Shown here: in pieces, positions 1 to 64,000 of the stretch
Numbering within the stretch: the first letter of the stretch is position 1
How the letters are laid out: every line of letters begins with the position of its first letter
Assembly: GCA_945865885.1 (NCBI GenBank)
Contig: CAMBEZ010000005.1
Location: forward strand, 1 to 64,000
Length of the DNA: 64,000 nt
Source of the DNA: Owenweeksia hongkongensis DSM 17368
GTDB taxonomy: Bacteria; Bacteroidota; Bacteroidia; Flavobacteriales; Schleiferiaceae
Reading direction: 5' to 3'
Position numbers and translations under genes: made by a program
Notes under the pieces: generated by a model
Database searches by the model: none
What the model saw: only the letters and a program-made list of their open reading frames with translations
Told to the model about the DNA's origin: nothing

Positions 1-548
1 GTCTTCAAATTGATGTTCAGCCGTTGGTCTTCCTCTTGCTTCCAAGCGGCGCGTTTGTTCCGGTACTGTTGGGACAAATCCTTCCACCGCAAAAAATCGG
101 CTGATTCGTACCGGAAATCCATGGCCACACCGCCTTCGGCGGTAAACGCCTCCAACGCGTGTTGGCGTGTTTCGTTAAAGCGAAGATCTAAGATGCTCCT
201 CAGGGCGGGCCACACTGCGCGCAATTCTTCCAAAGAACGAGTGCTTAAATGCGTCTTGGCCTCAGTCAAAAGTGTTTCGGTTTCCCAATCGGCGTAGGAG
301 GGTAATTCCAAGGTCGCCAAAACATCGGCAGATTCCGCTTCACTTAGATGCTCCGATGGGGACGTTTCGGCAGCAGTTACCTGTTCTTCAGCTACTTCCA
401 CGACGGCAGGTACCGCTGATTCGGTTGGTAGAGCGTCAAAATCCGAAGCGGCGTCAACCGTCGTTCCGGATTCGTTTCCAACGTTAGCGGCCTCTAAAGC
501 CTCGGTGGGCAGTACTTCCCCTTCCTGGGGGCGGTTAAGATCGTCCAT
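1..548 (-). CDS. DUF349 domain-containing protein (C-terminus cut by window edge)
   Basis: This open frame runs off the left end of the window, so only about 182 N-terminal residues are seen. The ATG at 548 starts an acidic, low-complexity leader (MDDLNRPQEGEV...), followed by helical, charged sequence ending near residues DQRLNINLK, which resembles the helical repeats of Bacteroidota DUF349 proteins. It begins 17 bases after the aroE stop on the same strand, and the DUF349-aroE-DUF368-TPR order is familiar from Flavobacteria. The molecular function of DUF349 proteins is poorly defined. The family call rests on partial sequence plus context. Confidence 0.72.
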   Translation of the reverse strand, partial: MDDLNRPQEGEVLPTEALEAANVGNESGTTVDAASDFDALPTESAVPAVVEVAEEQVTAAETSPSEHLSEAESADVLATLELPSYADWETETLLTEAKTHLSTRSLEELRAVWPALRSILDLRFNETRQHALEAFTAEGGVAMDFRYESADFLRWKDLSQQYRNKRAAWKQEEDQRLNINLK

Positions 549-565
549 GGTCTTTGAAATAGGGC

Positions 566-1357
566 CTAAATTTCGGGAATAACCCCGGAAGATTTCCAAA
601 AATCCCAGGCTTTTTTCGCTTGTTGCCGCAACATGCCGCTACCGTCTTGCACGGTCCAGCCCTGTTGGGCGGCCAACTGCATCAGTCGGGTGGGCGACGG
701 TGTGTACACTAAATCCATTAAGTGAATGCTGCAATTGACGCATTCCCAATTGATTAGAGGTGATTCATTGGGAGCTGATGGACTCCCCAACGGGGTAGCG
801 TTAACCACCAATTGAAATCGATTGAGGTCTACCTGCAGCAGGCTGTCCCAAGCGACGGTTTCTCCCATCCAGGGTTCGTTCGGGCGACGAATGGCGGTTT
901 CGACCACCCAACCGCGGGACGTCAAGGCGTAATGAACGGCGCGAGCTGCTCCCCCTCCGCCCAACAAAAGGGCTCGTCCGGTGGCAGGTAGGTTGGGAAC
1001 TTCGTGCAACGCTTCCCAAAAACCGTCGGCATCGGTGTTGTGCCCCAGCCAAGAACCGTCGGGCATCACGGCTACCGTGTTGACGGCCCCTACCGCTTTC
1101 GCGCTGTCCGTTTGGGCATCGAGCCAAGGGAAAATACTCTGTTTGAACGGAATGGTGACGTTCCAGCCCCGGGGTTTGCCCGCAGATTCCCACCATTCCA
1201 GACGCGATGAGGGCCAAGCCGGGAGGTCCCACAGCACATATCTTATGTTCGAACGTTGTTCCGCTCGCGCAAAACCTTCCATCAAACGAGGGGATTGCGA
1301 ATGCCCAATGGGGTGCCCCATCAAGCCCAACAGCACCTCTGGATCAGGATTGGGCAC
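566..1357 (-). CDS. aroE: Shikimate dehydrogenase
   Basis: NADPH-dependent reduction of 3-dehydroshikimate to shikimate in the chorismate pathway, cytoplasmic. The N-terminus carries the substrate loop GHPIGHSQSPR. The catalytic lysine is in NVTIPFK (about residue 72), with conserved Asn in AVNT (about 93) and NTDADG (about 107-112). A glycine-rich NADP loop (LLLGGGGAARA) follows. The frame is open upstream, but that part lies inside the preceding gene and is not AroE-like. I choose the GTG at 1357 (VPNPDPEVLLGLMGHPIGHS), giving about 263 aa, usual for the family. This overlaps the DUF368 stop by 14 bases, suggesting translational coupling. An internal ATG at MGHPIGHS is less likely because it removes the first beta strand. 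Confidence 0.93.
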   Translation of the reverse strand: MPNPDPEVLLGLMGHPIGHSQSPRLMEGFARAEQRSNIRYVLWDLPAWPSSRLEWWESAGKPRGWNVTIPFKQSIFPWLDAQTDSAKAVGAVNTVAVMPDGSWLGHNTDADGFWEALHEVPNLPATGRALLLGGGGAARAVHYALTSRGWVVETAIRRPNEPWMGETVAWDSLLQVDLNRFQLVVNATPLGSPSAPNESPLINWECVNCSIHLMDLVYTPSPTRLMQLAAQQGWTVQDGSGMLRQQAKKAWDFWKSSGVIPEI

Positions 1358-2228
1358 GACGACTGCCCCAGTATTCCAAACCGAGCACGAGCAAGGCTCC
1401 CAGAGCAGCCAGCCCGAAGGCCGTGAGCCACAGAGGATCCTTATCCACCCAATTCCACGGGGCATCCGGTCCGTCAACGGCACCTTCGGTACGCCAGGGC
1501 CATACCTTAGCCAAGGAACCGAGCATAAAGCCGGCCAAGCAAGCCACCGTGGCGTCGTGGAAGCGCGCAAAAAGCCACTTCAATACGTGGGAAAAGCTGG
1601 TAATTCCAATGAAAGCACCGGCGGCAAAAACACCAATCACCGCCAAATTCCGTTCGTGCAAACTGTCCAGAACAAAACGGTATGCTCCCAGGAGCACCAA
1701 AATGAAGCTTCCGCTGATGCCCGGAAGGATCATGGCGCAAATCGCGATGAATCCGCAAAAAAACAAGTATCCATACGACAGGTCTGCGGCGTTTCCAGGG
1801 GTCAATGTGGTGATCCAGTAGGCGAGTACCGCACCGGCTGCGCCTGCAACCCATACCGTGCCGTTGGGAACCCGTATCATGCGAACCACCAGCACAATAC
1901 TGGCCAATACCAATCCAAAAAAGAAAGACCAAATGCCAATGGGATGGTGGTCCATCAGGTAGGTGACCACCTTGGCCAAACTCAAGATACTGATGGCAAT
2001 TCCGCTGAGTAAGGGAAGTAAAAAGTTTCCGTTTACTGCGCGCCAAACGCCGGGAATGCCCTCCTTTTTGAAGGTTCCGAGCAACGAAAAATTAACTGCA
2101 GAGATGGAGGCCAACAAGGTCTCGTAAATGCCGGATATAAATGCGATGGTACCGCCAGATACACCGGGTACCACATCAGCAGCCCCCATGGCCAAGCCTT
2201 TGGCCACCAAGATCAAGGATTTTTTCAT
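1344..2228 (-). CDS. DUF368 membrane protein, probable undecaprenyl-phosphate translocase
   Basis: A 294-aa polytopic inner-membrane protein beginning MKKSLILVAKGLAMGAADVVPGVSGGT. The PGVSGGTIAF motif near the N-terminus and the related LPGISGSFILV in the middle form the inverted duplicate signature of DUF368. Members of this family have been shown in other bacteria to recycle the lipid carrier undecaprenyl phosphate across the membrane (PopT). That role here is by family membership. It sits 10 bases after the TPR gene and overlaps aroE, so it is probably in the same transcript. Confidence 0.9.
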   Translation of the reverse strand: MKKSLILVAKGLAMGAADVVPGVSGGTIAFISGIYETLLASISAVNFSLLGTFKKEGIPGVWRAVNGNFLLPLLSGIAISILSLAKVVTYLMDHHPIGIWSFFFGLVLASIVLVVRMIRVPNGTVWVAGAAGAVLAYWITTLTPGNAADLSYGYLFFCGFIAICAMILPGISGSFILVLLGAYRFVLDSLHERNLAVIGVFAAGAFIGITSFSHVLKWLFARFHDATVACLAGFMLGSLAKVWPWRTEGAVDGPDAPWNWVDKDPLWLTAFGLAALGALLVLGLEYWGSRRAQS

Positions 2229-2238
2229 GGGTCAGAAT

Positions 2239-3636
2239 TTAAGCAAGCGGAGGCGCATAGGGCCCCAGTTTTTCCATCAATCGGGCATCTTCGCGCAAGT
2301 GGGGGAAGTACTCCAGCAACAAAGCGCCCATTTCGGCAGCGTTTAAGAGCATGCCGCGTTCCAACCAGGCAAGAGCCTCGTCCCAGTCGTTGGATGAGAG
2401 CAGGTAGCCCACGTACACCGCGTGCAGCGCTTCGGAATCCGGAAAAGCCAAGAGGGCCTCCAATAGGGTGTTGTAGGCCAAGTCCACTTGCTCCATGTCC
2501 AAAAGCAATTCGGCGTAGTCCATGTAGAGGTCTGGATCGGCCATTTTGAGGGTGTACAGCACCGTTCGGTAGCGATTTTCCGCCTCCTGCAACAACCCCA
2601 TCTGTTTGTAAATGTCTGCCGCAACCAAGTGGTAGTCCGGATTTTCAGACTCCAAGGTCAAGGCTTTTTTGATGTGGTGGAGCGACTCAAAAAAGCGACC
2701 TTGGTCGCTGAGCATTAGGGCCAGCTCCAGGTGTGCTTCGTCCAATTCCGGATCCAATTCAATGGCTTTGCGAAAATGCTCGTTGGCTCCTTCTAATTGC
2801 TCCATCATGCGGAGGCAGTTGCCCAACCGAAAGTGGGCATAACCGCTTTCCTCGTCTCCTTCCAAGGACAATTCGTACACGGCCGCGGCTTCCGCAAAAC
2901 GCTCAGAACGCTCCAATAGCCGTGCTTTTTCGTAGTAAGCAGCCGTGAATTGATCGTCAATCAGCAACGCATAGTCCAATGATTTCAGGGCCTCTTCTGG
3001 ATTTCGCAGGCGAGAATGGGTGATGCCCAAGTGGTACCAGGCCGTCTCGCTGTACGGATGCTTTTGGATGAACGCGTGAAACCACTCCACGGCTTTATGC
3101 CCTTGGTCCATGGAGTCGTAGCAAATGGCCAAGTTGTACAAGGTATTCTCGTCCGACGGTTCTTCGTCCAAGACCTGCTTGAAAAACTTAATTGCTTCCT
3201 CGTAACGTCCTAAACTCTGGTAAATTCCACCCAATTGAATCCAGATACCAACGGGGTCTTCAGCGGTTCGAATGGCTTTTTTCAGGCACCGTATGGCCTC
3301 TTCCGGGCGTCCTTGCTTGGCAAAGAGCAGACCCCGAGTGGCGTGGACGTCTGCGTTGGTGGGGTCCAAGGACTCCGCGTGGTTCAAGAATTGTTCGGCC
3401 TCGTCCAGACGGTCTGTAGCCACGGCGTACTGCGCACGTTTCACCACAAAAGAAGGAGAATAGGGGTGTTGGTGGGAACCAAACTCAATAGCTTTTAGTG
3501 CTTTGGTGAAGTCTCCCGTTTCCAAATAATACGTAGCAATGTGCTCAAACTCTTCCACATCAAAAAAGCCCACCACATCTTCTTGCAACATGTGCTCAAA
3601 TCGTTGAATAAGGGCCTGTTCTTCGGCTTCGTGCAT
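2239..3636 (-). CDS. Tetratricopeptide repeat protein
   Basis: A 465-aa soluble protein made almost entirely of TPR helix pairs, about 11-12 repeats. Clear units include GRPEEAIRCLKKAI, GRYEEAIKFFKQVL and NPEEALKSLDYAL. There is no signal peptide, membrane segment or second domain, so it is a cytoplasmic protein-protein interaction scaffold with unknown partner. First gene of the TPR-DUF368-aroE-DUF349 operon. The start at 3636 is supported by a TAGTTTAG promoter-like box ending four bases upstream, implying a nearly leaderless message. Confidence 0.9.
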   Translation of the reverse strand: MHEAEEQALIQRFEHMLQEDVVGFFDVEEFEHIATYYLETGDFTKALKAIEFGSHQHPYSPSFVVKRAQYAVATDRLDEAEQFLNHAESLDPTNADVHATRGLLFAKQGRPEEAIRCLKKAIRTAEDPVGIWIQLGGIYQSLGRYEEAIKFFKQVLDEEPSDENTLYNLAICYDSMDQGHKAVEWFHAFIQKHPYSETAWYHLGITHSRLRNPEEALKSLDYALLIDDQFTAAYYEKARLLERSERFAEAAAVYELSLEGDEESGYAHFRLGNCLRMMEQLEGANEHFRKAIELDPELDEAHLELALMLSDQGRFFESLHHIKKALTLESENPDYHLVAADIYKQMGLLQEAENRYRTVLYTLKMADPDLYMDYAELLLDMEQVDLAYNTLLEALLAFPDSEALHAVYVGYLLSSNDWDEALAWLERGMLLNAAEMGALLLEYFPHLREDARLMEKLGPYAPPLA

Positions 3637-3640
3637 GGTA

Positions 3641-3648
3641 CTAAACTA
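3641..3648 (-). promoter_or_regulatory. Promoter -7 box for the TPR operon
   Basis: On the minus strand this reads TAGTTTAG, 7 of 8 to the Bacteroidota -7 consensus TAnnTTTG counting the two free positions. It is separated from the ATG at 3636 by four bases, the same spacing as several other genes in this window. No convincing -33 element was found. Confidence 0.5.
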
Positions 3649-3725
3649 CGTGATAATTAATGCAAAGGTCGGCTATTTTGGTAAAACGTTTTCCACAACC
3701 TTGTCAACATCCGCCAACTGTCCCG

Positions 3726-3733
3726 TAATTTTG
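3726..3733 (+). promoter_or_regulatory. Promoter -7 box for glmM
   Basis: TAATTTTG is a full match to TAnnTTTG, 28 bases before the glmM ATG. It is divergent from the TPR operon promoter about 80 bases away. Confidence 0.5.
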
Positions 3734-3761
3734 CAATCAAGACCCCAACAGTCCACCCACC

Positions 3762-5141
3762 ATGGCCCTCATTAAATCCATTTCCGGCATTCGCGGTACC
3801 ATCGGCGGACAGCCAGGCCAAGCGCTCACGCCCGTGGATGCCGTTGCTTTTGCAGCGGCCTACGGCAGCTGGTTGAAAGAAACCTATGCGTCAACTGGCA
3901 GAATTAAAGTGGTTCTTGGGCGGGACGCACGTCCGTCGGGTCCTTTTGTGCAAGGTTTGGTGGAAAATACCCTCTTGGCTTTGGGCATAGATGTCATTGA
4001 TTTGGACCTTTCGACCACCCCCACGGTGGAAATGGAGGTGGTGACGCAAGGAGCTCAAGGCGGAATTATCTTGACCGCCAGTCACAACCCCGTCAATTGG
4101 AACGCACTGAAACTCCTCAACCACCGCGGTGAATTTATTTCTGCCGCGGACGGTCAGGCACTTTTGGAGCGCGTTGCCACCCAAGAGTACTCGTTTGTGG
4201 AAGTGCAGGAATTGGGCACCAAAACCACCGTCTACGATGCCATGGAACGCCACGTTGAGGCGGTTCTTCAGTTGCCGTTGGTGGACGTGCCCGCCATTCG
4301 CGCGTGCAAATTCAAGATTGTAGTGGATGCCGTCAACTCCACCGGAGGCATCGCCGTTCCGTTGCTCCTGGACGCCCTCGGTTGCGAGGTAGAGGAGCTC
4401 TATTGCGCTCCCAATGGGCAATTTCCGCACAATCCTGAGCCCTTGAAGGAACACCTGGGCGAGATTTGCCGGTTGGTGCCCGCGGTAGGGGCGCATTTGG
4501 GCATCGTGGTGGATCCGGACGTGGACCGGCTGGCCTTGATCGACGAAACGGGCGAGATGTTTGGCGAGGAATACACTTTGGTGGCCGTTGCCGATTACGT
4601 TTTGGACCGCACCCCCGGCCCGGCCGTGAGCAACCTAAGTTCTTCGCGCGCCCTCCGGGACGTAGCCCTGGTGCACCAGTGCCTGTACCGCGCTTCGGCC
4701 GTCGGAGAGGTAAACGTGGTGGAGACCATGAAAGAATTAGGCGCCGTTATTGGCGGCGAAGGAAACGGAGGAATCATTTACCCGGAATTGCACTACGGTC
4801 GCGACTCGCTGGTGGGTATTGCTTTGTTCCTGACCCATTTGGCCTACCAAGGTGGAACGGTGAGTGCCCTAAGGCGCGGCTATCCGGCTTATTTCATGGC
4901 CAAAAAGAAGGCCGAATTGGACCCCGCAGCAGACGTTGACGCTGCCTTGGCGCGCATTGCAGACCGGTACAAAGAGGAACGGGTAACCACTGTGGACGGG
5001 GTAAAAATCGATTTTCAAGAATCTTGGGTGCACTTGCGCAAGTCCAACACGGAGCCCATTGTGCGCATTTACACCGAAGCTCCCTCCCAAACAGAAGCCG
5101 ACGCCCTTGCCGATCGATTCATTGCCGCATTTGCTGAATAG
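3762..5141 (+). CDS. glmM: Phosphoglucosamine mutase
   Basis: Interconverts glucosamine-6-phosphate and glucosamine-1-phosphate on the way to UDP-GlcNAc for peptidoglycan and lipid A. The 459-aa protein has the four-domain alpha-D-phosphohexomutase layout: N-terminal SISGIRGTIGG, phosphoserine loop TASHNP (catalytic Ser about 107), metal loop DPDVDRLA (Asp 251/253/255), sugar-specificity loop GEGNGG, and C-terminal phosphate loop RKSNTEPIVRIY. The start MALIKSISGIRGT is typical of Bacteroidota GlmM. A phosphomannomutase activity cannot be excluded from sequence alone. A cysteine desulfurase follows 43 bases downstream on the same strand. Confidence 0.9.
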   Translation: MALIKSISGIRGTIGGQPGQALTPVDAVAFAAAYGSWLKETYASTGRIKVVLGRDARPSGPFVQGLVENTLLALGIDVIDLDLSTTPTVEMEVVTQGAQGGIILTASHNPVNWNALKLLNHRGEFISAADGQALLERVATQEYSFVEVQELGTKTTVYDAMERHVEAVLQLPLVDVPAIRACKFKIVVDAVNSTGGIAVPLLLDALGCEVEELYCAPNGQFPHNPEPLKEHLGEICRLVPAVGAHLGIVVDPDVDRLALIDETGEMFGEEYTLVAVADYVLDRTPGPAVSNLSSSRALRDVALVHQCLYRASAVGEVNVVETMKELGAVIGGEGNGGIIYPELHYGRDSLVGIALFLTHLAYQGGTVSALRRGYPAYFMAKKKAELDPAADVDAALARIADRYKEERVTTVDGVKIDFQESWVHLRKSNTEPIVRIYTEAPSQTEADALADRFIAAFAE

Positions 5142-5184
5142 ATAGGTTCACCACGAGCATTAATTTTTGACTAAGATTTTCCGC

Positions 5185-6309
5185 ATGGTTTATTTTGACA
5201 ACGCCGCCACAACTTCCTTGGACCCCGAGGTGAAGGCCGTCTTGATCGACGTCTTGGACACCTTTGGCAATCCCAGTTCAACCCATGCTGAGGGAAGAAA
5301 GGCGCGGGCCTTGGTGGAGACCGCTCGCAAGGAAATTGCTTCCTTGGTGGGGTGTACTCCGGGCGAAATCATCTTCACTTCCGGCGGTACGGAGGCAGAC
5401 AACTGGGCCCTCAAAGGTGCTGTTCGCGATTTGGGCGTTCGCCGCATCCTCACCAGCCCCGTAGAACACCACGCCGTACTCCACGTTGCGGAAGAATTGG
5501 CGGCTCAAGGATTGTGCGACACCCGTTTGGCACCCGTTGATTCGCGCGGAGATGTAAACCTTCACTGGTTGGAGCAGGAGCTTCAAGCCGCTCAAGCAGA
5601 GGGAGTGTCCGTTTTGGTCAGCCTGATGCACGGCAACAACGAAATTGGCAACTTACTGCCCATTAAAGAAGTAGGTGCGCTGTGCAAGAAGTACGGAGCC
5701 TGGTTTCATTCGGACATGGTGCAAACCTTGGCCCATTTTCCGGTGGACTTCAGCCAATTATCTCTGGATTTTTCGGCGTGCAGTGCGCACAAGTTCCACG
5801 GCCCCAAGGGCATTGGGTTTGCCTACGTAAAGGCAAATTCCGGCCTTCACCCGTTCATCCACGGGGGTTCTCAGGAGCGCGGCCATCGAAGCGGTACCGA
5901 GAATGTACTGGGCATTGTGGGCATGGCCAAGGCCTTTAAATTGTCCCACGAGCGAATGGAGGCGGATCACCAGCACATGCGCGCCCTGAAAGCACACACC
6001 ATTGAGCGGTTGACGACGGCGCTGCCCGGCGTTGCCTTCAACGGTGCTTCCGGCGATTTGGACAACAGCTTATACACCGTAGTGAACATCAGTCTGCCGG
6101 AAGGGGATCCCAACCGCGGCATGCTCACTTTTGCCTTGGACATCAAGGGTTTCTGCGTCTCCGGCGGAAGTGCGTGCTCCTCCGGATCCAGCAAAGGCAG
6201 CCACGTGTTGGAGGCCATCGGCTCCGGCGACGGCCTGCGCTTGTCCTTCAGCCGCTACAATACCACAGATGAAGTGGACGCCTTGGTGGACGCCCTAAAA
6301 ACGGTTTAA
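5185..6309 (+). CDS. Cysteine desulfurase (NifS/IscS type)
   Basis: PLP-dependent enzyme that removes sulfur from L-cysteine for iron-sulfur cluster and thiocofactor synthesis. The 374-aa protein starts with the classical YFDNAATT motif. The PLP lysine is K203 in SAHKFHGPKG, the substrate histidine region is SPVEHH (95-96), and the persulfide cysteine is C331 in SGGSACSSGS. A TTG 18 bases upstream is in frame, but the ATG at 5185 gives the standard N-terminus. No scaffold (IscU/SufU) gene is adjacent, so whether it serves Fe-S assembly or tRNA thiolation cannot be told. Confidence 0.93.
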   Translation: MVYFDNAATTSLDPEVKAVLIDVLDTFGNPSSTHAEGRKARALVETARKEIASLVGCTPGEIIFTSGGTEADNWALKGAVRDLGVRRILTSPVEHHAVLHVAEELAAQGLCDTRLAPVDSRGDVNLHWLEQELQAAQAEGVSVLVSLMHGNNEIGNLLPIKEVGALCKKYGAWFHSDMVQTLAHFPVDFSQLSLDFSACSAHKFHGPKGIGFAYVKANSGLHPFIHGGSQERGHRSGTENVLGIVGMAKAFKLSHERMEADHQHMRALKAHTIERLTTALPGVAFNGASGDLDNSLYTVVNISLPEGDPNRGMLTFALDIKGFCVSGGSACSSGSSKGSHVLEAIGSGDGLRLSFSRYNTTDEVDALVDALKTV

Positions 6310-6381
6310 AATCCAATCGTTTGCCTTGGGGGGCGGCAAAGTGCAGCAGAATCCTTAAGGGAGTGCTTTAGCAATTGCGCG

Positions 6382-9300
6382 CTAGCGAATTAAGGTGACG
6401 TACCCGGTAAAAACCCCGTCTTCGTGCACCAGCCGGTAGGTGTACGTATCCGACTGCGCCGGCTTGCCCGCAATCGTTCCGTCCCAATAGTCACCAAAGG
6501 GCTTGTCGGTCTCAAATACCACGTTACCAAACGAATTGAGCACCACTAAAGTGTTGGATATCAGTCCGCAGTTGTTTCCTTTGATTTCAAAAAACTCGTT
6601 GACGTTGTCTCCGTTCGGCGTGAAGGCATTGGGGATGAACACCCGTTGATTGATGCGCAGCAATGCCGTGGTGAACTCGTAGGTAAAGACCGCGTTGCAA
6701 ATTAAATCAATAGCTTCCAGCTGGATGATGTAGGTGCCCGACGCCGGTAACTGGTACACCGTGACGCGCCCGGTGTCCACAATGCCGTTGGGGAAGGTCC
6801 ATCGGTACAAATACTTCGTGGCGGTGTCGCCGCCGTAATCGATGTTCAACCGGATGCGCCCGTCAAAACAGGTATCGGGAGCCAAGGTGATGTTGGGCCC
6901 GGGTTTGTCGTTTCCAAACTTGACGGCTACGGAAGAAGTGTCCCACTTGCCGCAGGCTGTGTCCAGTGCCCGCAACCGAATTCGGTAGGTTCCGGGGGCG
7001 GAATACTGGTGGACGGGTTCAAACAGCTTGCTTTGTTGGCCGTCGCCAAAATCCCAAAAATAACCGTTGCTTTTCTGACTCAAGTTGGAAGTGCGGACTT
7101 CAAACGTCCGATCGCATTCCACATAATCAACTTCAAAAGTTGATACAGGCAGTGCTCCCTCGTTGAAATTTAGGTTGATATGCACGGTATCAGAGATGTC
7201 GCAAATCGTGTCGTAGGCCGTGAGAACGATGCGGTACGAACCAATATTGAATTGTGCAGTAGGAGTTGCCAGAGTGCTGGTTTGTCCATTGCCAAAATCC
7301 CAGAAATACGCATTCGCATTTATACTTTGGTTGGAGAAGTTAATTCGCAAAGTTTCACACAAGGTATCTACATCCCGGTCAAAATCAATTTCAGATTTAG
7401 CGGTAACAATCGTTTCGAAGTCGAACTTTATGACGCCCAAGTTGCAGTTGTTGGAGGGGTTGGTGGGCGAAACCACTCCGGGGGTGGTGGGAAAGGTTCC
7501 GCTGGCACACGCGGCGCAAACGGCTTGGTAAATGGTTCCTTCCTTGGAAAAGCGGGACGTGCCGCCGTCCACGTGTTCGGAGCTGGAGCCGCCAAAAAAT
7601 GTAGCGTATTGCAGGCTTGCCGCGTTTTTTGAAAGGACCAAGAAGTAGAAATCGCTGCCGTCGGTGGTGTTGCGCAGGGCATTTCCCGTTACGGGCAATC
7701 CGGCCGTGGATCCTCCTTGGTTGCCGGCATTGACTGCGCCGCCCCAACCGCTGACGAAAATGTTCAGGCAATCGTCTACCTCAAGCGCCGTGGGCACAAT
7801 GTTGATTTGGTTGCCCGTGCCAAATTTGGTGGACATCAAGGTGCTCCGGAGGTCCGGCGCCAGTTTGTGGATGAATTGGCTGCCCGCGTTGGTGGACCAT
7901 CCTGCGTTCACCACCGGCCAAGTACCCCGGGTCTGCCCAAAAACATAAACGCTACCGAACTTGTCGATGTCCAAACAAAAAGATTGATCGTTGGACGGGG
8001 TTCCCAAATACGTACAAGCTTCCAAGACACCGTTTCCGGAATACCGGGCAATGTAGCCGTCCAACCCGCCCAAAAGGTTTCCTTGTACTACGCCCGGAGT
8101 GGTGGGGAGGTTGTTGCTTCGGGTGCCGCCCGTGATGAAAATCTTGTCGTTGGGATCCACACGCACGGCATAAGCAGCGTCTGCATTGTTGCCCTGCAGC
8201 TGCGTGGACCACCGGATCTGGTTCAAAGCAGGGCTGAAGCGAATCAAAAGTGCATCTTCCGTGGCATTGGTTACGGAGGTGGCCACCACGATGTCTCCGT
8301 TGCTCGTCAGGTTGACTTCCCCACGAAAAGCGTCCCCGTAGTTCTGCGTGATGCTGGACAGGCCTTCGTTCACGCCTCCACCCCCAGGTTGGGCGGAGGT
8401 GGTGTGGAAATAGGTACTGCCCACCAGCGCGGAGCCTTGGGCGTTAAAGCGCGTTACGAACAAGTCGGAACCGTTGGAAAAGGAGTATCCGTTCGGGGTA
8501 ATCGACGGTCCGCCGCTGAAAGTGGATTGTGCCGCACCAGCCGTTACGGGGAAGTCCGTAGAACTGGTAACGCCGTAAACAATCAGGTCGTTGCCCGATA
8601 CAATCAAGGAGTGGGGCTGGTCCGCATTTCCACCGCCTAGGTAGGTGGAATAAACACGTTGCGTACCGTTTGCGTTGAACTTGGTGATGCCCGCGTCGAT
8701 GCTGTTGTTGCTTCCCGGGGCAAAGGTGGGATCAAAGGCCCCAGGGGTAATGGGGTAACCCGGACTGAGCACAATACCTCCGCCGTACAGGTTGCCTTGG
8801 TCGTCGTAGGTAGCGGTAAATCCCCAATTGTCGGAAGTTGAGCCGCTGAACGAGGCAAATACCAACTTGGGGTCCACCACCAAGGGCATTTTTTTGTCGT
8901 ACTTGCCCAAATCAAACGACAGGGCCGTACCGGATTCGGTTTCCGTGAGGCGGAAACGAACGCGTACTTCTCGCTCTCCGTCGGGCGTTTGCTGGTAGGC
9001 CCGGGGTGCGGTTTCCCACAGGATGCCCGCAGGGGTCTCAATCCGGGCATTTCCGTCGGCGTCCAACTCAATCCGGCTGGCTCCCGGATAATGCCAACGA
9101 ATGACGCTGGGATCCACACCCGGGGCAATCCGGTAGTCCACTGCCAAGTCTCCGGTGGAGTCCCGAATCCAGGCGTCGATGCCCGGATACAAATCTTTGT
9201 GCAAAAATGCGGTCCACTCGGCCACGTTGGATCGCCAGCGGCTGGCGTCTTTGCCCAAAAAGTAATGCCGCGGAGCATCCGTGGTTCGCACGGGTTCCAG

Positions 9301-9585
9301 CAGGGGGGAGCCAGCGGTACCCAGGTGCGAGCGGAACACGCTCCAACCGGAAGTTGGCAAGGCGTGCGGGCCGCCGTGGTGGTGGTCTCCATTCCACAAA
9401 ACAGCTCGATACCCCAATTCGTCCCAAAACAAAGCACCGTGGGCCAGGGGGGTGACCGCCAAGGCAGGATGGGTCCACTGACCTTCGTTGGGGACGGTCA
9501 GCACTTGGCCACGCACCAACGAAAAGCTCCCGCCAAAACCCAAAAGGCTTAAAGTCAGGATCAATCGGAGGGTATTTTGCGCCAT
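6382..9585 (-). CDS. Secreted SBBP/PKD protein with gliding-motility-type (T9SS type B) C-terminal domain
   Basis: About 1067 aa. The signal peptide is MAQNTLRLILTLSLLGFGG..., followed by a DUF7948-like region ending VVDPKLVFASFSGS. SBBP-type beta-propeller repeats come next (YSTYLGGGNADQ, TKFGTGNQINIVPTALEV, ATFFGGSSSEHVDGG). Then there are two clear PKD domains (FWDFGNGQTS, FWDFGDGQQS) and a degenerate third. The last roughly 90 residues (FIPNAFTPNGDNVNEFFEIKG... ending GYVTLIR) are the gliding-motility-associated C-terminal domain used as a type B T9SS signal, so the protein should be secreted or surface-bound. A TTG four codons upstream is in frame; I prefer the ATG. It lies 15 bases after the methyltransferase stop. 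Ligand unknown. Confidence 0.9.
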   Translation of the reverse strand: MAQNTLRLILTLSLLGFGGSFSLVRGQVLTVPNEGQWTHPALAVTPLAHGALFWDELGYRAVLWNGDHHHGGPHALPTSGWSVFRSHLGTAGSPLLEPVRTTDAPRHYFLGKDASRWRSNVAEWTAFLHKDLYPGIDAWIRDSTGDLAVDYRIAPGVDPSVIRWHYPGASRIELDADGNARIETPAGILWETAPRAYQQTPDGEREVRVRFRLTETESGTALSFDLGKYDKKMPLVVDPKLVFASFSGSTSDNWGFTATYDDQGNLYGGGIVLSPGYPITPGAFDPTFAPGSNNSIDAGITKFNANGTQRVYSTYLGGGNADQPHSLIVSGNDLIVYGVTSSTDFPVTAGAAQSTFSGGPSITPNGYSFSNGSDLFVTRFNAQGSALVGSTYFHTTSAQPGGGGVNEGLSSITQNYGDAFRGEVNLTSNGDIVVATSVTNATEDALLIRFSPALNQIRWSTQLQGNNADAAYAVRVDPNDKIFITGGTRSNNLPTTPGVVQGNLLGGLDGYIARYSGNGVLEACTYLGTPSNDQSFCLDIDKFGSVYVFGQTRGTWPVVNAGWSTNAGSQFIHKLAPDLRSTLMSTKFGTGNQINIVPTALEVDDCLNIFVSGWGGAVNAGNQGGSTAGLPVTGNALRNTTDGSDFYFLVLSKNAASLQYATFFGGSSSEHVDGGTSRFSKEGTIYQAVCAACASGTFPTTPGVVSPTNPSNNCNLGVIKFDFETIVTAKSEIDFDRDVDTLCETLRINFSNQSINANAYFWDFGNGQTSTLATPTAQFNIGSYRIVLTAYDTICDISDTVHINLNFNEGALPVSTFEVDYVECDRTFEVRTSNLSQKSNGYFWDFGDGQQSKLFEPVHQYSAPGTYRIRLRALDTACGKWDTSSVAVKFGNDKPGPNITLAPDTCFDGRIRLNIDYGGDTATKYLYRWTFPNGIVDTGRVTVYQLPASGTYIIQLEAIDLICNAVFTYEFTTALLRINQRVFIPNAFTPNGDNVNEFFEIKGNNCGLISNTLVVLNSFGNVVFETDKPFGDYWDGTIAGKPAQSDTYTYRLVHEDGVFTGYVTLIR

Positions 9586-9600
9586 CGCCACGGTCAAAAG

Positions 9601-10788
9601 TTACGAATTATCCACCAGTGCGGTCACAAACCAACGCTGCCCCGCCCGATCCACTGTTGCGAGCAAAAAGCGTTCCGAATCCTCCTTACAACGTAGTTTT
9701 TTTCGAATTTGGTCTGATTTTTCAGGGTAGTTCACGGAAACAATGCTCCACCCACCCTGCAGCGAACCTTTGTAGGGGGTACTTTGATTTTGGAACCGCA
9801 AGATTCTGCCGGGCCATTGTTCTTCTCGGTGGTGGGCCGTGTAGATACCCGGCGCCCATTCTTCCAGTCCCAGTTCGGCGGCCGCGCCGGCGTGGCATCG
9901 GCTGGCTTTGAGTGCGGCATCGGGGAGGTAGAGGTAGGTGGCTGGTGAATTTGCCAGCGGTGGTGTTGCCTTGCGGTCCCAGCACAGGAATGCAAACCGG
10001 TGCGCGTTCCAGTGGGTGTGTAGGGTCCAGCGCAAAATTCCACGCGCCGCTTCCACCGGACGTTTAACCACCCAAATTTCTTTCATTTCGCCGTCCACGA
10101 CCACGAAAACGAGGTCCGTGGCGTTTGGAAAGGACCGCTCCAAGGCATCGGGGTCGGCCAGAGGGGACGTTTTGATCAGTACCTGAGGTGCTTTTTTGGT
10201 CCACAAGTCCCAGCATTCCAAGGGGTTGGGTTGGCTGTGGTCCCAGTCCCAACGCATGCCGCCAATCGCACGCCGGGAGGGGTCCACCACCACGGCGTCC
10301 CAGTGCGGAGCGCATTCCCACGGAAAATCATCAGCGGTACCTTGAATGGTGCGGCGCGGAAGGTTCAAAGCTTGTTCGTGCTGTTGGAGCACGCGCACCA
10401 AAGCGGGGTTGGGTTCGGTGCCGACGGTTTGGATGCCGGCATCGGCCAAAGCCCAGCTGTCCGCACCGGAACCCAGGGTCAGGTCCGCGGCGCTTTCCAC
10501 GGCGCCGTTTTGAAGGAACCACTGCACTTTAGCCCGGGCAGTGGCTTCGGAGCTGGCTTGCTCGGCGAAAGTCCGCGGCGCAAACCACAGGTTGGGATTG
10601 GCATGCCAGGTGGGCCATTTTTTGGACTGACGCTGAAAGGCGTCCCATTTGTGGAGGAGGAAGGGGTTGAGGCCGGGCTTTTTCAGGGCCCAGTCTTGGC
10701 TAGACCTTCCCGGCCAACGCAGCGCCTCCGCGTGGAATTCCGCCCACTCGGTTGGCGTTGGGAATGGGGCATTTTCCCACGAATCCAT
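9601..10788 (-). CDS. Class I SAM-dependent methyltransferase, PG_1098 / THUMP-like family
   Basis: About 395 aa, cytoplasmic. The middle holds a Rossmann methyltransferase core: ESAADLTLGSGADSWALA, the acidic VGTEPNP strand, and DAVVVDPSRR (motif IV-like). A ferredoxin-like insert and a C-terminal THUMP-like segment ending DSERFLLATVDRAGQRWFVT match the architecture of Porphyromonas PG_1098. Substrate is not established and is probably RNA. The ATG at 10788 (MDSWENAPF) is preferred over the longer frame, whose first 51 residues overlap the upstream DUF4159 gene. It starts 20 bases after that gene's stop. Confidence 0.82.
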   Translation of the reverse strand: MDSWENAPFPTPTEWAEFHAEALRWPGRSSQDWALKKPGLNPFLLHKWDAFQRQSKKWPTWHANPNLWFAPRTFAEQASSEATARAKVQWFLQNGAVESAADLTLGSGADSWALADAGIQTVGTEPNPALVRVLQQHEQALNLPRRTIQGTADDFPWECAPHWDAVVVDPSRRAIGGMRWDWDHSQPNPLECWDLWTKKAPQVLIKTSPLADPDALERSFPNATDLVFVVVDGEMKEIWVVKRPVEAARGILRWTLHTHWNAHRFAFLCWDRKATPPLANSPATYLYLPDAALKASRCHAGAAAELGLEEWAPGIYTAHHREEQWPGRILRFQNQSTPYKGSLQGGWSIVSVNYPEKSDQIRKKLRCKEDSERFLLATVDRAGQRWFVTALVDNS

Positions 10789-10808
10789 ATCGGTAGAATC
10801 GAAAGAAA

Positions 10809-11492
10809 CTAGGGGAAATAAGGAGTTTGACCGCGAAACACAAAATGAAGGATGTTCGCCCCCATTCGGAGGGCTTGCAAGCGAACAGCCGGAGGGTCGT
10901 TGTGGACGTTGGCATCTTCCCAACCGTCGGAAAGATCGCATTCGTGGGTGTACAACACCACCATGCGGCTGCCGTGGTAAAGTGCCCAGGCTTCGGGTGC
11001 TTTGCCGTCGTGCTCGTGTATTTTAGGAAGTCCTTTGGGGAAGGGGAAGGGGCCTTGGAAAAGCGGATGACTGGCGGAAAGTCGGACCCAATCGGACTGC
11101 GGCCAAACGGTTTTCAGGGCTTTTCGGACGTAGGGATCCATCCCGTAGTTGTCGTCGATGTGCAAAAAACCACCGCGCTGCAAGTAGGTGCGCAAATTTT
11201 GCGCCTCTTGCGCCGTGAAGGTGATGTTGCCGTGGCCGGTGAGGTGCACCCAGTCGTACGAAAAAAGCGTGGAGCTGCCCACCGGCACGCTTCCCGGATT
11301 GGGTAAAACAGCAATATTTGCTTGGTCTGAGGCGAATCGGGCCAAATTATTCAGCGCCGTTGGGTTGGCGTACCAATCCCCGCCGCCGCCGTATTCCAAG
11401 GTAGCCACGCGCGAACCCGCAGACGTTTGCGCGTAGGAGGAAGGGGCGAGCCCCAGCAGAAGGAGGAGGGTAATTAAACGAATGCCGTTCAT
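10809..11492 (-). CDS. Exported DUF4159 domain protein
   Basis: About 227 aa. MNGIRLITLLLLLGLAPSSYAQ is a signal peptide with an AQ cleavage site. The mature part is a DUF4159 domain: ATLEYGGGGDWYANPTALNNL, then a Rossmann-like stretch with YDWVHLTGHG and LRTYLQRGGFLHIDDNYG, and HPLFQGPFPFPKGLPKI. The fold resembles glutamine-amidotransferase-like domains, but no enzymatic activity is known. The longer open frame (start 11750) overlaps the divergent giant gene and is rejected. A TAATTTTG box six bases upstream supports the start at 11492, and an in-frame ATG at 11498 is possible. Confidence 0.87.
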   Translation of the reverse strand: MNGIRLITLLLLLGLAPSSYAQTSAGSRVATLEYGGGGDWYANPTALNNLARFASDQANIAVLPNPGSVPVGSSTLFSYDWVHLTGHGNITFTAQEAQNLRTYLQRGGFLHIDDNYGMDPYVRKALKTVWPQSDWVRLSASHPLFQGPFPFPKGLPKIHEHDGKAPEAWALYHGSRMVVLYTHECDLSDGWEDANVHNDPPAVRLQALRMGANILHFVFRGQTPYFP

Positions 11493-11498
11493 CTGCAT

Positions 11499-11506
11499 CA
11501 AAATTA
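11499..11506 (-). promoter_or_regulatory. Promoter -7 box for the DUF4159 operon
   Basis: The minus strand reads TAATTTTG, a full TAnnTTTG match, six bases before the ATG at 11492. An in-frame ATG at 11498 directly abuts the box and would probably lie outside the transcript, so 11492 is favoured. Confidence 0.5.
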
Positions 11507-11550
11507 AGTCGAAATAAGTGGTAAATTCACCCCGCTGAAAAAACACCATT

Positions 11551-14500
11551 ATGCGTTCATCTATACTCCGATACCCGCTTGTGTTGGCCTCCCTTTGCGC
11601 TGCTCTCGGAAGCAATTTGCTGGGACAAACCACCAACACAATGGCCACGCATCCCGGAAACGGGTTGCAGGTTTCCATGTCAGCAGGGACGGTAACCACC
11701 ACCACGTTTTCCACGTGTGTGGATTCTTTGGTGGTGCAACTGCCGGCCAATCGCTACGTGTACGGGGTTGCGGTGCAATACACCGTGAATGCATTGGGTC
11801 AGTCTTGGAAGTCTGAACAACGTACTTTTTTGCGCTGCCGAACCACCGGTTTGTCCGAAGCTTCGGTATCCTCCGGAGTAGGGGATCAGCCTGGTTTGCA
11901 GCCGTATACCCGTTCCGGTTTAACCTTGGCCAACGGTACTACGGTCTCTGGCCGTTTGGTTTTTGAATTGCACGCCTTTCGTACGTGGTCTCCCCCCGGA
12001 ACGCCATTGTGCGATACGACGGTTCAAAAAGTAGTCAAAGGGACCTGGAAAGTGACGGTAACGCACGGCGTTGTGCCTACTTGCTTCCCTCCGTCCAACG
12101 GTTCGGCCTCGTGGACGTTGTCCAATCGGGCCCGTCTTCAGTGGACGGGCGGCGGTGCTTCCAATGGACAGGTTAAAGTGGGTCCAGTTGGTTTTGTCCC
12201 AACTGCTGCCGGTACCATTTTTCAAGCATTGGGCAACGCTTCCCGCGTGGTGACCGGATTGACCCCGGGTACGAACTACGAATTTTACGTTCGCGACTCC
12301 TGCGGTTCCGGCAACGTGAGCTTGTGGATGGGACCTTATTCCTTTGCAACTGCGTGTGGCTTATTGAACGTACCGGCGGTAGAACCCTTTACGGGCTGGA
12401 CCAGCGGTGCCGGCGCCTTGAATGCAGGTGCTGCCTTGCCTGCGGGTACCTGTTGGACCACCACTCCTGTGCATACGGGAGTTGGGAACGGTCCGTTTGC
12501 TTGGTCTTCGCGTACGGGCCCCACCTCACAAGCGACTACGGGTCCTTCGGTGGACAAGACCTCAGGCACCGCCACGGGAACCTACGTGTACGTGGAAAGT
12601 GCCTTGGGAGCCTACCAGTCTGTGGCGAATTTGGTTTCGCCCCTAGTCAATGTGGCGGGATTAGCCACTCCGTCCGTCCGCTTTGCTACGCACGCTTTTG
12701 GTACCGATTGCGGCACCCTGGCTTTGGACGTGTGGAGCCCAACAACGGGTTGGGTGCAAAACGTTTGGTCCCAGTCGGGTCAAAAACAAACGACCAAAAC
12801 GGCTCCTTGGGATACGGCAGTGGTTTTGTTGAACACCTTTACCAGCGACACCCTGCAGTTCCGTTTTCGCGCCATTCGTTCCTTTGGCGCTGGGGGAAAC
12901 ACAACCGGTGATTTGGCCTTGGATGATTTCAAGGTAATGCAAGCTCCCGCTTGCCCGGCCCCTACCGCACTGACCGTTGCGAATGTTGGCTTCAACACGG
13001 CGCAGATTGCCTTTTCTGCTGTCAACTCCACCAGTTTCCGCGTTGCCTACGGCCTGCGCACCGCCTCCTTTGCGGCGCTGACCAAGGTAAATACCGGGGC
13101 GTCACCGTTTAACGCAACAGGTCTGATTTCCGGTAGCAACTACCAGGTCTACGTAAAATCCAAGTGTTCCGCTACGGATTCTTCTGCTTGGGTGGGTCCG
13201 ATTTACTTCACAACACTTTGCGCACCTGTTCCGTCTCCGTTTACCGAAAACTTCGACGGTACCGGATGGATTTCCGGTACGGGAACTTATTCGGCAGGCG
13301 ATTCACTGGGCATTTGTTGGCAGCGCAGTCCGGGCCGAGGCACAGGCTCCACCAGTCCTTATTACTGGGCTGTGCGCACCGGTTTAACGTCCACACAAAA
13401 CCCGCCATTTTTTACCGGTCCACCGTCCGATAAATCCGGTACCGGACGCTACCTGTATACAGAATCATCGGCTGGGGTAACCGGTCAAGTGGCTTTACTC
13501 CAAACGCGTCCTATTTCTTTGGTTGGCTTGGCCAATCCGGAGGTCCGATTCTCTTACCATGCGCACGGTGGTACCATGGGCAGTTTGGCCGTCGATTATT
13601 GGAATCCTAAAACGGGGTGGAGTGCTCCGGTTTCGGTATTTTCCGGGCAGCAGCAAGCCACCCAGAACGCTGCTTGGCGGGATACAGCATTGTCCTTGGG
13701 TTCTGTTCCATCGGACACCGTAGTAATTCGTTTCCGCGCCTCACGCGGTACGGCGAATTATTCGGACCTGGCTCTAGATGAAATCAAGGTGCTCAATTCC
13801 TGCCCCAAACCGACGGCGTTTGCGGTTCAAAAAACAACGCCTACATCGGTGCGCTTGCAGTGGACCACTGGGGGTGCGTCAAACTGGCTCGTGAGCTACG
13901 CTCCAGGTGCCACCGCTGCGGCAGGTACCGGAACGCGAGTGGGGGTTTCCATCAAGCCACATACTGTTTCTGGTTTGACACCGGGTTCAACGTACACCTT
14001 TTGGGTGCGCGACAGCTGCGGATTAGGCAGCGGTTCCATTTGGGTAGGGCCGTTGGTGGTGAAGGTGCCTTGTGCGCCCCTTGTGCCAACCGCAACCGCA
14101 CCGTACCTGGAGACGTTTACGGGAACTACATGGAGTCCCGGAACGGCAACCCAAGATCCAGGGACCGTTGATAATTGCTGGACGCGTGGCGGGACCACCG
14201 GTTATTTTTGGAAGACGGGTCCAGGATTGCCCAATACCGCTTTGACGGGCCCGGATTTTGACAAAACCACCGGGACGGCAGCAGGTAAGTTTCTTTATAC
14301 GGAAGGAACCAATTTTGGTACCACAGCAACTTTGGAGTCTCCTCCCATTTCAACGGCGTCCTTAACGTCCACAGAAGTTTCCTTCTGGTACCATCTATAC
14401 GGAGGACTCATCAATAAGTTGGAGTTTCAAGTGAGCAACGGTGGAGCATTCACCACGTTGTGGACGCAAACCGGTCCGATCCAAACCTCCGGAGTAGCTC

Positions 14501-17500
14501 CTTGGCAACAAGCGGTTGTCTCTTTGGCAGCACCCTTTGCCGGAGATACGGTGGTATTCCGTTGGGTAGGAACCCGGAACCCCGGCCCTGCAAACACCGT
14601 CGATATTTCCATCGACGATTTTCAAGTGCAACAAACCCCATCGTGTGTAGCGCCTACTGCTTTTTCGGTAACGGCGCAGTCCACCAATTCTGTAACCCTG
14701 ACGTGGACCTCACCGGGGGCATCGTTCGAAGTTCAATACGGACCGGTAGGATTTACGCCGCCGGCAGGAACGCAACTTTTGGCGGCCGCAGCTCCTTTTG
14801 TGGTCACTGGCTTGACTCCGGCCACCAACTATCAGTTTTACGTACGTCGGGTTTGTTCTGCTACGGATAAATCCGCATGGGTAGGACCGGTGAACGCAAC
14901 TACCGTATGCACCGCAATAACGGCTCCGTGGACGGAAGCGTTTACTACGGGCTTTGCGGAAGGAACCGCCCCGCAGAACAGCGGCAGCTCCATCGGCGGT
15001 TGTTGGAGCAGAAATCCCTTGGCCGGTTACCACTGGGGTGGCGGCACGGGAGCAACCTTCAGCGGTCCCTTGACCGGCCCAACGTCGGACCACACCACCG
15101 GAAGCGGGGCGTACGTATATGCTGAAGCATCTGGGGTGGGGAACACCGCAGAGTTGGTTTCTCCCAAAGTTTTCTTGTCCACCTTGGTGAATCCTGAATT
15201 GGTTTTTTGGAAGCACCAGTATGGAGCAAACCAAGGGACTTTGTCTGTGGACGTGTTCCACAACAACGCATGGATTTCCAACGCCTACACGCTTGCGGGC
15301 AACCAAGGCAATTCGTGGCAAAAAGTGACGGTGTCCTTGAATGCCTACGCCAATGATACGGTTCAAATTCGCTTTCGCGTTGCGAAGCCTGCCGGCGGAC
15401 CCGGCGGTGGAGGACCTGGAGGCGGCCAGTTGGGTGATTTGGCCCTAGACGATGTGAGCATCGTTGCCGGTCCTACCTGCATTGCGCCCACGGCATTCTC
15501 TTCAACGGCCGCTACCACCACTACCGTAACCTTGGCGTGGACGGCAACGGGAACTTCCTTTGAAGTAGAATACGGTCCGGTTGGTTTTGTTTCCGGAGCG
15601 GGAACCACCGTCGTTGCAGCGGGCAGTCCGTTCACCGTCACCGGCCTTTCCCCGTCCACCACCTACCATTTTTACGTGCGCAAGGTGTGTACCGCTGCGG
15701 ACAAGTCGCTCTGGGTGGGACCTGTGGCGGCGAGTACCGCTTGCGGCGTTGCCACGGTACCGTACTACGAATATTTTGACAACACCTTCACCATGGGTGC
15801 TTTGGGCAACCCCAACAATTTCTGGAACGCCGGATCCACCATTGATCCCTGTTGGACCCGAACACCCAACTCGGCCGGTACCACTCCTCAGTTTCACTGG
15901 GGTGGAGGGCAGGGTCCAACGCCCACAGGTACTACCGGGCCAGCCTCGGACCACACTTCCGGAAACGGTCGGTACGTCTACACGGAAGCCTCGCTGAGTA
16001 CCACAGGCGCCACCGCAACCCTGGAATCGCCCACGATCAACCTGGGTACCTTGCCTTTGCCCCAACTGAAATTCTGGTACCACATGGAAGGTGTGGCCAT
16101 CCGCAGTTTGCGTACCGAAATCAAAGTAGGAACGGGGGCATGGACGTTTTTGGATTCCATCGGCGGACCGCAAGGAAATCAGTGGTTGGAAAAGACCATT
16201 CCGCTGAACACCTACACGGGGCAGAACGTGGCGTTCCGATTTGTGGCGCGTCGGAATTTAGCGAATGCTACCCCGCAAATGGCGGACATCGCTATAGACG
16301 ACTTCAGCATCACGTCTGCACCTTCCTGCCCACCACCTACCAACGTGGCGGTTACCCCATTGACCACTACCACAGCGCAGGTTACGTGGACCACGGGGGG
16401 AGCAACCGCATGGCAAATTGAGTACGGCCCCGTTGGATTTACGCCAGGGTCTGGAACCGTGGTTGCAGCCACTACCAATCCATTTATTTTGAGCGGTTTG
16501 ACCTTGGGTACCTCGTACCAGGTTTACGTTCGGGACAATTGTGGGGCGTCGGGCATTTCCACTTCGGTTGGGCCGACTTCCTTCAGCACCTATGCGTGCA
16601 CCAACGGCTGTTTGTACCAGCTGACGTTGACCGATTCCTTTGGCGACGGCTGGCGCGCGAACCAAGCCGGCACCACCTCCCACCGATTGGACGTGACCGT
16701 TGGAACCACCACCACCAGCTACACATTCAATACCGGCAACCAAGCGGTCTTCTCCTTGCCGGCGTGCGACGGGGACACCATCCGTTTGAATTTTGTGAAC
16801 GGGGGGCAGTGGAGCGGTGAATGCGGTTGGATCTTGAAATCTCCAACCGGAACAACCCTAAATACTCGGGTAGGGGCAAACAACAGCCCCGTTTTGACTT
16901 CAGGATTTAAGCACGAGGACAAAGCAGCGTGCAACAATCCTTGCCCGCCGCCCACGGCGTCGTTTACGACCGTCGCAACCGGATTGTCCGTGGTGTTCAA
17001 TGCCTCCGCGTCAACCGGTACTTCTCTGACGTACAGCTGGAACTTTGGCGCGGGAGCTACGGCGTCCGGCCCCAACCCAACCCATGTTTTTGCCGCCAAC
17101 GGAACGTACTCCGTCGTATTGACCGTTACGGACCAATGCGGACAAACAGCAACAACAACGCAGTCCATCATCGTTTGTGCGCCGCAAACGGCAGCATTCA
17201 CGTACGTTGCCAACATCTTGACGCTCAATTTTACGGCCAATGCGCCTAATGCTACCACGTATTACTGGGATTTTGGCAACAGCACTACCGGTTCTGGGGC
17301 TGCACCGTCGGTGACCTACACGATCGGTGGTACCTACACGGTGACCCTTACAGCGGTTAATGCTTGCGGTGACTCAGCAACGAGTTCCCAAACCATCCAA
17401 GTGTGCACCAAACCCACTGCCGCCTTTACGTTCTTCATCGTCAGCTCCAACGGCAGCGGCATGAGGGTACAATTCGACGCCACCGCCAGCGTGGGCGCCA

Positions 17501-17940
17501 CCCAGTACCAGTGGTTCTGGGGCGACGGTTCGTCCAGTTCGGGAGCCAACTTCATCCAGCACGTGTACGCAGTCCCCAGCTTGAGTTACAACGTCACCTT
17601 GATCGTGACGAACTCCTGTGGACTGTCCGACACCATCACCATCAAGCTCAATCGCGCCGGTGTATCGGAAAGCAGTTTGGGTGGTTTGGTGGCGTACCCA
17701 AATCCGGTGCTTCGCGGTTCGAATGTACACCTGATCCAGTTGGTTGATCGGGGTCCTCAGGCAACGATTGAGGTGGTGGATGCGGTTGGACGTGTTTTGC
17801 TTCAAAAACCCATGGAGTCAATGCTGAGTTCTTCCGGAGAATGCCAACTCAGCACGTTGGACTGGGCACCGGGCGTGTACCGAATTGTCATTCGCTCAGC
17901 GGAAGGTGCCGAAACGATTGCCGTGAATTGCACAGAATAG
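11551..17940 (+). CDS. Giant secreted FnIII/MAM-like/PKD protein with T9SS type A sorting domain
   Basis: 2129 aa. A signal peptide (MRSSILRYPLVLASLCAALGS...LGQ) is followed by about 150 residues of unassigned beta-rich sequence. Six FnIII domains follow (each starting near CxxPT and ending near WVGP...C), with five intervening jellyroll/MAM-like domains ending in motifs such as DLALDDFKV. A short domain with LTDSFGDGW comes next, then three PKD domains (SWNFGAG, YWDFGN, FWGDGS). The last about 80 residues (YPNPVLRGSNVHL...GVYRIVIRSAEGAE) are a type A T9SS signal. It is probably a surface adhesin or matrix protein. The modules are shared with the next gene, pointing to a tandem paralogue. Confidence 0.9.
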   Translation: MRSSILRYPLVLASLCAALGSNLLGQTTNTMATHPGNGLQVSMSAGTVTTTTFSTCVDSLVVQLPANRYVYGVAVQYTVNALGQSWKSEQRTFLRCRTTGLSEASVSSGVGDQPGLQPYTRSGLTLANGTTVSGRLVFELHAFRTWSPPGTPLCDTTVQKVVKGTWKVTVTHGVVPTCFPPSNGSASWTLSNRARLQWTGGGASNGQVKVGPVGFVPTAAGTIFQALGNASRVVTGLTPGTNYEFYVRDSCGSGNVSLWMGPYSFATACGLLNVPAVEPFTGWTSGAGALNAGAALPAGTCWTTTPVHTGVGNGPFAWSSRTGPTSQATTGPSVDKTSGTATGTYVYVESALGAYQSVANLVSPLVNVAGLATPSVRFATHAFGTDCGTLALDVWSPTTGWVQNVWSQSGQKQTTKTAPWDTAVVLLNTFTSDTLQFRFRAIRSFGAGGNTTGDLALDDFKVMQAPACPAPTALTVANVGFNTAQIAFSAVNSTSFRVAYGLRTASFAALTKVNTGASPFNATGLISGSNYQVYVKSKCSATDSSAWVGPIYFTTLCAPVPSPFTENFDGTGWISGTGTYSAGDSLGICWQRSPGRGTGSTSPYYWAVRTGLTSTQNPPFFTGPPSDKSGTGRYLYTESSAGVTGQVALLQTRPISLVGLANPEVRFSYHAHGGTMGSLAVDYWNPKTGWSAPVSVFSGQQQATQNAAWRDTALSLGSVPSDTVVIRFRASRGTANYSDLALDEIKVLNSCPKPTAFAVQKTTPTSVRLQWTTGGASNWLVSYAPGATAAAGTGTRVGVSIKPHTVSGLTPGSTYTFWVRDSCGLGSGSIWVGPLVVKVPCAPLVPTATAPYLETFTGTTWSPGTATQDPGTVDNCWTRGGTTGYFWKTGPGLPNTALTGPDFDKTTGTAAGKFLYTEGTNFGTTATLESPPISTASLTSTEVSFWYHLYGGLINKLEFQVSNGGAFTTLWTQTGPIQTSGVAPWQQAVVSLAAPFAGDTVVFRWVGTRNPGPANTVDISIDDFQVQQTPSCVAPTAFSVTAQSTNSVTLTWTSPGASFEVQYGPVGFTPPAGTQLLAAAAPFVVTGLTPATNYQFYVRRVCSATDKSAWVGPVNATTVCTAITAPWTEAFTTGFAEGTAPQNSGSSIGGCWSRNPLAGYHWGGGTGATFSGPLTGPTSDHTTGSGAYVYAEASGVGNTAELVSPKVFLSTLVNPELVFWKHQYGANQGTLSVDVFHNNAWISNAYTLAGNQGNSWQKVTVSLNAYANDTVQIRFRVAKPAGGPGGGGPGGGQLGDLALDDVSIVAGPTCIAPTAFSSTAATTTTVTLAWTATGTSFEVEYGPVGFVSGAGTTVVAAGSPFTVTGLSPSTTYHFYVRKVCTAADKSLWVGPVAASTACGVATVPYYEYFDNTFTMGALGNPNNFWNAGSTIDPCWTRTPNSAGTTPQFHWGGGQGPTPTGTTGPASDHTSGNGRYVYTEASLSTTGATATLESPTINLGTLPLPQLKFWYHMEGVAIRSLRTEIKVGTGAWTFLDSIGGPQGNQWLEKTIPLNTYTGQNVAFRFVARRNLANATPQMADIAIDDFSITSAPSCPPPTNVAVTPLTTTTAQVTWTTGGATAWQIEYGPVGFTPGSGTVVAATTNPFILSGLTLGTSYQVYVRDNCGASGISTSVGPTSFSTYACTNGCLYQLTLTDSFGDGWRANQAGTTSHRLDVTVGTTTTSYTFNTGNQAVFSLPACDGDTIRLNFVNGGQWSGECGWILKSPTGTTLNTRVGANNSPVLTSGFKHEDKAACNNPCPPPTASFTTVATGLSVVFNASASTGTSLTYSWNFGAGATASGPNPTHVFAANGTYSVVLTVTDQCGQTATTTQSIIVCAPQTAAFTYVANILTLNFTANAPNATTYYWDFGNSTTGSGAAPSVTYTIGGTYTVTLTAVNACGDSATSSQTIQVCTKPTAAFTFFIVSSNGSGMRVQFDATASVGATQYQWFWGDGSSSSGANFIQHVYAVPSLSYNVTLIVTNSCGLSDTITIKLNRAGVSESSLGGLVAYPNPVLRGSNVHLIQLVDRGPQATIEVVDAVGRVLLQKPMESMLSSSGECQLSTLDWAPGVYRIVIRSAEGAETIAVNCTE
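12079..16600 (+). repeat. Alternating FnIII and jellyroll protein-coding repeats
   Basis: Within the 2129-aa protein, an about 280-residue unit (FnIII of about 90 aa plus MAM-like jellyroll of about 190 aa) occurs five times, followed by a sixth FnIII. Unit starts lie near 12079, 12952, 13801, 14644, 15478 and 16327. Domain edges are marked by cysteine motifs (CPAPT, CPKPT, CVAPT, CIAPT, CPPPT). Copies have diverged at DNA level but keep motifs such as YGPVGF and FYVR. Confidence 0.8.
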
Positions 17941-17971
17941 TAGCCTATTGTGCGGAATGAGGTTCCGGTAC

Positions 17972-17979
17972 GACCTTTG
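17972..17979 (+). promoter_or_regulatory. Candidate -7 box for the second giant gene
   Basis: GACCTTTG differs from TAnnTTTG at two positions but lies five bases before the ATG, the same geometry as better boxes in the window. The gap between the two giant genes is only 44 bases, so read-through from upstream is equally possible. Confidence 0.3.
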
Positions 17980-17984
17980 GTTCT

Positions 17985-20900
17985 ATGTTGGAATCTTTTC
18001 GTCGTACCGGACTTTCCTTTTTGGCCCTCTGTTTAGCCCCCCTGGGCTTGTGGGCGCAGTTGTCCGGAACCTACACGATTAATCCCACCGGCTTAGGCAC
18101 CACCAATTTTACCACGCTGCAAGCTGCGGTGACTGCATTGACCGCGCAAGGCGTATCGGGACCGGTATCTCTATTGGTAGCCCCCGGAACCACACATCCA
18201 GCAGTAAGCATCGGGGCCATTGCGGGTACTGGGCCTGTGAACCGCGTCCGTTTTTTAGTAGATTCTGCACAAGGCGTAGCTCCGGCGGTCATCACCACCT
18301 CCGGTTCCACGCTCTATGCCCTACAAATCACAGGAGCCAAGTATTTGGAATTCAGAAATTTAGTCATACAATCAACGGCCAACACGGCCAACCACCGCGT
18401 GGTGGAATTGTTGGGTGCGGCTACTGTGGGTGCGGCCACCGGAAGCATAAAATTCTCCAAGTGCATTATGTCTGCGCCGGTGGTGACCAATGCCACCACA
18501 AACTCAGCTGTTGTATTCGCAACAACCCCAAGTTTGCTGCGGGATATTTCCTTTTACGACGTTCAGTTCTCCGGAGCGGGGATTGGTGTGTACGTGCCCT
18601 TCAGCACCAATGCAGCGCTCATTCCCCGGAACATTCGGGTTCAGAAATCCCGGTTTGTAAATCAAAACTTTTCAGCGGCCTGGTTTTACTCCACGGACAC
18701 GGTGCTTTTTGAAGATAACACAGTACGGACCGCATCGAACTCAGCACTTTCGCAGCGAGGAATTGTTTTGCAAGGTACGGGGACCATTCCTTTTCGCTGG
18801 GCCGTGGTCCGTCGGAATAGAGTTCGCTTGCAAAGTACCAACGGAGGTTACGGTATTTTCCTCAACACCTTCGGTACGGCGACGTCTGCAGTGGTCACCG
18901 TTGAGAACAATGCGGTATACATACCGGCAGGCTCCGGAACGAATTACGGTATCTATGCTTTTAATACCCGACGCGTTCATTTCTTCCACAATTCCGTGCG
19001 CGTTGATAAGGGTATTGGATCCGCTACCAGTGCCGTTTTTTCGGTATTCGGTACGCCCGGGAACGTTGGAGACCTTCAATTTCGAAACAACTTGTGCGTC
19101 AGTTACGGCGGGTCCATGGCCGCCGCCGTGAACGTCAACGGTGCAACACCTTCCAATGTGTTCACCAGTTTCAGCCACAACATTCACTACGCTCCTCATT
19201 CGGGCAATCCGTTCCGATTCAACAACACCAACTACGCAACACTGGCCGCTTGGCAAACAGCAACTTCGTTGGACGCCAATTCGGCCTACGAAGATCCGTT
19301 GATTTCGGAGTCCAACCTACGTACCCTAGGCGCCTTGGCAGACGGTACCGCGGTTCCCGTAGGTACGTTTGTGGATTTTGACAACCAAGCGCGAAGCGGT
19401 ACCCTTCCGGACCGGGGCGCAGATGAATACGGTAGCGCAACCTGCGTCAATCCTATGGTTCCCACTTTTGTTTATGCCCGCATGCAGTCCATCGGTTTGC
19501 AGTGGACCTCGCCCAACACCACCGTACTTCAACGCCAGATTCGTTACGTACGAGCGGCCGCTCAAGGGACTTATTGGGTCAAGAGCAATGCCCAACTGAC
19601 CGACTCCATTACTGGATTGCAACCTCTGACGGATTACCGCATTTGGGTTCGGGATGTATGCGCTGCTGGCGACACGGGTTTGTGGGTTGGGCCCTTTTTG
19701 GCGACTACTTCGTCGGTTCCCTGCGCCATTTTGGCGGCTCCTTACAAAGAGGATTTTGAGGGACTAAACTGGTTCCCCAACCCCAACAACCAAGGCGTCG
19801 GTATTTTGGATCCTTGTTGGAACCAGGGCGATACTTCCTTTTTTTACTGGCGCATCAACAATACGGCTACCTCTACCGGTTTTACCGGACCTTCCAACGA
19901 CAACACGGCCAATGGAATGCGCTATTTGCATGCGGAATCACGCAGTGGAGGCTCGGTAACCACAACCACCGTTGTAACTCCGTGGATCTCCTTGAATACG
20001 TTGAACACGGCCGAATTGAAATTTGCGTCGCACCGCTACGGCTTCGCGGTCAGCGGTTTGCTGGTTCAAGCGCAAGTGTATCCTACGGGGAACTGGGTGA
20101 ATGTGCTCAATTTGGGCGGTGTTTTCCAAACGGCCAAAACCGATCCTTGGTCGGAGCATACGGCACCGTTGAACACCTTTGCCGGTGACACCATCCGCTT
20201 GCGGTTTACCGTAACCAAAACGTTTGCAACAGCATTGAACGCAGACGTGGCCATCGACGACATTCGTATCGACAGCGTGCGTACGTGTCTTCCTCCCAAC
20301 ACACCGTCCGTGGTTACCGCAACCACCACCAGTGTTGTTATTGGTTGGACCGCCACCAGCGGCACCGGTTGGCAGGTTCATTACGGACCCTCCGGTTTTG
20401 TTTTGGGAAGTGGCACCCAACGCACTTCGCCAACAGGAATATTCACCGCCAGTGGTTTGAGTCCAGCCACGGCCTACGATTTTTATGTTCGCGACAGTTG
20501 CGGCCCCAATAATTACTCGGTTTGGACCAAGGTGTTTACCGCAAGTACGCTCTGTGGTGTGGTTCAAACTCCTTGGACAGAGAATTTTGACAATTCCAGT
20601 TTTGTCCGACCGACCAATTGGAACGTACCCGGCGTAATCTCGAATTGTTGGTCCCGAACCCCCGCGGCCCCGGCAACAGGATACCAGTGGAATCCAGCGC
20701 CGCCAATCAACGTCAATAACTTCACAGGCCCGTTGGGGGATCATACGGGTGGAGGGAAGTTTATGGCCGCGTTCAATACTGCCTTTGGCGCTCCCAACCT
20801 AACCACCAATCTTCGCACGCCAGCCATTTCTTTGGTAGGCTTGTCCCAGCCAGAATTGTCGTTTTGGTTGCACGGTTTTGGTCAGGATTTAACCACACTT

Positions 20901-23900
20901 GAAGTTCAAGTTAAGGAATCGAAGGCCAGCGTCACTACCTGGACCACTGTGCTTACGTTCAATGGTCCGCAACAGGCCTTACAAGCCGCGCCCTGGACGG
21001 AACACCTAGTTTCCTTGTCCAATTGGGTAGGGGATACGGTGTTCGTACGCTTCATTGGAGCGCGGTCCGCCATTAATTCCAATTTTGCGCAATGGTCGTT
21101 GGACGACATAGCGGTGAAGCAAGCCGCTCCGTGCCCCAAGCCCCAGCAACTCCAAGTAGTCGGTACTACCTCTACGTCCGCCACGTTGTCTTGGACGGGC
21201 TCTGGGAGCAGTCCGTGGGTCCTGAGGTACGGCCCGGGTTTGATCAACCCCACCGGAGGAACTAAAGTGGTAGCCAATAGCAATCCATTTACTCTGTTTG
21301 GATTGAATCCCTCCACATCGTATTCGGTCTACTTGAAAGACAGCTGCTCGGGCTCGGTCAGTCAATGGGTAGGGCCCATTCAATTCACTACGGATTGTGC
21401 CCCCCTTGCCACGCCCTATTTTGAAAATTTCGACGGGTCGGATTTTGTGATTGGCGCATTTACCGCGGGCACGTTAGCACCTTGTTGGTCGCGCTCTTCA
21501 AATGCTGGGTACCTCATGACACCCGGACCACAGGGTTTTCCGAGTACGCTAACCGGAACAACGTCCGACCACACTACAGGTTCCGGTAAATTCATTTTTT
21601 CCAATGTGATCAATACTTTGGGAGCTACGCTGCTGACTGATGTTGTTTCTCCTCCCATCAGTACCGTTCCTCTAGACACCCCAGAAGTTTCGTTTTGGTA
21701 CCACATGTACGGTGCCAACATTGTTGGTTTATCCTTGGAAGTTTACAACGGACAAGTTTGGACTCAAGTTTGGAGTATTTCCGGGCAACAACAAACCTCC
21801 AACACATCGCCTTGGCTCAAAGCCATCGTCAGTTTGGCCTCGTACCAGGACGACACCCTGAAATTGCGATTCAAAGCTTCGCGCAACATCCTTACAGGTT
21901 TCAATGCACAAGTAGCTATCGATGATTTGGATGTACACGAACAACCCTCGTGTCCACAACCCACCTCAATCACGGCTACCTCCATCACCACTACCTCCGC
22001 TTCGGTGAATTGGTTGGGGACCGTGGGTGCTTATCAAATTTCGTACGGACCGGTTGGACATACGCCAGGAGCTGCGACGTTGGTTACCACCAGTGTGCGT
22101 CCCTATGCGTTGACCGGCTTGAGCGCAAGTACCAATTATGCCGTTTACGTACGCCGGGTCTGTGGTGCAGGTTTATCCAGTTGGGAAGGGCCTTTGGTGT
22201 TTTCTACGGCTTGCGGCACGGTTCAAGCTCCTTGGTCCGAGTCCTTTGATACCCAATTTTGGATCCCTCAAACGGGATTCTCCACCCAACCCGGGAAAAT
22301 TCCCTTTTGCTGGACCCGTACGGACACCACGAATTATTTCTTCACCCCCCAAGTTGGTGCAACGCCAACGCCGCAATCAGGTCCTAATTTCAGTGCAACG
22401 GGCCCTTCGGGCAAGTATTTATACGCTTCAGCTCCCTTCGGCGCCGGTGGATCGTTTACCCGAATCATTACACCGTGGATTGATTTGACGCCTTTGAATG
22501 TAGGGGAGTTGAGTTTTTCCAGCCATCGCTTCGGCAACACTATTGTTTCGCTGACCGTGGAGGCAACCACCAACGGTACTACCTGGAATACCCTATTAAC
22601 CTTGAACGGCCCCTCGCAAACCGCAAAAGCGAGCCCTTGGCAAGAGCATTTGGTTTCCCTGGCAGCATACAACAATGCCACCATCAAGCTCCGTTTTACC
22701 GCAACGCGGTCTGTCAACGGCTTTAATTCGGCCGTCGCCATCGATCAGCTGGACATCCACGAAGAACCCTTGTGCCCCAAGCCAACCGCCATGACCGTGA
22801 CCGCAACCTCACCAACCACAGCATCGGTGAATTGGACGGGTACGGCAATTTCCGGGGTCATTGAGTACGGACCAAGCGGTTTTGTTCGGGGCAGCGGAAC
22901 GAAAGTTTATGCGCCCACCAAGCCGCAAACCATAACTGGATTGCTGCCATGGACTTCGTATGACTTTTATGTGAAAGATTCTTGCGGCGCAGTAAATGGT
23001 GCAAGTCCTTGGTACGGGCCGGATTCCACTTCTACACCCGGTTGTACCAACGGTTGCAACTACACCCTAACCTTGACGGATCAGTTTTCCGACGGTTGGT
23101 CCACCACCGTGAATATCCCACCGTACCACTTTGTTACGTTGGTAACGGGTACACGAACGAAAACGTACACGTTGACCGCTGGTTCTCTTCAAAACTTCAC
23201 CATACCGGTCTGCCCCGGGCAGCCATTTGTGCTTTCGTTCACCAATGTGGGTAACTTTTCCAATGAATGCGGCATCACGGTGCGGAACAGTGCAAATACC
23301 ATTGTTTACCAGAAGAACCCGGGCATCAACATTCCATCCGGTACGTTGTTTACCTCAACCTCTACCTGCAGTACGTGCCCACCTCCAACTGGAGGAGCCA
23401 TTTCGGGTATTTCTTCGACGCAGGCAATCCTATCCTTTACCAAGAATGCTGCCTTTGCTGATGTAGCCATCGGATTACCGGGATTTATGCCATCGTTTAC
23501 CACCAAAGTTGCGAATGTTAATTCTCCTTATGTTTTTACGGGATTGACCTCGAGTACCGTTTACCACGTCTACTACCGAGACAGCTGCGGAACGGGCGGT
23601 AATGTGTCGGGTTGGATCGGTCCCCTGATTTTTACCACCACCAATTGCCCTCCGGTGGCGGCGGTAGTCAACCTCACGTCAGGCGTTGGCAATACCATTC
23701 AAGTGAGCAACTCCGGCAGTACTCCGGGTGTAACCTATACCTGGTCTTGGGGCGATGCCACGCCAAACAACACGGGGGCCACGGCTTCCCATACGTATGC
23801 TGCGCCGGGTACCTATGTGGTCACCCTGACGGTATCCAATCCCTGTGGAAGTACGAGCACGTCCCAGTTGGTGGTGGTTATATGTTCGCCCATTACGGCT

Positions 23901-24854
23901 AATTTTTACACGTTGGGAACTGCTTTGTCTCGGAATTTTGTTTCCAACGGGACCGGACAGCCCACAACCTATACCTGGACCTGGGGCGACGGTACTCCCA
24001 ACGGGTTTGGTAGTTCGCGCACACACACCTTTGCTGTAGACGGGAAATACTACGTCACCCTCAAGGTCAAAAACGCCTGCGGCGATTCTGCCGTATTCGG
24101 AGACACCGTTGCCGTTTGTGGACCGGTTACATCCTCATTCACCCACACCACCAGCGGAAGTGTTCTGAATGCCACATCTACTTCTTCTGCAAATACGGTG
24201 CGGTGGAAGTGGTACTTCGGCGACGGCACAACCGGGTCGGGCGCAACCCCAGCCCATACGTACGCGACCAGTGGAAGTTTTAGCGTCCGTTTGGTGTCCT
24301 ACAACCTGTGCGGAGACTCTGCGAGCGCAACGAATACGGTAGTCGTTTGCGTGACTCCCGTGGCTAGATTCACGGCAACGATTATTTCCTCCAGCGGTGC
24401 CGGGATGAAGGTGTTGTTCGACGCTACCTCCAGCACCGGCGCCACACAATACAAGTGGTTCTTTGGCGATGGAAATTCGGCAACGGGAACCAATTTTGTG
24501 CAGCACAACTATTCCGTTCCTAGCCTAAGCTATGTGGTCACCTTAATCGTCAACAACACCTGCGGCGATGACGATACCTTGTCCTACCGTTTGAGTCAAA
24601 TTGGATTGGATGAAACGAAGCTAGGGGTACAAAATCTGTATCCCAATCCCGTTCGGCCCGGCCAAACGGTTCATGGTTTACCAGAGGCCACTCAGTCTGT
24701 AAACGCTTCTTTGTATACCTTGGACGGACGGTGTGTGCACGAGGTCCTCGTGGATGCGGGTAGTGATTCGGTTGACTTACCCGGTTTCTTGCCTGCTGGA
24801 ACGTACTACTTGAATTGGATGGGAGCCGCGTACCGATTGGTGGTCATCCCGTAA
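17985..24854 (+). CDS. Giant secreted beta-helix/FnIII/MAM-like/PKD protein with T9SS type A sorting domain
   Basis: 2289 aa, the largest gene here. Signal peptide MLESFRRTGLSFLALCLAPLGLWAQ. Residues about 26-486 form a right-handed beta-helix-like region (repeated V...NN and LEFRNLVIQS patterns, GADEYG at its end). Five FnIII domains follow with four intervening jellyroll/MAM-like domains, then a LTDQFSDGW domain, a sixth FnIII, and four PKD domains (SWGDAT, TWGDGT, YFGDGT, FFGDGN). The end is a type A T9SS signal starting LYPNPVRPG. The last PKD is closely related to that of the upstream protein. Expected to be surface-exposed; ligand unknown. Its last 78 bases overlap the convergent LytTR gene. 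Confidence 0.9.
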   Translation: MLESFRRTGLSFLALCLAPLGLWAQLSGTYTINPTGLGTTNFTTLQAAVTALTAQGVSGPVSLLVAPGTTHPAVSIGAIAGTGPVNRVRFLVDSAQGVAPAVITTSGSTLYALQITGAKYLEFRNLVIQSTANTANHRVVELLGAATVGAATGSIKFSKCIMSAPVVTNATTNSAVVFATTPSLLRDISFYDVQFSGAGIGVYVPFSTNAALIPRNIRVQKSRFVNQNFSAAWFYSTDTVLFEDNTVRTASNSALSQRGIVLQGTGTIPFRWAVVRRNRVRLQSTNGGYGIFLNTFGTATSAVVTVENNAVYIPAGSGTNYGIYAFNTRRVHFFHNSVRVDKGIGSATSAVFSVFGTPGNVGDLQFRNNLCVSYGGSMAAAVNVNGATPSNVFTSFSHNIHYAPHSGNPFRFNNTNYATLAAWQTATSLDANSAYEDPLISESNLRTLGALADGTAVPVGTFVDFDNQARSGTLPDRGADEYGSATCVNPMVPTFVYARMQSIGLQWTSPNTTVLQRQIRYVRAAAQGTYWVKSNAQLTDSITGLQPLTDYRIWVRDVCAAGDTGLWVGPFLATTSSVPCAILAAPYKEDFEGLNWFPNPNNQGVGILDPCWNQGDTSFFYWRINNTATSTGFTGPSNDNTANGMRYLHAESRSGGSVTTTTVVTPWISLNTLNTAELKFASHRYGFAVSGLLVQAQVYPTGNWVNVLNLGGVFQTAKTDPWSEHTAPLNTFAGDTIRLRFTVTKTFATALNADVAIDDIRIDSVRTCLPPNTPSVVTATTTSVVIGWTATSGTGWQVHYGPSGFVLGSGTQRTSPTGIFTASGLSPATAYDFYVRDSCGPNNYSVWTKVFTASTLCGVVQTPWTENFDNSSFVRPTNWNVPGVISNCWSRTPAAPATGYQWNPAPPINVNNFTGPLGDHTGGGKFMAAFNTAFGAPNLTTNLRTPAISLVGLSQPELSFWLHGFGQDLTTLEVQVKESKASVTTWTTVLTFNGPQQALQAAPWTEHLVSLSNWVGDTVFVRFIGARSAINSNFAQWSLDDIAVKQAAPCPKPQQLQVVGTTSTSATLSWTGSGSSPWVLRYGPGLINPTGGTKVVANSNPFTLFGLNPSTSYSVYLKDSCSGSVSQWVGPIQFTTDCAPLATPYFENFDGSDFVIGAFTAGTLAPCWSRSSNAGYLMTPGPQGFPSTLTGTTSDHTTGSGKFIFSNVINTLGATLLTDVVSPPISTVPLDTPEVSFWYHMYGANIVGLSLEVYNGQVWTQVWSISGQQQTSNTSPWLKAIVSLASYQDDTLKLRFKASRNILTGFNAQVAIDDLDVHEQPSCPQPTSITATSITTTSASVNWLGTVGAYQISYGPVGHTPGAATLVTTSVRPYALTGLSASTNYAVYVRRVCGAGLSSWEGPLVFSTACGTVQAPWSESFDTQFWIPQTGFSTQPGKIPFCWTRTDTTNYFFTPQVGATPTPQSGPNFSATGPSGKYLYASAPFGAGGSFTRIITPWIDLTPLNVGELSFSSHRFGNTIVSLTVEATTNGTTWNTLLTLNGPSQTAKASPWQEHLVSLAAYNNATIKLRFTATRSVNGFNSAVAIDQLDIHEEPLCPKPTAMTVTATSPTTASVNWTGTAISGVIEYGPSGFVRGSGTKVYAPTKPQTITGLLPWTSYDFYVKDSCGAVNGASPWYGPDSTSTPGCTNGCNYTLTLTDQFSDGWSTTVNIPPYHFVTLVTGTRTKTYTLTAGSLQNFTIPVCPGQPFVLSFTNVGNFSNECGITVRNSANTIVYQKNPGINIPSGTLFTSTSTCSTCPPPTGGAISGISSTQAILSFTKNAAFADVAIGLPGFMPSFTTKVANVNSPYVFTGLTSSTVYHVYYRDSCGTGGNVSGWIGPLIFTTTNCPPVAAVVNLTSGVGNTIQVSNSGSTPGVTYTWSWGDATPNNTGATASHTYAAPGTYVVTLTVSNPCGSTSTSQLVVVICSPITANFYTLGTALSRNFVSNGTGQPTTYTWTWGDGTPNGFGSSRTHTFAVDGKYYVTLKVKNACGDSAVFGDTVAVCGPVTSSFTHTTSGSVLNATSTSSANTVRWKWYFGDGTTGSGATPAHTYATSGSFSVRLVSYNLCGDSASATNTVVVCVTPVARFTATIISSSGAGMKVLFDATSSTGATQYKWFFGDGNSATGTNFVQHNYSVPSLSYVVTLIVNNTCGDDDTLSYRLSQIGLDETKLGVQNLYPNPVRPGQTVHGLPEATQSVNASLYTLDGRCVHEVLVDAGSDSVDLPGFLPAGTYYLNWMGAAYRLVVIP
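19441..23645 (+). repeat. FnIII and jellyroll protein-coding repeats in the second giant gene
   Basis: The same unit as in the upstream gene. FnIII starts lie near 19441, 20286, 21133, 21950, 22773 and 23375. The first four are each followed by a jellyroll domain, and the fifth by the SDGW domain. Conserved markers are CPKP or CPQPT at the start, YGPxGF in the middle and YVRxxCG near the end. Confidence 0.78.
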
Positions 24855-25205
24855 ACCAAAAGACCGAAGTCGGGCCAGTACGTGTTGACGGCGCGTTCTT
24901 CCAACAGGAATCACGGTGGATTCCAGCTGGAGGGACTCGCCGTCAAACTTTTCAACCGAGCGTATATTCACGGCATAACGCCGGTGAACGCGAACAAAAC
25001 CGTACGGTTCCAGCTGTTCCGACAATTGACTCAGCCGGGTTTCTGTAATCTTGGAGGAAGAACTCTTGTTGTATTGATTTCCGGTCTCGTACCAGCGGAC
25101 GTAATCCCCTGAAGATTCAAAATGACTGATTCTTTGCAAGTCAATTCGGATCCAGTTTTTTCCGAGTTGAACAAAGGTGTACTGGGGTGTATTTCGGTTT
25201 TCCAT
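24777..25205 (-). CDS. LytTR-family DNA-binding regulator
   Basis: About 142 aa, essentially a lone LytTR DNA-binding domain: FVQLGKNWIRIDLQRISHFESSGDYVRWY, then RLSQLSEQLEPYGFVRVHRRYAVNI, and IPVGRTRRQHVLARL at the end of the domain. There is no receiver or membrane domain, so its input signal is unknown. The start is the ATG at 25205 (MENRNTPQY); the longer frame has no family support. The last roughly 22 residues extend beyond the domain and are encoded by DNA that overlaps the end of the convergent giant gene. It is divergent from crtD across 99 bases containing an inverted repeat, so crtD or its own gene is a plausible target. Confidence 0.87.
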   Translation of the reverse strand: MENRNTPQYTFVQLGKNWIRIDLQRISHFESSGDYVRWYETGNQYNKSSSSKITETRLSQLSEQLEPYGFVRVHRRYAVNIRSVEKFDGESLQLESTVIPVGRTRRQHVLARLRSFGLRDDHQSVRGSHPIQVVRSSRQETG

Positions 25206-25209
25206 GGGG

Positions 25210-25252
25210 CAAAGTTGCACGGTGCAATTGCCGACAGTCGTATTCAAACGTA
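25210..25252 (-). promoter_or_regulatory. Promoter region of the LytTR gene (two candidate -7 boxes)
   Basis: On the minus strand TACGTTTG (25252-25245) is a full consensus match with a 39-base leader. CAACTTTG (25217-25210) misses one base but stands exactly four bases before the ATG. Which is used cannot be decided from sequence. Confidence 0.4.
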
Positions 25253-25268
25253 TAAAGACGGCTGTCGG
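25231..25268. promoter_or_regulatory. Inverted repeat (candidate operator) between lytTR and crtD
   Basis: Arms CCGACAGTCGT (25231-25241) and ACGGCTGTCGG (25258-25268) are reverse complements at 10 of 11 positions, separated by 16 bases that contain the minus-strand TACGTTTG box. The spacing places the two arm centres about 2.5 helical turns apart. It sits 25 bases before the crtD -7 box, so a bound dimer could affect both promoters. Confidence 0.45.
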
Positions 25269-25292
25269 TAAAATCAACCCCCTTTTCCGTTC

Positions 25293-25300
25293 TACCTTTG
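25293..25300 (+). promoter_or_regulatory. Promoter -7 box for crtD
   Basis: TACCTTTG, a full consensus match, with four bases (AATC) before the GTG start codon. This predicts a leaderless crtD transcript and supports the GTG start. Confidence 0.55.
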
Positions 25301-25304
25301 AATC

Positions 25305-26783
25305 GTGGAAGCGAATAGGACTCTAATCATTGGCGCAGGAATAGCCGGAATTGCAACGGCAATACGGCAAGCTGTGGCCGGAAGAGAAGTGCATGTTTTT
25401 GAGGCAAATTCGTATCCGGGTGGCAAACTTTCGCGTTTTGAACTGGGCAGTTATCGGTTTGACGCGGGCCCCAGTTTGTTCACCATGCCCCATTGGGTGG
25501 AAGAGCTTTTTGAACTGGCCGGAGAGAATCCCGAAGAGCACTTTCCCTACCTAAAAGACGACGTGGCTTGCCGCTATTTTTGGACCGACGGCACGCGCCT
25601 GACCGCTTGGGCAGACGTTGCTCGATTCGCCGCTGAGGCCGAGAAGCAACTGGGCGAACCCAGTTCCAATGTTCGGAACCATTTGAGTCGCGTTCAGGTT
25701 CAGTACGATGCGACGGCTCCGTTGTTTCTGCAATCGTCCTTACATCGACTGAAAACCTACCGATGGAAGCACGTAAAATCTGCCGTCCGAGCTTTGCCGA
25801 AACTGGACTTGACCCGCACCATGGCGCAGGTACACGAGCGCGCCTTCAAAACGGAGAAAATGCGGCAATTGTTTCATCGTTTTGCTACCTACAACGGATC
25901 CTCCCCCTACCAAGCACCTGGTGTATTGGCGATGATTCCCCATTTGGAGCACGGAATTGGCACCTTTTTGCCCCAAAAAGGAATGGGGGACATTACGGAT
26001 TCGTTGGTGAAATTGGCCGAACGTTGTGGCGTTCAATTTCACTACAACGCTCCTGTTTCGCGCATACAGCATCAAGACGGCCGGGTAGGGGGCATTGAAC
26101 TTCAAGATGGAACGGTTTGGCAGTCGACAACGGTGGTGTCCAATATGGACGTTGTTCCAACGTACCGCAAATTGATGCCGGATTGGCCAGCCCCTGAGCC
26201 GGTTCTCAATCAGGAACGGAGCAGTTCGGCACTGATTTTTTATTGGGGCATGAAAGGCAATTTCCCAGAGCTTGGATTACACAATATTTTTTTCTCCAAC
26301 GACTATCCCGGTGAGTTCCGAGCTTTGTTTGAGGATAAGATGCCGGGGCCAGATCCTACCGTATACGTCAACATCACCAGTAAATTGGCCCAACAAGAAG
26401 CGCCGGAGGGGTGTGAAAATTGGTTTGTGATGGTCAATGCACCCGCAGATTACGGCCAAGATTGGGAAGCATTGCGGCAAGAAACGCGAAAATTGGTTTT
26501 GGAAAAATTATCTGCCATACTGAATCGTGATGTAGCTGCGTTAATCGTTGAGGAAACCTACTTGGATCCCCCTGGAATCGAACGAGCCACCAGTTCGTAC
26601 CGTGGTGCACTGTACGGTGCTGCTTCCAACAATCGTTTGGCAGCATTTTTGCGGCACCCCAACAAGGGAAACGGCCCGAAAGGTCTTTACCACGTGGGCG
26701 GAAGCGTTCACCCCGGCGGAGGGATTCCGCTTTGTTTAATGAGTGCAAAAATCACCAACGAATGGATTGTCGATCAATCTTAA
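25305..26783 (+). CDS. crtD: Carotenoid desaturase, CrtD type (1-hydroxycarotenoid 3,4-desaturase)
   Basis: 492-aa FAD-dependent desaturase of the CrtI/CrtD family. The N-terminal dinucleotide fold is LIIGAGIAGIATAIRQA, followed by FEANSYPGGKLSRFELGSYRFDAGPSLFTMP. The C-terminal FAD segment is GLYHVGGSVHPGGGIPLCLMSA. The N-terminal wording and GPSLFTMP segment fit Bacteroidota CrtD better than phytoene desaturase CrtI. The expected reaction is 3,4-desaturation of a 1-hydroxylated carotenoid on the way to myxol or saproxanthin, which fits the CruF-like gene about 2 kb downstream. A CrtI-type role is the main alternative. The GTG start lies four bases after a perfect -7 box. Two lipoprotein genes follow with overlaps. 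Confidence 0.8.
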   Translation: MEANRTLIIGAGIAGIATAIRQAVAGREVHVFEANSYPGGKLSRFELGSYRFDAGPSLFTMPHWVEELFELAGENPEEHFPYLKDDVACRYFWTDGTRLTAWADVARFAAEAEKQLGEPSSNVRNHLSRVQVQYDATAPLFLQSSLHRLKTYRWKHVKSAVRALPKLDLTRTMAQVHERAFKTEKMRQLFHRFATYNGSSPYQAPGVLAMIPHLEHGIGTFLPQKGMGDITDSLVKLAERCGVQFHYNAPVSRIQHQDGRVGGIELQDGTVWQSTTVVSNMDVVPTYRKLMPDWPAPEPVLNQERSSSALIFYWGMKGNFPELGLHNIFFSNDYPGEFRALFEDKMPGPDPTVYVNITSKLAQQEAPEGCENWFVMVNAPADYGQDWEALRQETRKLVLEKLSAILNRDVAALIVEETYLDPPGIERATSSYRGALYGAASNNRLAAFLRHPNKGNGPKGLYHVGGSVHPGGGIPLCLMSAKITNEWIVDQS

Positions 26784-27142
26784 GCGCAACCTTGATTTTG
26801 GGCGCAGTGCTTGTAACCGGTTGCGAACCGCAAGTCTACTGCACGCAAGAATTTCGTCAATTTGAAGCGACGGTATTGGGCGTGCAGCCCACACGTGTGT
26901 ATACGGTTGACCTCACCACAGGAGATACCTTGTTTAATCAACACAATGCAGGATACCCGGCGTCGAAGTACGGAGTGGGTTCTGACTATATGATGCAAAC
27001 GCAAGGGATGAACACCACCCGTTCGTATTCCTTTGTGGTGGAGCATGCAGGTGGTGCACCGTGCGTTGTGCCTTTTGTTTTTCAAACGGATGAGTGCCAC
27101 ATCAGTAAGGTGAGCGGTCCGGACACGGTGCAATGTCCTTGA
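26762..27142 (+). CDS. Small lipoprotein of unknown function
   Basis: 126 aa. MDCRSILSATLILGAVLVTGC is a lipoprotein signal with lipobox LVTGC. The mature part is small and beta-rich with five cysteines besides the lipidated one (CEPQVYC, APCVVPF, DEC, VQCP), which could form disulfides in the periplasm. I recognise no domain. It starts 22 bases inside the 3' end of crtD and overlaps the next gene by 10, so the three are probably co-translated. The start at 26762 is chosen because it places the hydrophobic stretch properly. Confidence 0.65.
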   Translation: MDCRSILSATLILGAVLVTGCEPQVYCTQEFRQFEATVLGVQPTRVYTVDLTTGDTLFNQHNAGYPASKYGVGSDYMMQTQGMNTTRSYSFVVEHAGGAPCVVPFVFQTDECHISKVSGPDTVQCP

Positions 27143-27987
27143 GCTCCATTTTGGCTCAAGCCACTTTTTTACTGCGGACGGGTGCGCTCTATCCGGTTTT
27201 TTTCGTTGTTGTTTTATTGGCGGGCTGCGCTCGAAACGAGAATGAAAGTAGCTACGCCGCAGAGGCCGCAGGGGAAGTTCTGACGTGGGCGGAGGTAGCC
27301 AGCCAGCTACCGGAGAATTTATCTCCCCAAGACTCAGCCGCGTTGGCAACCACCATCATTAACGATTGGCGTTTACGCAAACTTTGGCTGGAAAAGGCTG
27401 AGTCGCAATTGGGAAGTGACTTAGACTCGTTTGAAGTAGTGGTTCAACGCTACCGTGAAGATTTGCTGGTTTTGAGTTATCAAAGTCGATTGGCGCAACA
27501 AGAAATGGACACGGCCTTTACCGAATCGGAACTTCAAGCCGCATACGTGCGAAATAAAGAACAATTTCAGCTGGGGGTGGACATCGTCCGGGTTTCGTAT
27601 TTGGCGGTACCGGCCACGGCGCCTTGGTCCTCCAAACTTCGGAATGCGCTGAGTCGCGGTGACCAAAATCCACCGGAAAACTTGGTTTTGTTTGCCAAAA
27701 AATGGGCCCGGCAATACCGTTTGGCGGACACCGGTTGGGTGGAATTGCCCGATTTGGCCAAACAGTTGGGCCTGCCAGCGTACCAGCCGGAGGCACTGCT
27801 TCGGTTGGGGTACAAAGACTGGACCTCCGGATCAACGCGCTACCTGCTGCAAATCCATGCACTCAAGCGAGCGTCAACAACGGTGCCCTTTCCTTTGGCC
27901 CGTCCTTGGGTCAAAGCTTTGTTGTTGGAACGAAGAAAGAAGGAATACTGGAAGCGCTTGGAGTCGGAAATGCTTGAAAAGCATTAA
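27133..27987 (+). CDS. SurA-like lipoprotein (peptidyl-prolyl isomerase related)
   Basis: 284 aa with a lipoprotein signal ending FFVVVLLAGC (Cys 32). The mature protein is mostly helical, with FTESELQAAYVRNKEQFQLG followed by VDIVRVSYLAVPA, the pattern at the start of parvulin domains in SurA/PpiC proteins. A complete parvulin domain is not evident, so it may be a chaperone without isomerase activity. Bacteroidota often encode a short member like this together with larger SurA and PpiC proteins; here those lie about 12 kb away (39155-42501). It overlaps the small lipoprotein gene by 10 bases and is convergent with kdsA. Confidence 0.65.
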   Translation: MSLSSILAQATFLLRTGALYPVFFVVVLLAGCARNENESSYAAEAAGEVLTWAEVASQLPENLSPQDSAALATTIINDWRLRKLWLEKAESQLGSDLDSFEVVVQRYREDLLVLSYQSRLAQQEMDTAFTESELQAAYVRNKEQFQLGVDIVRVSYLAVPATAPWSSKLRNALSRGDQNPPENLVLFAKKWARQYRLADTGWVELPDLAKQLGLPAYQPEALLRLGYKDWTSGSTRYLLQIHALKRASTTVPFPLARPWVKALLLERRKKEYWKRLESEMLEKH

Positions 27988-27998
27988 AGCATGCTGAT

Positions 27999-28877
27999 CT
28001 AACCGTTTACGGAAAAGGATTTAGCCAAATGGTCCAGCGCTTTTAGTTGCTGAAGGACTGCGGGCAACGAATCAAACGACAGCATGTTGGGACCGTCGCA
28101 AGGAGCGCCATCTGGATCCGGATGACATTCCAGGAACACGGTGGAGATTCCAGTTGCCACGGCCGCACGCGCCAAATGAGCCACGAATTCTCTTTTGCCA
28201 CCGGTGGAATCGCCCAGACCGCCGGGTTCTTGTACGGAGTGGGTGGCGTCGAACACCACGGGGTGGCCCCAGCGCGTCCACGTGGCAAAGGTTTTGAAGT
28301 CCACCACTAAGTTGCCGTAGCCAAAGGAGGTGCCGCGTTCGCACAATGCAATATTTTCGTTGCCGGTGGAAAGAGCCTTGTCCAAGACGTGGCGCATGTC
28401 GTCGGGCGAAAGAAATTGGCCTTTTTTGATATTGACGGGTTTCCCGGCTGCGGCCACAGCGCGGATGAAGTCGGTCTGTCGGCAAAGAAAGGCGGGGGTT
28501 TGGAGCATGTCCACCACGTGCGCAACGGCCTCAATTTGCTCTTTTTCGTGGACGTCGGTTAAAACGGGAACGCCCACGGTTTCGCGCACTTCCGCCAGGA
28601 TGGACAGACCCTCTTCCATGCCCACTCCGCGAAACGATCGCACGGACGAACGATTGGCTTTGTCGAACGAGGATTTGTAGAGGAAGGGGATGCCGGCTTC
28701 CGTGAAAATTTCTTTGAGGGCAAAGGCGGTGTCCAATGCAAATTGGCGGCCTTCTATGACGCAGGGTCCGGCGATGACGGTTAGCGGAAGGTGATTGCCC
28801 AAAAGAATCGGGCCGCTGGGGCCTTGGACTTCGATGGTTTTTTGGGTGGGGTTGGGTTGAAAATTTGAAGCCGTCAT
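27999..28877 (-). CDS. kdsA: 3-deoxy-8-phosphooctulonate synthase (KDO-8-P synthase)
   Basis: Condenses phosphoenolpyruvate with arabinose-5-phosphate to KDO-8-phosphate for the inner core of lipopolysaccharide. The 292-aa protein shows the family motifs [64 protein letters not shown] and FDATHSVQ. The ATG at 28877 is preferred to a longer frame because it gives a normal length and has a perfect TACCTTTG box four bases upstream. It is divergent from cruF across 34 bases. The partner enzyme kdsB lies about 3 kb away on the other strand. Confidence 0.95.
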
Positions 28878-28881
28878 GGGA

Positions 28882-28889
28882 CAAAGGTA
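28882..28889 (-). promoter_or_regulatory. Promoter -7 box for kdsA
   Basis: The minus strand reads TACCTTTG, four bases before the kdsA ATG. Immediately adjacent on the plus strand, TAAGTTTC (28890-28897) is a weaker candidate box for cruF. The two promoters would be back to back and probably mutually exclusive. Confidence 0.55.
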
Positions 28890-28911
28890 TAAGTTTCCCG
28901 AACTTAGCGGA

Positions 28912-29571
28912 ATGAACCGATCCTTGAAGATTGCCTGGCTGGTTTTAATAGCTACGTATGCCGTTGGAGCGGTGGCCCTTTTTACCCCGTTTCGGTCCTG
29001 GGTGCTGCCGTTGACCCCGGTACACTTGGTCATCAGCATGGCACTTTTGGTGCGGCACCAGCAATGGAAGCGCCGGTCCGCTGAAGTTGCTGCCCGGCTG
29101 GCTTTGGTGGGGTTGATTGCCTTCTTGGTGGAAGTGGCCGGCGTGCATACCGGTAAAATATTCGGCGTCTACGCGTATTTGCCTTCTTTGGGCCCGCAAT
29201 TGTGGGACGTCCCCTTGATTATTGGCGTGAATTGGGCGTTGTTGGCGGTGCTGGCTTTGAATAGTGTCCCGGAGGGCATCGATCGACCGATTCACCGAGC
29301 GGCGGTAGCGGCGGTGGCCATGACGTTGATGGATGCCTTGATTGAGAAATCCGCGCCGTTTATGGACATGTGGTGGTTTGTGGACGGGAAAGTGCCCATC
29401 GATAATGCCATTGGTTGGTTGTTAACGGGTTTCGTGGTGGCCTTGGTGCTTGCACCGGTGGTGCCGGATCGTGGAAAAAGTACCGAACGAAATCCCTTGA
29501 CGATTGGATTGTGGGCGGCTCAATTGACTTTTTTTGCATTGGCTTTGCTGGCCCAAAATCTCGTAAATTGA
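28912..29571 (+). CDS. cruF: Carotenoid biosynthesis membrane protein, CruF-like (DUF422)
   Basis: 219-aa integral membrane protein with about seven hydrophobic segments. Conserved pieces are [49 protein letters not shown] and [13 protein letters not shown]. These match the family of CruF and bisanhydrobacterioruberin hydratase, which add water across the C-1,2 double bond of acyclic carotenoid ends. Its product is the substrate expected for CrtD, encoded upstream in this window. The start at 28912 (MNRSLK) is chosen over an ATG at 28876, which would sit on the kdsA start. It is followed seven bases later by a T9SS cargo gene. Confidence 0.88.
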
Positions 29572-29578
29572 GTCGGAC

Positions 29579-31759
29579 ATGAAGTACTTAGAACAGACTG
29601 CCTTCCGGACGGCTGCCGCACTCGTTGTTGCTGCATTTGGATTTATTCCGGCAGCGGCCCAGCAAAGTTGGAGCATTCCCAAACACCACCAGGTGCCCGC
29701 CTTTCATTTGCTCCCAAGTGATCCCGCGTTTCGCTTGACCTCTTTGGAGGCACCGGACGCGTGGAGTACGTCCTACGGATTGAACGAATTGAAGCGCGCG
29801 GTTTTTGGACCGGATGCTGGTAGCAAGCGTTCACAGGCAATTAACCCATCCGGAGCAATGCCTTCGGAGCAGACGTCGGGCAAAACTCAATCTGAAGTTC
29901 CGCGGATTCTATTTGGCAAGAAAACGTTTCGCGTTTTTGGAAGCGTTGGGGTAGTGGCGGATTTGCTGGGCGGGACGCCCAACGACAACACGCTAGCGGT
30001 GAACAACCAAGGCCAGGTACTCATTGGCGTCAACAGTTATTTGTGGGGATGGGACCGGGCAACAGACACCCTTCTGTTTCCGCAGAGTTACATTCCACTG
30101 AGTGTTTTGGGGCAGGCAACCGGTTCGGATTATGCGTTTGACCCCAAGCTGACCTACGATCCGCAATCGGACCGATTTGTGCTGGTTTTTTTGATGAACA
30201 ACACGCCGTCGAATTCAAAAATTGCGGTTTGTTTCAGTGTAACCAACGATCCGCGGGACGGTTGGAACGTCTATTTTTTGCCGGGAAACCCGTTGAGCAA
30301 CAACCGTTGGTCTGACTTTCCTGCGATTGCTTTGACGAAGGATAAATTGGTGTTGACCTTGAACTTAATTGTTCCCAATGTTTCTTGGCAGGTAGGTTTT
30401 GACGGCAGCATCGTTTGGGAAATGGACAAAGCTGCAGGGTACGCCGGCGACGCCAACTTGCCCAGCCAATTGCACCATGATTTTAAATCTCAAGGAAAGT
30501 ATACACGCAATTTGCTTCCATTGACGGGATGGAACGGTATTGCGGACAGCGTGGTGCTGATGAGCAACCGCAATTTTTCACCGGAAAACGATTCGGTTTT
30601 TGTTTGGACCCCGTCGGCACAACCCACCGGGAATAATGCTTTTGAATGCCAATTGGTGAGTGCTAACCCAAGGTACGGCGTGCCTCCCAACGGCCGCCAA
30701 AGCAACACACCCGCTAATGACCCCACCAAAGGTTTGCAAACGAACGACGGACGCTGGTTGGGCGGTTTGATTGCTCCCGATGGCGCCTACCACGTGGTGA
30801 GCACTACCCGAACATTCCAATCCGCTCCGGACCGTGCCGCCATCTACTACGGCGTACTGCAGCCGGGAGACGATACCGTGCAGGGCCGGCTGATCGCCGA
30901 CCCCATCAAGGATTTTGGCTACCCCAACATCGTTTTTGCGGGCAACGAAGCGTGCGACAACGAGTACGTGATTGGGTTCAACCACACCAGCCCCACACAC
31001 CATCCGGGCAATTCAGCGGTGTACGTGGGCAACGACGTCAGTTTTTCCCCCGTCCTCCAACTGAAGGCAGGGCTGGGCCCCATCACCAAACTGGGCGGTG
31101 CCGAGCGTTGGGGTGATTATTTTGGCTTGCAACGCGTATACGGTAGCCTTCCGGGCTTCAACCATTTGGGCGAACAACGCGTTTGGGCCGCTGGTTTTTT
31201 TGGTTCCGGCAACGGGGGAAATTCCACGTGGATTTCTGAGTTGGGAACCCCGGATTCCAGCGCCTTTGAAGTACTTTGGGAACTGTTTGGGGCCGGCTGC
31301 TCGTGGTCCATCTCCGGTGGTATGGCCAGCGGAAACGGCCCCGTTCGCTGGCAGCGCTTGGGCGAGTCAACGTTTCAAACCGGTTCCGGTGCGGCTTGGT
31401 CGTCCTTGTGCAGCGGTGACTCCATAACGATTGTCGCCACGGATGCGCGCGGATGTTCGGTGCAGCAAACGTTTAAAATACCGTTTACGGACGCCGACGC
31501 CCCTTCCGCATTTCCCAACCCGGCATCCCTATCGAACGGAAGAATGGTGGTTTTGGCCTTTGACTTGCCGCAAGCCGGAGAAGTACGGGTGGATTGCATC
31601 GACGCCACCGGACGGGTGGTGCACATTGGCTTGCGAAATGCCCGCGCCGGACGCAATGAGGTTTCGTTTGATCCGCATTTTTTGAAACCCGGTTGGTACC
31701 AAGTTCGGATTCAATCGGCAGCTGCTGCGTTTTGGTCCCCCTTGATTGTAACCCCGTGA
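29579..31759 (+). CDS. Secreted protein with T9SS type A sorting domain
   Basis: 726 aa. The signal peptide MKYLEQTAFRTAAALVVAAFGF...AAAQ is followed by a long region without a domain I recognise. It contains LGGTPNDNTLAVNNQGQVLIGVNSYLWGWD, ALTKDKLVLTLNL and WGDYFGLQRVYG, a pattern suggesting a beta-propeller-like fold. The last about 85 residues (AFPNPASLSNGRMVVLAFDLP...GWYQVRIQSA) are a type A T9SS signal, so the protein should be secreted to the surface. It lies seven bases after cruF, and its TGA overlaps the ATG of kdsB. Confidence 0.83.
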   Translation: MKYLEQTAFRTAAALVVAAFGFIPAAAQQSWSIPKHHQVPAFHLLPSDPAFRLTSLEAPDAWSTSYGLNELKRAVFGPDAGSKRSQAINPSGAMPSEQTSGKTQSEVPRILFGKKTFRVFGSVGVVADLLGGTPNDNTLAVNNQGQVLIGVNSYLWGWDRATDTLLFPQSYIPLSVLGQATGSDYAFDPKLTYDPQSDRFVLVFLMNNTPSNSKIAVCFSVTNDPRDGWNVYFLPGNPLSNNRWSDFPAIALTKDKLVLTLNLIVPNVSWQVGFDGSIVWEMDKAAGYAGDANLPSQLHHDFKSQGKYTRNLLPLTGWNGIADSVVLMSNRNFSPENDSVFVWTPSAQPTGNNAFECQLVSANPRYGVPPNGRQSNTPANDPTKGLQTNDGRWLGGLIAPDGAYHVVSTTRTFQSAPDRAAIYYGVLQPGDDTVQGRLIADPIKDFGYPNIVFAGNEACDNEYVIGFNHTSPTHHPGNSAVYVGNDVSFSPVLQLKAGLGPITKLGGAERWGDYFGLQRVYGSLPGFNHLGEQRVWAAGFFGSGNGGNSTWISELGTPDSSAFEVLWELFGAGCSWSISGGMASGNGPVRWQRLGESTFQTGSGAAWSSLCSGDSITIVATDARGCSVQQTFKIPFTDADAPSAFPNPASLSNGRMVVLAFDLPQAGEVRVDCIDATGRVVHIGLRNARAGRNEVSFDPHFLKPGWYQVRIQSAAAAFWSPLIVTP

Positions 31760-32520
31760 TGACTCCCAGTCCCTTTGTTTTGGTGGTGGTTCCTGCTCGA
31801 CGGGATTCGGAGCGCTTACCGCTGAAGCCTTTGGTGGATTTGGCCGGTTTGCCCATGGTGGTGCGGACCTGTCGCCAAGCACAGGAAGGGTTGAGGCGCT
31901 CCGGTTTGGACGGTGCCGTGGTGGTAGCGACGGATTGTCCCGAAATTGCAGCAGTAGTTCAAGTTAACGGAGGCAATGCCTTACAAACCAAGGAAGAACA
32001 CGCTTCTGGAACATCGCGGTGCCGCGAAGCGTTGGATCTGTTTGTGCAGTCCTCCGGCAGAACGCCCTCTTGGGTACTGAATGTTCAAGGGGACGAGCCG
32101 CTGGTGAATCCGGATCACGTGGCGGCACTGCTTCGTGCGGACGGTCCCCTGGCCACGTTGTACACTAATGTTCCGGAAGGTGAAGATTTGGAGGATCGGT
32201 CGGTCTGCTACGTGTTGTCCAATGCGCGCCAGGAAGCACAGTACTTCAGCCGACTGCCCCTACCGTTCCAACGCACGGCGCACGAACCTTTGCGCAAAAG
32301 ACATTTGGGTGTGTATGCCTACACTCCTGAAGCCCTGCGCCAAATCGTTCAATTGGCGCCCGCTCCAGAGGAGTTGGCGGAAAGTTTGGAGCAATTGCGT
32401 TGGCTGCACCATGGATTCACCATTTCCCTGGTGGAAGTAGATGCTGCGCACGGCGGAGTAGATACTCCAGAAGATGTGCAACGCGTTCTGCAGGTGCTGC
32501 AATCGAACGATACCCCGTAA
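31759..32520 (+). CDS. kdsB: 3-deoxy-manno-octulosonate cytidylyltransferase
   Basis: Activates KDO with CTP to CMP-KDO for lipopolysaccharide core synthesis. The 253-aa nucleotidyltransferase has VVPARRDSERLPLKPL (CTP-binding loop), EEHASGTSRCREAL, LNVQGDEPLV, KRHLGVYAYTPEAL and GVDTPEDVQRVL, all in the order of KdsB. The ATG at 31759 overlaps the preceding stop codon by one base, and the longer frame overlaps that gene's sorting domain. With kdsA nearby, the window holds two enzymes of the KDO pathway. Confidence 0.93.
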   Translation: MTPSPFVLVVVPARRDSERLPLKPLVDLAGLPMVVRTCRQAQEGLRRSGLDGAVVVATDCPEIAAVVQVNGGNALQTKEEHASGTSRCREALDLFVQSSGRTPSWVLNVQGDEPLVNPDHVAALLRADGPLATLYTNVPEGEDLEDRSVCYVLSNARQEAQYFSRLPLPFQRTAHEPLRKRHLGVYAYTPEALRQIVQLAPAPEELAESLEQLRWLHHGFTISLVEVDAAHGGVDTPEDVQRVLQVLQSNDTP

Positions 32521-32558
32521 CGCCAGGACGGAAGTAGAGGGCCTAAAAAGTACTTATG

Positions 32559-33254
32559 TTAGCGTTTTTTTGCCCGGATGTTGAGTACTTCCACACCCAA
32601 AGAGAAGCCAATGGCCACGTAGATGTAGGCCTTGGGCACGTGGTACCCCGAGGCGTCGGCAATCAACATCACGCCAATCAGGATCAAAAAGGCCAAGGCC
32701 AAAACCTGAAGGGAGGGGTGTTTTTCAATGATGCCGGCAATTCTCCCGCTGAACAACAGCATAACCACCATACTGACTACAATGGCGGCCACCATGATGG
32801 GCAGGTTTTGAGTCATTCCAATGGCGGTTAGGATGGAGTCAAAACTGAAGACAATGTCCAGTAGGGCGATTTGAACAATGATGCCCGCGAACTGCTTGGC
32901 CACGTTGACGTCCTTGCCGTTGTCAATGCCCTCGTTGGACTCCATCAACTCAAAAATTTCTTTGGTGGATTTGAACAGAAGAAAAAATCCGCCGGCAAAT
33001 AGAATGAGGTCGCGTCCGGATACTGCGTGGTCCAAAACAGAAAATAAAGGCTCTTTGAATTGCATGATCCAGGTGATGGAGACCAGCATGATGATCCGGA
33101 AAACCAACGCCAGGGCAATGCCCAAAAAGCGCGCACGCGGACGAATAGAGGCGTCGAGCTTGTTGGTCAGTATGGAGATGAAAATAATGTTGTCAACCCC
33201 CAGAACGATTTCCAAAAATGTCAGGGTCAGAAAGGCCAGCGCAAGTTCCATCAT
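32559..33254 (-). CDS. TerC-family membrane protein
   Basis: About 231 aa with seven hydrophobic segments and the TerC signatures LTFLEIVLGVDNIIFISIL near the N-terminus and IALLDIVFSFDSILTAIGM in the middle, whose acidic residues lie in membrane helices. Family members are linked to tellurite resistance and, more recently, metal (often manganese) export. Substrate cannot be told here. Two adjacent ATGs (33254 and 33251) are possible. Upstream lie a perfect TACCTTTG box and a 9-bp inverted repeat. Confidence 0.9.
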   Translation of the reverse strand: MMELALAFLTLTFLEIVLGVDNIIFISILTNKLDASIRPRARFLGIALALVFRIIMLVSITWIMQFKEPLFSVLDHAVSGRDLILFAGGFFLLFKSTKEIFELMESNEGIDNGKDVNVAKQFAGIIVQIALLDIVFSFDSILTAIGMTQNLPIMVAAIVVSMVVMLLFSGRIAGIIEKHPSLQVLALAFLILIGVMLIADASGYHVPKAYIYVAIGFSLGVEVLNIRAKKR

Positions 33255-33261
33255 GATGCTG

Positions 33262-33269
33262 CAAAGGTA
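33262..33269 (-). promoter_or_regulatory. Promoter -7 box for the terC-like gene
   Basis: TACCTTTG on the minus strand, seven bases before the ATG at 33254. Confidence 0.5.
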
Positions 33270-33279
33270 CGAGCATTTT

Positions 33280-33307
33280 CCGCTACCGCGTACCACCACG
33301 GTAGCGG
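33280..33307. repeat. Inverted repeat upstream of the terC-like promoter
   Basis: CCGCTACCG (33280-33288) and CGGTAGCGG (33299-33307) are perfect 9-bp inverted arms around a 10-base loop. It lies between the carboxylase stop and the terC-like -7 box, over the region where a -33 element would be. It could be an operator. A terminator is less likely because no T-tract follows. Confidence 0.4.
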
Positions 33308-33345
33308 ATCCGCGGAGGGGAAAATCAAAAGCAAAGGGTTTTTGG

Positions 33346-34944
33346 TTACACCTGCAACACCCCCGGGTTGTAGGCCCGCTCCAACGGTGCGTTGTTGGAC
33401 ATTTCCAGCCCCATGGACAACCACAACCGGGTGTCGGCCGGATCAATGACCGCGTCTACCCACAAACGTGCCGCCGCATAGTAGGGGGTTGTTTGCGCGT
33501 CGTACCGGGAGCGAATTTTGTCGTACAACGCTTTTTCGGCCTCCGGGTTGGCGGCTTGATCCGTGCGCGACTTTTCAATCTGCAGCAATACTTTGGCCGC
33601 TTGTTCGCCGCCCATAACGGCCAACTTGGCGGTGGGCCACGCCACAATCAAACGGGGGTCGTAGGCCTTTCCGCACATGGCGTAGTTTCCGGCGCCGTAG
33701 GAGTTTCCCACGATGACCGTAAACTTGGGCACCACGCTGTTGGCTACCGCGTTGACCATCTTGGCGCCGTCCTTGATGATACCGCCGTGCTCGCTTCGGG
33801 AACCCACCATGAAGCCTGTAACGTCTTGGAAAAACACCAAGGGAATCTTCTTTTGGTTGCAATTCGCAATAAAACGCGCGGCCTTGTCCGCGGAATCGCT
33901 GTAAATGACGCCGCCAATTTGCATTTCTCCTTTGCCGGACTTTACCACCTGACGTTCGTTGGCCACAACGCCAACCGCCCATCCGTCAATCCGTGCGTAC
34001 CCGGTCAATAGGGTTTTGCCGTAGTCCGCCTTGTATTCCAACCAACTGTTGGAATCAATGATTCCCTCCAGCAATTCGCGCATTTTGTACGGTTTTCCGT
34101 CCGACGGAACCCGCGCCAAAAAATCTTCTTGACTTCGTGCGGGGGACAAGGCCTCAACCCGGTCCCAGCCTGCTTTGGGGCGTTCGCCCATTTTGTCCAC
34201 CAAGTCCCGCAAACGTTGCAGTGCTGCCGCGTCGTTGGGAACCGTGTAGTCCACCACGCCGCTGATGGCGCTGTGGGTGTGGGCACCTCCCAGGGTTTCG
34301 TTGTCGATATCTTCTCCAATGGCGGCCTTAACCAAGTAACTGCCAGCCAAGAAGATGGACCCCGTTCCTTCAACAATTAATGCTTCGTCGGACATGATGG
34401 GCAAATAGGCCCCACCGGCCACGCAGCTTCCCATGATCGCGGCCAACTGCGGAACACCCAAAGAACTGAGTTGGGCATTGTTCCGGAAGATGCGTCCAAA
34501 ATGCTCCTTGTCCGGGAAGATCTCGTCTTGTAGGGGCAGGTATACCCCGGCGGAATCCACCAGGTACAAGATGGGTAAGCGGTTTTCTAGCGCAATTTCT
34601 TGTGCGCGGAGGTTCTTTTTGCCCGTCATGGGAAACCACGCACCTGCTTTTACAGTGGGGTCGTTGGCCACCACCAAACATTGCCGTCCCCGAATGTAGC
34701 CCAAGACCACCACTACGCCCGCCGACGGTGCACCACCGTGTTCCTCGTACATGCCAGCAGCGGCCAGTGCGCCAATTTCCAGGGAGGGTTTTCCCGGGTC
34801 CAACAAACCAGCAACACGCTCGCGGGCAGTCATTTTTCCTTGATCCCGAAGCTTGGCTTGACGTTTTTCGCCACCGCCGGCGTGGGCTTCGGCCAGACGG
34901 CGTTGCAATTCGGTCAACAGGGTTTGAAGATCAGGTGCGGACAT
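33346..34944 (-). CDS. Acyl-CoA carboxylase carboxyltransferase (beta) subunit
   Basis: 532-aa crotonase-fold carboxyltransferase that moves a carboxyl group from biotin to an acyl-CoA. N-terminal RDQGKMTARERVAGLLDPG is the family hallmark. Later motifs are GSCVAGGAYLPIMSDE, the two oxyanion-hole regions and FVIGNSYGAG-like FTVIVGNSYGAGNYAM. The overall wording (AYDPRLIVAWPTAKLAVMGGEQAA) is closest to methylcrotonyl-CoA or propionyl-CoA carboxylase beta subunits. Substrate is therefore branched-chain or propionyl-CoA and not fixed by sequence. No biotin-carrying alpha subunit is in the window. Confidence 0.88.
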   Translation of the reverse strand: MSAPDLQTLLTELQRRLAEAHAGGGEKRQAKLRDQGKMTARERVAGLLDPGKPSLEIGALAAAGMYEEHGGAPSAGVVVVLGYIRGRQCLVVANDPTVKAGAWFPMTGKKNLRAQEIALENRLPILYLVDSAGVYLPLQDEIFPDKEHFGRIFRNNAQLSSLGVPQLAAIMGSCVAGGAYLPIMSDEALIVEGTGSIFLAGSYLVKAAIGEDIDNETLGGAHTHSAISGVVDYTVPNDAAALQRLRDLVDKMGERPKAGWDRVEALSPARSQEDFLARVPSDGKPYKMRELLEGIIDSNSWLEYKADYGKTLLTGYARIDGWAVGVVANERQVVKSGKGEMQIGGVIYSDSADKAARFIANCNQKKIPLVFFQDVTGFMVGSRSEHGGIIKDGAKMVNAVANSVVPKFTVIVGNSYGAGNYAMCGKAYDPRLIVAWPTAKLAVMGGEQAAKVLLQIEKSRTDQAANPEAEKALYDKIRSRYDAQTTPYYAAARLWVDAVIDPADTRLWLSMGLEMSNNAPLERAYNPGVLQV

Positions 34945-35051
34945 GGTGGCGGTTTTTAAGCTAAGGTTGGAGCGGTAAATCGTTCAAACGGGGGAGGAAG
35001 TGAATTTTCAAAGCGAGGCGTGCTTAAACAACAGGATTCAACACCGGAGGT

Positions 35052-36083
35052 TCAGTCACCTACCTCGGGGGGAAGGAACCAGGTAGCGGCTTGCCGCCAT
35101 AAATCAGCATTGGGGGCGTCGTCGGACACCCACAGCGTGAGTTCCAATCCGCCGGTCTTGGGACGGCGCAGCAACAGAGCGTCGGGGAGTGGGTCGTTCA
35201 GTACATCGCCCACCAAATAGAGTTCCGGAACACCCACAAAACTGCTGTCCAGCCAGTTGCCAAACGACTGTTCCCAAAGTTGGTCGCGTTGGTCTTTTTG
35301 CCCCACCAACGTCAGGGCGTAGTCTTGAACCGTCCGAACACCATTTGCAAAGGCAACCCGCCCCGTAGCCCGCAGGTACCAAGGCCCAAAAGGCGCGTCT
35401 ATTTTTAATTCAGAACCGGGCAATAGGGCAGGAGTGCCGGAAGGCAATTGCAGGTTTCGCGCACGTACGGTATCCAACGCAAACGGGACGCCCAGCAAAA
35501 ACAAGGCGCCTTCGGAGCGGTTGTGTACCACGTCAAACTCCAATCCTTTGTTCATTTTGACCCGACTCAGTAAGGCATTGACGTTCGCGGTGGCACAGAC
35601 CAACGAGCCTTCGTCTTCGCTCGCTCGGAAGGCGTACCAGAGATTGGAAAAATCCAAGGATTCAACAGAGCCGGTATAGTTGAAAACCTCCGTTGCCAGC
35701 TGCAAAGGTCTTTGCACCCACTGCTCTTTAACGCGCCGCTCTTCCCCCGTTTTGCCCCCTTCTTCGTGCCACTGAAGCGCGGAATCACGTGAAAAACCTG
35801 CGGGTAGCTTCAAAAAAAATGCAACCGCCGCGGTATCCGACTTCCAGGCAAAATCCGCTCTTTTTCGCAGCTCAGCCAACCGAATGATTTGGCCGTTGGA
35901 CAATTGGTTCCACCGCTCCGAAAGCATTCCCGCGGAGGGGTTTCCAACGGTCTGTGTGGAATCCAAGGCCACAGATGCTCCCCCTGAGGATTGTGCACGT
36001 GCTATTGGGGCAGATCCAAAAAGACCCATGGCAACCGCACAAGCAGTCCACGAAAAAATAGAGGTTTTGGTGCGCGCGGCCAC
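35052..36083 (-). CDS. Secreted protein of unknown function
   Basis: 343 aa beginning at a GTG, with a signal peptide (twelve polar residues, then TACAVAMGLFGSAPIARAQ). The mature part has no domain I recognise. It has a mixed alpha/beta look, one internal cysteine, and recognisable segments LWYAFRASEDEG and LTLWVSDDAPNADLWRQAATWFLPP near the end. It is the last gene downstream of the lepB-WbqC operon, starting two bases after the WbqC stop, and has its own TATCTTTA box overlapping that stop. A role in envelope processes is inferred from neighbours only. Confidence 0.65.
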   Translation of the reverse strand: MAARTKTSIFSWTACAVAMGLFGSAPIARAQSSGGASVALDSTQTVGNPSAGMLSERWNQLSNGQIIRLAELRKRADFAWKSDTAAVAFFLKLPAGFSRDSALQWHEEGGKTGEERRVKEQWVQRPLQLATEVFNYTGSVESLDFSNLWYAFRASEDEGSLVCATANVNALLSRVKMNKGLEFDVVHNRSEGALFLLGVPFALDTVRARNLQLPSGTPALLPGSELKIDAPFGPWYLRATGRVAFANGVRTVQDYALTLVGQKDQRDQLWEQSFGNWLDSSFVGVPELYLVGDVLNDPLPDALLLRRPKTGGLELTLWVSDDAPNADLWRQAATWFLPPEVGD

Positions 36084-36085
36084 GT

Positions 36086-36643
36086 TTAAAGATACAATGC
36101 AGGACCCTCACGGACCAATGCCTCGCACCAACTGATGCCTGCAGCTCCGGACCAAGGTTCGTGCTTGGGTGAAAAATCAACCGAAGGACGTTCTTCAACT
36201 AAGGCGGGTAGTGAACCTCCCCATTGACTTGCCATCCAATAGTTTAGATTGTATACATACTTGTGCCATAATACCTCGTCGCTGAGCACCAAGGGCTCCA
36301 ATTCCGGACCCAAAATTTCCCAAAAGGGCAATCCAGCCCACTGCGTTTGGAGGGTTCGCCACAAGGATTTTCGCCACGGAAGAGAGTCGTCCAATCGTGC
36401 GGTCCAACCGGTGCGACCGGCGTCGTGCCGCAGGGGAATGCTAAAATCCAAGTGCTGCATTTTGTCCGAAGAACCGGCGGTACTACTATGCGCTAAATTA
36501 CTGATGCGTAAACGGTTGCGAAAAGTTTGTTTCGGAAACCGTTCGCTCAAACCAATGCGTGTACCGGGCTGCGCGGCCGCTTCCCACCACGCCTTGGGAG
36601 GAAGGATCAAGAGCGGGAGGACCGCTTCCGCTTGCTGTACCAT
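36086..36643 (-). CDS. WbqC-family protein
   Basis: About 185 aa. Features fitting WbqC proteins are the N-terminal VLPLLILPPKAWW, the motif FPKQTFRNRLRI (compare KQSYRNR), LDFSIPLRHD, then DSLPWRKSLWRTLQTQWAGLPFWEILGPELEPL. The family occurs in polysaccharide loci and often next to lepB in Bacteroidota, but its activity is not established. The ATG at 36643 overlaps the lepB stop by 37 bases; a start at 36688 is also open. Confidence 0.8.
   Translation of the reverse strand: MVQQAEAVLPLLILPPKAWWEAAAQPGTRIGLSERFPKQTFRNRLRISNLAHSSTAGSSDKMQHLDFSIPLRHDAGRTGWTARLDDSLPWRKSLWRTLQTQWAGLPFWEILGPELEPLVLSDEVLWHKYVYNLNYWMASQWGGSLPALVEERPSVDFSPKHEPWSGAAGISWCEALVREGPALYL
36087..36094 (-). promoter_or_regulatory. 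Internal promoter box at the WbqC stop codon
   Basis: The minus strand reads TATCTTTA (7 of 8 to TAnnTTTG), three bases before the GTG of the downstream secreted protein. The WbqC TAA lies inside the box. Confidence 0.4.
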
Positions 36644-38238
36644 TCCGAAAGGCCCCACAAGAGAGCAACCACTACTGCTATCGGCCAAAACTGCGATTTC
36701 TGAGGGCCGTCCCCGTGCACAAAACTGAAAATACGGTTCCAGCGAATGCGGTCTTTACCGGAAGAGTAAACGTCCCAGCTGAAGAAAACAAAGACGGGCT
36801 TGCCCACGATGTGGTCTTCCGGTACAAAACCCCAGTACCGCGAGTCCTCCGAATTGTGTCGGTTGTCGCCCATCATCCAGTAGTAGTTCAGGCCAAAGGT
36901 GTACTCTGTGGCCGGTTTGCCGTCCAGTAAATACCCGGCACCGTTGTTTTCCAACGTGTGCCCTTCGTACGCGGTGATGCAGCGTCCGTACTTCAAAACG
37001 TGATCGCGGTCCAGTGGAATGGTAGTGCCTTTTTGCGGTACCCACAGCGGGCCGTAGTTGTCTCGGGACCACTTATACACCACCGTATCGGAATGGCCAC
37101 CCACTGGATTGGGGAACACGGGCCGACTGTCGATAAAGTTGGACAAAAACCAAGCTTGTGCTTGCGGCATGGAATCACCGTATCCTATACGCGCAGCATT
37201 CGCCGGACTGATCATCGGACGCACCTCCACCACGCCGGGGTACTGCTTGAAGCCTGCCAGCGCAGATTCACTCACCGTGGCGACGTACTCGTTCTGGGAA
37301 ATGGGGAGAATGTCCGACACGTTCTGGTTGTTCACCTGGTAGTTGTCCGGAATATAGTTCAGGTCAAACGACTTTTTCAACGCCAAGGCATTGAAGCCGG
37401 TGCCGTTGGTGCGCAAGTAGTACGAAAACTGACCGTTGCTTCGGGACGGGAACTCCGTGGGTTTGCTGTTGATCCAAACCCGACGGTCCACAATACGGAG
37501 GGTGTCTCCACCCACGGCCACACAGCGTTTAACGTAGTGTTCTTTTTTGTCTACGGGCCGGTCCGGCTCTGCGGGGTAGTTAAACACCACGGCGTCGCCT
37601 CGTTCCACTTGGGCAAATCCGGGCAACCGGAAGTACGGCAATTGAACACCGTCCCAGTAGCATGGAAGATCTGTTCCCGGAATGCGGTTGTGCATCAGCG
37701 GAATGGAAACCGGGGTTTCCGGCATCCGCAATCCGTAGCGCAACTTGTCCACAAAAAGGTAGTCGCCCACCAGCATGGACTTTTCCATGGACGGGGTAGG
37801 GATGTTGAAGGCTTCAAAGGCAACGGCGCGCAAGGTACCCGCAGCCACCACCGCAAACAAAATATTGTTCACCAAGGTGCCCACGCGTTGTTTGATCAAA
37901 TCGTTGTCCCGCGTGCCGCGAACCAAGGGCTCCGTGTGGCTCAAATAACCCAAGTAACCGCCCAAGGTTAAAGCACTGAATACGGTGTGTTTGGTTTCCC
38001 GAAAACCGTGCATGTGCAGCAGCTCGTAGGTGATGATCAAGGACATGACGTTGTCGATCACCGGCACATAAGCGAAGAACGTCCAATAGGAGGGACGGTC
38101 GGCCAATTTAAGTACCTGGAGGGTTCGCCAAACCGGAACAAAGGCCCACCAGGCAGGCAATTTATTTGCGGTGAAGAAACGGTAGGTGAACAAACCGCGC
38201 AAGGCAGTGCCCACCAAGTAGTAGAGTAAAATTCCCAT
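36607..38238 (-). CDS. lepB: Signal peptidase I
   Basis: 543-aa membrane protease that removes signal peptides. An N-terminal multi-helix membrane domain (residues 1-145; includes MGILLYYLVGTALRG and a DUF5684-like stretch) precedes the catalytic domain. The nucleophile is S150 in IPTPSMEKSMLVGD, the general base is K237 in KEHYVKRCVAVGGDTL, and the C-terminal box is YYWMMGDNRHNSEDSRYWGFVP. Large inserts between boxes are usual in Bacteroidota. The start overlaps the MoxR stop by one base (TAATG). Co-transcription with SurA/PpiC chaperones is a notable context. Confidence 0.95.
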   Translation of the reverse strand: MGILLYYLVGTALRGLFTYRFFTANKLPAWWAFVPVWRTLQVLKLADRPSYWTFFAYVPVIDNVMSLIITYELLHMHGFRETKHTVFSALTLGGYLGYLSHTEPLVRGTRDNDLIKQRVGTLVNNILFAVVAAGTLRAVAFEAFNIPTPSMEKSMLVGDYLFVDKLRYGLRMPETPVSIPLMHNRIPGTDLPCYWDGVQLPYFRLPGFAQVERGDAVVFNYPAEPDRPVDKKEHYVKRCVAVGGDTLRIVDRRVWINSKPTEFPSRSNGQFSYYLRTNGTGFNALALKKSFDLNYIPDNYQVNNQNVSDILPISQNEYVATVSESALAGFKQYPGVVEVRPMISPANAARIGYGDSMPQAQAWFLSNFIDSRPVFPNPVGGHSDTVVYKWSRDNYGPLWVPQKGTTIPLDRDHVLKYGRCITAYEGHTLENNGAGYLLDGKPATEYTFGLNYYWMMGDNRHNSEDSRYWGFVPEDHIVGKPVFVFFSWDVYSSGKDRIRWNRIFSFVHGDGPQKSQFWPIAVVVALLWGLSEWYSKRKRSSRS

Positions 38239-39158
38239 TACAAATACTTTTTAACCAAGGCCTCTACCAACGTTCGATCGTTCCAGCCGTCTGCGGTAGC
38301 TTGGTAAGTAAGCACCAGTCGGTGGCGCATTACGGGAACCGCAACGGCCGCCACGTCTTCCTTGTCTGGCGCACTTTTTCCGTTCAAATACGCATGTGCC
38401 TTAGCAGCTTGTACCAGCGCTTGGCTGGCACGCGGCCCGGCACCCCATTGAATATAGGGTTTGTCTTCAACCGCAAGCGGACTGCGCGTGGCTTGCACCA
38501 ACCCAACGGCTGCTTCCACCACAGCCGGAGGAACCGGCAGATCCGCCACTTCCTGCTGCAAATTCAACCAGTCGTTTGCCGTCCACACGGCTTGTGTTTG
38601 GTGTTGTGCGCCGGTGGTGGTTCGCTGCACAATGGCAACTTCTTCCTCCCGGGTGGGATAGCCCAATTCAATCAAAAACAGAAAGCGATCCAGTTGGGCT
38701 TCCGGCAAGGGGTAAGTACCCTCTTGCTCTACCGGGTTTTGTGTTGCCAAAACAAAGAACGGCTTGGGCAAGAGCTCGGTTTTGCCCATGGCGGTAACGC
38801 TGCGTTCTTGCATGGCTTCCAGCAAGGCGCTCTGGGTTTTGGGCGGGGTGCGGTTGATTTCGTCTGCCAACAAAACTTGGGCAAACAAAGGACCCTTTTG
38901 AAAGACCAATTGGCGGTCTGCGTTCAGCATTTCCGTTCCCAATACGTCGCTCGGCATCAAATCCGGCGTAAACTGAATGCGTCCAAACTGCAAACCCGAC
39001 GCTTGGGCCAAACTCTTCACCAAAGTGGTTTTTGCCAACCCCGGAACGCCAACCAGCAGGGCGTGCCCGTTGCACAACATGGCCATGATGACCAAGTCAA
39101 TGGCCTCCTTTTGACCCACAACGGTCTTTTCAATCTCCGCGCGAAGTTGGGCTATCAT
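38238..39158 (-). CDS. MoxR-family AAA ATPase
   Basis: 306-aa cytoplasmic AAA+ ATPase. Walker A is GVPGLAKTTLVKSLA, Walker B is LLADEINRTPPKTQSALLEAMQE, and the sensor region is LATQNPVEQEGTYPLPEAQLDRF. MoxR proteins act as chaperones that assemble or activate VWA-domain or envelope partners. In Bacteroidota this one commonly follows surA, but no VWA protein is beside it here. Its ATG overlaps the surA stop (ATGA). Confidence 0.93.
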   Translation of the reverse strand: MIAQLRAEIEKTVVGQKEAIDLVIMAMLCNGHALLVGVPGLAKTTLVKSLAQASGLQFGRIQFTPDLMPSDVLGTEMLNADRQLVFQKGPLFAQVLLADEINRTPPKTQSALLEAMQERSVTAMGKTELLPKPFFVLATQNPVEQEGTYPLPEAQLDRFLFLIELGYPTREEEVAIVQRTTTGAQHQTQAVWTANDWLNLQQEVADLPVPPAVVEAAVGLVQATRSPLAVEDKPYIQWGAGPRASQALVQAAKAHAYLNGKSAPDKEDVAAVAVPVMRHRLVLTYQATADGWNDRTLVEALVKKYL

Positions 39159-40525
39159 AGGGGAAGGGGACAGGCTTGGAACGACGGATCGATCCGGATG
39201 TAGGTGGATTTACTTTTGTCGCGGATCCAAGCTTTGAACACTTGGTTCCGCTTGTCGTTTTCCGCAATGGCTTTCAGTTTGGTAAAATCGCTCGCCAAAT
39301 TAGCTTGGTGCGGTTCGGTCCGGCCGATCAATTTAACCACGCGAAAAAGCATAGTTCCGTCCGGCTCTCGGTACAGGGCTACGGGGCTGTATCCGGTGGA
39401 GTCTACTCCATCCAGTTGCACCAACAACTCAGCATTGAGGTCCGCCAAATCCCATTTGGTGTCTGTTGTTTGGGGATTCATGGCCACTCCACCGTTGGCA
39501 GAGGTGGGCTTGTCGTCTGAATACCGGGCCACGGCCTCGCGCCAAGCCAATTGACCGGAAACAATCGCCGCACGCAAACTGTCCAAGGTGGCAGCCGCCC
39601 GTTCCACGTCTTTTTCTTCTACACGTGGCTTGATCAGGATGTGCCGAAGATCCAATTCTTCGCCGCGCTTGGCTTGAACTTGGCAAATGTGAAAACCGTA
39701 CTCGGTTTCAAAGGGATCCGAAACATCCCCGGGTTTCAAGTTGAACGCCACGGCTTCAAATTCCTTGACGAATTGACCGCGTTTGATTCCCTTGTATTCG
39801 CCACCGGATTTGTTGGAACCCGGATCCTCGGAATACAATATGGCCATGCTCGCAAAACTGGAACCTTTTTCAATACGTGCTTTTAACCCTTTCAACCGGT
39901 CCATAGACTCTTGTTTGGCGGCGTCGCTCACCTTGGGTTTGATGCACAGCTGCGCGTATTCAACCTCCGCATTGATCAAAGGAAGGGAGTCCTTGGGAAT
40001 GCCGTAAACAAAGTCTGCAACATCCTTGGGCGTCAATTCCACCTTCTCCGTAATGGTTTGCTGCATCCGCTGGGCGGTCATCTGATTTTTCATCAACGGA
40101 CGCAAATCTTCTTTGATTTCCAAAACCGACTTTTTGTAGTAGTCTTCCAGTTTCTTTTGCGACCCAATTTGGTACGCCAACTGCTCTACCCGACGACCAA
40201 TGGCTTCGTCCACCTCGGGATCCGAAACCACAACGGAATCAATCTCGGCGTGGTGGAGAAGCAATTTTTCCACAACCAATTCGGAAAAAACCGCACACAG
40301 ACTGGGCGCCGGTTGTCCGGATTGGGCAAACTCGCGTTCCAAGGCCTCTTTTTGTTGAAAAACCTCCGAGTGCAAAACGATTTCTTTACCCACAACGGCA
40401 GCTAGGCCATCCACTTGGTTGGGGGGAAGCTGCGGTTGTGATCCGCCAGTGGAAATTGGCTGGGCCCAGATAGATGCACTCAGCACCACGGCAACCACAG
40501 CAAAACAACAACGATCCAAACGCAT
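39155..40525 (-). CDS. surA: Periplasmic chaperone SurA (peptidyl-prolyl isomerase)
   Basis: 456 aa. Signal peptide MRLDRCCFAVVAVVLSASIWAQ. The N-terminal SurA helical domain (VDGLAAVVGKEIVLHSEVFQQ, VVEKLLLHHAEID) is followed by two parvulin domains. The first runs from VEYAQLCIKPKVS to DPFETEYGFHICQV, the second from DLRHILIKPRVE onward. It escorts unfolded outer-membrane proteins. The start at 40525 overlaps the PpiC stop by one base (TAATG); the longer frame overlaps PpiC. Confidence 0.9.
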   Translation of the reverse strand: MRLDRCCFAVVAVVLSASIWAQPISTGGSQPQLPPNQVDGLAAVVGKEIVLHSEVFQQKEALEREFAQSGQPAPSLCAVFSELVVEKLLLHHAEIDSVVVSDPEVDEAIGRRVEQLAYQIGSQKKLEDYYKKSVLEIKEDLRPLMKNQMTAQRMQQTITEKVELTPKDVADFVYGIPKDSLPLINAEVEYAQLCIKPKVSDAAKQESMDRLKGLKARIEKGSSFASMAILYSEDPGSNKSGGEYKGIKRGQFVKEFEAVAFNLKPGDVSDPFETEYGFHICQVQAKRGEELDLRHILIKPRVEEKDVERAAATLDSLRAAIVSGQLAWREAVARYSDDKPTSANGGVAMNPQTTDTKWDLADLNAELLVQLDGVDSTGYSPVALYREPDGTMLFRVVKLIGRTEPHQANLASDFTKLKAIAENDKRNQVFKAWIRDKSKSTYIRIDPSFQACPLPL

Positions 40526-42501
40526 TAGGGACGAACCAATTGTGCCTGCAGCGTATCCCACGCGGAAGTGTTGATGGTAACCGGGTATTTGTTCTTGAGG
40601 GAATCCAGCCATTGCGCTTCCAAAGTTTTCTGATAGTCCGCAATAACTGCGCCACGAACTTCGCGCATTGCTTTGGGTTCCGGAGCACGCAAAGATTTCA
40701 CCCAAACCAACTCCGTGGCCGACACCTTTTTCAATCCAGTGCCCGGTGCATTCAGCAACAATTCTTGCTCGCGGCTTAGGTTGGAGGCGCCTTTTTCAGC
40801 CTCTGCCGTGGACAGTCGAACTGCTAAGGGGTCCTTGGTGGTCAGTAGGGATACGGCTTTGCTGGCCTCCGTTCCTTTGTTCAGTAAGCGGAGTAATTTG
40901 TTGGCCGTTGCTTCGTCGCTGCACTGGAATACCTGGCCGCTTCGGCGCTCGTTCCAGGAATAATTGGATTTATTGGCGTTAAAAAAGGCATTCAACCCGG
41001 CGGTGTCTTTGGAGGCCTTGTCCCAAACCATTTCACGAGTCAATTCAAACACCAAAATACCCTCTTTGTACTCGTTGGCCAAGAATCGGAACGCTGGAAA
41101 TTTGGCGGGAAGTTGACCCTCTTCTTCGCTCAACAACCACTCGTCCACCCAACGGTTCAATGCGTCGTACGCAACGGTTTGCGGTTTTTTGCCGGGACGT
41201 GGACGTTCTTGAACCTTGAGGAGGTACTGCAAAGCATCCCATTGGGTTTTGGTTTTTACCACGACGGCGGTACCGGGAACAGACAACCTACTAAAAGGTT
41301 TGTCCCATTTCTTGCTGTGTGCTGGCTGTTTCCAAGTTCCTTTGACAAAATTGGAATCAACGGTGGCCAATACTTTTTTCAATGCTTTGGCGTCCGTCTT
41401 CAAAGCATAGGTTTTGCGCAATTGATTGAGGTACTCCGTTTTGGAGGCATTGCTCCGCGCGTCGCGTCGAATTTTCGCTTCCAATTCGGACTTGATGTCC
41501 GCAACGGCGGGAACACTTACACTGCGCAGGCGTTGTGCAATATGCCAACCAATCTTGGTTTTGAAGGGCTCGGAATAGGCGCCGTCTGCGGGCAAACCAA
41601 ACACCACTTCTTCAAACTCGGGGAGCATGTCGTTCATGCCAAAAACCGGCAATCGCCCTTGGTTCTTGGCCGACGTCTTGTCCATGGAGTAATTTTTGGC
41701 GAGTTCACCAAAGTCCGCACCGTTCTTCAGTTGTTCGTACAACGCTTTGATTTGCGCCTCTGCGTTGGATTCAGAAGGATTTTCGGGGTTGTCCATCAAC
41801 AAGATGTGGGCCGCTTCCATTTTGTAACGAGCTGGGCGACGCTCCACTACCTTCACCAAGTGGTAACCGTAGGGAGACCGAACCGGCATGGAGATTTGTC
41901 CGATGGGGGTGGTGTAGGCGGCTGTCTCAAAGGGATAAACCATTTGGAATGCCGTAAACCAACCCAAGTCTCCGTTGCGCTGCGCGGAGTAGGTATCGGT
42001 AGAAATTTTTTGTGCGAGTGCGCCAAAATCTTCTCCGTTGACCAACCGTTGGCGAATTTTCAGCAAATCGTTGTACACCCGGACGGTATCCTCCGGAAGG
42101 GCGTCTTCGGCCAAATCCAGCATGATGTGGGCGGCGTGCACGTCGGTTTGCAGGCGTTGGTAGGCCTCTTCCAAAATCCGGGCATCGGCTTGCTTGTCCG
42201 TGAGGTACGGCTTCACCAATTGCTTGTAGTAGGAGTCGTATTCTTGCTGAAAAGCAGGGATTTGATCTTTTTCCATGGCTAAAGCTTCAGCCACTTTCCG
42301 CTTGAACGAAATGTACAAATCCAGGTATTCTTGCGGCGTTTTGGGATCAATTTGCTTCCCGATGTCTTTATTCTTGTTGAAAACGTATTCAAACTCTTCC
42401 ACCGAAACGGCAAGGGGTCCTTTTGGGGTTTGAACCGTAAACAGCTGGGCCTGTGCCGCTACAGACAGGCATCCCAGCGCAAGGAGAATGATTTTTTTCA
42501 T
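40525..42501 (-). CDS. Periplasmic peptidyl-prolyl isomerase, PpiC/parvulin type
   Basis: 658 aa with signal peptide MKKIILLALGCLSVAAQAQ. A helical N-terminal region is followed by two parvulin domains (AAHIMLDLAEDALPEDTVRVY...YGYHLVKV, and AAHILLMDNPENPS...IGWHIAQRL), then a long helical C-terminal part of about 300 residues. Likely a chaperone/isomerase for outer-membrane or secreted proteins, paired with SurA. It is the first gene of the PpiC-SurA-MoxR-LepB-WbqC operon and has a TATCTTTG box six bases before its start. The much longer open frame upstream of 42501 overlaps dapB and is rejected. Confidence 0.9.
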   Translation of the reverse strand: MKKIILLALGCLSVAAQAQLFTVQTPKGPLAVSVEEFEYVFNKNKDIGKQIDPKTPQEYLDLYISFKRKVAEALAMEKDQIPAFQQEYDSYYKQLVKPYLTDKQADARILEEAYQRLQTDVHAAHIMLDLAEDALPEDTVRVYNDLLKIRQRLVNGEDFGALAQKISTDTYSAQRNGDLGWFTAFQMVYPFETAAYTTPIGQISMPVRSPYGYHLVKVVERRPARYKMEAAHILLMDNPENPSESNAEAQIKALYEQLKNGADFGELAKNYSMDKTSAKNQGRLPVFGMNDMLPEFEEVVFGLPADGAYSEPFKTKIGWHIAQRLRSVSVPAVADIKSELEAKIRRDARSNASKTEYLNQLRKTYALKTDAKALKKVLATVDSNFVKGTWKQPAHSKKWDKPFSRLSVPGTAVVVKTKTQWDALQYLLKVQERPRPGKKPQTVAYDALNRWVDEWLLSEEEGQLPAKFPAFRFLANEYKEGILVFELTREMVWDKASKDTAGLNAFFNANKSNYSWNERRSGQVFQCSDEATANKLLRLLNKGTEASKAVSLLTTKDPLAVRLSTAEAEKGASNLSREQELLLNAPGTGLKKVSATELVWVKSLRAPEPKAMREVRGAVIADYQKTLEAQWLDSLKNKYPVTINTSAWDTLQAQLVRP

Positions 42502-42507
42502 AGCGCC

Positions 42508-42515
42508 CAAAGATA
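42508..42515 (-). promoter_or_regulatory. Promoter -7 box for the PpiC-SurA-MoxR-LepB-WbqC operon
   Basis: TATCTTTG on the minus strand, six bases before the PpiC ATG, within the 53-base gap after dapB. Confidence 0.5.
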
Positions 42516-42554
42516 ACCAAAAGCTCGGCTCCTTGAGCGGTTTAAGCCAATGGT

Positions 42555-43229
42555 TTAGTGCCCAAAAAGCAATTGCTCCACGCGGTACACGCCGGGCTCC
42601 GCGCGCACGATTTGTTCGGCACAAAAAAGCGCACCACCTGCAAAACCATCGCGGCTGACGGCTTCGTGCTCCAACGCAATTCGGTCTACTGGGGAGGAAA
42701 AAGTCAAAACGTGGGTACCGGGAGCCGGATCTTTCCGTTCCCAAGTAACGGGAAGGTTTGAATAGCCTTGATTTTCAACTTGTTGAAGCAATGTTTTAGC
42801 CGTTCCCGACGGAGCGTCCACTTTGGCGGTGTGGTGGATTTCATGGATCGATGCAGCGTACTGAGGCCATGCCGCCATTTTTTTGGCCGCAAATTCAGCT
42901 ACTGCGAAGAAAAGGTTCACCCCAATGCTGAAGTTGCTAGAAACCACCATTTTGCCGCCTACCGTTCGGCAATGCGCTTCCACCTCTGGAAGTTGGTGGT
43001 TCCAACCGGTGGTGCCACAAACCACGGGGATCCCCGCATCCAACAAGCGTGTTACGTGTTCCGCGCCGAATTCCGGATGCGTAAACTCAAGGGCGACGTC
43101 TGCCGTGCGCCACGCCTGAGCATCCCACTGGCCCATATCCACGCGTGCCACCAATTCGTGGCCCGCTGCCAAAGCCAAAGGTTCGATGGCGCGGCCCATT
43201 TTGCCGTAACCGATTAACGCAATTTTCAT
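42555..43229 (-). CDS. dapB: 4-hydroxy-tetrahydrodipicolinate reductase
   Basis: NAD(P)H-dependent step in diaminopimelate/lysine synthesis, feeding peptidoglycan. The 224-aa protein has the nucleotide loop MKIALIGYGKMGRAIE, TGWNHQLPEVE after VVCGTT, the catalytic segment SIHEIHHTAKVDAPSGTAK (His and Lys), and SSNFSIGVNLFF. Short compared with E. coli DapB but typical of Bacteroidota. Its ATG overlaps the DUF5683 stop (ATGA). Confidence 0.93.
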   Translation of the reverse strand: MKIALIGYGKMGRAIEPLALAAGHELVARVDMGQWDAQAWRTADVALEFTHPEFGAEHVTRLLDAGIPVVCGTTGWNHQLPEVEAHCRTVGGKMVVSSNFSIGVNLFFAVAEFAAKKMAAWPQYAASIHEIHHTAKVDAPSGTAKTLLQQVENQGYSNLPVTWERKDPAPGTHVLTFSSPVDRIALEHEAVSRDGFAGGALFCAEQIVRAEPGVYRVEQLLFGH

Positions 43230-43849
43230 GGTAGGGAGGGAGTAGTACGTTTCAAGTCCACGGTTAGGCTCAAGCCCAATCCCGTTGAAGCGGGTGCTAT
43301 TTTTGCGTCCAAAGACAGGTTGCGCCCAACGTCAAAGGCATACAGGTGCCCGCCAACGTGCGCGTCCAATACCTGAAAACCCCACGCGGCCATCATGCCC
43401 AAAAAGGCGTAGTCGCGGGATCTACGTGCGGTATTTTTTAAGGAAAGCAATTGCGTGGGAGTGTACACATTGGCGTAGGGATCTACGGTGGTGGGGTCGT
43501 TGTCCAAACGCGCGTCCAAAGCGGCATTGAAATGATTGGTCTGCCTTTGCTGCAGCCAAAAGTAGTATCCTGTTCCGCCCATCAACGCCCAAGCCAAGGG
43601 GGCTTTCCAGTATTCTCGGTTGTATATCTGTCCGGCCCCGGGAACTACGGCACTCAACAGGGTTGCGGTTTGAGGCCGACCCCAAGAGGTTGCATCCGGA
43701 AGCAGGACACCTGCTACGCGTTTATTTGGGACAGGTGCTGCCAACGTGTCCGGGGCTAAAAAACCCGCCATCGGTTCCAGCAAAGCACCGCGAACAGGTC
43801 CCCAGCCGATGGTTGTAAGAACCAAAACGCACCGGTAGAACCACCGCAT
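43226..43849 (-). CDS. DUF5683 domain-containing membrane protein
   Basis: 207 aa with an N-terminal hydrophobic signal and the family motif LLSAVVPGAGQIYNREYWKAPLAWALMGGTGYYFWL, then SRDYAFLGMMAAWGFQVLDAHVGGHLYAFDVG. These match DUF5683, usually found between parB and dapB in Bacteroidota. Function unknown. It overlaps the parB stop by one base and the dapB start by four. Confidence 0.87.
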   Translation of the reverse strand: MRWFYRCVLVLTTIGWGPVRGALLEPMAGFLAPDTLAAPVPNKRVAGVLLPDATSWGRPQTATLLSAVVPGAGQIYNREYWKAPLAWALMGGTGYYFWLQQRQTNHFNAALDARLDNDPTTVDPYANVYTPTQLLSLKNTARRSRDYAFLGMMAAWGFQVLDAHVGGHLYAFDVGRNLSLDAKIAPASTGLGLSLTVDLKRTTPSLP

Positions 43850-44769
43850 CAGGCGTCGGTTTTGAGACCCAATTGATCAGCTAACCGCAGTAGATCATCT
43901 TCCGATTGGTAGGTAACTACCAGCGTGCCGGACCCTTTTTTGCCCGGCTTCAAGGCAACGGGAGTACTCAATTGTGCGCTCCAATAGTTCGATAAGCGCT
44001 GAAAAGGATTGTTTCCGGCAGGTTTTTGGATTGGGGAAACCTGAGGAAGTTGCGCTTCCTCGCGAACCTTGCGAACGGCCTCCTCTACTCTGCGAACGCT
44101 CCACCCTTGGGCTACGCATTGTTGGTACAGATGTTCTTGGATGTCTGTGTTTGGGAGCGCGGAAAGTGGACGTGCGTGCCCAAAGTCAATCATGCGCTCC
44201 CGCAAGCCAGCTTGCACCAAGGGCGAGAGGCTCAAAAGACCCACGTATTGCGCCACAACGGCACGTGACTTGCCCACGCGTTGGGCGCATTGTTCTTGGG
44301 TCAATTGGCATTCGTCCATCAAACGTCGGTAGGAAAGCGCCACTTCAATAGCGTCCAGATCCCGGCGTTGGATGTTCTCCACCAGCGCCATTTCCAGCAT
44401 TTGTTGGTCGTCGGCCAAACGAATATACACCGGCACGGTGGTCAATCCGGCCAATTGCGCGGAGCGCCAACGGCGTTCACCGGAGATTAATTGGTAGCGT
44501 CCGGACGGCAGTCTGCGTACGGTCAAGGGCTGTACAATACCCAATACGGCAATGGAATTAGCCAGTTCCTGCAATCCAGCAGGGTCAAAATGGGTGCGCG
44601 GCTGAAACGGGTTTTTGTCTATGGTGTCTACCGGGACGGCAACAATTCCGGCGATTGCTTCGCGTGCGCCGGGATTGCTTGCCGCAATCGCTTTGCTTGC
44701 CGCTTCTGAAGGTTGGGCCAAAAGTGCGTCCAAGCCGCGGCCAAGTACTTTTTTCTGGGGAGTCGCCAT
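43849..44769 (-). CDS. parB: Chromosome partitioning protein ParB
   Basis: 306 aa. The N-terminal CTP-binding ParB domain contains KNPFQPRTHFD, LISGERRWRSAQLAG (GERR box) and ALVENIQRRDL. A helix-turn-helix follows (LTQEQCAQRVGKSRAVVAQYVGLL). The C-terminal dimerisation region is shorter and basic. It would load on parS sites as a clamp and act with ParA. I did not find a convincing parS site in the window. It starts two bases after the parA stop. Confidence 0.94.
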   Translation of the reverse strand: MATPQKKVLGRGLDALLAQPSEAASKAIAASNPGAREAIAGIVAVPVDTIDKNPFQPRTHFDPAGLQELANSIAVLGIVQPLTVRRLPSGRYQLISGERRWRSAQLAGLTTVPVYIRLADDQQMLEMALVENIQRRDLDAIEVALSYRRLMDECQLTQEQCAQRVGKSRAVVAQYVGLLSLSPLVQAGLRERMIDFGHARPLSALPNTDIQEHLYQQCVAQGWSVRRVEEAVRKVREEAQLPQVSPIQKPAGNNPFQRLSNYWSAQLSTPVALKPGKKGSGTLVVTYQSEDDLLRLADQLGLKTDA

Positions 44770-44771
44770 GG

Positions 44772-45545
44772 TTACGAAATTACGCCGTTCCGGGCAATCA
44801 CTTCCTTGGCCAAATCCAAATATTTGGAGGAGCCGGAGGAGGTGGCGTCGTACATCAAGATGCTCTGACCGAAGGAAGGAGCCTCAGACAATTTAACGTT
44901 CCGGGGGATGATGGTTTCAAAAACGAGCTGCTGAAAGTGCTGTTTCACTTCTTCCACTACTTGATTGCTCAACCGAAGACGGGAATCGTACATGGTCAAC
45001 AGCATACCTTCAATAGTTAAATCCGGGTTGTGTATTTGCTGAACACTTTTCACCGTGTTCAATAATTTCCCCAATCCTTCTAACGCAAAGTACTCGCATT
45101 GAATGGGGATCAATACCGACTGAGCTGCGGTTAACGCGTTGAGGGTCACCAATCCCAAGGAAGGGGCGCAGTCTATCAAGATGTAATCGTAGCGGTCTTT
45201 AATGGGTTCCAAAGCGTTGCGCAGCATGTGCTCGCGTTCGGGCTTATCCACCAATTCCAACTCTGCGGCAACCAAATCCATGCGCGTTGGCAACAAATCA
45301 ACATTTGGGGTGTCTGTCCTAAAAATTCCAGACTCTGCCGCCGCCGTATGCTCCAACACCTCGTACGTCCCAACCACCGTTGCGGTAGGGTCGTACCCCA
45401 GTCCTGAAGTGGTGTTGGCCTGTGGGTCCGCGTCAATGAGCAAGACGCGTTTTTCCAGCAAACCCAGGGCCGCAGCTAGATTTACAGCCGTAGTCGTCTT
45501 GCCGACGCCACCTTTTTGGTTGGCCAAAGCGATGATTTTACCCAT
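44772..45545 (-). CDS. parA: Chromosome partitioning ATPase ParA
   Basis: 257-aa deviant Walker ATPase: KGGVGKTTTAVNLAAAL, the Walker A' lysine in NQKGGVG, DADPQANTT, YDYILIDCAPSLGLVT. It moves ParB-parS complexes over the nucleoid. The ATG at 45545 (MGKIIALANQ) gives the standard N-terminus; a non-ATG start six codons upstream is unlikely. TACCTTTA stands five bases before the start. Divergent from murQ. Confidence 0.95.
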   Translation of the reverse strand: MGKIIALANQKGGVGKTTTAVNLAAALGLLEKRVLLIDADPQANTTSGLGYDPTATVVGTYEVLEHTAAAESGIFRTDTPNVDLLPTRMDLVAAELELVDKPEREHMLRNALEPIKDRYDYILIDCAPSLGLVTLNALTAAQSVLIPIQCEYFALEGLGKLLNTVKSVQQIHNPDLTIEGMLLTMYDSRLRLSNQVVEEVKQHFQQLVFETIIPRNVKLSEAPSFGQSILMYDATSSGSSKYLDLAKEVIARNGVIS

Positions 45546-45550
45546 AGCGG

Positions 45551-45558
45551 TAAAGGTA
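45551..45558 (-). promoter_or_regulatory. Promoter -7 box for the parA operon
   Basis: TACCTTTA on the minus strand, one mismatch to TAnnTTTG, five bases before the parA ATG. Confidence 0.42.
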
Positions 45559-45601
45559 GTCAATTGGCGATTGTTCCCGCAGCAAAAAGCAGCAAACTGC
45601 C

Positions 45602-45609
45602 TACCTTTG
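45602..45609 (+). promoter_or_regulatory. Promoter -7 box for murQ
   Basis: TACCTTTG, four bases before the murQ ATG, predicting a leaderless message. Confidence 0.55.
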
Positions 45610-45613
45610 GTTT

Positions 45614-46426
45614 ATGGATTCCCGCACTACTGAAGCACCGTCGGCTTACGAAAATTTAGAGCATTGGAACACGCGATCCTTGCTGGAGGCGATCAACAAA
45701 GAGGATCAGCGGGTGCCGTTGGCTGTGGAACGCGCCTTGCCTCAGGTTGAAGCACTGGTGGAAGCTGTTTTGCCGCGATTGAAAGCAGGGGGGCGTCTTT
45801 TTTACATTGGAGCCGGAACCAGCGGTCGTTTGGGGGTGGTGGATGCTTCCGAATGTCCCCCTACCTATGGCATTCCCCAAGGAATTGTGCTGGGTTTGAT
45901 AGCGGGAGGCGATGCGGCCATTCGCAAGGCGGTGGAATTTGCGGAAGACGATTTTAATCAGGCGTGGATTGATTTAACGGCCCACCAGATTACGTCAACG
46001 GATGCCGTGGTAGGAATTGCGGCCAGTGGGAGCACGCCCTACGTTTTGGGCGGATTGCGTGCGGCTCGCGCGGCCGGATGCGCAACGGGCGCAGTCGTGT
46101 GCAATGCGGGGTCTCCCGTGGCTGCCGCCGCGGAATTTCCGGTAGAGGTGGTGGTTGGGCCTGAGTTTGTTACGGGATCTACCCGCATGAAGAGCGGTAC
46201 GGCGCAAAAACTGGTTTTGAACATGCTGAGCACTGCGTTGATGATTCGGTGGGGCAAGGTGCGCGGCAACCGCATGGTGGACATGCAACTTACCAACCAC
46301 AAGCTCGTGGACCGCGGCGTTAGAACGCTTTTGGAGACCACCTCATTAAAGAGGACAGAGGCGGAGCAGATGCTGCACGAGCACGGTTCGGTGCGTGCCG
46401 TACTCCGTGCTTTGGGACTAGAATAA
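45614..46426 (+). CDS. murQ: N-acetylmuramic acid 6-phosphate etherase
   Basis: Cleaves the lactyl ether of MurNAc-6-phosphate during peptidoglycan recycling. The 270-aa SIS-domain protein has RLFYIGAGTSGRLGVVDASECPPTYG, GIAASGSTPYVLGGLRAA, and EVVVGPEFVTGSTRMKSGTAQKLVLNMLST, which are MurQ signatures. The short C-terminus is usual for Bacteroidota members. Convergent with the E1 gene, only 18 bases apart. Confidence 0.95.
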   Translation: MDSRTTEAPSAYENLEHWNTRSLLEAINKEDQRVPLAVERALPQVEALVEAVLPRLKAGGRLFYIGAGTSGRLGVVDASECPPTYGIPQGIVLGLIAGGDAAIRKAVEFAEDDFNQAWIDLTAHQITSTDAVVGIAASGSTPYVLGGLRAARAAGCATGAVVCNAGSPVAAAAEFPVEVVVGPEFVTGSTRMKSGTAQKLVLNMLSTALMIRWGKVRGNRMVDMQLTNHKLVDRGVRTLLETTSLKRTEAEQMLHEHGSVRAVLRALGLE

Positions 46427-46444
46427 AAGCTGCCGGTCCTTGAC

Positions 46445-48754
46445 CTATTCCGCCATCATTTCCACAACCACCTCCACAACATCTTCCGCACTGGGTTTGG
46501 AAAAATAGTCGCCGTCGGAACCATAAGCGGGGCGGTGCGCCTGTGCCGTAAGGGTGCGCGGTTTGGCGTCCAAATGACGGTAACCGCCTTGTTCTTCTAA
46601 AATTTGCTGCAGCAAATACGCGCTAGCACCCCCGGGCACGTCCTCGTCCACCACCAAGAGGCGGTTGGTTTTGGCCAAGGATTCCACGCATCGGTGGTGC
46701 AGGTCAAAAGGCAACAAGGTTTGTGCGTCCAGTACTTCTACGGAGATGCCCATCGCATCCAAGCGCTCACACGCCTCCAGCACAATACGCAGGGTGGAAC
46801 CGTACGAAAGCACGGTGAGGTCGGTTCCAGAGCGCAGGATTTCCGGAACGCCAAACGGCACCGTGAAATCACCTAAGTTTGACGGCTGCATTTCCTTCAA
46901 TCGGTAACCGTTTAAGCACTCCACCACCAACGCAGGTTCGTCGGACTGGAGTAGGGTATTGTAAAAGCCAGCCGCTTGAACCATGTTCCGCGGAACACAC
47001 ACCCACATGCCGCGCAGGCTGTGGATGATGGTGCCCATGGGGCTGCCGCTGTGCCAAATGCCTTCCAATCGATGGCCGCGCGTGCGCACGATGACCGGGG
47101 CTTTCTGGCCGCCTTTGGTGCGGTAGTGCACGGTAGCCAGGTCGTCGGACATGATTTGCAAGGCGTACAGGAGGTAATCCAGGTACTGAATTTCCGCAAT
47201 GGGGCGTAAACCGCGCATGGAAAGTCCAATACCTTGGCCCAAAATGGTAGCCTCCCGGATTCCGGCGTCGGCTACACGGGTTTCGCCAAATTCCGCTTGC
47301 AATCCTTCCAAACCCTGGTTTACGTCTCCGATGGTGCCGGAGTCCTCACCAAACACGAGGGTTTCGGGGTGTTTTTGAAAGAGTGCCCGGAAATTGTCGC
47401 GCAGGATGACCCGACCGTCCACGGAAGGAGCGTCGTCGGGATAAACCGCCGGAACAATTGAAACGTCTAAAGCACTGTTGCTGTGAAGTTTAGAAGAGTA
47501 GTCATTCCAACCTGAAGCGCGTTGATCGCTGATCCAGTGGCGAGCAGCAGGTGCCGCCGGATGTTCCGGATGGGCGGCAACCGCACGGCGGACGGGAGCA
47601 ATGCATTCCCGGCGCAAGGGCTCGCGAACTGCTTTTAAGGCGTCGGCTTCGTCGTTTGCGCCCAAGGACCGTAGATGAGCAACGGCATCGTCTTGCGTTG
47701 CACGAATGGGCAGCAGGTACGCGTCAAAGGCTTCTTTCTTCTCGTCGCGCACCCATTGGGCCGCTTCGTTTTCCAGTGCAACCAACTGTTCCTCCGAGGC
47801 AAAACCGCTTTTGAAAATCAGGTTCCGGAACTGCACCATGCAGTCGAATTCCTTTTCCCATTCCAGGCGTTCTTTTGATTTGTAGCGCTCGTGGGAACCG
47901 GACGTGGAGTGACCTTGCGGCTGCGTGCATTCTTGGACGTGCACCAAAACCGGTTGATGTTCGGTTCGTGCGGTGCGCTCGGCCTCCTCATAAGTGGCCA
48001 CCAATTGTGCGTAATCCCAACCTTTAACGGTCAATATTTTGTATCCTGCTTTGGAATTTGTTGCAGCAAAACCGGCCAAGACTTCCGAAATACTCTCTTT
48101 CGTGGTTTGGTGCTTGGCGTGCACGGAAATGCCGTAGTCGTCGTCCCAAACACTGATGACCATAGGTACTTGGAGTACCCCCGCTGCGTTGATGGTTTCC
48201 CAGAACAATCCTTCGCTGGTGGAGGCGTTTCCAATGGTGCCCCAAGCAATTTCATTGCCTTGTTGGGTGAAGGAATTGTCCACCCCCAAGGTTCGGTACA
48301 CTTTGGATGCTTGAGCCAAGCCCAACAAGCGGGGCATTTGACCGGCAGTAGGGCTGATGTCCGCGGAACTGTTCTTTTGGTGGATGAGCTCCTTCCAATT
48401 TCCGTTGTCGTCCAAAGAGCGCGTAGCAAAATGACCGTTCATTTGGCGGCCACCGCTGGCCGGCTCGTTGGACAGGTTAGTGTCTGCATACAACGATGCA
48501 AAGAACTCACGAACAGATAGTTGGCCAATGGCCATCATGAAGGTTTGGTCTCGGTAGTAGCCGCTGCGGAAGTCTCCGTTTTTGAAAACCTTGGACCATG
48601 CAATTTGGGCCAATTCTTTTCCGTCGCCAAAAATGCCAAACTTGGCTTTTCCCGTCAATACTTCTTTGCGGCCGAGCAAGCTTGCTTCGCGGCTGGTCAC
48701 CGCCAAACGGTAATCGGAAAGTACCGTTTCCAAAAATCCGGGTTCCTGGGTCAT
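46445..48754 (-). CDS. 2-oxoacid dehydrogenase E1, fused alpha and beta subunits
   Basis: 769 aa. The first about 410 residues are the thiamine-diphosphate-binding alpha subunit (YYRDQTFMMAIGQLS, NGHFATRSLDDNG, GTIGNASTSEGLFWETINAAGV). The rest is the beta subunit (LVFGEDSGTIGDVNQGLEGL, IAEIQYLDYLLYALQIM, LRIVLEACERLDAMGISVEVLDAQTLLPFD). Such fusions are common in Bacteroidota, usually annotated as branched-chain 2-oxoisovalerate dehydrogenase E1. The exact 2-oxoacid is not fixed by sequence, and E2/E3 are not nearby. The start at 48754 is fixed by a perfect TACCTTTG box four bases upstream. Confidence 0.92.
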   Translation of the reverse strand: MTQEPGFLETVLSDYRLAVTSREASLLGRKEVLTGKAKFGIFGDGKELAQIAWSKVFKNGDFRSGYYRDQTFMMAIGQLSVREFFASLYADTNLSNEPASGGRQMNGHFATRSLDDNGNWKELIHQKNSSADISPTAGQMPRLLGLAQASKVYRTLGVDNSFTQQGNEIAWGTIGNASTSEGLFWETINAAGVLQVPMVISVWDDDYGISVHAKHQTTKESISEVLAGFAATNSKAGYKILTVKGWDYAQLVATYEEAERTARTEHQPVLVHVQECTQPQGHSTSGSHERYKSKERLEWEKEFDCMVQFRNLIFKSGFASEEQLVALENEAAQWVRDEKKEAFDAYLLPIRATQDDAVAHLRSLGANDEADALKAVREPLRRECIAPVRRAVAAHPEHPAAPAARHWISDQRASGWNDYSSKLHSNSALDVSIVPAVYPDDAPSVDGRVILRDNFRALFQKHPETLVFGEDSGTIGDVNQGLEGLQAEFGETRVADAGIREATILGQGIGLSMRGLRPIAEIQYLDYLLYALQIMSDDLATVHYRTKGGQKAPVIVRTRGHRLEGIWHSGSPMGTIIHSLRGMWVCVPRNMVQAAGFYNTLLQSDEPALVVECLNGYRLKEMQPSNLGDFTVPFGVPEILRSGTDLTVLSYGSTLRIVLEACERLDAMGISVEVLDAQTLLPFDLHHRCVESLAKTNRLLVVDEDVPGGASAYLLQQILEEQGGYRHLDAKPRTLTAQAHRPAYGSDGDYFSKPSAEDVVEVVVEMMAE

Positions 48755-48758
48755 AGTA

Positions 48759-48766
48759 CAAAGGTA
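48759..48766 (-). promoter_or_regulatory. Promoter -7 box for the fused E1 gene
   Basis: TACCTTTG on the minus strand, four bases before the ATG. Its upstream edge is only eight bases from the divergent box of the ABC transporter gene. Confidence 0.58.
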
Positions 48767-48774
48767 CGACGGAC

Positions 48775-48782
48775 TACCTTTG
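48775..48782 (+). promoter_or_regulatory. Promoter -7 box for the ABC transporter gene
   Basis: TACCTTTG, nine bases before the ATG at 48792. With the E1 box it forms a perfect 8-bp inverted repeat with an 8-bp spacer. Confidence 0.55.
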
Positions 48783-48791
48783 CAGTTCTTC

Positions 48792-50606
48792 ATGCGCCAC
48801 CTGCTCCTCCTCAATTCCTACTTTTTACGCTATCCCAAACATTTGATAGGGGGAGTGATCTTTGTGGTAGCGTCGGTAGTGTTTCAAACGTATCCGGCCA
48901 TTTTTATTCGCGAGGCGTTTGGTTCGGTTGAAGTAGCCATTGAGAATGGCGTAACTAATGAATTGAATCAGAATCTTTTAAAGTACGGATTGCTGATCTT
49001 GTTATTCAGTGCATTGCGCGGGTTGTTTACTTTTTTGATGCGGCAAACACTCATCGTCATGAGCCGGCACATCGAATACGATTTGAAGAACGATCTCTAC
49101 GCGCAGTACCAACGATTGGATGCCGCTTTTTACCGCAAAAACAACACCGGTGATTTGATGAACCGCATATCCGAGGACGTCAGCCGGGTTCGGATGTACT
49201 TGGGTCCCGCCGTGATGTACAGCATCAATACTTTTTTTGCGACCGTGTTGACCTTGGTGTTCATGTTTCGGGTGGACGTTGCGCTCAGTTTTTGGGTATT
49301 GGCGCCCATGCCCTTGCTGGTATGGGCCATTTACCGCGTAAGCGACCGCATCAATAAGGCCAGTCATGCGGTACAGGAGCAGCAGTCTGCCATGAGCACC
49401 TTTGCGCAAGAGACGTTTTCTGGGATACGCGTATTGAAGGCATTTGCGGCGGAGAAAGCCCAATCGAGTCGGTACAAAAGCGCCTCGGAAAAGTCGTACC
49501 AAGTCAATGCGGAATTGTTTGAAATCAATGCGTTGTTTCAACCGTTGATGCTCCTTTTGGTAGGGCTTTCCACGTTGCTGGCGGTTTGGATTGGCGGTTT
49601 GGGCGTGGTAGAAGGAAAGTGGTCCTCCGGGGTTATTGCGGAATTCATTTACTACGTTAACCTGCTGACGTGGCCCATTGCAAGCATTGGCTGGGTCATG
49701 AGCTTGATTCAACGAGCAGAAGCCTCCATGGAGCGCATTCATCAGTTTTTGCAGGCGGAGCCCGTGGTTAACGGCCCTGCCAACGGCTACAAACCGGAAC
49801 ACATCCGGGGCGAGTGGACGTTTGAATCCGTTTCTTTTGTTTATCCGGACAGCGGGATAGAGGCGTTGCACGATTTTAATCTACGGGTTGAGCCCGGTGA
49901 ATTGGTTGTTTTAACCGGTAAAACGGGAAGCGGCAAAAGCACGTTGGTTCAACTCATGGTGCGCAGCATGGACCCTACTTCCGGACGTATTTTACTGGAC
50001 GGCGTAGACCTTCGGGAATGGGACTTGGAATACTTAAGAAAGCAAGTAGCATTTGTGCCGCAGGACGCCTTTCTTTTCTCCGACACGGTTGCCGAAAATT
50101 TGCGATTTGGAAATACGAGTGAGTTATCTGATTTGGAGTTGGTGCAAGCCGCACAGGCAGCTTCTGTACACGACGATGTTTTGGGTTTTGAAAAAGGGTA
50201 CGAAACGGTGGTTGGGGAACGCGGTGTGGCCTTGAGTGGTGGACAAAAACAACGTCTATCTATTGCGCGCGCTTTTCTCAAAAAAGCACCCGTCTTGGTT
50301 TTGGACGATTCGTTGAGCGCCGTGGACCCAAAAACGGAATCTTATATTGTTGAAATGCTCCCCAAATCCGTGGTGGGAAGGACCGCTTTTGTGGTGGCCC
50401 AACGCCTCTCTGTAGCCCCTTTTGCCTCTAAAATTGTTGTTCTTGAGGAGGGTAAATTGATTGAAATAGGAAATCACAAAGAGCTATTGGAAAACCAAGG
50501 TTTTTACGCTAGTTTGGTAGAACTTCAATCGCGTCGTACACGAGCCGATGCCGGAGAAGACCACCAAACCAAAAACCATGGACCTTTCACTGAAAATTTA
50601 CGATAA
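48792..50606 (+). CDS. ABC transporter half-molecule (permease + ATPase), degenerate catalytic site
   Basis: 604 aa: a type IV exporter membrane domain of six helices (residues about 1-320) and an ATPase domain. Walker A is LTGKTGSGKSTLVQL, Q-loop FVPQDAFLFSDT, signature LSGGQKQR. The Walker B end is VLVLDDSLSAVD, where the catalytic Glu is replaced by Asp. The switch histidine in the H-loop is replaced by Gln (FVVAQRLS). This pattern is typical of the non-hydrolysing half of heterodimeric exporters, but no partner gene is adjacent. Substrate unknown. ATG at 48792; a TTG 12 bases upstream lies inside the promoter box. The 3' end overlaps a regulator gene. Confidence 0.9.
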   Translation: MRHLLLLNSYFLRYPKHLIGGVIFVVASVVFQTYPAIFIREAFGSVEVAIENGVTNELNQNLLKYGLLILLFSALRGLFTFLMRQTLIVMSRHIEYDLKNDLYAQYQRLDAAFYRKNNTGDLMNRISEDVSRVRMYLGPAVMYSINTFFATVLTLVFMFRVDVALSFWVLAPMPLLVWAIYRVSDRINKASHAVQEQQSAMSTFAQETFSGIRVLKAFAAEKAQSSRYKSASEKSYQVNAELFEINALFQPLMLLLVGLSTLLAVWIGGLGVVEGKWSSGVIAEFIYYVNLLTWPIASIGWVMSLIQRAEASMERIHQFLQAEPVVNGPANGYKPEHIRGEWTFESVSFVYPDSGIEALHDFNLRVEPGELVVLTGKTGSGKSTLVQLMVRSMDPTSGRILLDGVDLREWDLEYLRKQVAFVPQDAFLFSDTVAENLRFGNTSELSDLELVQAAQAASVHDDVLGFEKGYETVVGERGVALSGGQKQRLSIARAFLKKAPVLVLDDSLSAVDPKTESYIVEMLPKSVVGRTAFVVAQRLSVAPFASKIVVLEEGKLIEIGNHKELLENQGFYASLVELQSRRTRADAGEDHQTKNHGPFTENLR

Positions 50607-51177
50607 GCTTTCCCTCGCCATGGGATCCAGCGGTACCGCTTACCGCGGTGGATTATTAGCGCTGGCACGAGCCTTTCAATCATTGCCGTCGTTTCGGCGC
50701 GGAAACCACGTTTGGAATTCTGGCGAATTACCCGCGGGACTGTACTATAATTTGGAAGCTGTTTTTGCGGAAGAAGATGTTCAGCCGGATGGGAAATCAA
50801 TTGTACGGCTTGTACTGCCGGATCAGTTGTTTTTTTGCGAAGAAACCTATTTTTACAACGAGCCGTCGACCACTCGAATGCGTTGCATTACCTCGGGTTC
50901 CGTTTGGCACGTTTCACCATCGGACTACGCCGCCGTTCACCGTGAATACGGTCTGGGCTACGATTTAATCAACCTTTTATCGTTGAAATCACTGGGAGAA
51001 TACCTTGCCCGTACCGCTCAATTGCTTCAGTGCACCCCAAAGGTCCGATTGGAACAGGCAGTTCGCCAGTATCCGTCCCTATTGTCAGCGTTGACGCGCG
51101 AAGAACTTGCCAGTTTTTTACTCTTGAGCAGGTCCAGTGTTCATCGCATTCTCCGAAAAACGTATTGTCGTGGCTAA
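50578..51177 (+). CDS. Crp/Fnr-like transcription regulator
   Basis: About 199 aa (219-range if the ATG at 50548 is used instead). The N-terminal beta-roll resembles a cyclic-nucleotide-binding fold (RRGNHVWNSGELPAGLYYNLEAVF, LPDQLFFCEET). A helix-turn-helix ends the protein (LTREELASFLLLSRSSVHRILRKTY). The ligand-site signature of true CRP is missing, so the signal is unknown. It overlaps the ABC stop by 29 bases and the next regulator gene by about 8, suggesting co-translation. Confidence in the start is low. Confidence 0.7.
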   Translation: MDLSLKIYDKLSLAMGSSGTAYRGGLLALARAFQSLPSFRRGNHVWNSGELPAGLYYNLEAVFAEEDVQPDGKSIVRLVLPDQLFFCEETYFYNEPSTTRMRCITSGSVWHVSPSDYAAVHREYGLGYDLINLLSLKSLGEYLARTAQLLQCTPKVRLEQAVRQYPSLLSALTREELASFLLLSRSSVHRILRKTYCRG

Positions 51178-51817
51178 GTTGTTAGAAGGTACCAAAGAAC
51201 GGGAGGAGGCACGTTTCATTTTACAGAACAGTTTCCGCGATCATTTGTCTGCAGATTGGCACGAGATTGAGGCTTGGGCCAAAGATTTGGAGGCTCGGTA
51301 CGAAGGACCGTTTGAATACAAACCTGGCGAGGTCTTTTGGGACATGAACAACACGCGGTCCGACCATTACTTCGTACTGGATGGTCTCGTTGCGGAAGTT
51401 TGGAGATCGGCCAACGACGAATCGTTTATCTACGCTTTTGTTGGAGGTGGAGAATACTGCACGAATGAATTTCAGTATTTATTGGGGGAGCCCTCGTGCA
51501 GTCGCTTTGAGGTAATTCAGCCAACACGTGTTCTCATTCTTCGGCAAGAAGAGGAACTTCAAGTTCGACAGTCTGCCAGCCCTTGGGAGCAACTCAGTTT
51601 CAAAGTGGGTAGGGCCATTCTTAAAAAGCGCCGCGAACGGCTGCGGTTGTTGAGTGGGGATCGCAAAACACACTTACTCCGCATTTTTGAAAAGTACCCC
51701 GGTGCCCAGGCGTGGACCACCAAAGAACAGTTAGCTTCCTATTTGGGGGTTTCCCGCGCCACGGTATACCGGATTATGGATGGACTGGGTTTATTTGCGT
51801 CAAAAGAAGTGCTATAA
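51170..51817 (+). CDS. Crp/Fnr-like transcription regulator (second of a pair)
   Basis: About 215 aa from the GTG at 51170 (a GTG at 51137 is also open). Beta-roll sequence FEYKPGEVFWDMNNTRSDHYFVLDGLVAEVWR is followed by the linker helix and a helix-turn-helix (WTTKEQLASYLGVSRATVYRIMDGLGL). Layout matches the preceding gene, although similarity between the two is low by eye. The pair overlaps and follows the ABC transporter, so both may regulate it. It ends before a strong hairpin shared with convergent coaE. Confidence 0.72.
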   Translation: MAKLLEGTKEREEARFILQNSFRDHLSADWHEIEAWAKDLEARYEGPFEYKPGEVFWDMNNTRSDHYFVLDGLVAEVWRSANDESFIYAFVGGGEYCTNEFQYLLGEPSCSRFEVIQPTRVLILRQEEELQVRQSASPWEQLSFKVGRAILKKRRERLRLLSGDRKTHLLRIFEKYPGAQAWTTKEQLASYLGVSRATVYRIMDGLGLFASKEVL

Positions 51818-51862
51818 CACAGGATTGAAGCGACGAATTGTCTTTTTGATTAACGCCAAACC

Positions 51863-51900
51863 AAATGAAAGTGGTCAGCATTTGCTGACCACTTTCATTT
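51863..51900. terminator. Bidirectional hairpin terminator overlapping the coaE stop
   Basis: Arms AAATGAAAGTGGTCAGCA (51863-51880) and TGCTGACCACTTTCATTT (51883-51900) are perfect 18-base complements around a TT centre, giving a hairpin with AT-rich base and GC-containing middle. The right arm contains the coaE TGA (51897-51895). It sits between convergent transcripts and would serve both. T-tracts are short. Confidence 0.7.
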
Positions 51901-52533
51901 TGATAAACGAATGTTTCTACTCCCGCACGTTAAGGAGAGGATCTTGTCCGACAATTCATTGGTAAAGTCAGTAACGGTCCCATCGTTGGTTAACTGTAGG
52001 TCTGAAGCGCGCAGTTGCGCAATTTTTCGTTCGTCGGACCATTGAAAGGCCATTCGTCGGTATAAATCTGCTGCAGAACGCTCAGGCTGACGTGACGCAA
52101 TACGTTTTTTTCTGGTCTCCTCAGAGGCCGTTATCAAGAGAACGACGGTGCACGCGGGACTCGCGTCCACCTCAAAAAGAAGTGCAGACTCGCGGGCGAC
52201 CCACAAAGCACGGCATTGGGGCTCTTCTGTTAGCCATTGGGCAAAGTCCTGCTGAACAGACGGATGAATGATTCCGTTTAACGTGTTCCAAGCATCCTGG
52301 TTCGCAAAGGCCAGGGAACTCAAGACTGCTCCGTTGGGCTGTCCGTGTGCATCCAGGGCGTCTGAGCCGAATGCATCCACTAGTTTGGTTTGCATTTCAA
52401 CGGATTGCGCCACCAACCATTTCGCACGGTCGTCGGCAGGATAGATGGGCCATCCCCAATCATTAAGTAGTTCAAGGGCCAATGACTTCCCAGCGCCCAT
52501 GCCCCCCGTTACGCACAAAACGTTTGGTTTCAT
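51895..52533 (-). CDS. coaE: Dephospho-CoA kinase
   Basis: Last step of coenzyme A synthesis, phosphorylating dephospho-CoA at the ribose 3'-OH. The 212-aa P-loop kinase begins MKPNVLCVTGGMGAGKSLALELLNDWG, with IYPADDRAKWL and NGIIHPSVQQDF (conserved HP), and ends beyond a lid region ITASEETRKKRIASRQ. Normal length. Its stop lies inside a strong hairpin. The upstream gap to the next gene on the same strand is 94 bases. Confidence 0.93.
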   Translation of the reverse strand: MKPNVLCVTGGMGAGKSLALELLNDWGWPIYPADDRAKWLVAQSVEMQTKLVDAFGSDALDAHGQPNGAVLSSLAFANQDAWNTLNGIIHPSVQQDFAQWLTEEPQCRALWVARESALLFEVDASPACTVVLLITASEETRKKRIASRQPERSAADLYRRMAFQWSDERKIAQLRASDLQLTNDGTVTDFTNELSDKILSLTCGSRNIRLSK

Positions 52534-52627
52534 TGTTGAAAGTTACAGAAGAAGCGCGTCTAAGTGTATAAAGAAGGTTTGAATAAGGCTTGATGCGCTG
52601 GCGCCTTTCAAATTTCCCAGCAACGAG

Positions 52628-53035
52628 TTAATTCAACAAATGACGCAAACTGTTTTGATAGGCCCAACGTACATCGGTGCGTTTTGCTTCCACCAACTCA
52701 AAAAATGCATAAACGCAGATCCAAGAGGTCCAAGCATCCAGATGTTCGTCAAAGCAATTATACGTTGAGGCTTGCTCAAATCGAAAGTGCAGTTTTCTGA
52801 TGAGCCGATAACCGGTGCGCCAATCCGCCTCAGACCAATCCATCTGCTGAGCTAGAACGATCAACCTTCCCACCGCAAAAATATTGTTCTTTTGTTGAAA
52901 ACGCTGGCTTAGGACCCATAAATCAGAGGCCAACACATGAATTTTGGGCAACGCGCGGCGAACCATACGTTCTTCTTCAAAAAAAGTTGGGTCACGCCAT
53001 TCAATGCGTTCTGTATCTAGCGTGGAGTAGGGCAT
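52628..53035 (-). CDS. Small helical protein of unknown function
   Basis: About 135 aa from the ATG at 53035 (MPYSTLDTERIEW). The frame is open further up to 53143, but the extra segment (LGCELFFHSSCCCK) looks non-coding. It is rich in Trp, Arg and Leu and predicted mostly helical, with no signal peptide and no domain I recognise. It is divergent from proteorhodopsin across a 199-base AT-rich gap, which makes a shared regulatory region possible. Confidence 0.5.
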   Translation of the reverse strand: MPYSTLDTERIEWRDPTFFEEERMVRRALPKIHVLASDLWVLSQRFQQKNNIFAVGRLIVLAQQMDWSEADWRTGYRLIRKLHFRFEQASTYNCFDEHLDAWTSWICVYAFFELVEAKRTDVRWAYQNSLRHLLN

Positions 53036-53234
53036 CTTACAACAACAAGAGGAGTGAAAAAAAAGTTCACAACCTAAAAAGAAAGCCTCCCGTCCGTTCT
53101 TTTGGCAAAGCTGAGAACAGGGAAATAAGTGTCTTTTGGACATTTTTTCTACGTTAAAAACATTTTTTCGTCAAAAAACAAAAAATTATTTCATACGTTT
53201 ACATTCATAACATTAACCCCTTAAACTCATCTTT
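53036..53234. promoter_or_regulatory. AT-rich regulatory region upstream of proteorhodopsin
   Basis: This 199-base gap is distinctly AT-rich compared with its surroundings, with runs of A and T between 53130 and 53200. TACGTTTA at 53194-53201 is a one-mismatch -7 box on the plus strand, leaving a 33-base leader before the rhodopsin ATG. This is longer than for most genes here and may allow leader-based control. No other element is recognised. Confidence 0.45.
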
Positions 53235-53969
53235 ATGATGTTACTCAACGCAGCTGCCCACTTTGATCCTCAGGATTACGTTGGGTTTACTTTCTTCACG
53301 GGATACATGGCCATGATGGCGGCCACCGTATTCTTCTTGTTCGAACGAGGTCGGGTTGCCGACCAGTGGAAATCCTCCTTGTTGGTGTCCGGTTTGATCA
53401 CCGGTATCGCAGCCGTGCACTACTACTACATGCGCGATTACTGGATGGAAGCTGGTGAATCCCCCGTGGTTTTGCGCTACATCGACTGGACGTTGACCGT
53501 GCCTTTGATGTGCGTGGAGTTCTACCTCATCACCAAAAAAGCCGGTGCTAAAATGGGCTTGTTGTGGAAGTTGATCGCAGCTTCTGTAGCGATGTTGGTG
53601 TTGGGCTACGTAGGTGAGGCCGTCTACGCCGGTGAGCAGTACGCAACCCAGCAGTGGGTGTACGGTGCTTTGTCCGGATTGGCGTACTTCTACATTTTGT
53701 GGTTGGTATGGAAGGGCGACGTTGCTCAATTGGCTGCAAGCGCAGGTCCAAGTGTAGCAACGGCTGTACGTCACTTGCGCAACTTCGTGCTGGTGGGTTG
53801 GGCCATCTACCCAATTGGCTACATCATGGGTACTTACGGTGGTTTGTTCGGAATGGACTTTGGCCACGACGCAAGCGCACTGAACTTGTTCTACAACATT
53901 GCCGACGCCATCAACAAGATTGGTTTTGGTTTGGTCATCTACTCTTTGGCCATTTCGGACAACAAGTAA
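53235..53969 (+). CDS. Proteorhodopsin (light-driven proton pump)
   Basis: 244 aa, seven membrane helices. Retinal lysine K228 lies in ADAINK, with D224 as counter-ion partner. The helix-C motif RYIDWTLTVPLMCVEF gives D84 (proton acceptor), T88 and E95 (proton donor), the D-T-E signature of a proton pump. H62 matches the acceptor-histidine site. M92 is the spectral tuning position (green-absorbing type). G144 in WVYGALSG aligns, by my hand alignment, with bacteriorhodopsin W138 and the xanthorhodopsin antenna glycine. There is a 5' ATG pair (53235 or 53238). No retinal-forming dioxygenase gene is adjacent. A strong terminator follows. Confidence 0.97.
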   Translation: MMLLNAAAHFDPQDYVGFTFFTGYMAMMAATVFFLFERGRVADQWKSSLLVSGLITGIAAVHYYYMRDYWMEAGESPVVLRYIDWTLTVPLMCVEFYLITKKAGAKMGLLWKLIAASVAMLVLGYVGEAVYAGEQYATQQWVYGALSGLAYFYILWLVWKGDVAQLAASAGPSVATAVRHLRNFVLVGWAIYPIGYIMGTYGGLFGMDFGHDASALNLFYNIADAINKIGFGLVIYSLAISDNK

Positions 53970-54004
53970 TTTTCGTTTGGACAACTTTTTTTAAGTTGTT
54001 TGTG

Positions 54005-54033
54005 GGGCCGTCTCCTTGGAGGCGGCCCTTTTT
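54005..54033 (+). terminator. Rho-independent terminator after proteorhodopsin
   Basis: GGGCCGTCTCC (54005-54015), loop TT, GGAGGCGGCCC (54018-54028), then TTTTT. The stem has a single G-T wobble. It lies 36 bases past the rhodopsin stop and isolates it from the downstream locus. Confidence 0.85.
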
Positions 54034-54202
54034 GTTTTTAAGTACTTCAGCTTTTCGACGGCTCAACCTCTGTAGGCAGTTGTTCACCGGCGGTTTTGGG
54101 GCGTTCGTCGAATTTTTTTTCAGCGCGTTGCGGCATCGGCCAATTTTGCACCTGGATATCGGCCGACGTCCTTCGGATAAGTAAACTTAAAAACAATAAA
54201 CC

Positions 54203-54745
54203 ATGTCTAAATTAAAATGGAGCGGCTTAGCCGTTCTCCTTCCCCTGGCCGCATTTGGCCAAAACATCACCGACATTGCCGCGGATGTGGCCATCGATGA
54301 GGTTGCTATGATGCGCATTGTGGATCAAACCGGTATCCCCATCAAATCGCTCTCGTTTTCCATTGTTTCCCCGACCGTTGCCGGTGATGTTCCGGTTGTG
54401 ACAGGATTTCACGATGCGTATATTCAGTTTACCAGCATTGCGTCTACCGCACCGGATAATTTCCGCAGTATTTCTGTTGAGGTGCAACCAACTTTACCGC
54501 CAGGATTGTCGCTTAATTTCGTTTCGGCGCCATCTTTAATTGGCAACATGGGTAATTTTTACACTACGTCTCTAAGCAGTATTAATACCACAGGACTGAT
54601 TGCAGATGGCATTGAAAGCGGATTTACCGGGACCGGATCCAATGTAGGGGTAAAAGTGTTGCACTTTTTGGACTTTAATCCTGAGTTGGTGCGTACCCAG
54701 CAATCGGGAATGTATTTGATGCGGTACACGTTGTCCAATTACTGA
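54203..54745 (+). CDS. Exported pilin-like/fimbrial-type protein (candidate)
   Basis: 180 aa. Signal peptide MSKLKWSGLAVLLPLAAFGQ. The mature sequence ends GIESGFTGTGSNVGVKVLHFLDFNPELV...GMYLMRYTLSNY, resembling a family I recall from Flavobacteria with a TG(S/A)GxNxG and YTL ending; the type is otherwise unnamed. It looks like an all-beta secreted subunit similar in style to spore-coat-U/pilin proteins. It is followed four bases later by a PapD-like gene. Function is inferred only. Confidence 0.6.
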   Translation: MSKLKWSGLAVLLPLAAFGQNITDIAADVAIDEVAMMRIVDQTGIPIKSLSFSIVSPTVAGDVPVVTGFHDAYIQFTSIASTAPDNFRSISVEVQPTLPPGLSLNFVSAPSLIGNMGNFYTTSLSSINTTGLIADGIESGFTGTGSNVGVKVLHFLDFNPELVRTQQSGMYLMRYTLSNY

Positions 54746-54749
54746 TAAA

Positions 54750-55472
54750 ATGGGTACTGGGAAGCAACCCCGTGCCGCCGGTTGGCGGCTCGGGGCGCTG
54801 TCCGCGGCGCTAGCCGCGGCCTCATTTTCAATCCAGGCGCAATTGGAAGTGGTCAATGGTTTGGCGCATCGGTTTAAGTCCAATCAAAGCATTTCGGGCA
54901 GCATTGAAGTATGTAACCGAAGCGAGCATGTTGAAACGGCTGTTTTGACGGTTCGGCCGTTGGTGCCCCGAAATGCTCCTGCGGTGGATTCGCAGCTGGT
55001 GGCTTCCGTGAATATTCCGCGTTCGGTGTCCATTCCTGCCGGAAAAAAGGTGAAAATCCCCTTTCAGGCAGACACATTGGATCGTGGATGTACGTCTGCC
55101 TGTATGGTCTACGTAGAACCTGCATCGGCCTTGGCCTACCTATGGGAAGCACCTAAGGATTCCATTGGTTTGGTAGCGGTTGTGCGGTACGGAGTTGCCT
55201 TGCTGGCCGGAGGGGGAGTGGTGCCGGATTCCTTGGTTTCGGTGCGTCCGGAACGCGACAGCACGGGCCTGTGGTTGGAACTCTCCAACCAATCGGCAGC
55301 TCTGTGGATGCCGCGTGCAACTTGGTCCGAACGCGGGTCGTCTCCTCAAAAGAACGAATGGGTGCTGTTGCCCGGAGAAACCAAACGCATTCGTTGGTCC
55401 TCTGTCTCGCGTCGTTTGGGGCGTTTGGTGGTGCTGGACGACGACCGAAGACGTTGGCAATGGACCCTGTGA
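54750..55472 (+). CDS. PapD-like periplasmic protein (candidate chaperone)
   Basis: 240 aa. Signal peptide: MGTGKQPRAAGWRLGALSAALAAASFSIQAQ, about 31 residues. The mature N-terminus has an Ig-like beta-sandwich pattern (SGSIEVCNRSEHVETAVLTVRPL, IPRSVSIPAGKKVKIPFQAD), like the first domain of pilus chaperones. The second half continues beta-rich with SDLWLELSNQS-like segments and ends in a basic tail. Three cysteines (one in EVCNRS, two in GCTSAC) could form a disulfide. It overlaps the next gene's start. Chaperone function is inferred from fold and context. Confidence 0.58.
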   Translation: MGTGKQPRAAGWRLGALSAALAAASFSIQAQLEVVNGLAHRFKSNQSISGSIEVCNRSEHVETAVLTVRPLVPRNAPAVDSQLVASVNIPRSVSIPAGKKVKIPFQADTLDRGCTSACMVYVEPASALAYLWEAPKDSIGLVAVVRYGVALLAGGGVVPDSLVSVRPERDSTGLWLELSNQSAALWMPRATWSERGSSPQKNEWVLLPGETKRIRWSSVSRRLGRLVVLDDDRRRWQWTL

Positions 55473-56674
55473 CTCCATGGATTTGGTCGCTTGCTTTGAG
55501 CAGTCAAATCAATTTCCAAACCAATGGTTTCCGGATTACCCCGGGGGCAACGGCACAATTTCGCCGATCGAACCATACCGTGCAATGGAGCCAGTTGGGA
55601 CGTAGAACATTCGTGGCTTGGAACAACAAAAGCGGCGGATTGCACGTAGTGAAGTCGTCGGACCGTTATTGGGTCCAAGCACAATACGAACGTGGTGCGT
55701 TGCGCAGTGGAGTTTGGTACGACGGGAACAGCAAGCAGCTATCTGCGGAATGCCAATTTGCCCGACCCACTTTCAACACCCGATTGAATTTCAACCCCCA
55801 CACGGGATTGAGGATTTCCGGAGTATATCGTCAATTTCGGTACGATTTTGGCCAGCGGTGGAACTTAAGTACGGAACCAATGGGCTTCCTACCGCGGTTG
55901 CGTGTGGCAGGAGGTTGGTCGGTTCAAACACCGGTTCAAGTTGAGGCTCATTGGCGAAAGGTTCAAGTTCAGTACCGATCCCAAAATTCAGAGTGGGGTT
56001 TGCTTCGTACTTCGTGGCAAGCACTTCCGGGGCTTCACACTGCAGCCACGGTATCTAGCAATAGGTGGCGAATTCAAGCCAATCAACGCTTTCAAACTAC
56101 CGGTAACGATTACCGTCCTTCCTGGTATCTAGAGTCTTCTTTTTTTGCGCAGAACGAAGGACTTGGGGGGAGTGCTGGGATTGGCCTAGGCGCTCATCGG
56201 TTCTATGCTGCTGTAGGCCAGCAACGAGCGGGAGGTGCAACCTATGAATTGGGTCTTCAAACTCACGGTAAATTGGGCTCAATGGGGCGCTATCAAGTTC
56301 AAGGAATTGCTCAGCACTATGGCAATTGGAATGTACAGGTGCGTGTGGTTCAAGGCGTGCAATGGGGAAACAGCAACAAGGGTAACCGAGCAGCGTGGGC
56401 CAAGCTAAACCTTCGGTTGCAATCGGAGGATGACGGTGCTCAAGCGTTGGTGCTGCTTACGGAAGTAGAAACCGGGCGCGTGGTTCGCTTGTTGTTGGAT
56501 GCTCACGCAGTGAAAACCGAGCGGATCCCGAGCGGTAACTACCGGGTGCGTACAGTAGGTCCGGAATTTTGGGAGTATTCCACGAATACCGAGCTGTTGA
56601 ATCTGGATCGGTCTTCTGGATCTAAGGATTTGACAATTGTAGCTAGTAAACTAAAATTCAAGGACATGAATTGA
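55460..56674 (+). CDS. Outer-membrane beta-barrel-like protein (usher-like candidate)
   Basis: 404 aa if started at the ATG at 55460 (13 bases inside the previous gene). Residues about 15-320 alternate hydrophobic and polar residues with many aromatics (VRYRSQNSEWGL, GIGLGAHRFYAAVGQ, YQVQGIAQHYGNWNVQVRVVQG), like amphipathic barrel strands. A C-terminal domain has ERIPSGNYRVRTVGPEFW. No signal peptide is seen from this start. From an in-frame ATG at 55358 the sequence MGAVARRNQTHSLVLCLASFG resembles one, but it lies inside the PapD-like gene. It is shorter than fimbrial ushers, and its N- and C-terminal usher domains are not recognised. Confidence 0.5.
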   Translation: MDPVTPWIWSLALSSQINFQTNGFRITPGATAQFRRSNHTVQWSQLGRRTFVAWNNKSGGLHVVKSSDRYWVQAQYERGALRSGVWYDGNSKQLSAECQFARPTFNTRLNFNPHTGLRISGVYRQFRYDFGQRWNLSTEPMGFLPRLRVAGGWSVQTPVQVEAHWRKVQVQYRSQNSEWGLLRTSWQALPGLHTAATVSSNRWRIQANQRFQTTGNDYRPSWYLESSFFAQNEGLGGSAGIGLGAHRFYAAVGQQRAGGATYELGLQTHGKLGSMGRYQVQGIAQHYGNWNVQVRVVQGVQWGNSNKGNRAAWAKLNLRLQSEDDGAQALVLLTEVETGRVVRLLLDAHAVKTERIPSGNYRVRTVGPEFWEYSTNTELLNLDRSSGSKDLTIVASKLKFKDMN

Positions 56675-57409
56675 TTAATTCAACAAACTTTCTAAGTAAA
56701 ATCCAGCGAAATAAGCCAACGATGCCGCGGCGGCACCCAGAAAAAGAGTTTCGGATGCACTGCGGATCAATGGAGTGTGGTTGATTCGACTCTTCATCCA
56801 TCCAATTCCTAAAAACGCCAGACCCGTCAAACTGCATGCGGCCCAAAACGGATTAACGGTTTCCGGCAACATTCCCGGTGCAACATAAACGATTAAAGGA
56901 ACAGCGCCAACGGTATTGAATGCTATGAAGGTCACCAACCCCACGGACCACGGAGATTCGGTTACGGGCTCCAATTCCAGTTCGTACTTCATCATTTCGT
57001 CTACCCAACGGTCTTTGTCAGAACAAATGGTTTCTACGGCATGTTCTAAGGCGCTGCCTGTGAAACCCTTTTTGCGGTATATATCGCGAATTTCTTCTCG
57101 TTCAATTTCCGGGAGGTGCTCCACCTCCCAATACTCTTTTTGTTTGTGTTTTTCGTACGATTCTCGATCTGTTTTTTGCGCCAGGAAGGCACCAACCGCC
57201 ATGGAAAATCCGTCGGCAATCAAGTTTGCGATCCCTAAAATAATAACGGTTGTTGTGCTCAGCCCAGCGCCTACACTGCCTGCTACAACGGCAAATGTAG
57301 TCACTGCCCCATCCATCCCGCCGTAGACAAATTCTCGAACGTGGGCTTGAAACCAGCCCCTCCATCCCGTCAAGGGCGCGTGGGGCTCGTGTAAATGGGC
57401 TTTGTCCAT
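56675..57409 (-). CDS. VIT1/CCC1-family iron/manganese transporter
   Basis: 244-aa membrane protein with the family start FVYGGMDGAVTTFAVVAGSVGAGL, an EADxxS-like segment after IADGFSMAVGAFLAQKTD, a charged cytoplasmic insert (EREEIRDIYRKKGF), and two helices near the C-terminus (YVAPGMLPETVNPFWAACSLTG, LGAAAASLAYFAGFYL). Probably moves Fe2+ or Mn2+ across the membrane. Convergent with the beta-barrel gene (the two stop codons directly abut) and ten bases after the fusion gene on the same strand. Confidence 0.9.
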   Translation of the reverse strand: MDKAHLHEPHAPLTGWRGWFQAHVREFVYGGMDGAVTTFAVVAGSVGAGLSTTTVIILGIANLIADGFSMAVGAFLAQKTDRESYEKHKQKEYWEVEHLPEIEREEIRDIYRKKGFTGSALEHAVETICSDKDRWVDEMMKYELELEPVTESPWSVGLVTFIAFNTVGAVPLIVYVAPGMLPETVNPFWAACSLTGLAFLGIGWMKSRINHTPLIRSASETLFLGAAAASLAYFAGFYLESLLN

Positions 57410-57418
57410 GGACGGAAT

Positions 57419-59566
57419 TTAGTGATTCTTGGCATTCCAAGCAGATATTCTGTGCTCGAAATTATCTTGAATGTTCAACCAGAATAAATTGTAATCGCCT
57501 ACGTGGTAGTTTTTCCATCGGTAGAAAAAGGCAAAGGGCATGTGCAGTTCGCGGACCTGAAGGGTACCGGATTCAACGGAAACAACCAAGGAATGGGGGT
57601 GTTTCAAGGAACCAGAACCAAACAGAATTCCTTGGTGGTTATCGGCAGGATTCGTGGGTACGTTTTCAAACCAAGTCATGGGGTTAATGGATGCAATGGA
57701 GTCCCCGTACACCTTTGGAAAAAAACCTTTTCCAAAGGTTCTCCACGAAACAAAGCAACCGGTTTGTTCCGGAGTCGTGCAAGGCAGGCAATAGGGTTCT
57801 AATGAATTTTTCCTAATGGGCATTCCAACCAAATAGGCCAAAAGCAAACGCGATCGTTGCTCCGCATCCGGCAAGATAACTTCATGCAAAAGACGTTCTG
57901 CGTGGTTGGTCCCTTGGCTGTGGCTCGCAACGACAATGGGCGTGTTGGACGGAACCGTCGCCAAAAAAACTCGGTAGGCCCTTACTACGTCGGAATAGGC
58001 GGTATCGAATGCGGCACGCGCTGCTTTACGTTCTTCGGGTACCTGTGTATAGTAGCCGTCGATGCGCATTTGGCGGTAGTAGGGAACGTAGACGTCCGCA
58101 CTTTGTACAAAGACACCAGCCTGGTTGGGGAGTGCTTTATCGACCACTTCCTTTTGGTGCTTTGGATCGCGCGGATCTACACCCCAGGATTTGCCCCGAT
58201 CGTAGAAGGTTGGGTATACATAGAATACGGCAGGACGCACGGGTAATTCTTTGGACGGCGCGTAGCGTGGTAACTGCAAGACCTCGTTCCGTGAGGGAAC
58301 TTTCGGGTGCATGGCCCAACTGGCAAGCGCAGAATAGTTCAATCCCTTCGGCTCATTTCCTTGAGCGCGAGCTATGGGACCAAAGCCCAAAACAGTAGCC
58401 AAAAGCAGCAATGGAAGGATTTTTTTAAACGGTAAGTCCACTCGGTACGTTGGAGGAATAACTTTTTTTAGAAATGGCTGAATCATGGCATTTAGAAGTG
58501 GATTGGTAGCGCGGGTAAGCCCGGCTGATCGGATGGGAACGGCTCCCAATCCGCTTTTCATTTCGGCGGCGGTCCTGCCCAGGTGGACGGTTTCTGCTTG
58601 GTGCTCAATGGCATATTCAACAAAATCATAGAGCATTCGTGGGTATACACACAAGTCTTTGTGTTGGGAATAATCCATTCCAACGAAAAGGGCGTGAAGG
58701 GTTCCACGATGCATCCAACCAAATCGAAAACCTACGGGTTGGTCGTCTTCGCCATACAAATAGACCGATAGGTGCACAAACTCTGCTGCGGTAGAGAGCC
58801 ACGTTTTCATTGTACCCAATGGGAAGGGATGGAGTTTAAAACCTGCTCGCGATTCAATTTGTTGGTACAAGTCCTGAAGCGAAGGTAACCAGAGGTCACA
58901 GTTGTCGGCACGAACAGAAACGGAACGGCAAGATGCGCTCCGCGATCGCACCGAAAGGGCCTTGGTCCGGAATTTGGTTTTAAAGGCGGCGAAGTAGTCG
59001 GTTTCGTTCTTCCAATCCGGATCCAGCGTAAGCTCCATGAGCGGTTCCACTTCGTAAGGATGAAAGCCACGATGCAACCAGTTCGTTTGCTCCTGGGCCA
59101 ACGGAATACCGGCATCTTTGACCAACAAAACACTGCTTTTTTCGCGCAACAAGGCGGACGCTAAATCCTGTGTTATGGAAATTTTCTCGTCTTCCGTTGC
59201 GCTTGAGTGAAAGTAAATTGGATTGAGGTCGGTTGCGAAAAGAGGCCCAACTACGGTGGTATTGAAGCCTTTAGGAGCCCAACGGCGTAGTAAATTTCGG
59301 AAAGCACCACCGGTGGAGGCTCGGTCGGTTTGAACGTAAGTGTCGCCTTGGTTCGTTGACACGGAAACGTGATGAACCACGGCTCGGGCTGCAGCGGTTC
59401 CGTCCTTTCGGTACCACCGCCAGCCTTCCGCCCGCCAGCCGGTGTTGTGTTGTTCCAATCCGCTCAGCCAGGCAGGCTGAAAAAAAAGCGGTGCATCGCG
59501 CGTATTCTCAATCCACTCGGCGTCTAAGGCGTCCAAAAGTGGTGTTTTTGCTCGGTTCCAAGCCAT
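57419..59566 (-). CDS. Fusion of an acyltransferase-like domain with an exported DUF3089 hydrolase
   Basis: 715 aa, one frame without internal stop. Residues about 1-370 resemble FemAB/GNAT-type acyltransferases (LFFQPAWLSGLEQHNTGW, YAFRTKFRTKALSVRSRS-like central helix, YGEDDQPVGFRFGW, LHALFVGMDYSQHKDLCVYPRML, AEMKSGLGAVPIRSAG). Residues 381-401 (KKILPLLLLATVLGFGPIAR AQG) form a hydrophobic segment that looks like a complete signal peptide. From 440 on there is a DUF3089 alpha/beta hydrolase: VFYVYPTFYDRGKSW, nucleophile S550 in VASHSQG. Start ATG at 59566; upstream frame overlaps plsC. Whether it is one protein or two is uncertain. Confidence 0.75.
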   Translation of the reverse strand: MAWNRAKTPLLDALDAEWIENTRDAPLFFQPAWLSGLEQHNTGWRAEGWRWYRKDGTAAARAVVHHVSVSTNQGDTYVQTDRASTGGAFRNLLRRWAPKGFNTTVVGPLFATDLNPIYFHSSATEDEKISITQDLASALLREKSSVLLVKDAGIPLAQEQTNWLHRGFHPYEVEPLMELTLDPDWKNETDYFAAFKTKFRTKALSVRSRSASCRSVSVRADNCDLWLPSLQDLYQQIESRAGFKLHPFPLGTMKTWLSTAAEFVHLSVYLYGEDDQPVGFRFGWMHRGTLHALFVGMDYSQHKDLCVYPRMLYDFVEYAIEHQAETVHLGRTAAEMKSGLGAVPIRSAGLTRATNPLLNAMIQPFLKKVIPPTYRVDLPFKKILPLLLLATVLGFGPIARAQGNEPKGLNYSALASWAMHPKVPSRNEVLQLPRYAPSKELPVRPAVFYVYPTFYDRGKSWGVDPRDPKHQKEVVDKALPNQAGVFVQSADVYVPYYRQMRIDGYYTQVPEERKAARAAFDTAYSDVVRAYRVFLATVPSNTPIVVASHSQGTNHAERLLHEVILPDAEQRSRLLLAYLVGMPIRKNSLEPYCLPCTTPEQTGCFVSWRTFGKGFFPKVYGDSIASINPMTWFENVPTNPADNHQGILFGSGSLKHPHSLVVSVESGTLQVRELHMPFAFFYRWKNYHVGDYNLFWLNIQDNFEHRISAWNAKNH

Positions 59567-59636
59567 ATTTAGGAGAACGCGTTCGGTTGTGTTTGGTTCT
59601 TTGATTTCGCCCAATTTGGGTGTTTTTTCGCAAAAT

Positions 59637-60359
59637 CTAGTTATTCTGGGCATCGAGGCGCAAAGAATCCAGGTTATCCTCCATCCAAGCTCGAACTTCA
59701 CTTTGAAGAACGTCGGCATTGCGGTTTTGAAAGGGAGGCGATACCGCACGATGGACGGTCCACCGCGGGTGATCCAACACGCGCAGCAAATGGGGAACAA
59801 ATGCTTCGTCCCCCACCCAAGCCATGCTGGGGTCAGAGTACTCCAGTGCGGTTGCCACCACGGGCCATCCTTCCTCGGCCGCAACGGCAAACATACCGGG
59901 GTGAAACGGCAGCAACCCCTCAGCAACGGTGGTGCCTTCGGGAAAAACAACTGGGCATTCGCCGTGGTGCATGCGTTCGCGCAACGCTTCTCGCGCAGCA
60001 CGACGGTTGTCTTTATTGGAGCGATCCACAAAAACGGTATCCAAGGCCCGAGCGGCCCATCCGATCAAAGGCCAATTGCGAACTTCCGCTTTGCTCAAAA
60101 AAACCACAGGCAGCGGGGAGTGAACAAACAAAACGTCGGCATACGACCGGTGATTGGCCACCATCAGCGCAGGACCGTTGTATTCACTTCCGCGGGAAAC
60201 TACGCGAATACCCATGGCCCACAGAAAGGAGCGGCGCCAGGTTTTGTAAATCCAATCGTGGACGTGCGGGCGACGTCCCATAATTCGAGTTAAAAGAAGG
60301 GCCAGCAACGCGAGCAATGCCGACGCCACAAAAAATACCAAGCGTACCAGTCGTCTCAC
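59637..60359 (-). CDS. plsC: Lysophospholipid acyltransferase (PlsC type)
   Basis: 240 aa with an N-terminal membrane anchor (FFVASALLALLALLLTRI). The acyltransferase motifs are VANHRSYADVLF (HX4D), FLSKAEVRNWPLIGW, VFVDRS and VVFPEGTTV. It makes phosphatidic acid from lysophosphatidic acid, or a related ester. The start is a GTG at 60359. A neighbouring downstream gene encodes an acyltransferase-hydrolase fusion, so the two may share a lipid-related role. Confidence 0.88.
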   Translation of the reverse strand: MRRLVRLVFFVASALLALLALLLTRIMGRRPHVHDWIYKTWRRSFLWAMGIRVVSRGSEYNGPALMVANHRSYADVLFVHSPLPVVFLSKAEVRNWPLIGWAARALDTVFVDRSNKDNRRAAREALRERMHHGECPVVFPEGTTVAEGLLPFHPGMFAVAAEEGWPVVATALEYSDPSMAWVGDEAFVPHLLRVLDHPRWTVHRAVSPPFQNRNADVLQSEVRAWMEDNLDSLRLDAQNN

Positions 60360-60516
60360 AGCAAAGAGATGATTAGTGGTTGTTTGTTCTTATTCTGGGA
60401 GACTCGATGTGCAAAGGCTGTTTTGTGCCAAACGTATGCAGGAATAACCGCAAAAAAAGATCCAAGTAAATCCGCAGAACACGCCCTCATTCCTTGGGTG
60501 CGGTGCACCGTACGCA

Positions 60517-61293
60517 TCATACTTCTTTGATGAACTGCGCAGAATCAAACCGCAGCCGTTTGCCGTAAACGCCATTTTCCGCTCGTTTTCCAGCAGAGAC
60601 CACCATGGTGATTTCCGCACTCGACGGCAAATTCAAGATGCGCCGAACGCGAACGCCATCAAATCCTTCCATGGGACAGGTGTCGTATCCGTTTGCTCGG
60701 AAGGCCAACATCAAATTTTCGCACGCCAAAGCCACGGACTTGTGCCCTATGACCCGCATGTCTGAATTGCTTTTGGGACTGCGGGGGGTGGGCTTGGAAA
60801 GGCCACGAGCCCACATGGCCAAACGTTTGATCCAGCCGCGCCATTCCAAAATTCCTTGTTCGTAGGCCATGGGAATCACCACGTTGTGGTACTGGTAGGC
60901 GGATTTTCGTTTGGCGATTTTCTCTGGGCTGAACAGTCCCAACATTTGGTTGTTCCGCTGACGCCATAAATCGTGACGCGAAACCGCAACCAGCAATTCA
61001 GCCGCCGTTTTCGCGGCAGGTTGGTTGAGACAGGCTTCCACCAAGGCCGCTTTTTTCTTGGGATCTCGAACCCAGTAGAACTCCCACGTTTGCAAATTGC
61101 TGGAATTGGGTGCTAAAAGGGCCAACCGCAAGCACTCCCGAACAACTTCCTCTGGAATGGGGTCGCCGTTGTACACGCGAACGCTTCTTCGGCTCTCCAC
61201 AACCTGCGCAAAAGCAGCAGGGTCGCACAGTATAGCAGGTTCGGTGTAGTTGTATTTCTGTTCTTGATCAAAAATGGAAACCCCAGAAGCCAT
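60517..61293 (-). CDS. Nitroreductase-family protein
   Basis: 258-aa FMN-dependent oxidoreductase. The N-terminal half has SRRSVRVYNGDPIPEEVVRECLRLALLAPNSSNLQTWEFY, the typical FMN-binding start. Later there are GHKSVALACENLMLAFRANGYDTCPMEGFD and LPSSAEITMVVSAG near the end. Physiological substrate is unknown. It starts 86 bases after a perfect TACCTTTG box, an unusually long leader for this window. Confidence 0.85.
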   Translation of the reverse strand: MASGVSIFDQEQKYNYTEPAILCDPAAFAQVVESRRSVRVYNGDPIPEEVVRECLRLALLAPNSSNLQTWEFYWVRDPKKKAALVEACLNQPAAKTAAELLVAVSRHDLWRQRNNQMLGLFSPEKIAKRKSAYQYHNVVIPMAYEQGILEWRGWIKRLAMWARGLSKPTPRSPKSNSDMRVIGHKSVALACENLMLAFRANGYDTCPMEGFDGVRVRRILNLPSSAEITMVVSAGKRAENGVYGKRLRFDSAQFIKEV

Positions 61294-61379
61294 GATGATT
61301 GGTTTGGTAAAAAACGATGAGCAGTAGTTGATTGAAAAGAGTGAATGGTGCGAAAAATAGGCATCAAAGGACCCTACTA

Positions 61380-61387
61380 CAAAGGTA
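61380..61387 (-). promoter_or_regulatory. Promoter -7 box for the nitroreductase gene
   Basis: TACCTTTG on the minus strand, 86 bases before the ATG. The untranslated leader spans about 61294-61375 and has no obvious hairpin. Confidence 0.45.
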
Positions 61388-61416
61388 CGCTTTGGTTGCA
61401 GGCGTTCCTGAATTGT

Positions 61417-62718
61417 TTACGATTCAATAAAATCCAAATCGCGATCAAAGGTTTCCGGAAGGTGCAAAGCGGCCCATGCCGTCAACGATACCACCACCAG
61501 CCCCGTAAGCATGCCGCTGTGGGTATAGGAAAAGTGGCTTTGCAATGCGGTAAAGAGGGCGGAAATCAAAACCAAGGCCCCGCGGACCATATTTGGAATG
61601 GTGGTGGTTGCCGTGGCGCGCAGGTTGGTACCAAAACGCTCGGCAGCCATGGTCACAAACAGGGCCCAAAAACCAGTACCAAATCCCAACAAGGCGCACG
61701 CAGCATAGAGTTCCGTTGTGGACTGTGCCTGGAAGAAGAAAATCAGACCTGCGGCGGTAATGCCGTAAAAGATGTACAAGGCTTTTTTGCGGCTTCGCAA
61801 GGCTTGACTCAAAAAACCGATGGCCAAATCGCCCAGAGAAATTGCTGCGTAGGCCACCATGATGGCAAACCCAGGATCCACTTCGCCCGGCAAGCCACGG
61901 TCTCGAGCAAATTCTCTGGAAAAGGAAACCAAAATTCCAATGACGTACCACGTGGGCAAACCAATGAGAATGCTTTGCAGGTAGGCTATTGCCCGCGCCC
62001 GGGGTCGGAATAAGTCCAAGAACCGACCCCGCGGCACGTTTGGATTTTGCACCACAGACTGAAACATTCCGGATTCGGAAACGCGGATTCGAAGGAAGAG
62101 TAGGGCCAGTCCCAACAGCCCACCAACGGCATAGCACGAACGCCAGTCCAGCCATTCCTTCATGAAGAACGCGGCAACGGCGCCGGATAAGCCCACGGCC
62201 GCCACCAGTGAAGTGCCCAGACCGCGTTTTTCTTTGGGCAAAAGTTCTGCCACCAGCGTGATCCCCACGCCCAACTCCCCGGCCAAACCAATGCCGCTGA
62301 TGAATCGAACCCACGCATACTGATCCACAGTTTGCACCCAAGCGTTGGCTAAATTGCCCAACGAATACAGCAAAATGGAGGCAAACAACACCTTGAGTCT
62401 ACCGCGTTTGTCCCCCAACACGCCCCAAAGAATCCCTCCCAGTAGGAGACCGGCCATTTGAAAGTTGATGATTCTCAAACCCTCGGTGGCAATTTGCGCA
62501 TCCGACAACCCCAAGGATTGCAGCGACGGAACGCGCAGTATGCTGAACATGAGCAGGTCGTAGATGTCCACAAAGTACCCCAGTGCGGCCACAAAAACAG
62601 CTGGCTGAAATATGGAATTGGACCTTTGATTTCCAAGGTTTGCTGCGGATGGGGCGGGAGTGGGGGCAGGAGTTGGCACGGTAGGTTGATAAATTCCGGA
62701 AGCGACCGAAGGAAACAA
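61417..62718 (-). CDS. Major facilitator superfamily transporter
   Basis: 433 aa with 12 hydrophobic segments. After a proline-rich cytoplasmic start ([15 protein letters not shown]), helix 1 begins [19 protein letters not shown]. The motif A loop is [21 protein letters not shown], and the helix 4-5 region has [25 protein letters not shown]. Closest in style to metabolite/H+ symporters (sugar or organic acid); substrate unknown. A TTG start at 62718 is used because no ATG precedes helix 1. Divergent from another MFS gene 48 bases away. Confidence 0.82.
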
Positions 62719-62752
62719 TTGATTTGCGCCGAAAAGTACAAAAGAAGGTGCT

Positions 62753-62760
62753 TACCTTCG
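62753..62760 (+). promoter_or_regulatory. Promoter -7 box for the second MFS gene
   Basis: TACCTTCG, one mismatch to TAnnTTTG, six bases before the ATG at 62767. Confidence 0.42.
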
Positions 62761-62766
62761 TTTGCT

Positions 62767-64000
62767 ATGACCGATTCCGTTTCGTTGCCCACCACTCCGC
62801 CCGCGGGGCCGCCCAAGAACGGTCGTACGCCTGCCGTTGGGTTCATCTTCATCACCTTGTTGCTGGACGTCATTGGTTTGGGGATCATCATCCCGGTCAT
62901 CCCCAAGTTGATTCAAGAATTGACCGGGGAAGGTCTTTCCAAGGCAGCCGAGTACGGCGGTTGGTTGTTGTTTTCCTACGCCATTTGCCAGTTTCTTTTC
63001 TCCCCGGTGGTGGGTGGATTGTCCGACCGGTACGGACGTCGTCCGGTTTTACTGGGTTCCCTTTTGGGTTTTGGCCTGGACTATTTCCTTTTGGCCTTGG
63101 CGCCCACGTTGACCTGGTTGTTTGTGGGGCGCATCCTCAGCGGTATTTTGGGGGCCAGTTTTACCACCGGAGCGGCCTACATTGCGGACGTCAGTACGCC
63201 GGAAAAGCGCGCGCAAAACTTTGGATTGATTGGCGCTGCCTTTGGTTTGGGTTTCATCATTGGACCGGTGTTGGGAGGGGTGTTGGGGGCCTATGGATCT
63301 CGTATTCCCTTTTATGCCGCAGCCATATTGACGTTGTTGAATGCCGCCTACGGCTTTTTCATCCTTCCGGAATCGCTGGCTCCGGAAAACCGTCGGCCGT
63401 TTGATTGGAAACGGGCGAATCCCTTGGGTTCCTTGCTGCGCTTGAAGCGCTATCCGTCCATATTGGCCCTGGTGGGCTCCCTGTTTTTTGTTTATCTAGC
63501 CTCCCACGCGGTTCAAGGAACCTGGGCCTACGTGACCATGGAGCGCTACCATTGGGGCGAGAAAGAGGTGGGGTGGTCCTTGGGCGTGGTCGGAATTTTG
63601 AATGCCATCGTACAAGGTGGACTGATTCGCTACTTGGTGCCCAAATTGGGCAACAAACGCGCTGTTTTTGTGGGGATGTCGCTCTGGCTCTTGGGCATGA
63701 CGTTGTTTGTTTTTGCTTCAGAAGGCTGGATGTTGTTGCTCTTCTTGATTCCTTATGCACTGGGCGGAATTTCTGGGCCGGCCATTCAAGGTTTGATTTC
63801 CGGTCAGGTTTTGCCGTCCGAACAAGGCGAGCTGCAAGGGGCATTGACCAGTTTGATGAGTGCTACGGCCATCGTGGGTCCACCGCTCATGACGCAAATT
63901 TTTGCTCATTTTACCAAACCCGGAGCACCGATCTATTTTCCCGCGGCACCGTTTGTTGCAGGAGCCGTATTGCTCGCGGTGGCTGTGGTGATGCTCTACT
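62767..64000 (+). CDS. MFS transporter, TCR/Tet family (3' end cut by window edge)
   Basis: 411 codons are visible with no stop before the window end. After a polar start ([19 protein letters not shown]) comes helix 1 ([20 protein letters not shown]), then motif [17 protein letters not shown]. Motif C-like [18 protein letters not shown] in helix 5 marks drug/H+ antiporters, and [21 protein letters not shown] precedes it. Close to tetracycline/multidrug efflux carriers; the substrate cannot be told and resistance should not be assumed. Confidence 0.87.

Follow-up and report, generated by a model that had tools for sequence, protein, structure and literature searches.

To judge by its sequence, the rhodopsin encoded in the window, by which we mean the whole 64 000-nucleotide stretch of DNA that was analysed, is a green-absorbing, proton-pumping proteorhodopsin (PR) of the Bacteroidota, of the Schleiferiaceae type, and it probably works as a carotenoid-assisted pump, in which the fenestration at Gly144 docks an endogenous xanthophyll beside the retinal. 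The carotenoid slot is in itself an ordinary, expected property of Bacteroidota PRs; less ordinary than the fenestration glycine is the missing Blh. In the mechanism that we favour, Gly144 would open the fenestration between helices E and F, the 3-hydroxy beta-ring of the xanthophyll would dock beside the retinal ring, with this hydroxylated ring hydrogen-bonded or locked in place by Tyr196, Thr200 and Tyr201. Once bound, the carotenoid would take up blue light and hand on part of it to retinal, and/or it would speed up the photocycle. The likely pigment is zeaxanthin or a saproxanthin-type, monocyclic carotenoid, with CrtB, CrtI, CrtYcd, CrtZ, CruF and CrtD as the enzymes of its synthesis. 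Carotenoid binding, the identity of the pigment and energy transfer are what we infer for the window rhodopsin from the evidence laid out below.

The gene (53235..53969, + strand; 244 aa) is the only rhodopsin gene found genome-wide in the assembly to which the window belongs (G000). Its product scores 149.9 bits against PF01036 in a profile search (cut-off 24.6), its closest PDB chains by sequence are 9jou/9jov (258 bits), and its AlphaFold model (pLDDT 89) also has 9jou as best fold match (E = 8e-18, TM 0.87/0.92, 58% identity), an entry described as ‘zeaxanthin-bound light-driven proton pumping rhodopsin NM-R1’. The earlier note had read D84, T88 and E95 as pump residues and M92 as a sign of green tuning; all four, which supply the counterion, the DTE motif and the spectral-tuning Met, are present in the translation (53484..53519, + strand) and their sites are invariant in 93/93 rows of our alignment. 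The retinal-binding Lys of helix G (K228) is invariant in alignment too. An intrinsic-terminator-like hairpin (54004..54029, + strand; 11-pair stem and T tract, a consensus match only) lies 3′ of the gene, which is therefore likely to be a monocistronic unit. Two overlapping tandem genes for Crp/Fnr-like regulators, also kept in a congener, are found upstream of the rhodopsin region (50548-51817).

The fenestration position was located by aligning the window protein and its relatives with the chain sequences of 3DDL, 8I2Z, 6NWD, 7B03 and 9JOV. The segment at 53661-53672 reads Y-G-A-L, and Gly144 (codon GGT, 53664..53666, + strand; W138 of bacteriorhodopsin by count) shares its column with the fenestration glycine of xanthorhodopsin (XR; 3DDL, G156), Kin4B8 (8I2Z, G153) and Gloeobacter rhodopsin (6NWD), a column held by Phe in green PR (7B03). 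The placement of Gly144 at the position that is Gly in XR and Phe in green PR, as had been claimed beforehand, is thus unambiguous against the PDB chain sequences; helix E, in which it lies, is modelled confidently (H134-159, block pLDDT about 84-95). Glycine stands at this site in 93/93 rows of Bacteroidota-type PRs, a count of all non-reference rows that includes the window protein and one duplicate of the window and that, the rows being mostly closest relatives, describes the default of a clade rather than of all PRs; a 2026 survey found the fenestration Gly in all its Bacteroidota PRs. Because the residue is near-universal in Bacteroidota PRs, Gly144 does not single out the window protein; it is no chance feature, but what its clade has by default. 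Since the best PDB match is zeaxanthin-bound NM-R1, with the same Gly, the class is already known and the window protein is a further member of it. The same invariance would suit another reading, namely that the glycine has been handed down within the Bacteroidota PR clade as a phylogenetic relic, the slot being filled by lipid and the carotenoid going unused in the window organism, since a residue that is kept regardless of all other differences carries no lineage-specific information. We consider this reading unlikely in view of helix F and of the carotenoid genes, which both argue against it.

The stretch Y196-I197-M198-G199-T200-Y201 of helix F (53820..53837, + strand) aligns with Y204/A205/S208/Y209 of Kin4B8, residues placed around the hydroxylated ring of the carotenoid, so that the window protein has Y/I/T/Y (Y196, I197, T200, Y201) at the four sites. 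KR1 has Y/M/T/D and XR Y/M/M/A (PMC12308411). Tyr204 is conserved across all known carotenoid binders (PMC12308411); its equivalent Y196 is alone not discriminating, as green PR has a Tyr there too. The other two sites are backed by mutagenesis of Kin4B8: Ser208 is needed for zeaxanthin binding, which drops to 2% of the wild-type value in S208A, and Tyr209 for efficient transfer, which is roughly halved in Y209F (PMC12308411). Thr occupies the 208 site in 83/93 rows, and Tyr at the 209 site is seen only in the window genus among the 93 rows and only in Kin4B8 among the references. By alignment, then, the helix F set matches the hydroxy-carotenoid signature tied to the binding of 3-hydroxy-xanthophylls, and the retention of a polar Thr and of a Tyr at the Kin4B8-like position speaks against a mere relic. 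The equivalent of Kin4B8 Thr157 is Gly in the window protein, as it is in NM-R1, a difference from Kin4B8 that we counted against our preferred explanation; at position 183, which lies close to ring B in Kin4B8, the window genus has Asn and 88% of the relatives have Trp, a change that sits well with a disused slot and because of which ring-B contacts may in any case differ. The D-E loop carries a genus-specific insertion of three residues, Q135-Y136-A137 (53637..53645, + strand), where all 90 other rows have a gap. Tyr201, Asn183 and this insertion are read from the sequences, and any effect that they have on the protein is inferred.

A bound carotenoid need not be an antenna. It could mainly stabilise the protein or accelerate the photocycle and pass little energy on to retinal, and some carotenoids do bind Kin4B8 without efficient transfer (PMC12308411, PMC13093654). 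We hold this to be possible, if rather doubtful, since Tyr201 stands at the site of Kin4B8 Y209, a residue with a hydroxyl that promotes efficient transfer, and since the 3-hydroxy carotenoids predicted for the window organism are the kind that gave the best transfer in Kin4B8. The 2025 work on NM-R1 reportedly stresses, by its title, photocycle acceleration, and ‘antenna’ may therefore not be the main role.

For the carotenoid-assisted pump a suitable pigment is needed, and its probable synthesis can be followed through the genome. The presence of CrtD and CruF in the same window as the rhodopsin, pointed out earlier, is borne out by a crtD gene for 1-hydroxycarotenoid 3,4-desaturase (25305..26783, + strand; NF042421, 633 bits, cut-off 500) and a cruF homologue of carotenoid 1,2-hydratase (28915..29571, + strand; PF04240, 74 bits, cut-off 25), the latter scoring 53.8 bits against TIGR03460, under the cut-off of that family. 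Elsewhere in G000, crtI-crtB-idi lie on contig C15 (locus L085), and crtZ adjoins a fused crtYcd on contig C10 (locus L130). No lycopene cyclase was matched in G000 with PF05834; a CrtYcd-type cyclase was found with TIGR03462 (PF18916, 118 bits). Similarly, PF04116 gave no match for CrtZ in G000, and absence of the hydroxylase was at one stage considered; this was rejected as a false Pfam negative, since the ORF adjoining crtYcd (G000:C10:25882-26376), which also lacks an NCBIfam match, is homologous to CrtZ (E = 2e-58 against the copy adjoining CrtYcd in L116). The case calls for caution with any absence that rests on PF04116. A purely acyclic carotenoid was likewise dropped once the cyclase and the CrtZ homologue turned up. 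No CrtW ketolase was recognised in an FA_desaturase search of G000, where the matches were a full-length protein with a weak NCBIfam match to fatty-acid desaturase and a contig-edge fragment, and so 4-keto pigments are not expected. A C-terminal FA_desaturase-family fragment on a short contig (G000:C49:4-270, L136) is alkane monooxygenase-like by eye and possibly foreign to the genome.

Lycopene cyclase, 3-hydroxylase, CruF and CrtD are thus all encoded, as in producers of zeaxanthin, saproxanthin or myxol, and crtB, crtI, crtYcd, crtZ, cruF and crtD together are sufficient for zeaxanthin and saproxanthin-type pigments. From crtI-crtB, crtZ-crtYcd, crtD and cruF, with no ketolase recognised, zeaxanthin or a monocyclic saproxanthin-type carotenoid is the likely partner. 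The saproxanthin-type pigment proposed from crtD and cruF in the earlier note is accordingly plausible, since the cyclase and a CrtZ-type hydroxylase are encoded as well. Myxol further requires the 2′-hydroxylase CrtA-OH, and Nonlabens spongiae makes it with an equivalent set, with CrtY as cyclase, plus CrtA-OH (PMC11855829). Between the congeners, crtZ and crtYcd are maintained with a dN/dS of about 0.05, which again tells against a slot gone out of use. Taken with zeaxanthin-bound NM-R1 as the nearest structure and with Y196/T200/Y201, these genes lend support to the carotenoid-antenna reading first put forward for this rhodopsin, in which the pigment would bind and pass on energy.

The rhodopsin gene itself is under strong purifying selection. 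The proteins of two congeners differ at 3 amino acids in 244 and their dN/dS, 0.032, is the lowest of the genes compared; this, together with the neighbourhood of the gene being kept in congener G002, makes it very probable that the rhodopsin is in use. Its dS is also the lowest of the genes compared (0.17 between the window and L006; 0.28-1.23 for the others), which suggests strong codon constraint or a recent exchange between species. In the rhodopsin tree the window genus falls inside a Schleiferiaceae clade (support 94/93), and the XR group is set apart (100/100). Two rhodopsins from MAGs labelled Myxococcales and Proteobacteria (L025, L047) nest among those of the Bacteroidota, through gene transfer or mis-binning.

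The supply of retinal counts against our preferred explanation: no retinal-forming gene was found in G000, which makes it uncertain how much holo-pump a cell would contain. Blh was found neither in G000 (94% complete) nor in the congeners G001 and G002 with PF15461 or with a family profile made from the sequences of relatives, searches that do recover Blh in sister genera. The two congeners are 84% and 91% complete, and the 91% one has no rhodopsin match either. An RPE65-type oxygenase was found in none of the 40 genomes searched. Of 80 relatives, 66 encode Blh within the fetched rhodopsin flanks, and so do 46 of the 53 for which these flanks reach 3 kb or more on either side; Blh is also near the gene in 13 of the 14 other rows of the Schleiferiaceae rhodopsin clade, the exception being L011, a locus with almost no upstream sequence. 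The simplest reading is that the window genus lost Blh, although the gene may instead lie in a part that the draft assemblies lack. In close relatives an apparent CrtY-Blh fusion is retained beside the rhodopsin. One frame of about 660-700 codons holds CrtY and Blh next to the rhodopsin in L108 (G007:C47:11791-13743) and about 25 other loci; the fusion is seen as two Pfam matches in one frame for G007, G024 and G037, and is suggested by frame length elsewhere. Two other genera of the family, with genomes 99% complete, have a rhodopsin and no Blh match (L127, G003:C4:102185-102856; L128, G015:C3:244523-245191); these rhodopsins belong to a different clade, with Met rather than Thr at the Kin4B8 S208 site.

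Without Blh, the rhodopsin might simply be non-functional for want of retinal. This we regard as very improbable, because its dN/dS is the lowest of the genes compared and because in Aurantimicrobium minutum, which has no known retinal genes, the rhodopsin is functional (PMC7734400). The same paper names Bacteroidetes, too, as carrying rhodopsin but no blh, and the phenomenon is therefore not new as such. On balance we lean towards the view that the genus lost Blh together with the CrtY-Blh fusion and kept a selected, fenestrated rhodopsin and a xanthophyll pathway; scavenging of retinal, from the lake community, or an unrecognised enzyme would then be implied. The lineage is freshwater to judge by the name of a congener MAG, RE-27jun17-9 (reservoir series). 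It would add an uncultured lineage, with the helix F hydroxy-carotenoid signature, to the carotenoid-assisted rhodopsin phototrophs, and its missing Blh makes it a useful case for the question of chromophore supply in rhodopsin bacteria that lack known retinal genes.

Among known systems, A. minutum resembles the window genome in having a rhodopsin and no known retinal-synthesis gene (PMC7734400), but is an Actinobacterium, its rhodopsin is XR-like and its carotenoid genes are of the C50 type. Salinibacter xanthorhodopsin (3DDL) shares the fenestration Gly and a Tyr (Tyr207) with the window protein, but has hydrophobic Met/Ala at the hydroxyl-ring sites and binds a 4-keto carotenoid. KR1, the PR of Dokdonia eikasta, which binds lutein and zeaxanthin, is a flavobacterial PR with the same helix F Tyr and Thr and differs by Asp at the Y209 site, a comparison made via the residues tabulated in PMC12308411. 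Kin4B8 (8I2Z, with zeaxanthin) has the fenestration Gly and the equivalents of Tyr204, a polar 208 and Tyr209 in common with the window protein, but is of the XR family (about 30% identity), with Leu at the tuning site and Thr157 where the window protein has Gly. The nearest system is NM-R1 (9jou/9jov), with the DTE motif, the tuning-site Met, the fenestration Gly and Thr at the S208 site, and with zeaxanthin bound in its structure. Its host is a marine Bacteroidota, Nonlabens marinus judging by the name. At about 58-60% identity, it has Pro instead of Tyr at 201 and Trp instead of Asn at 183 and lacks the D-E loop insertion.
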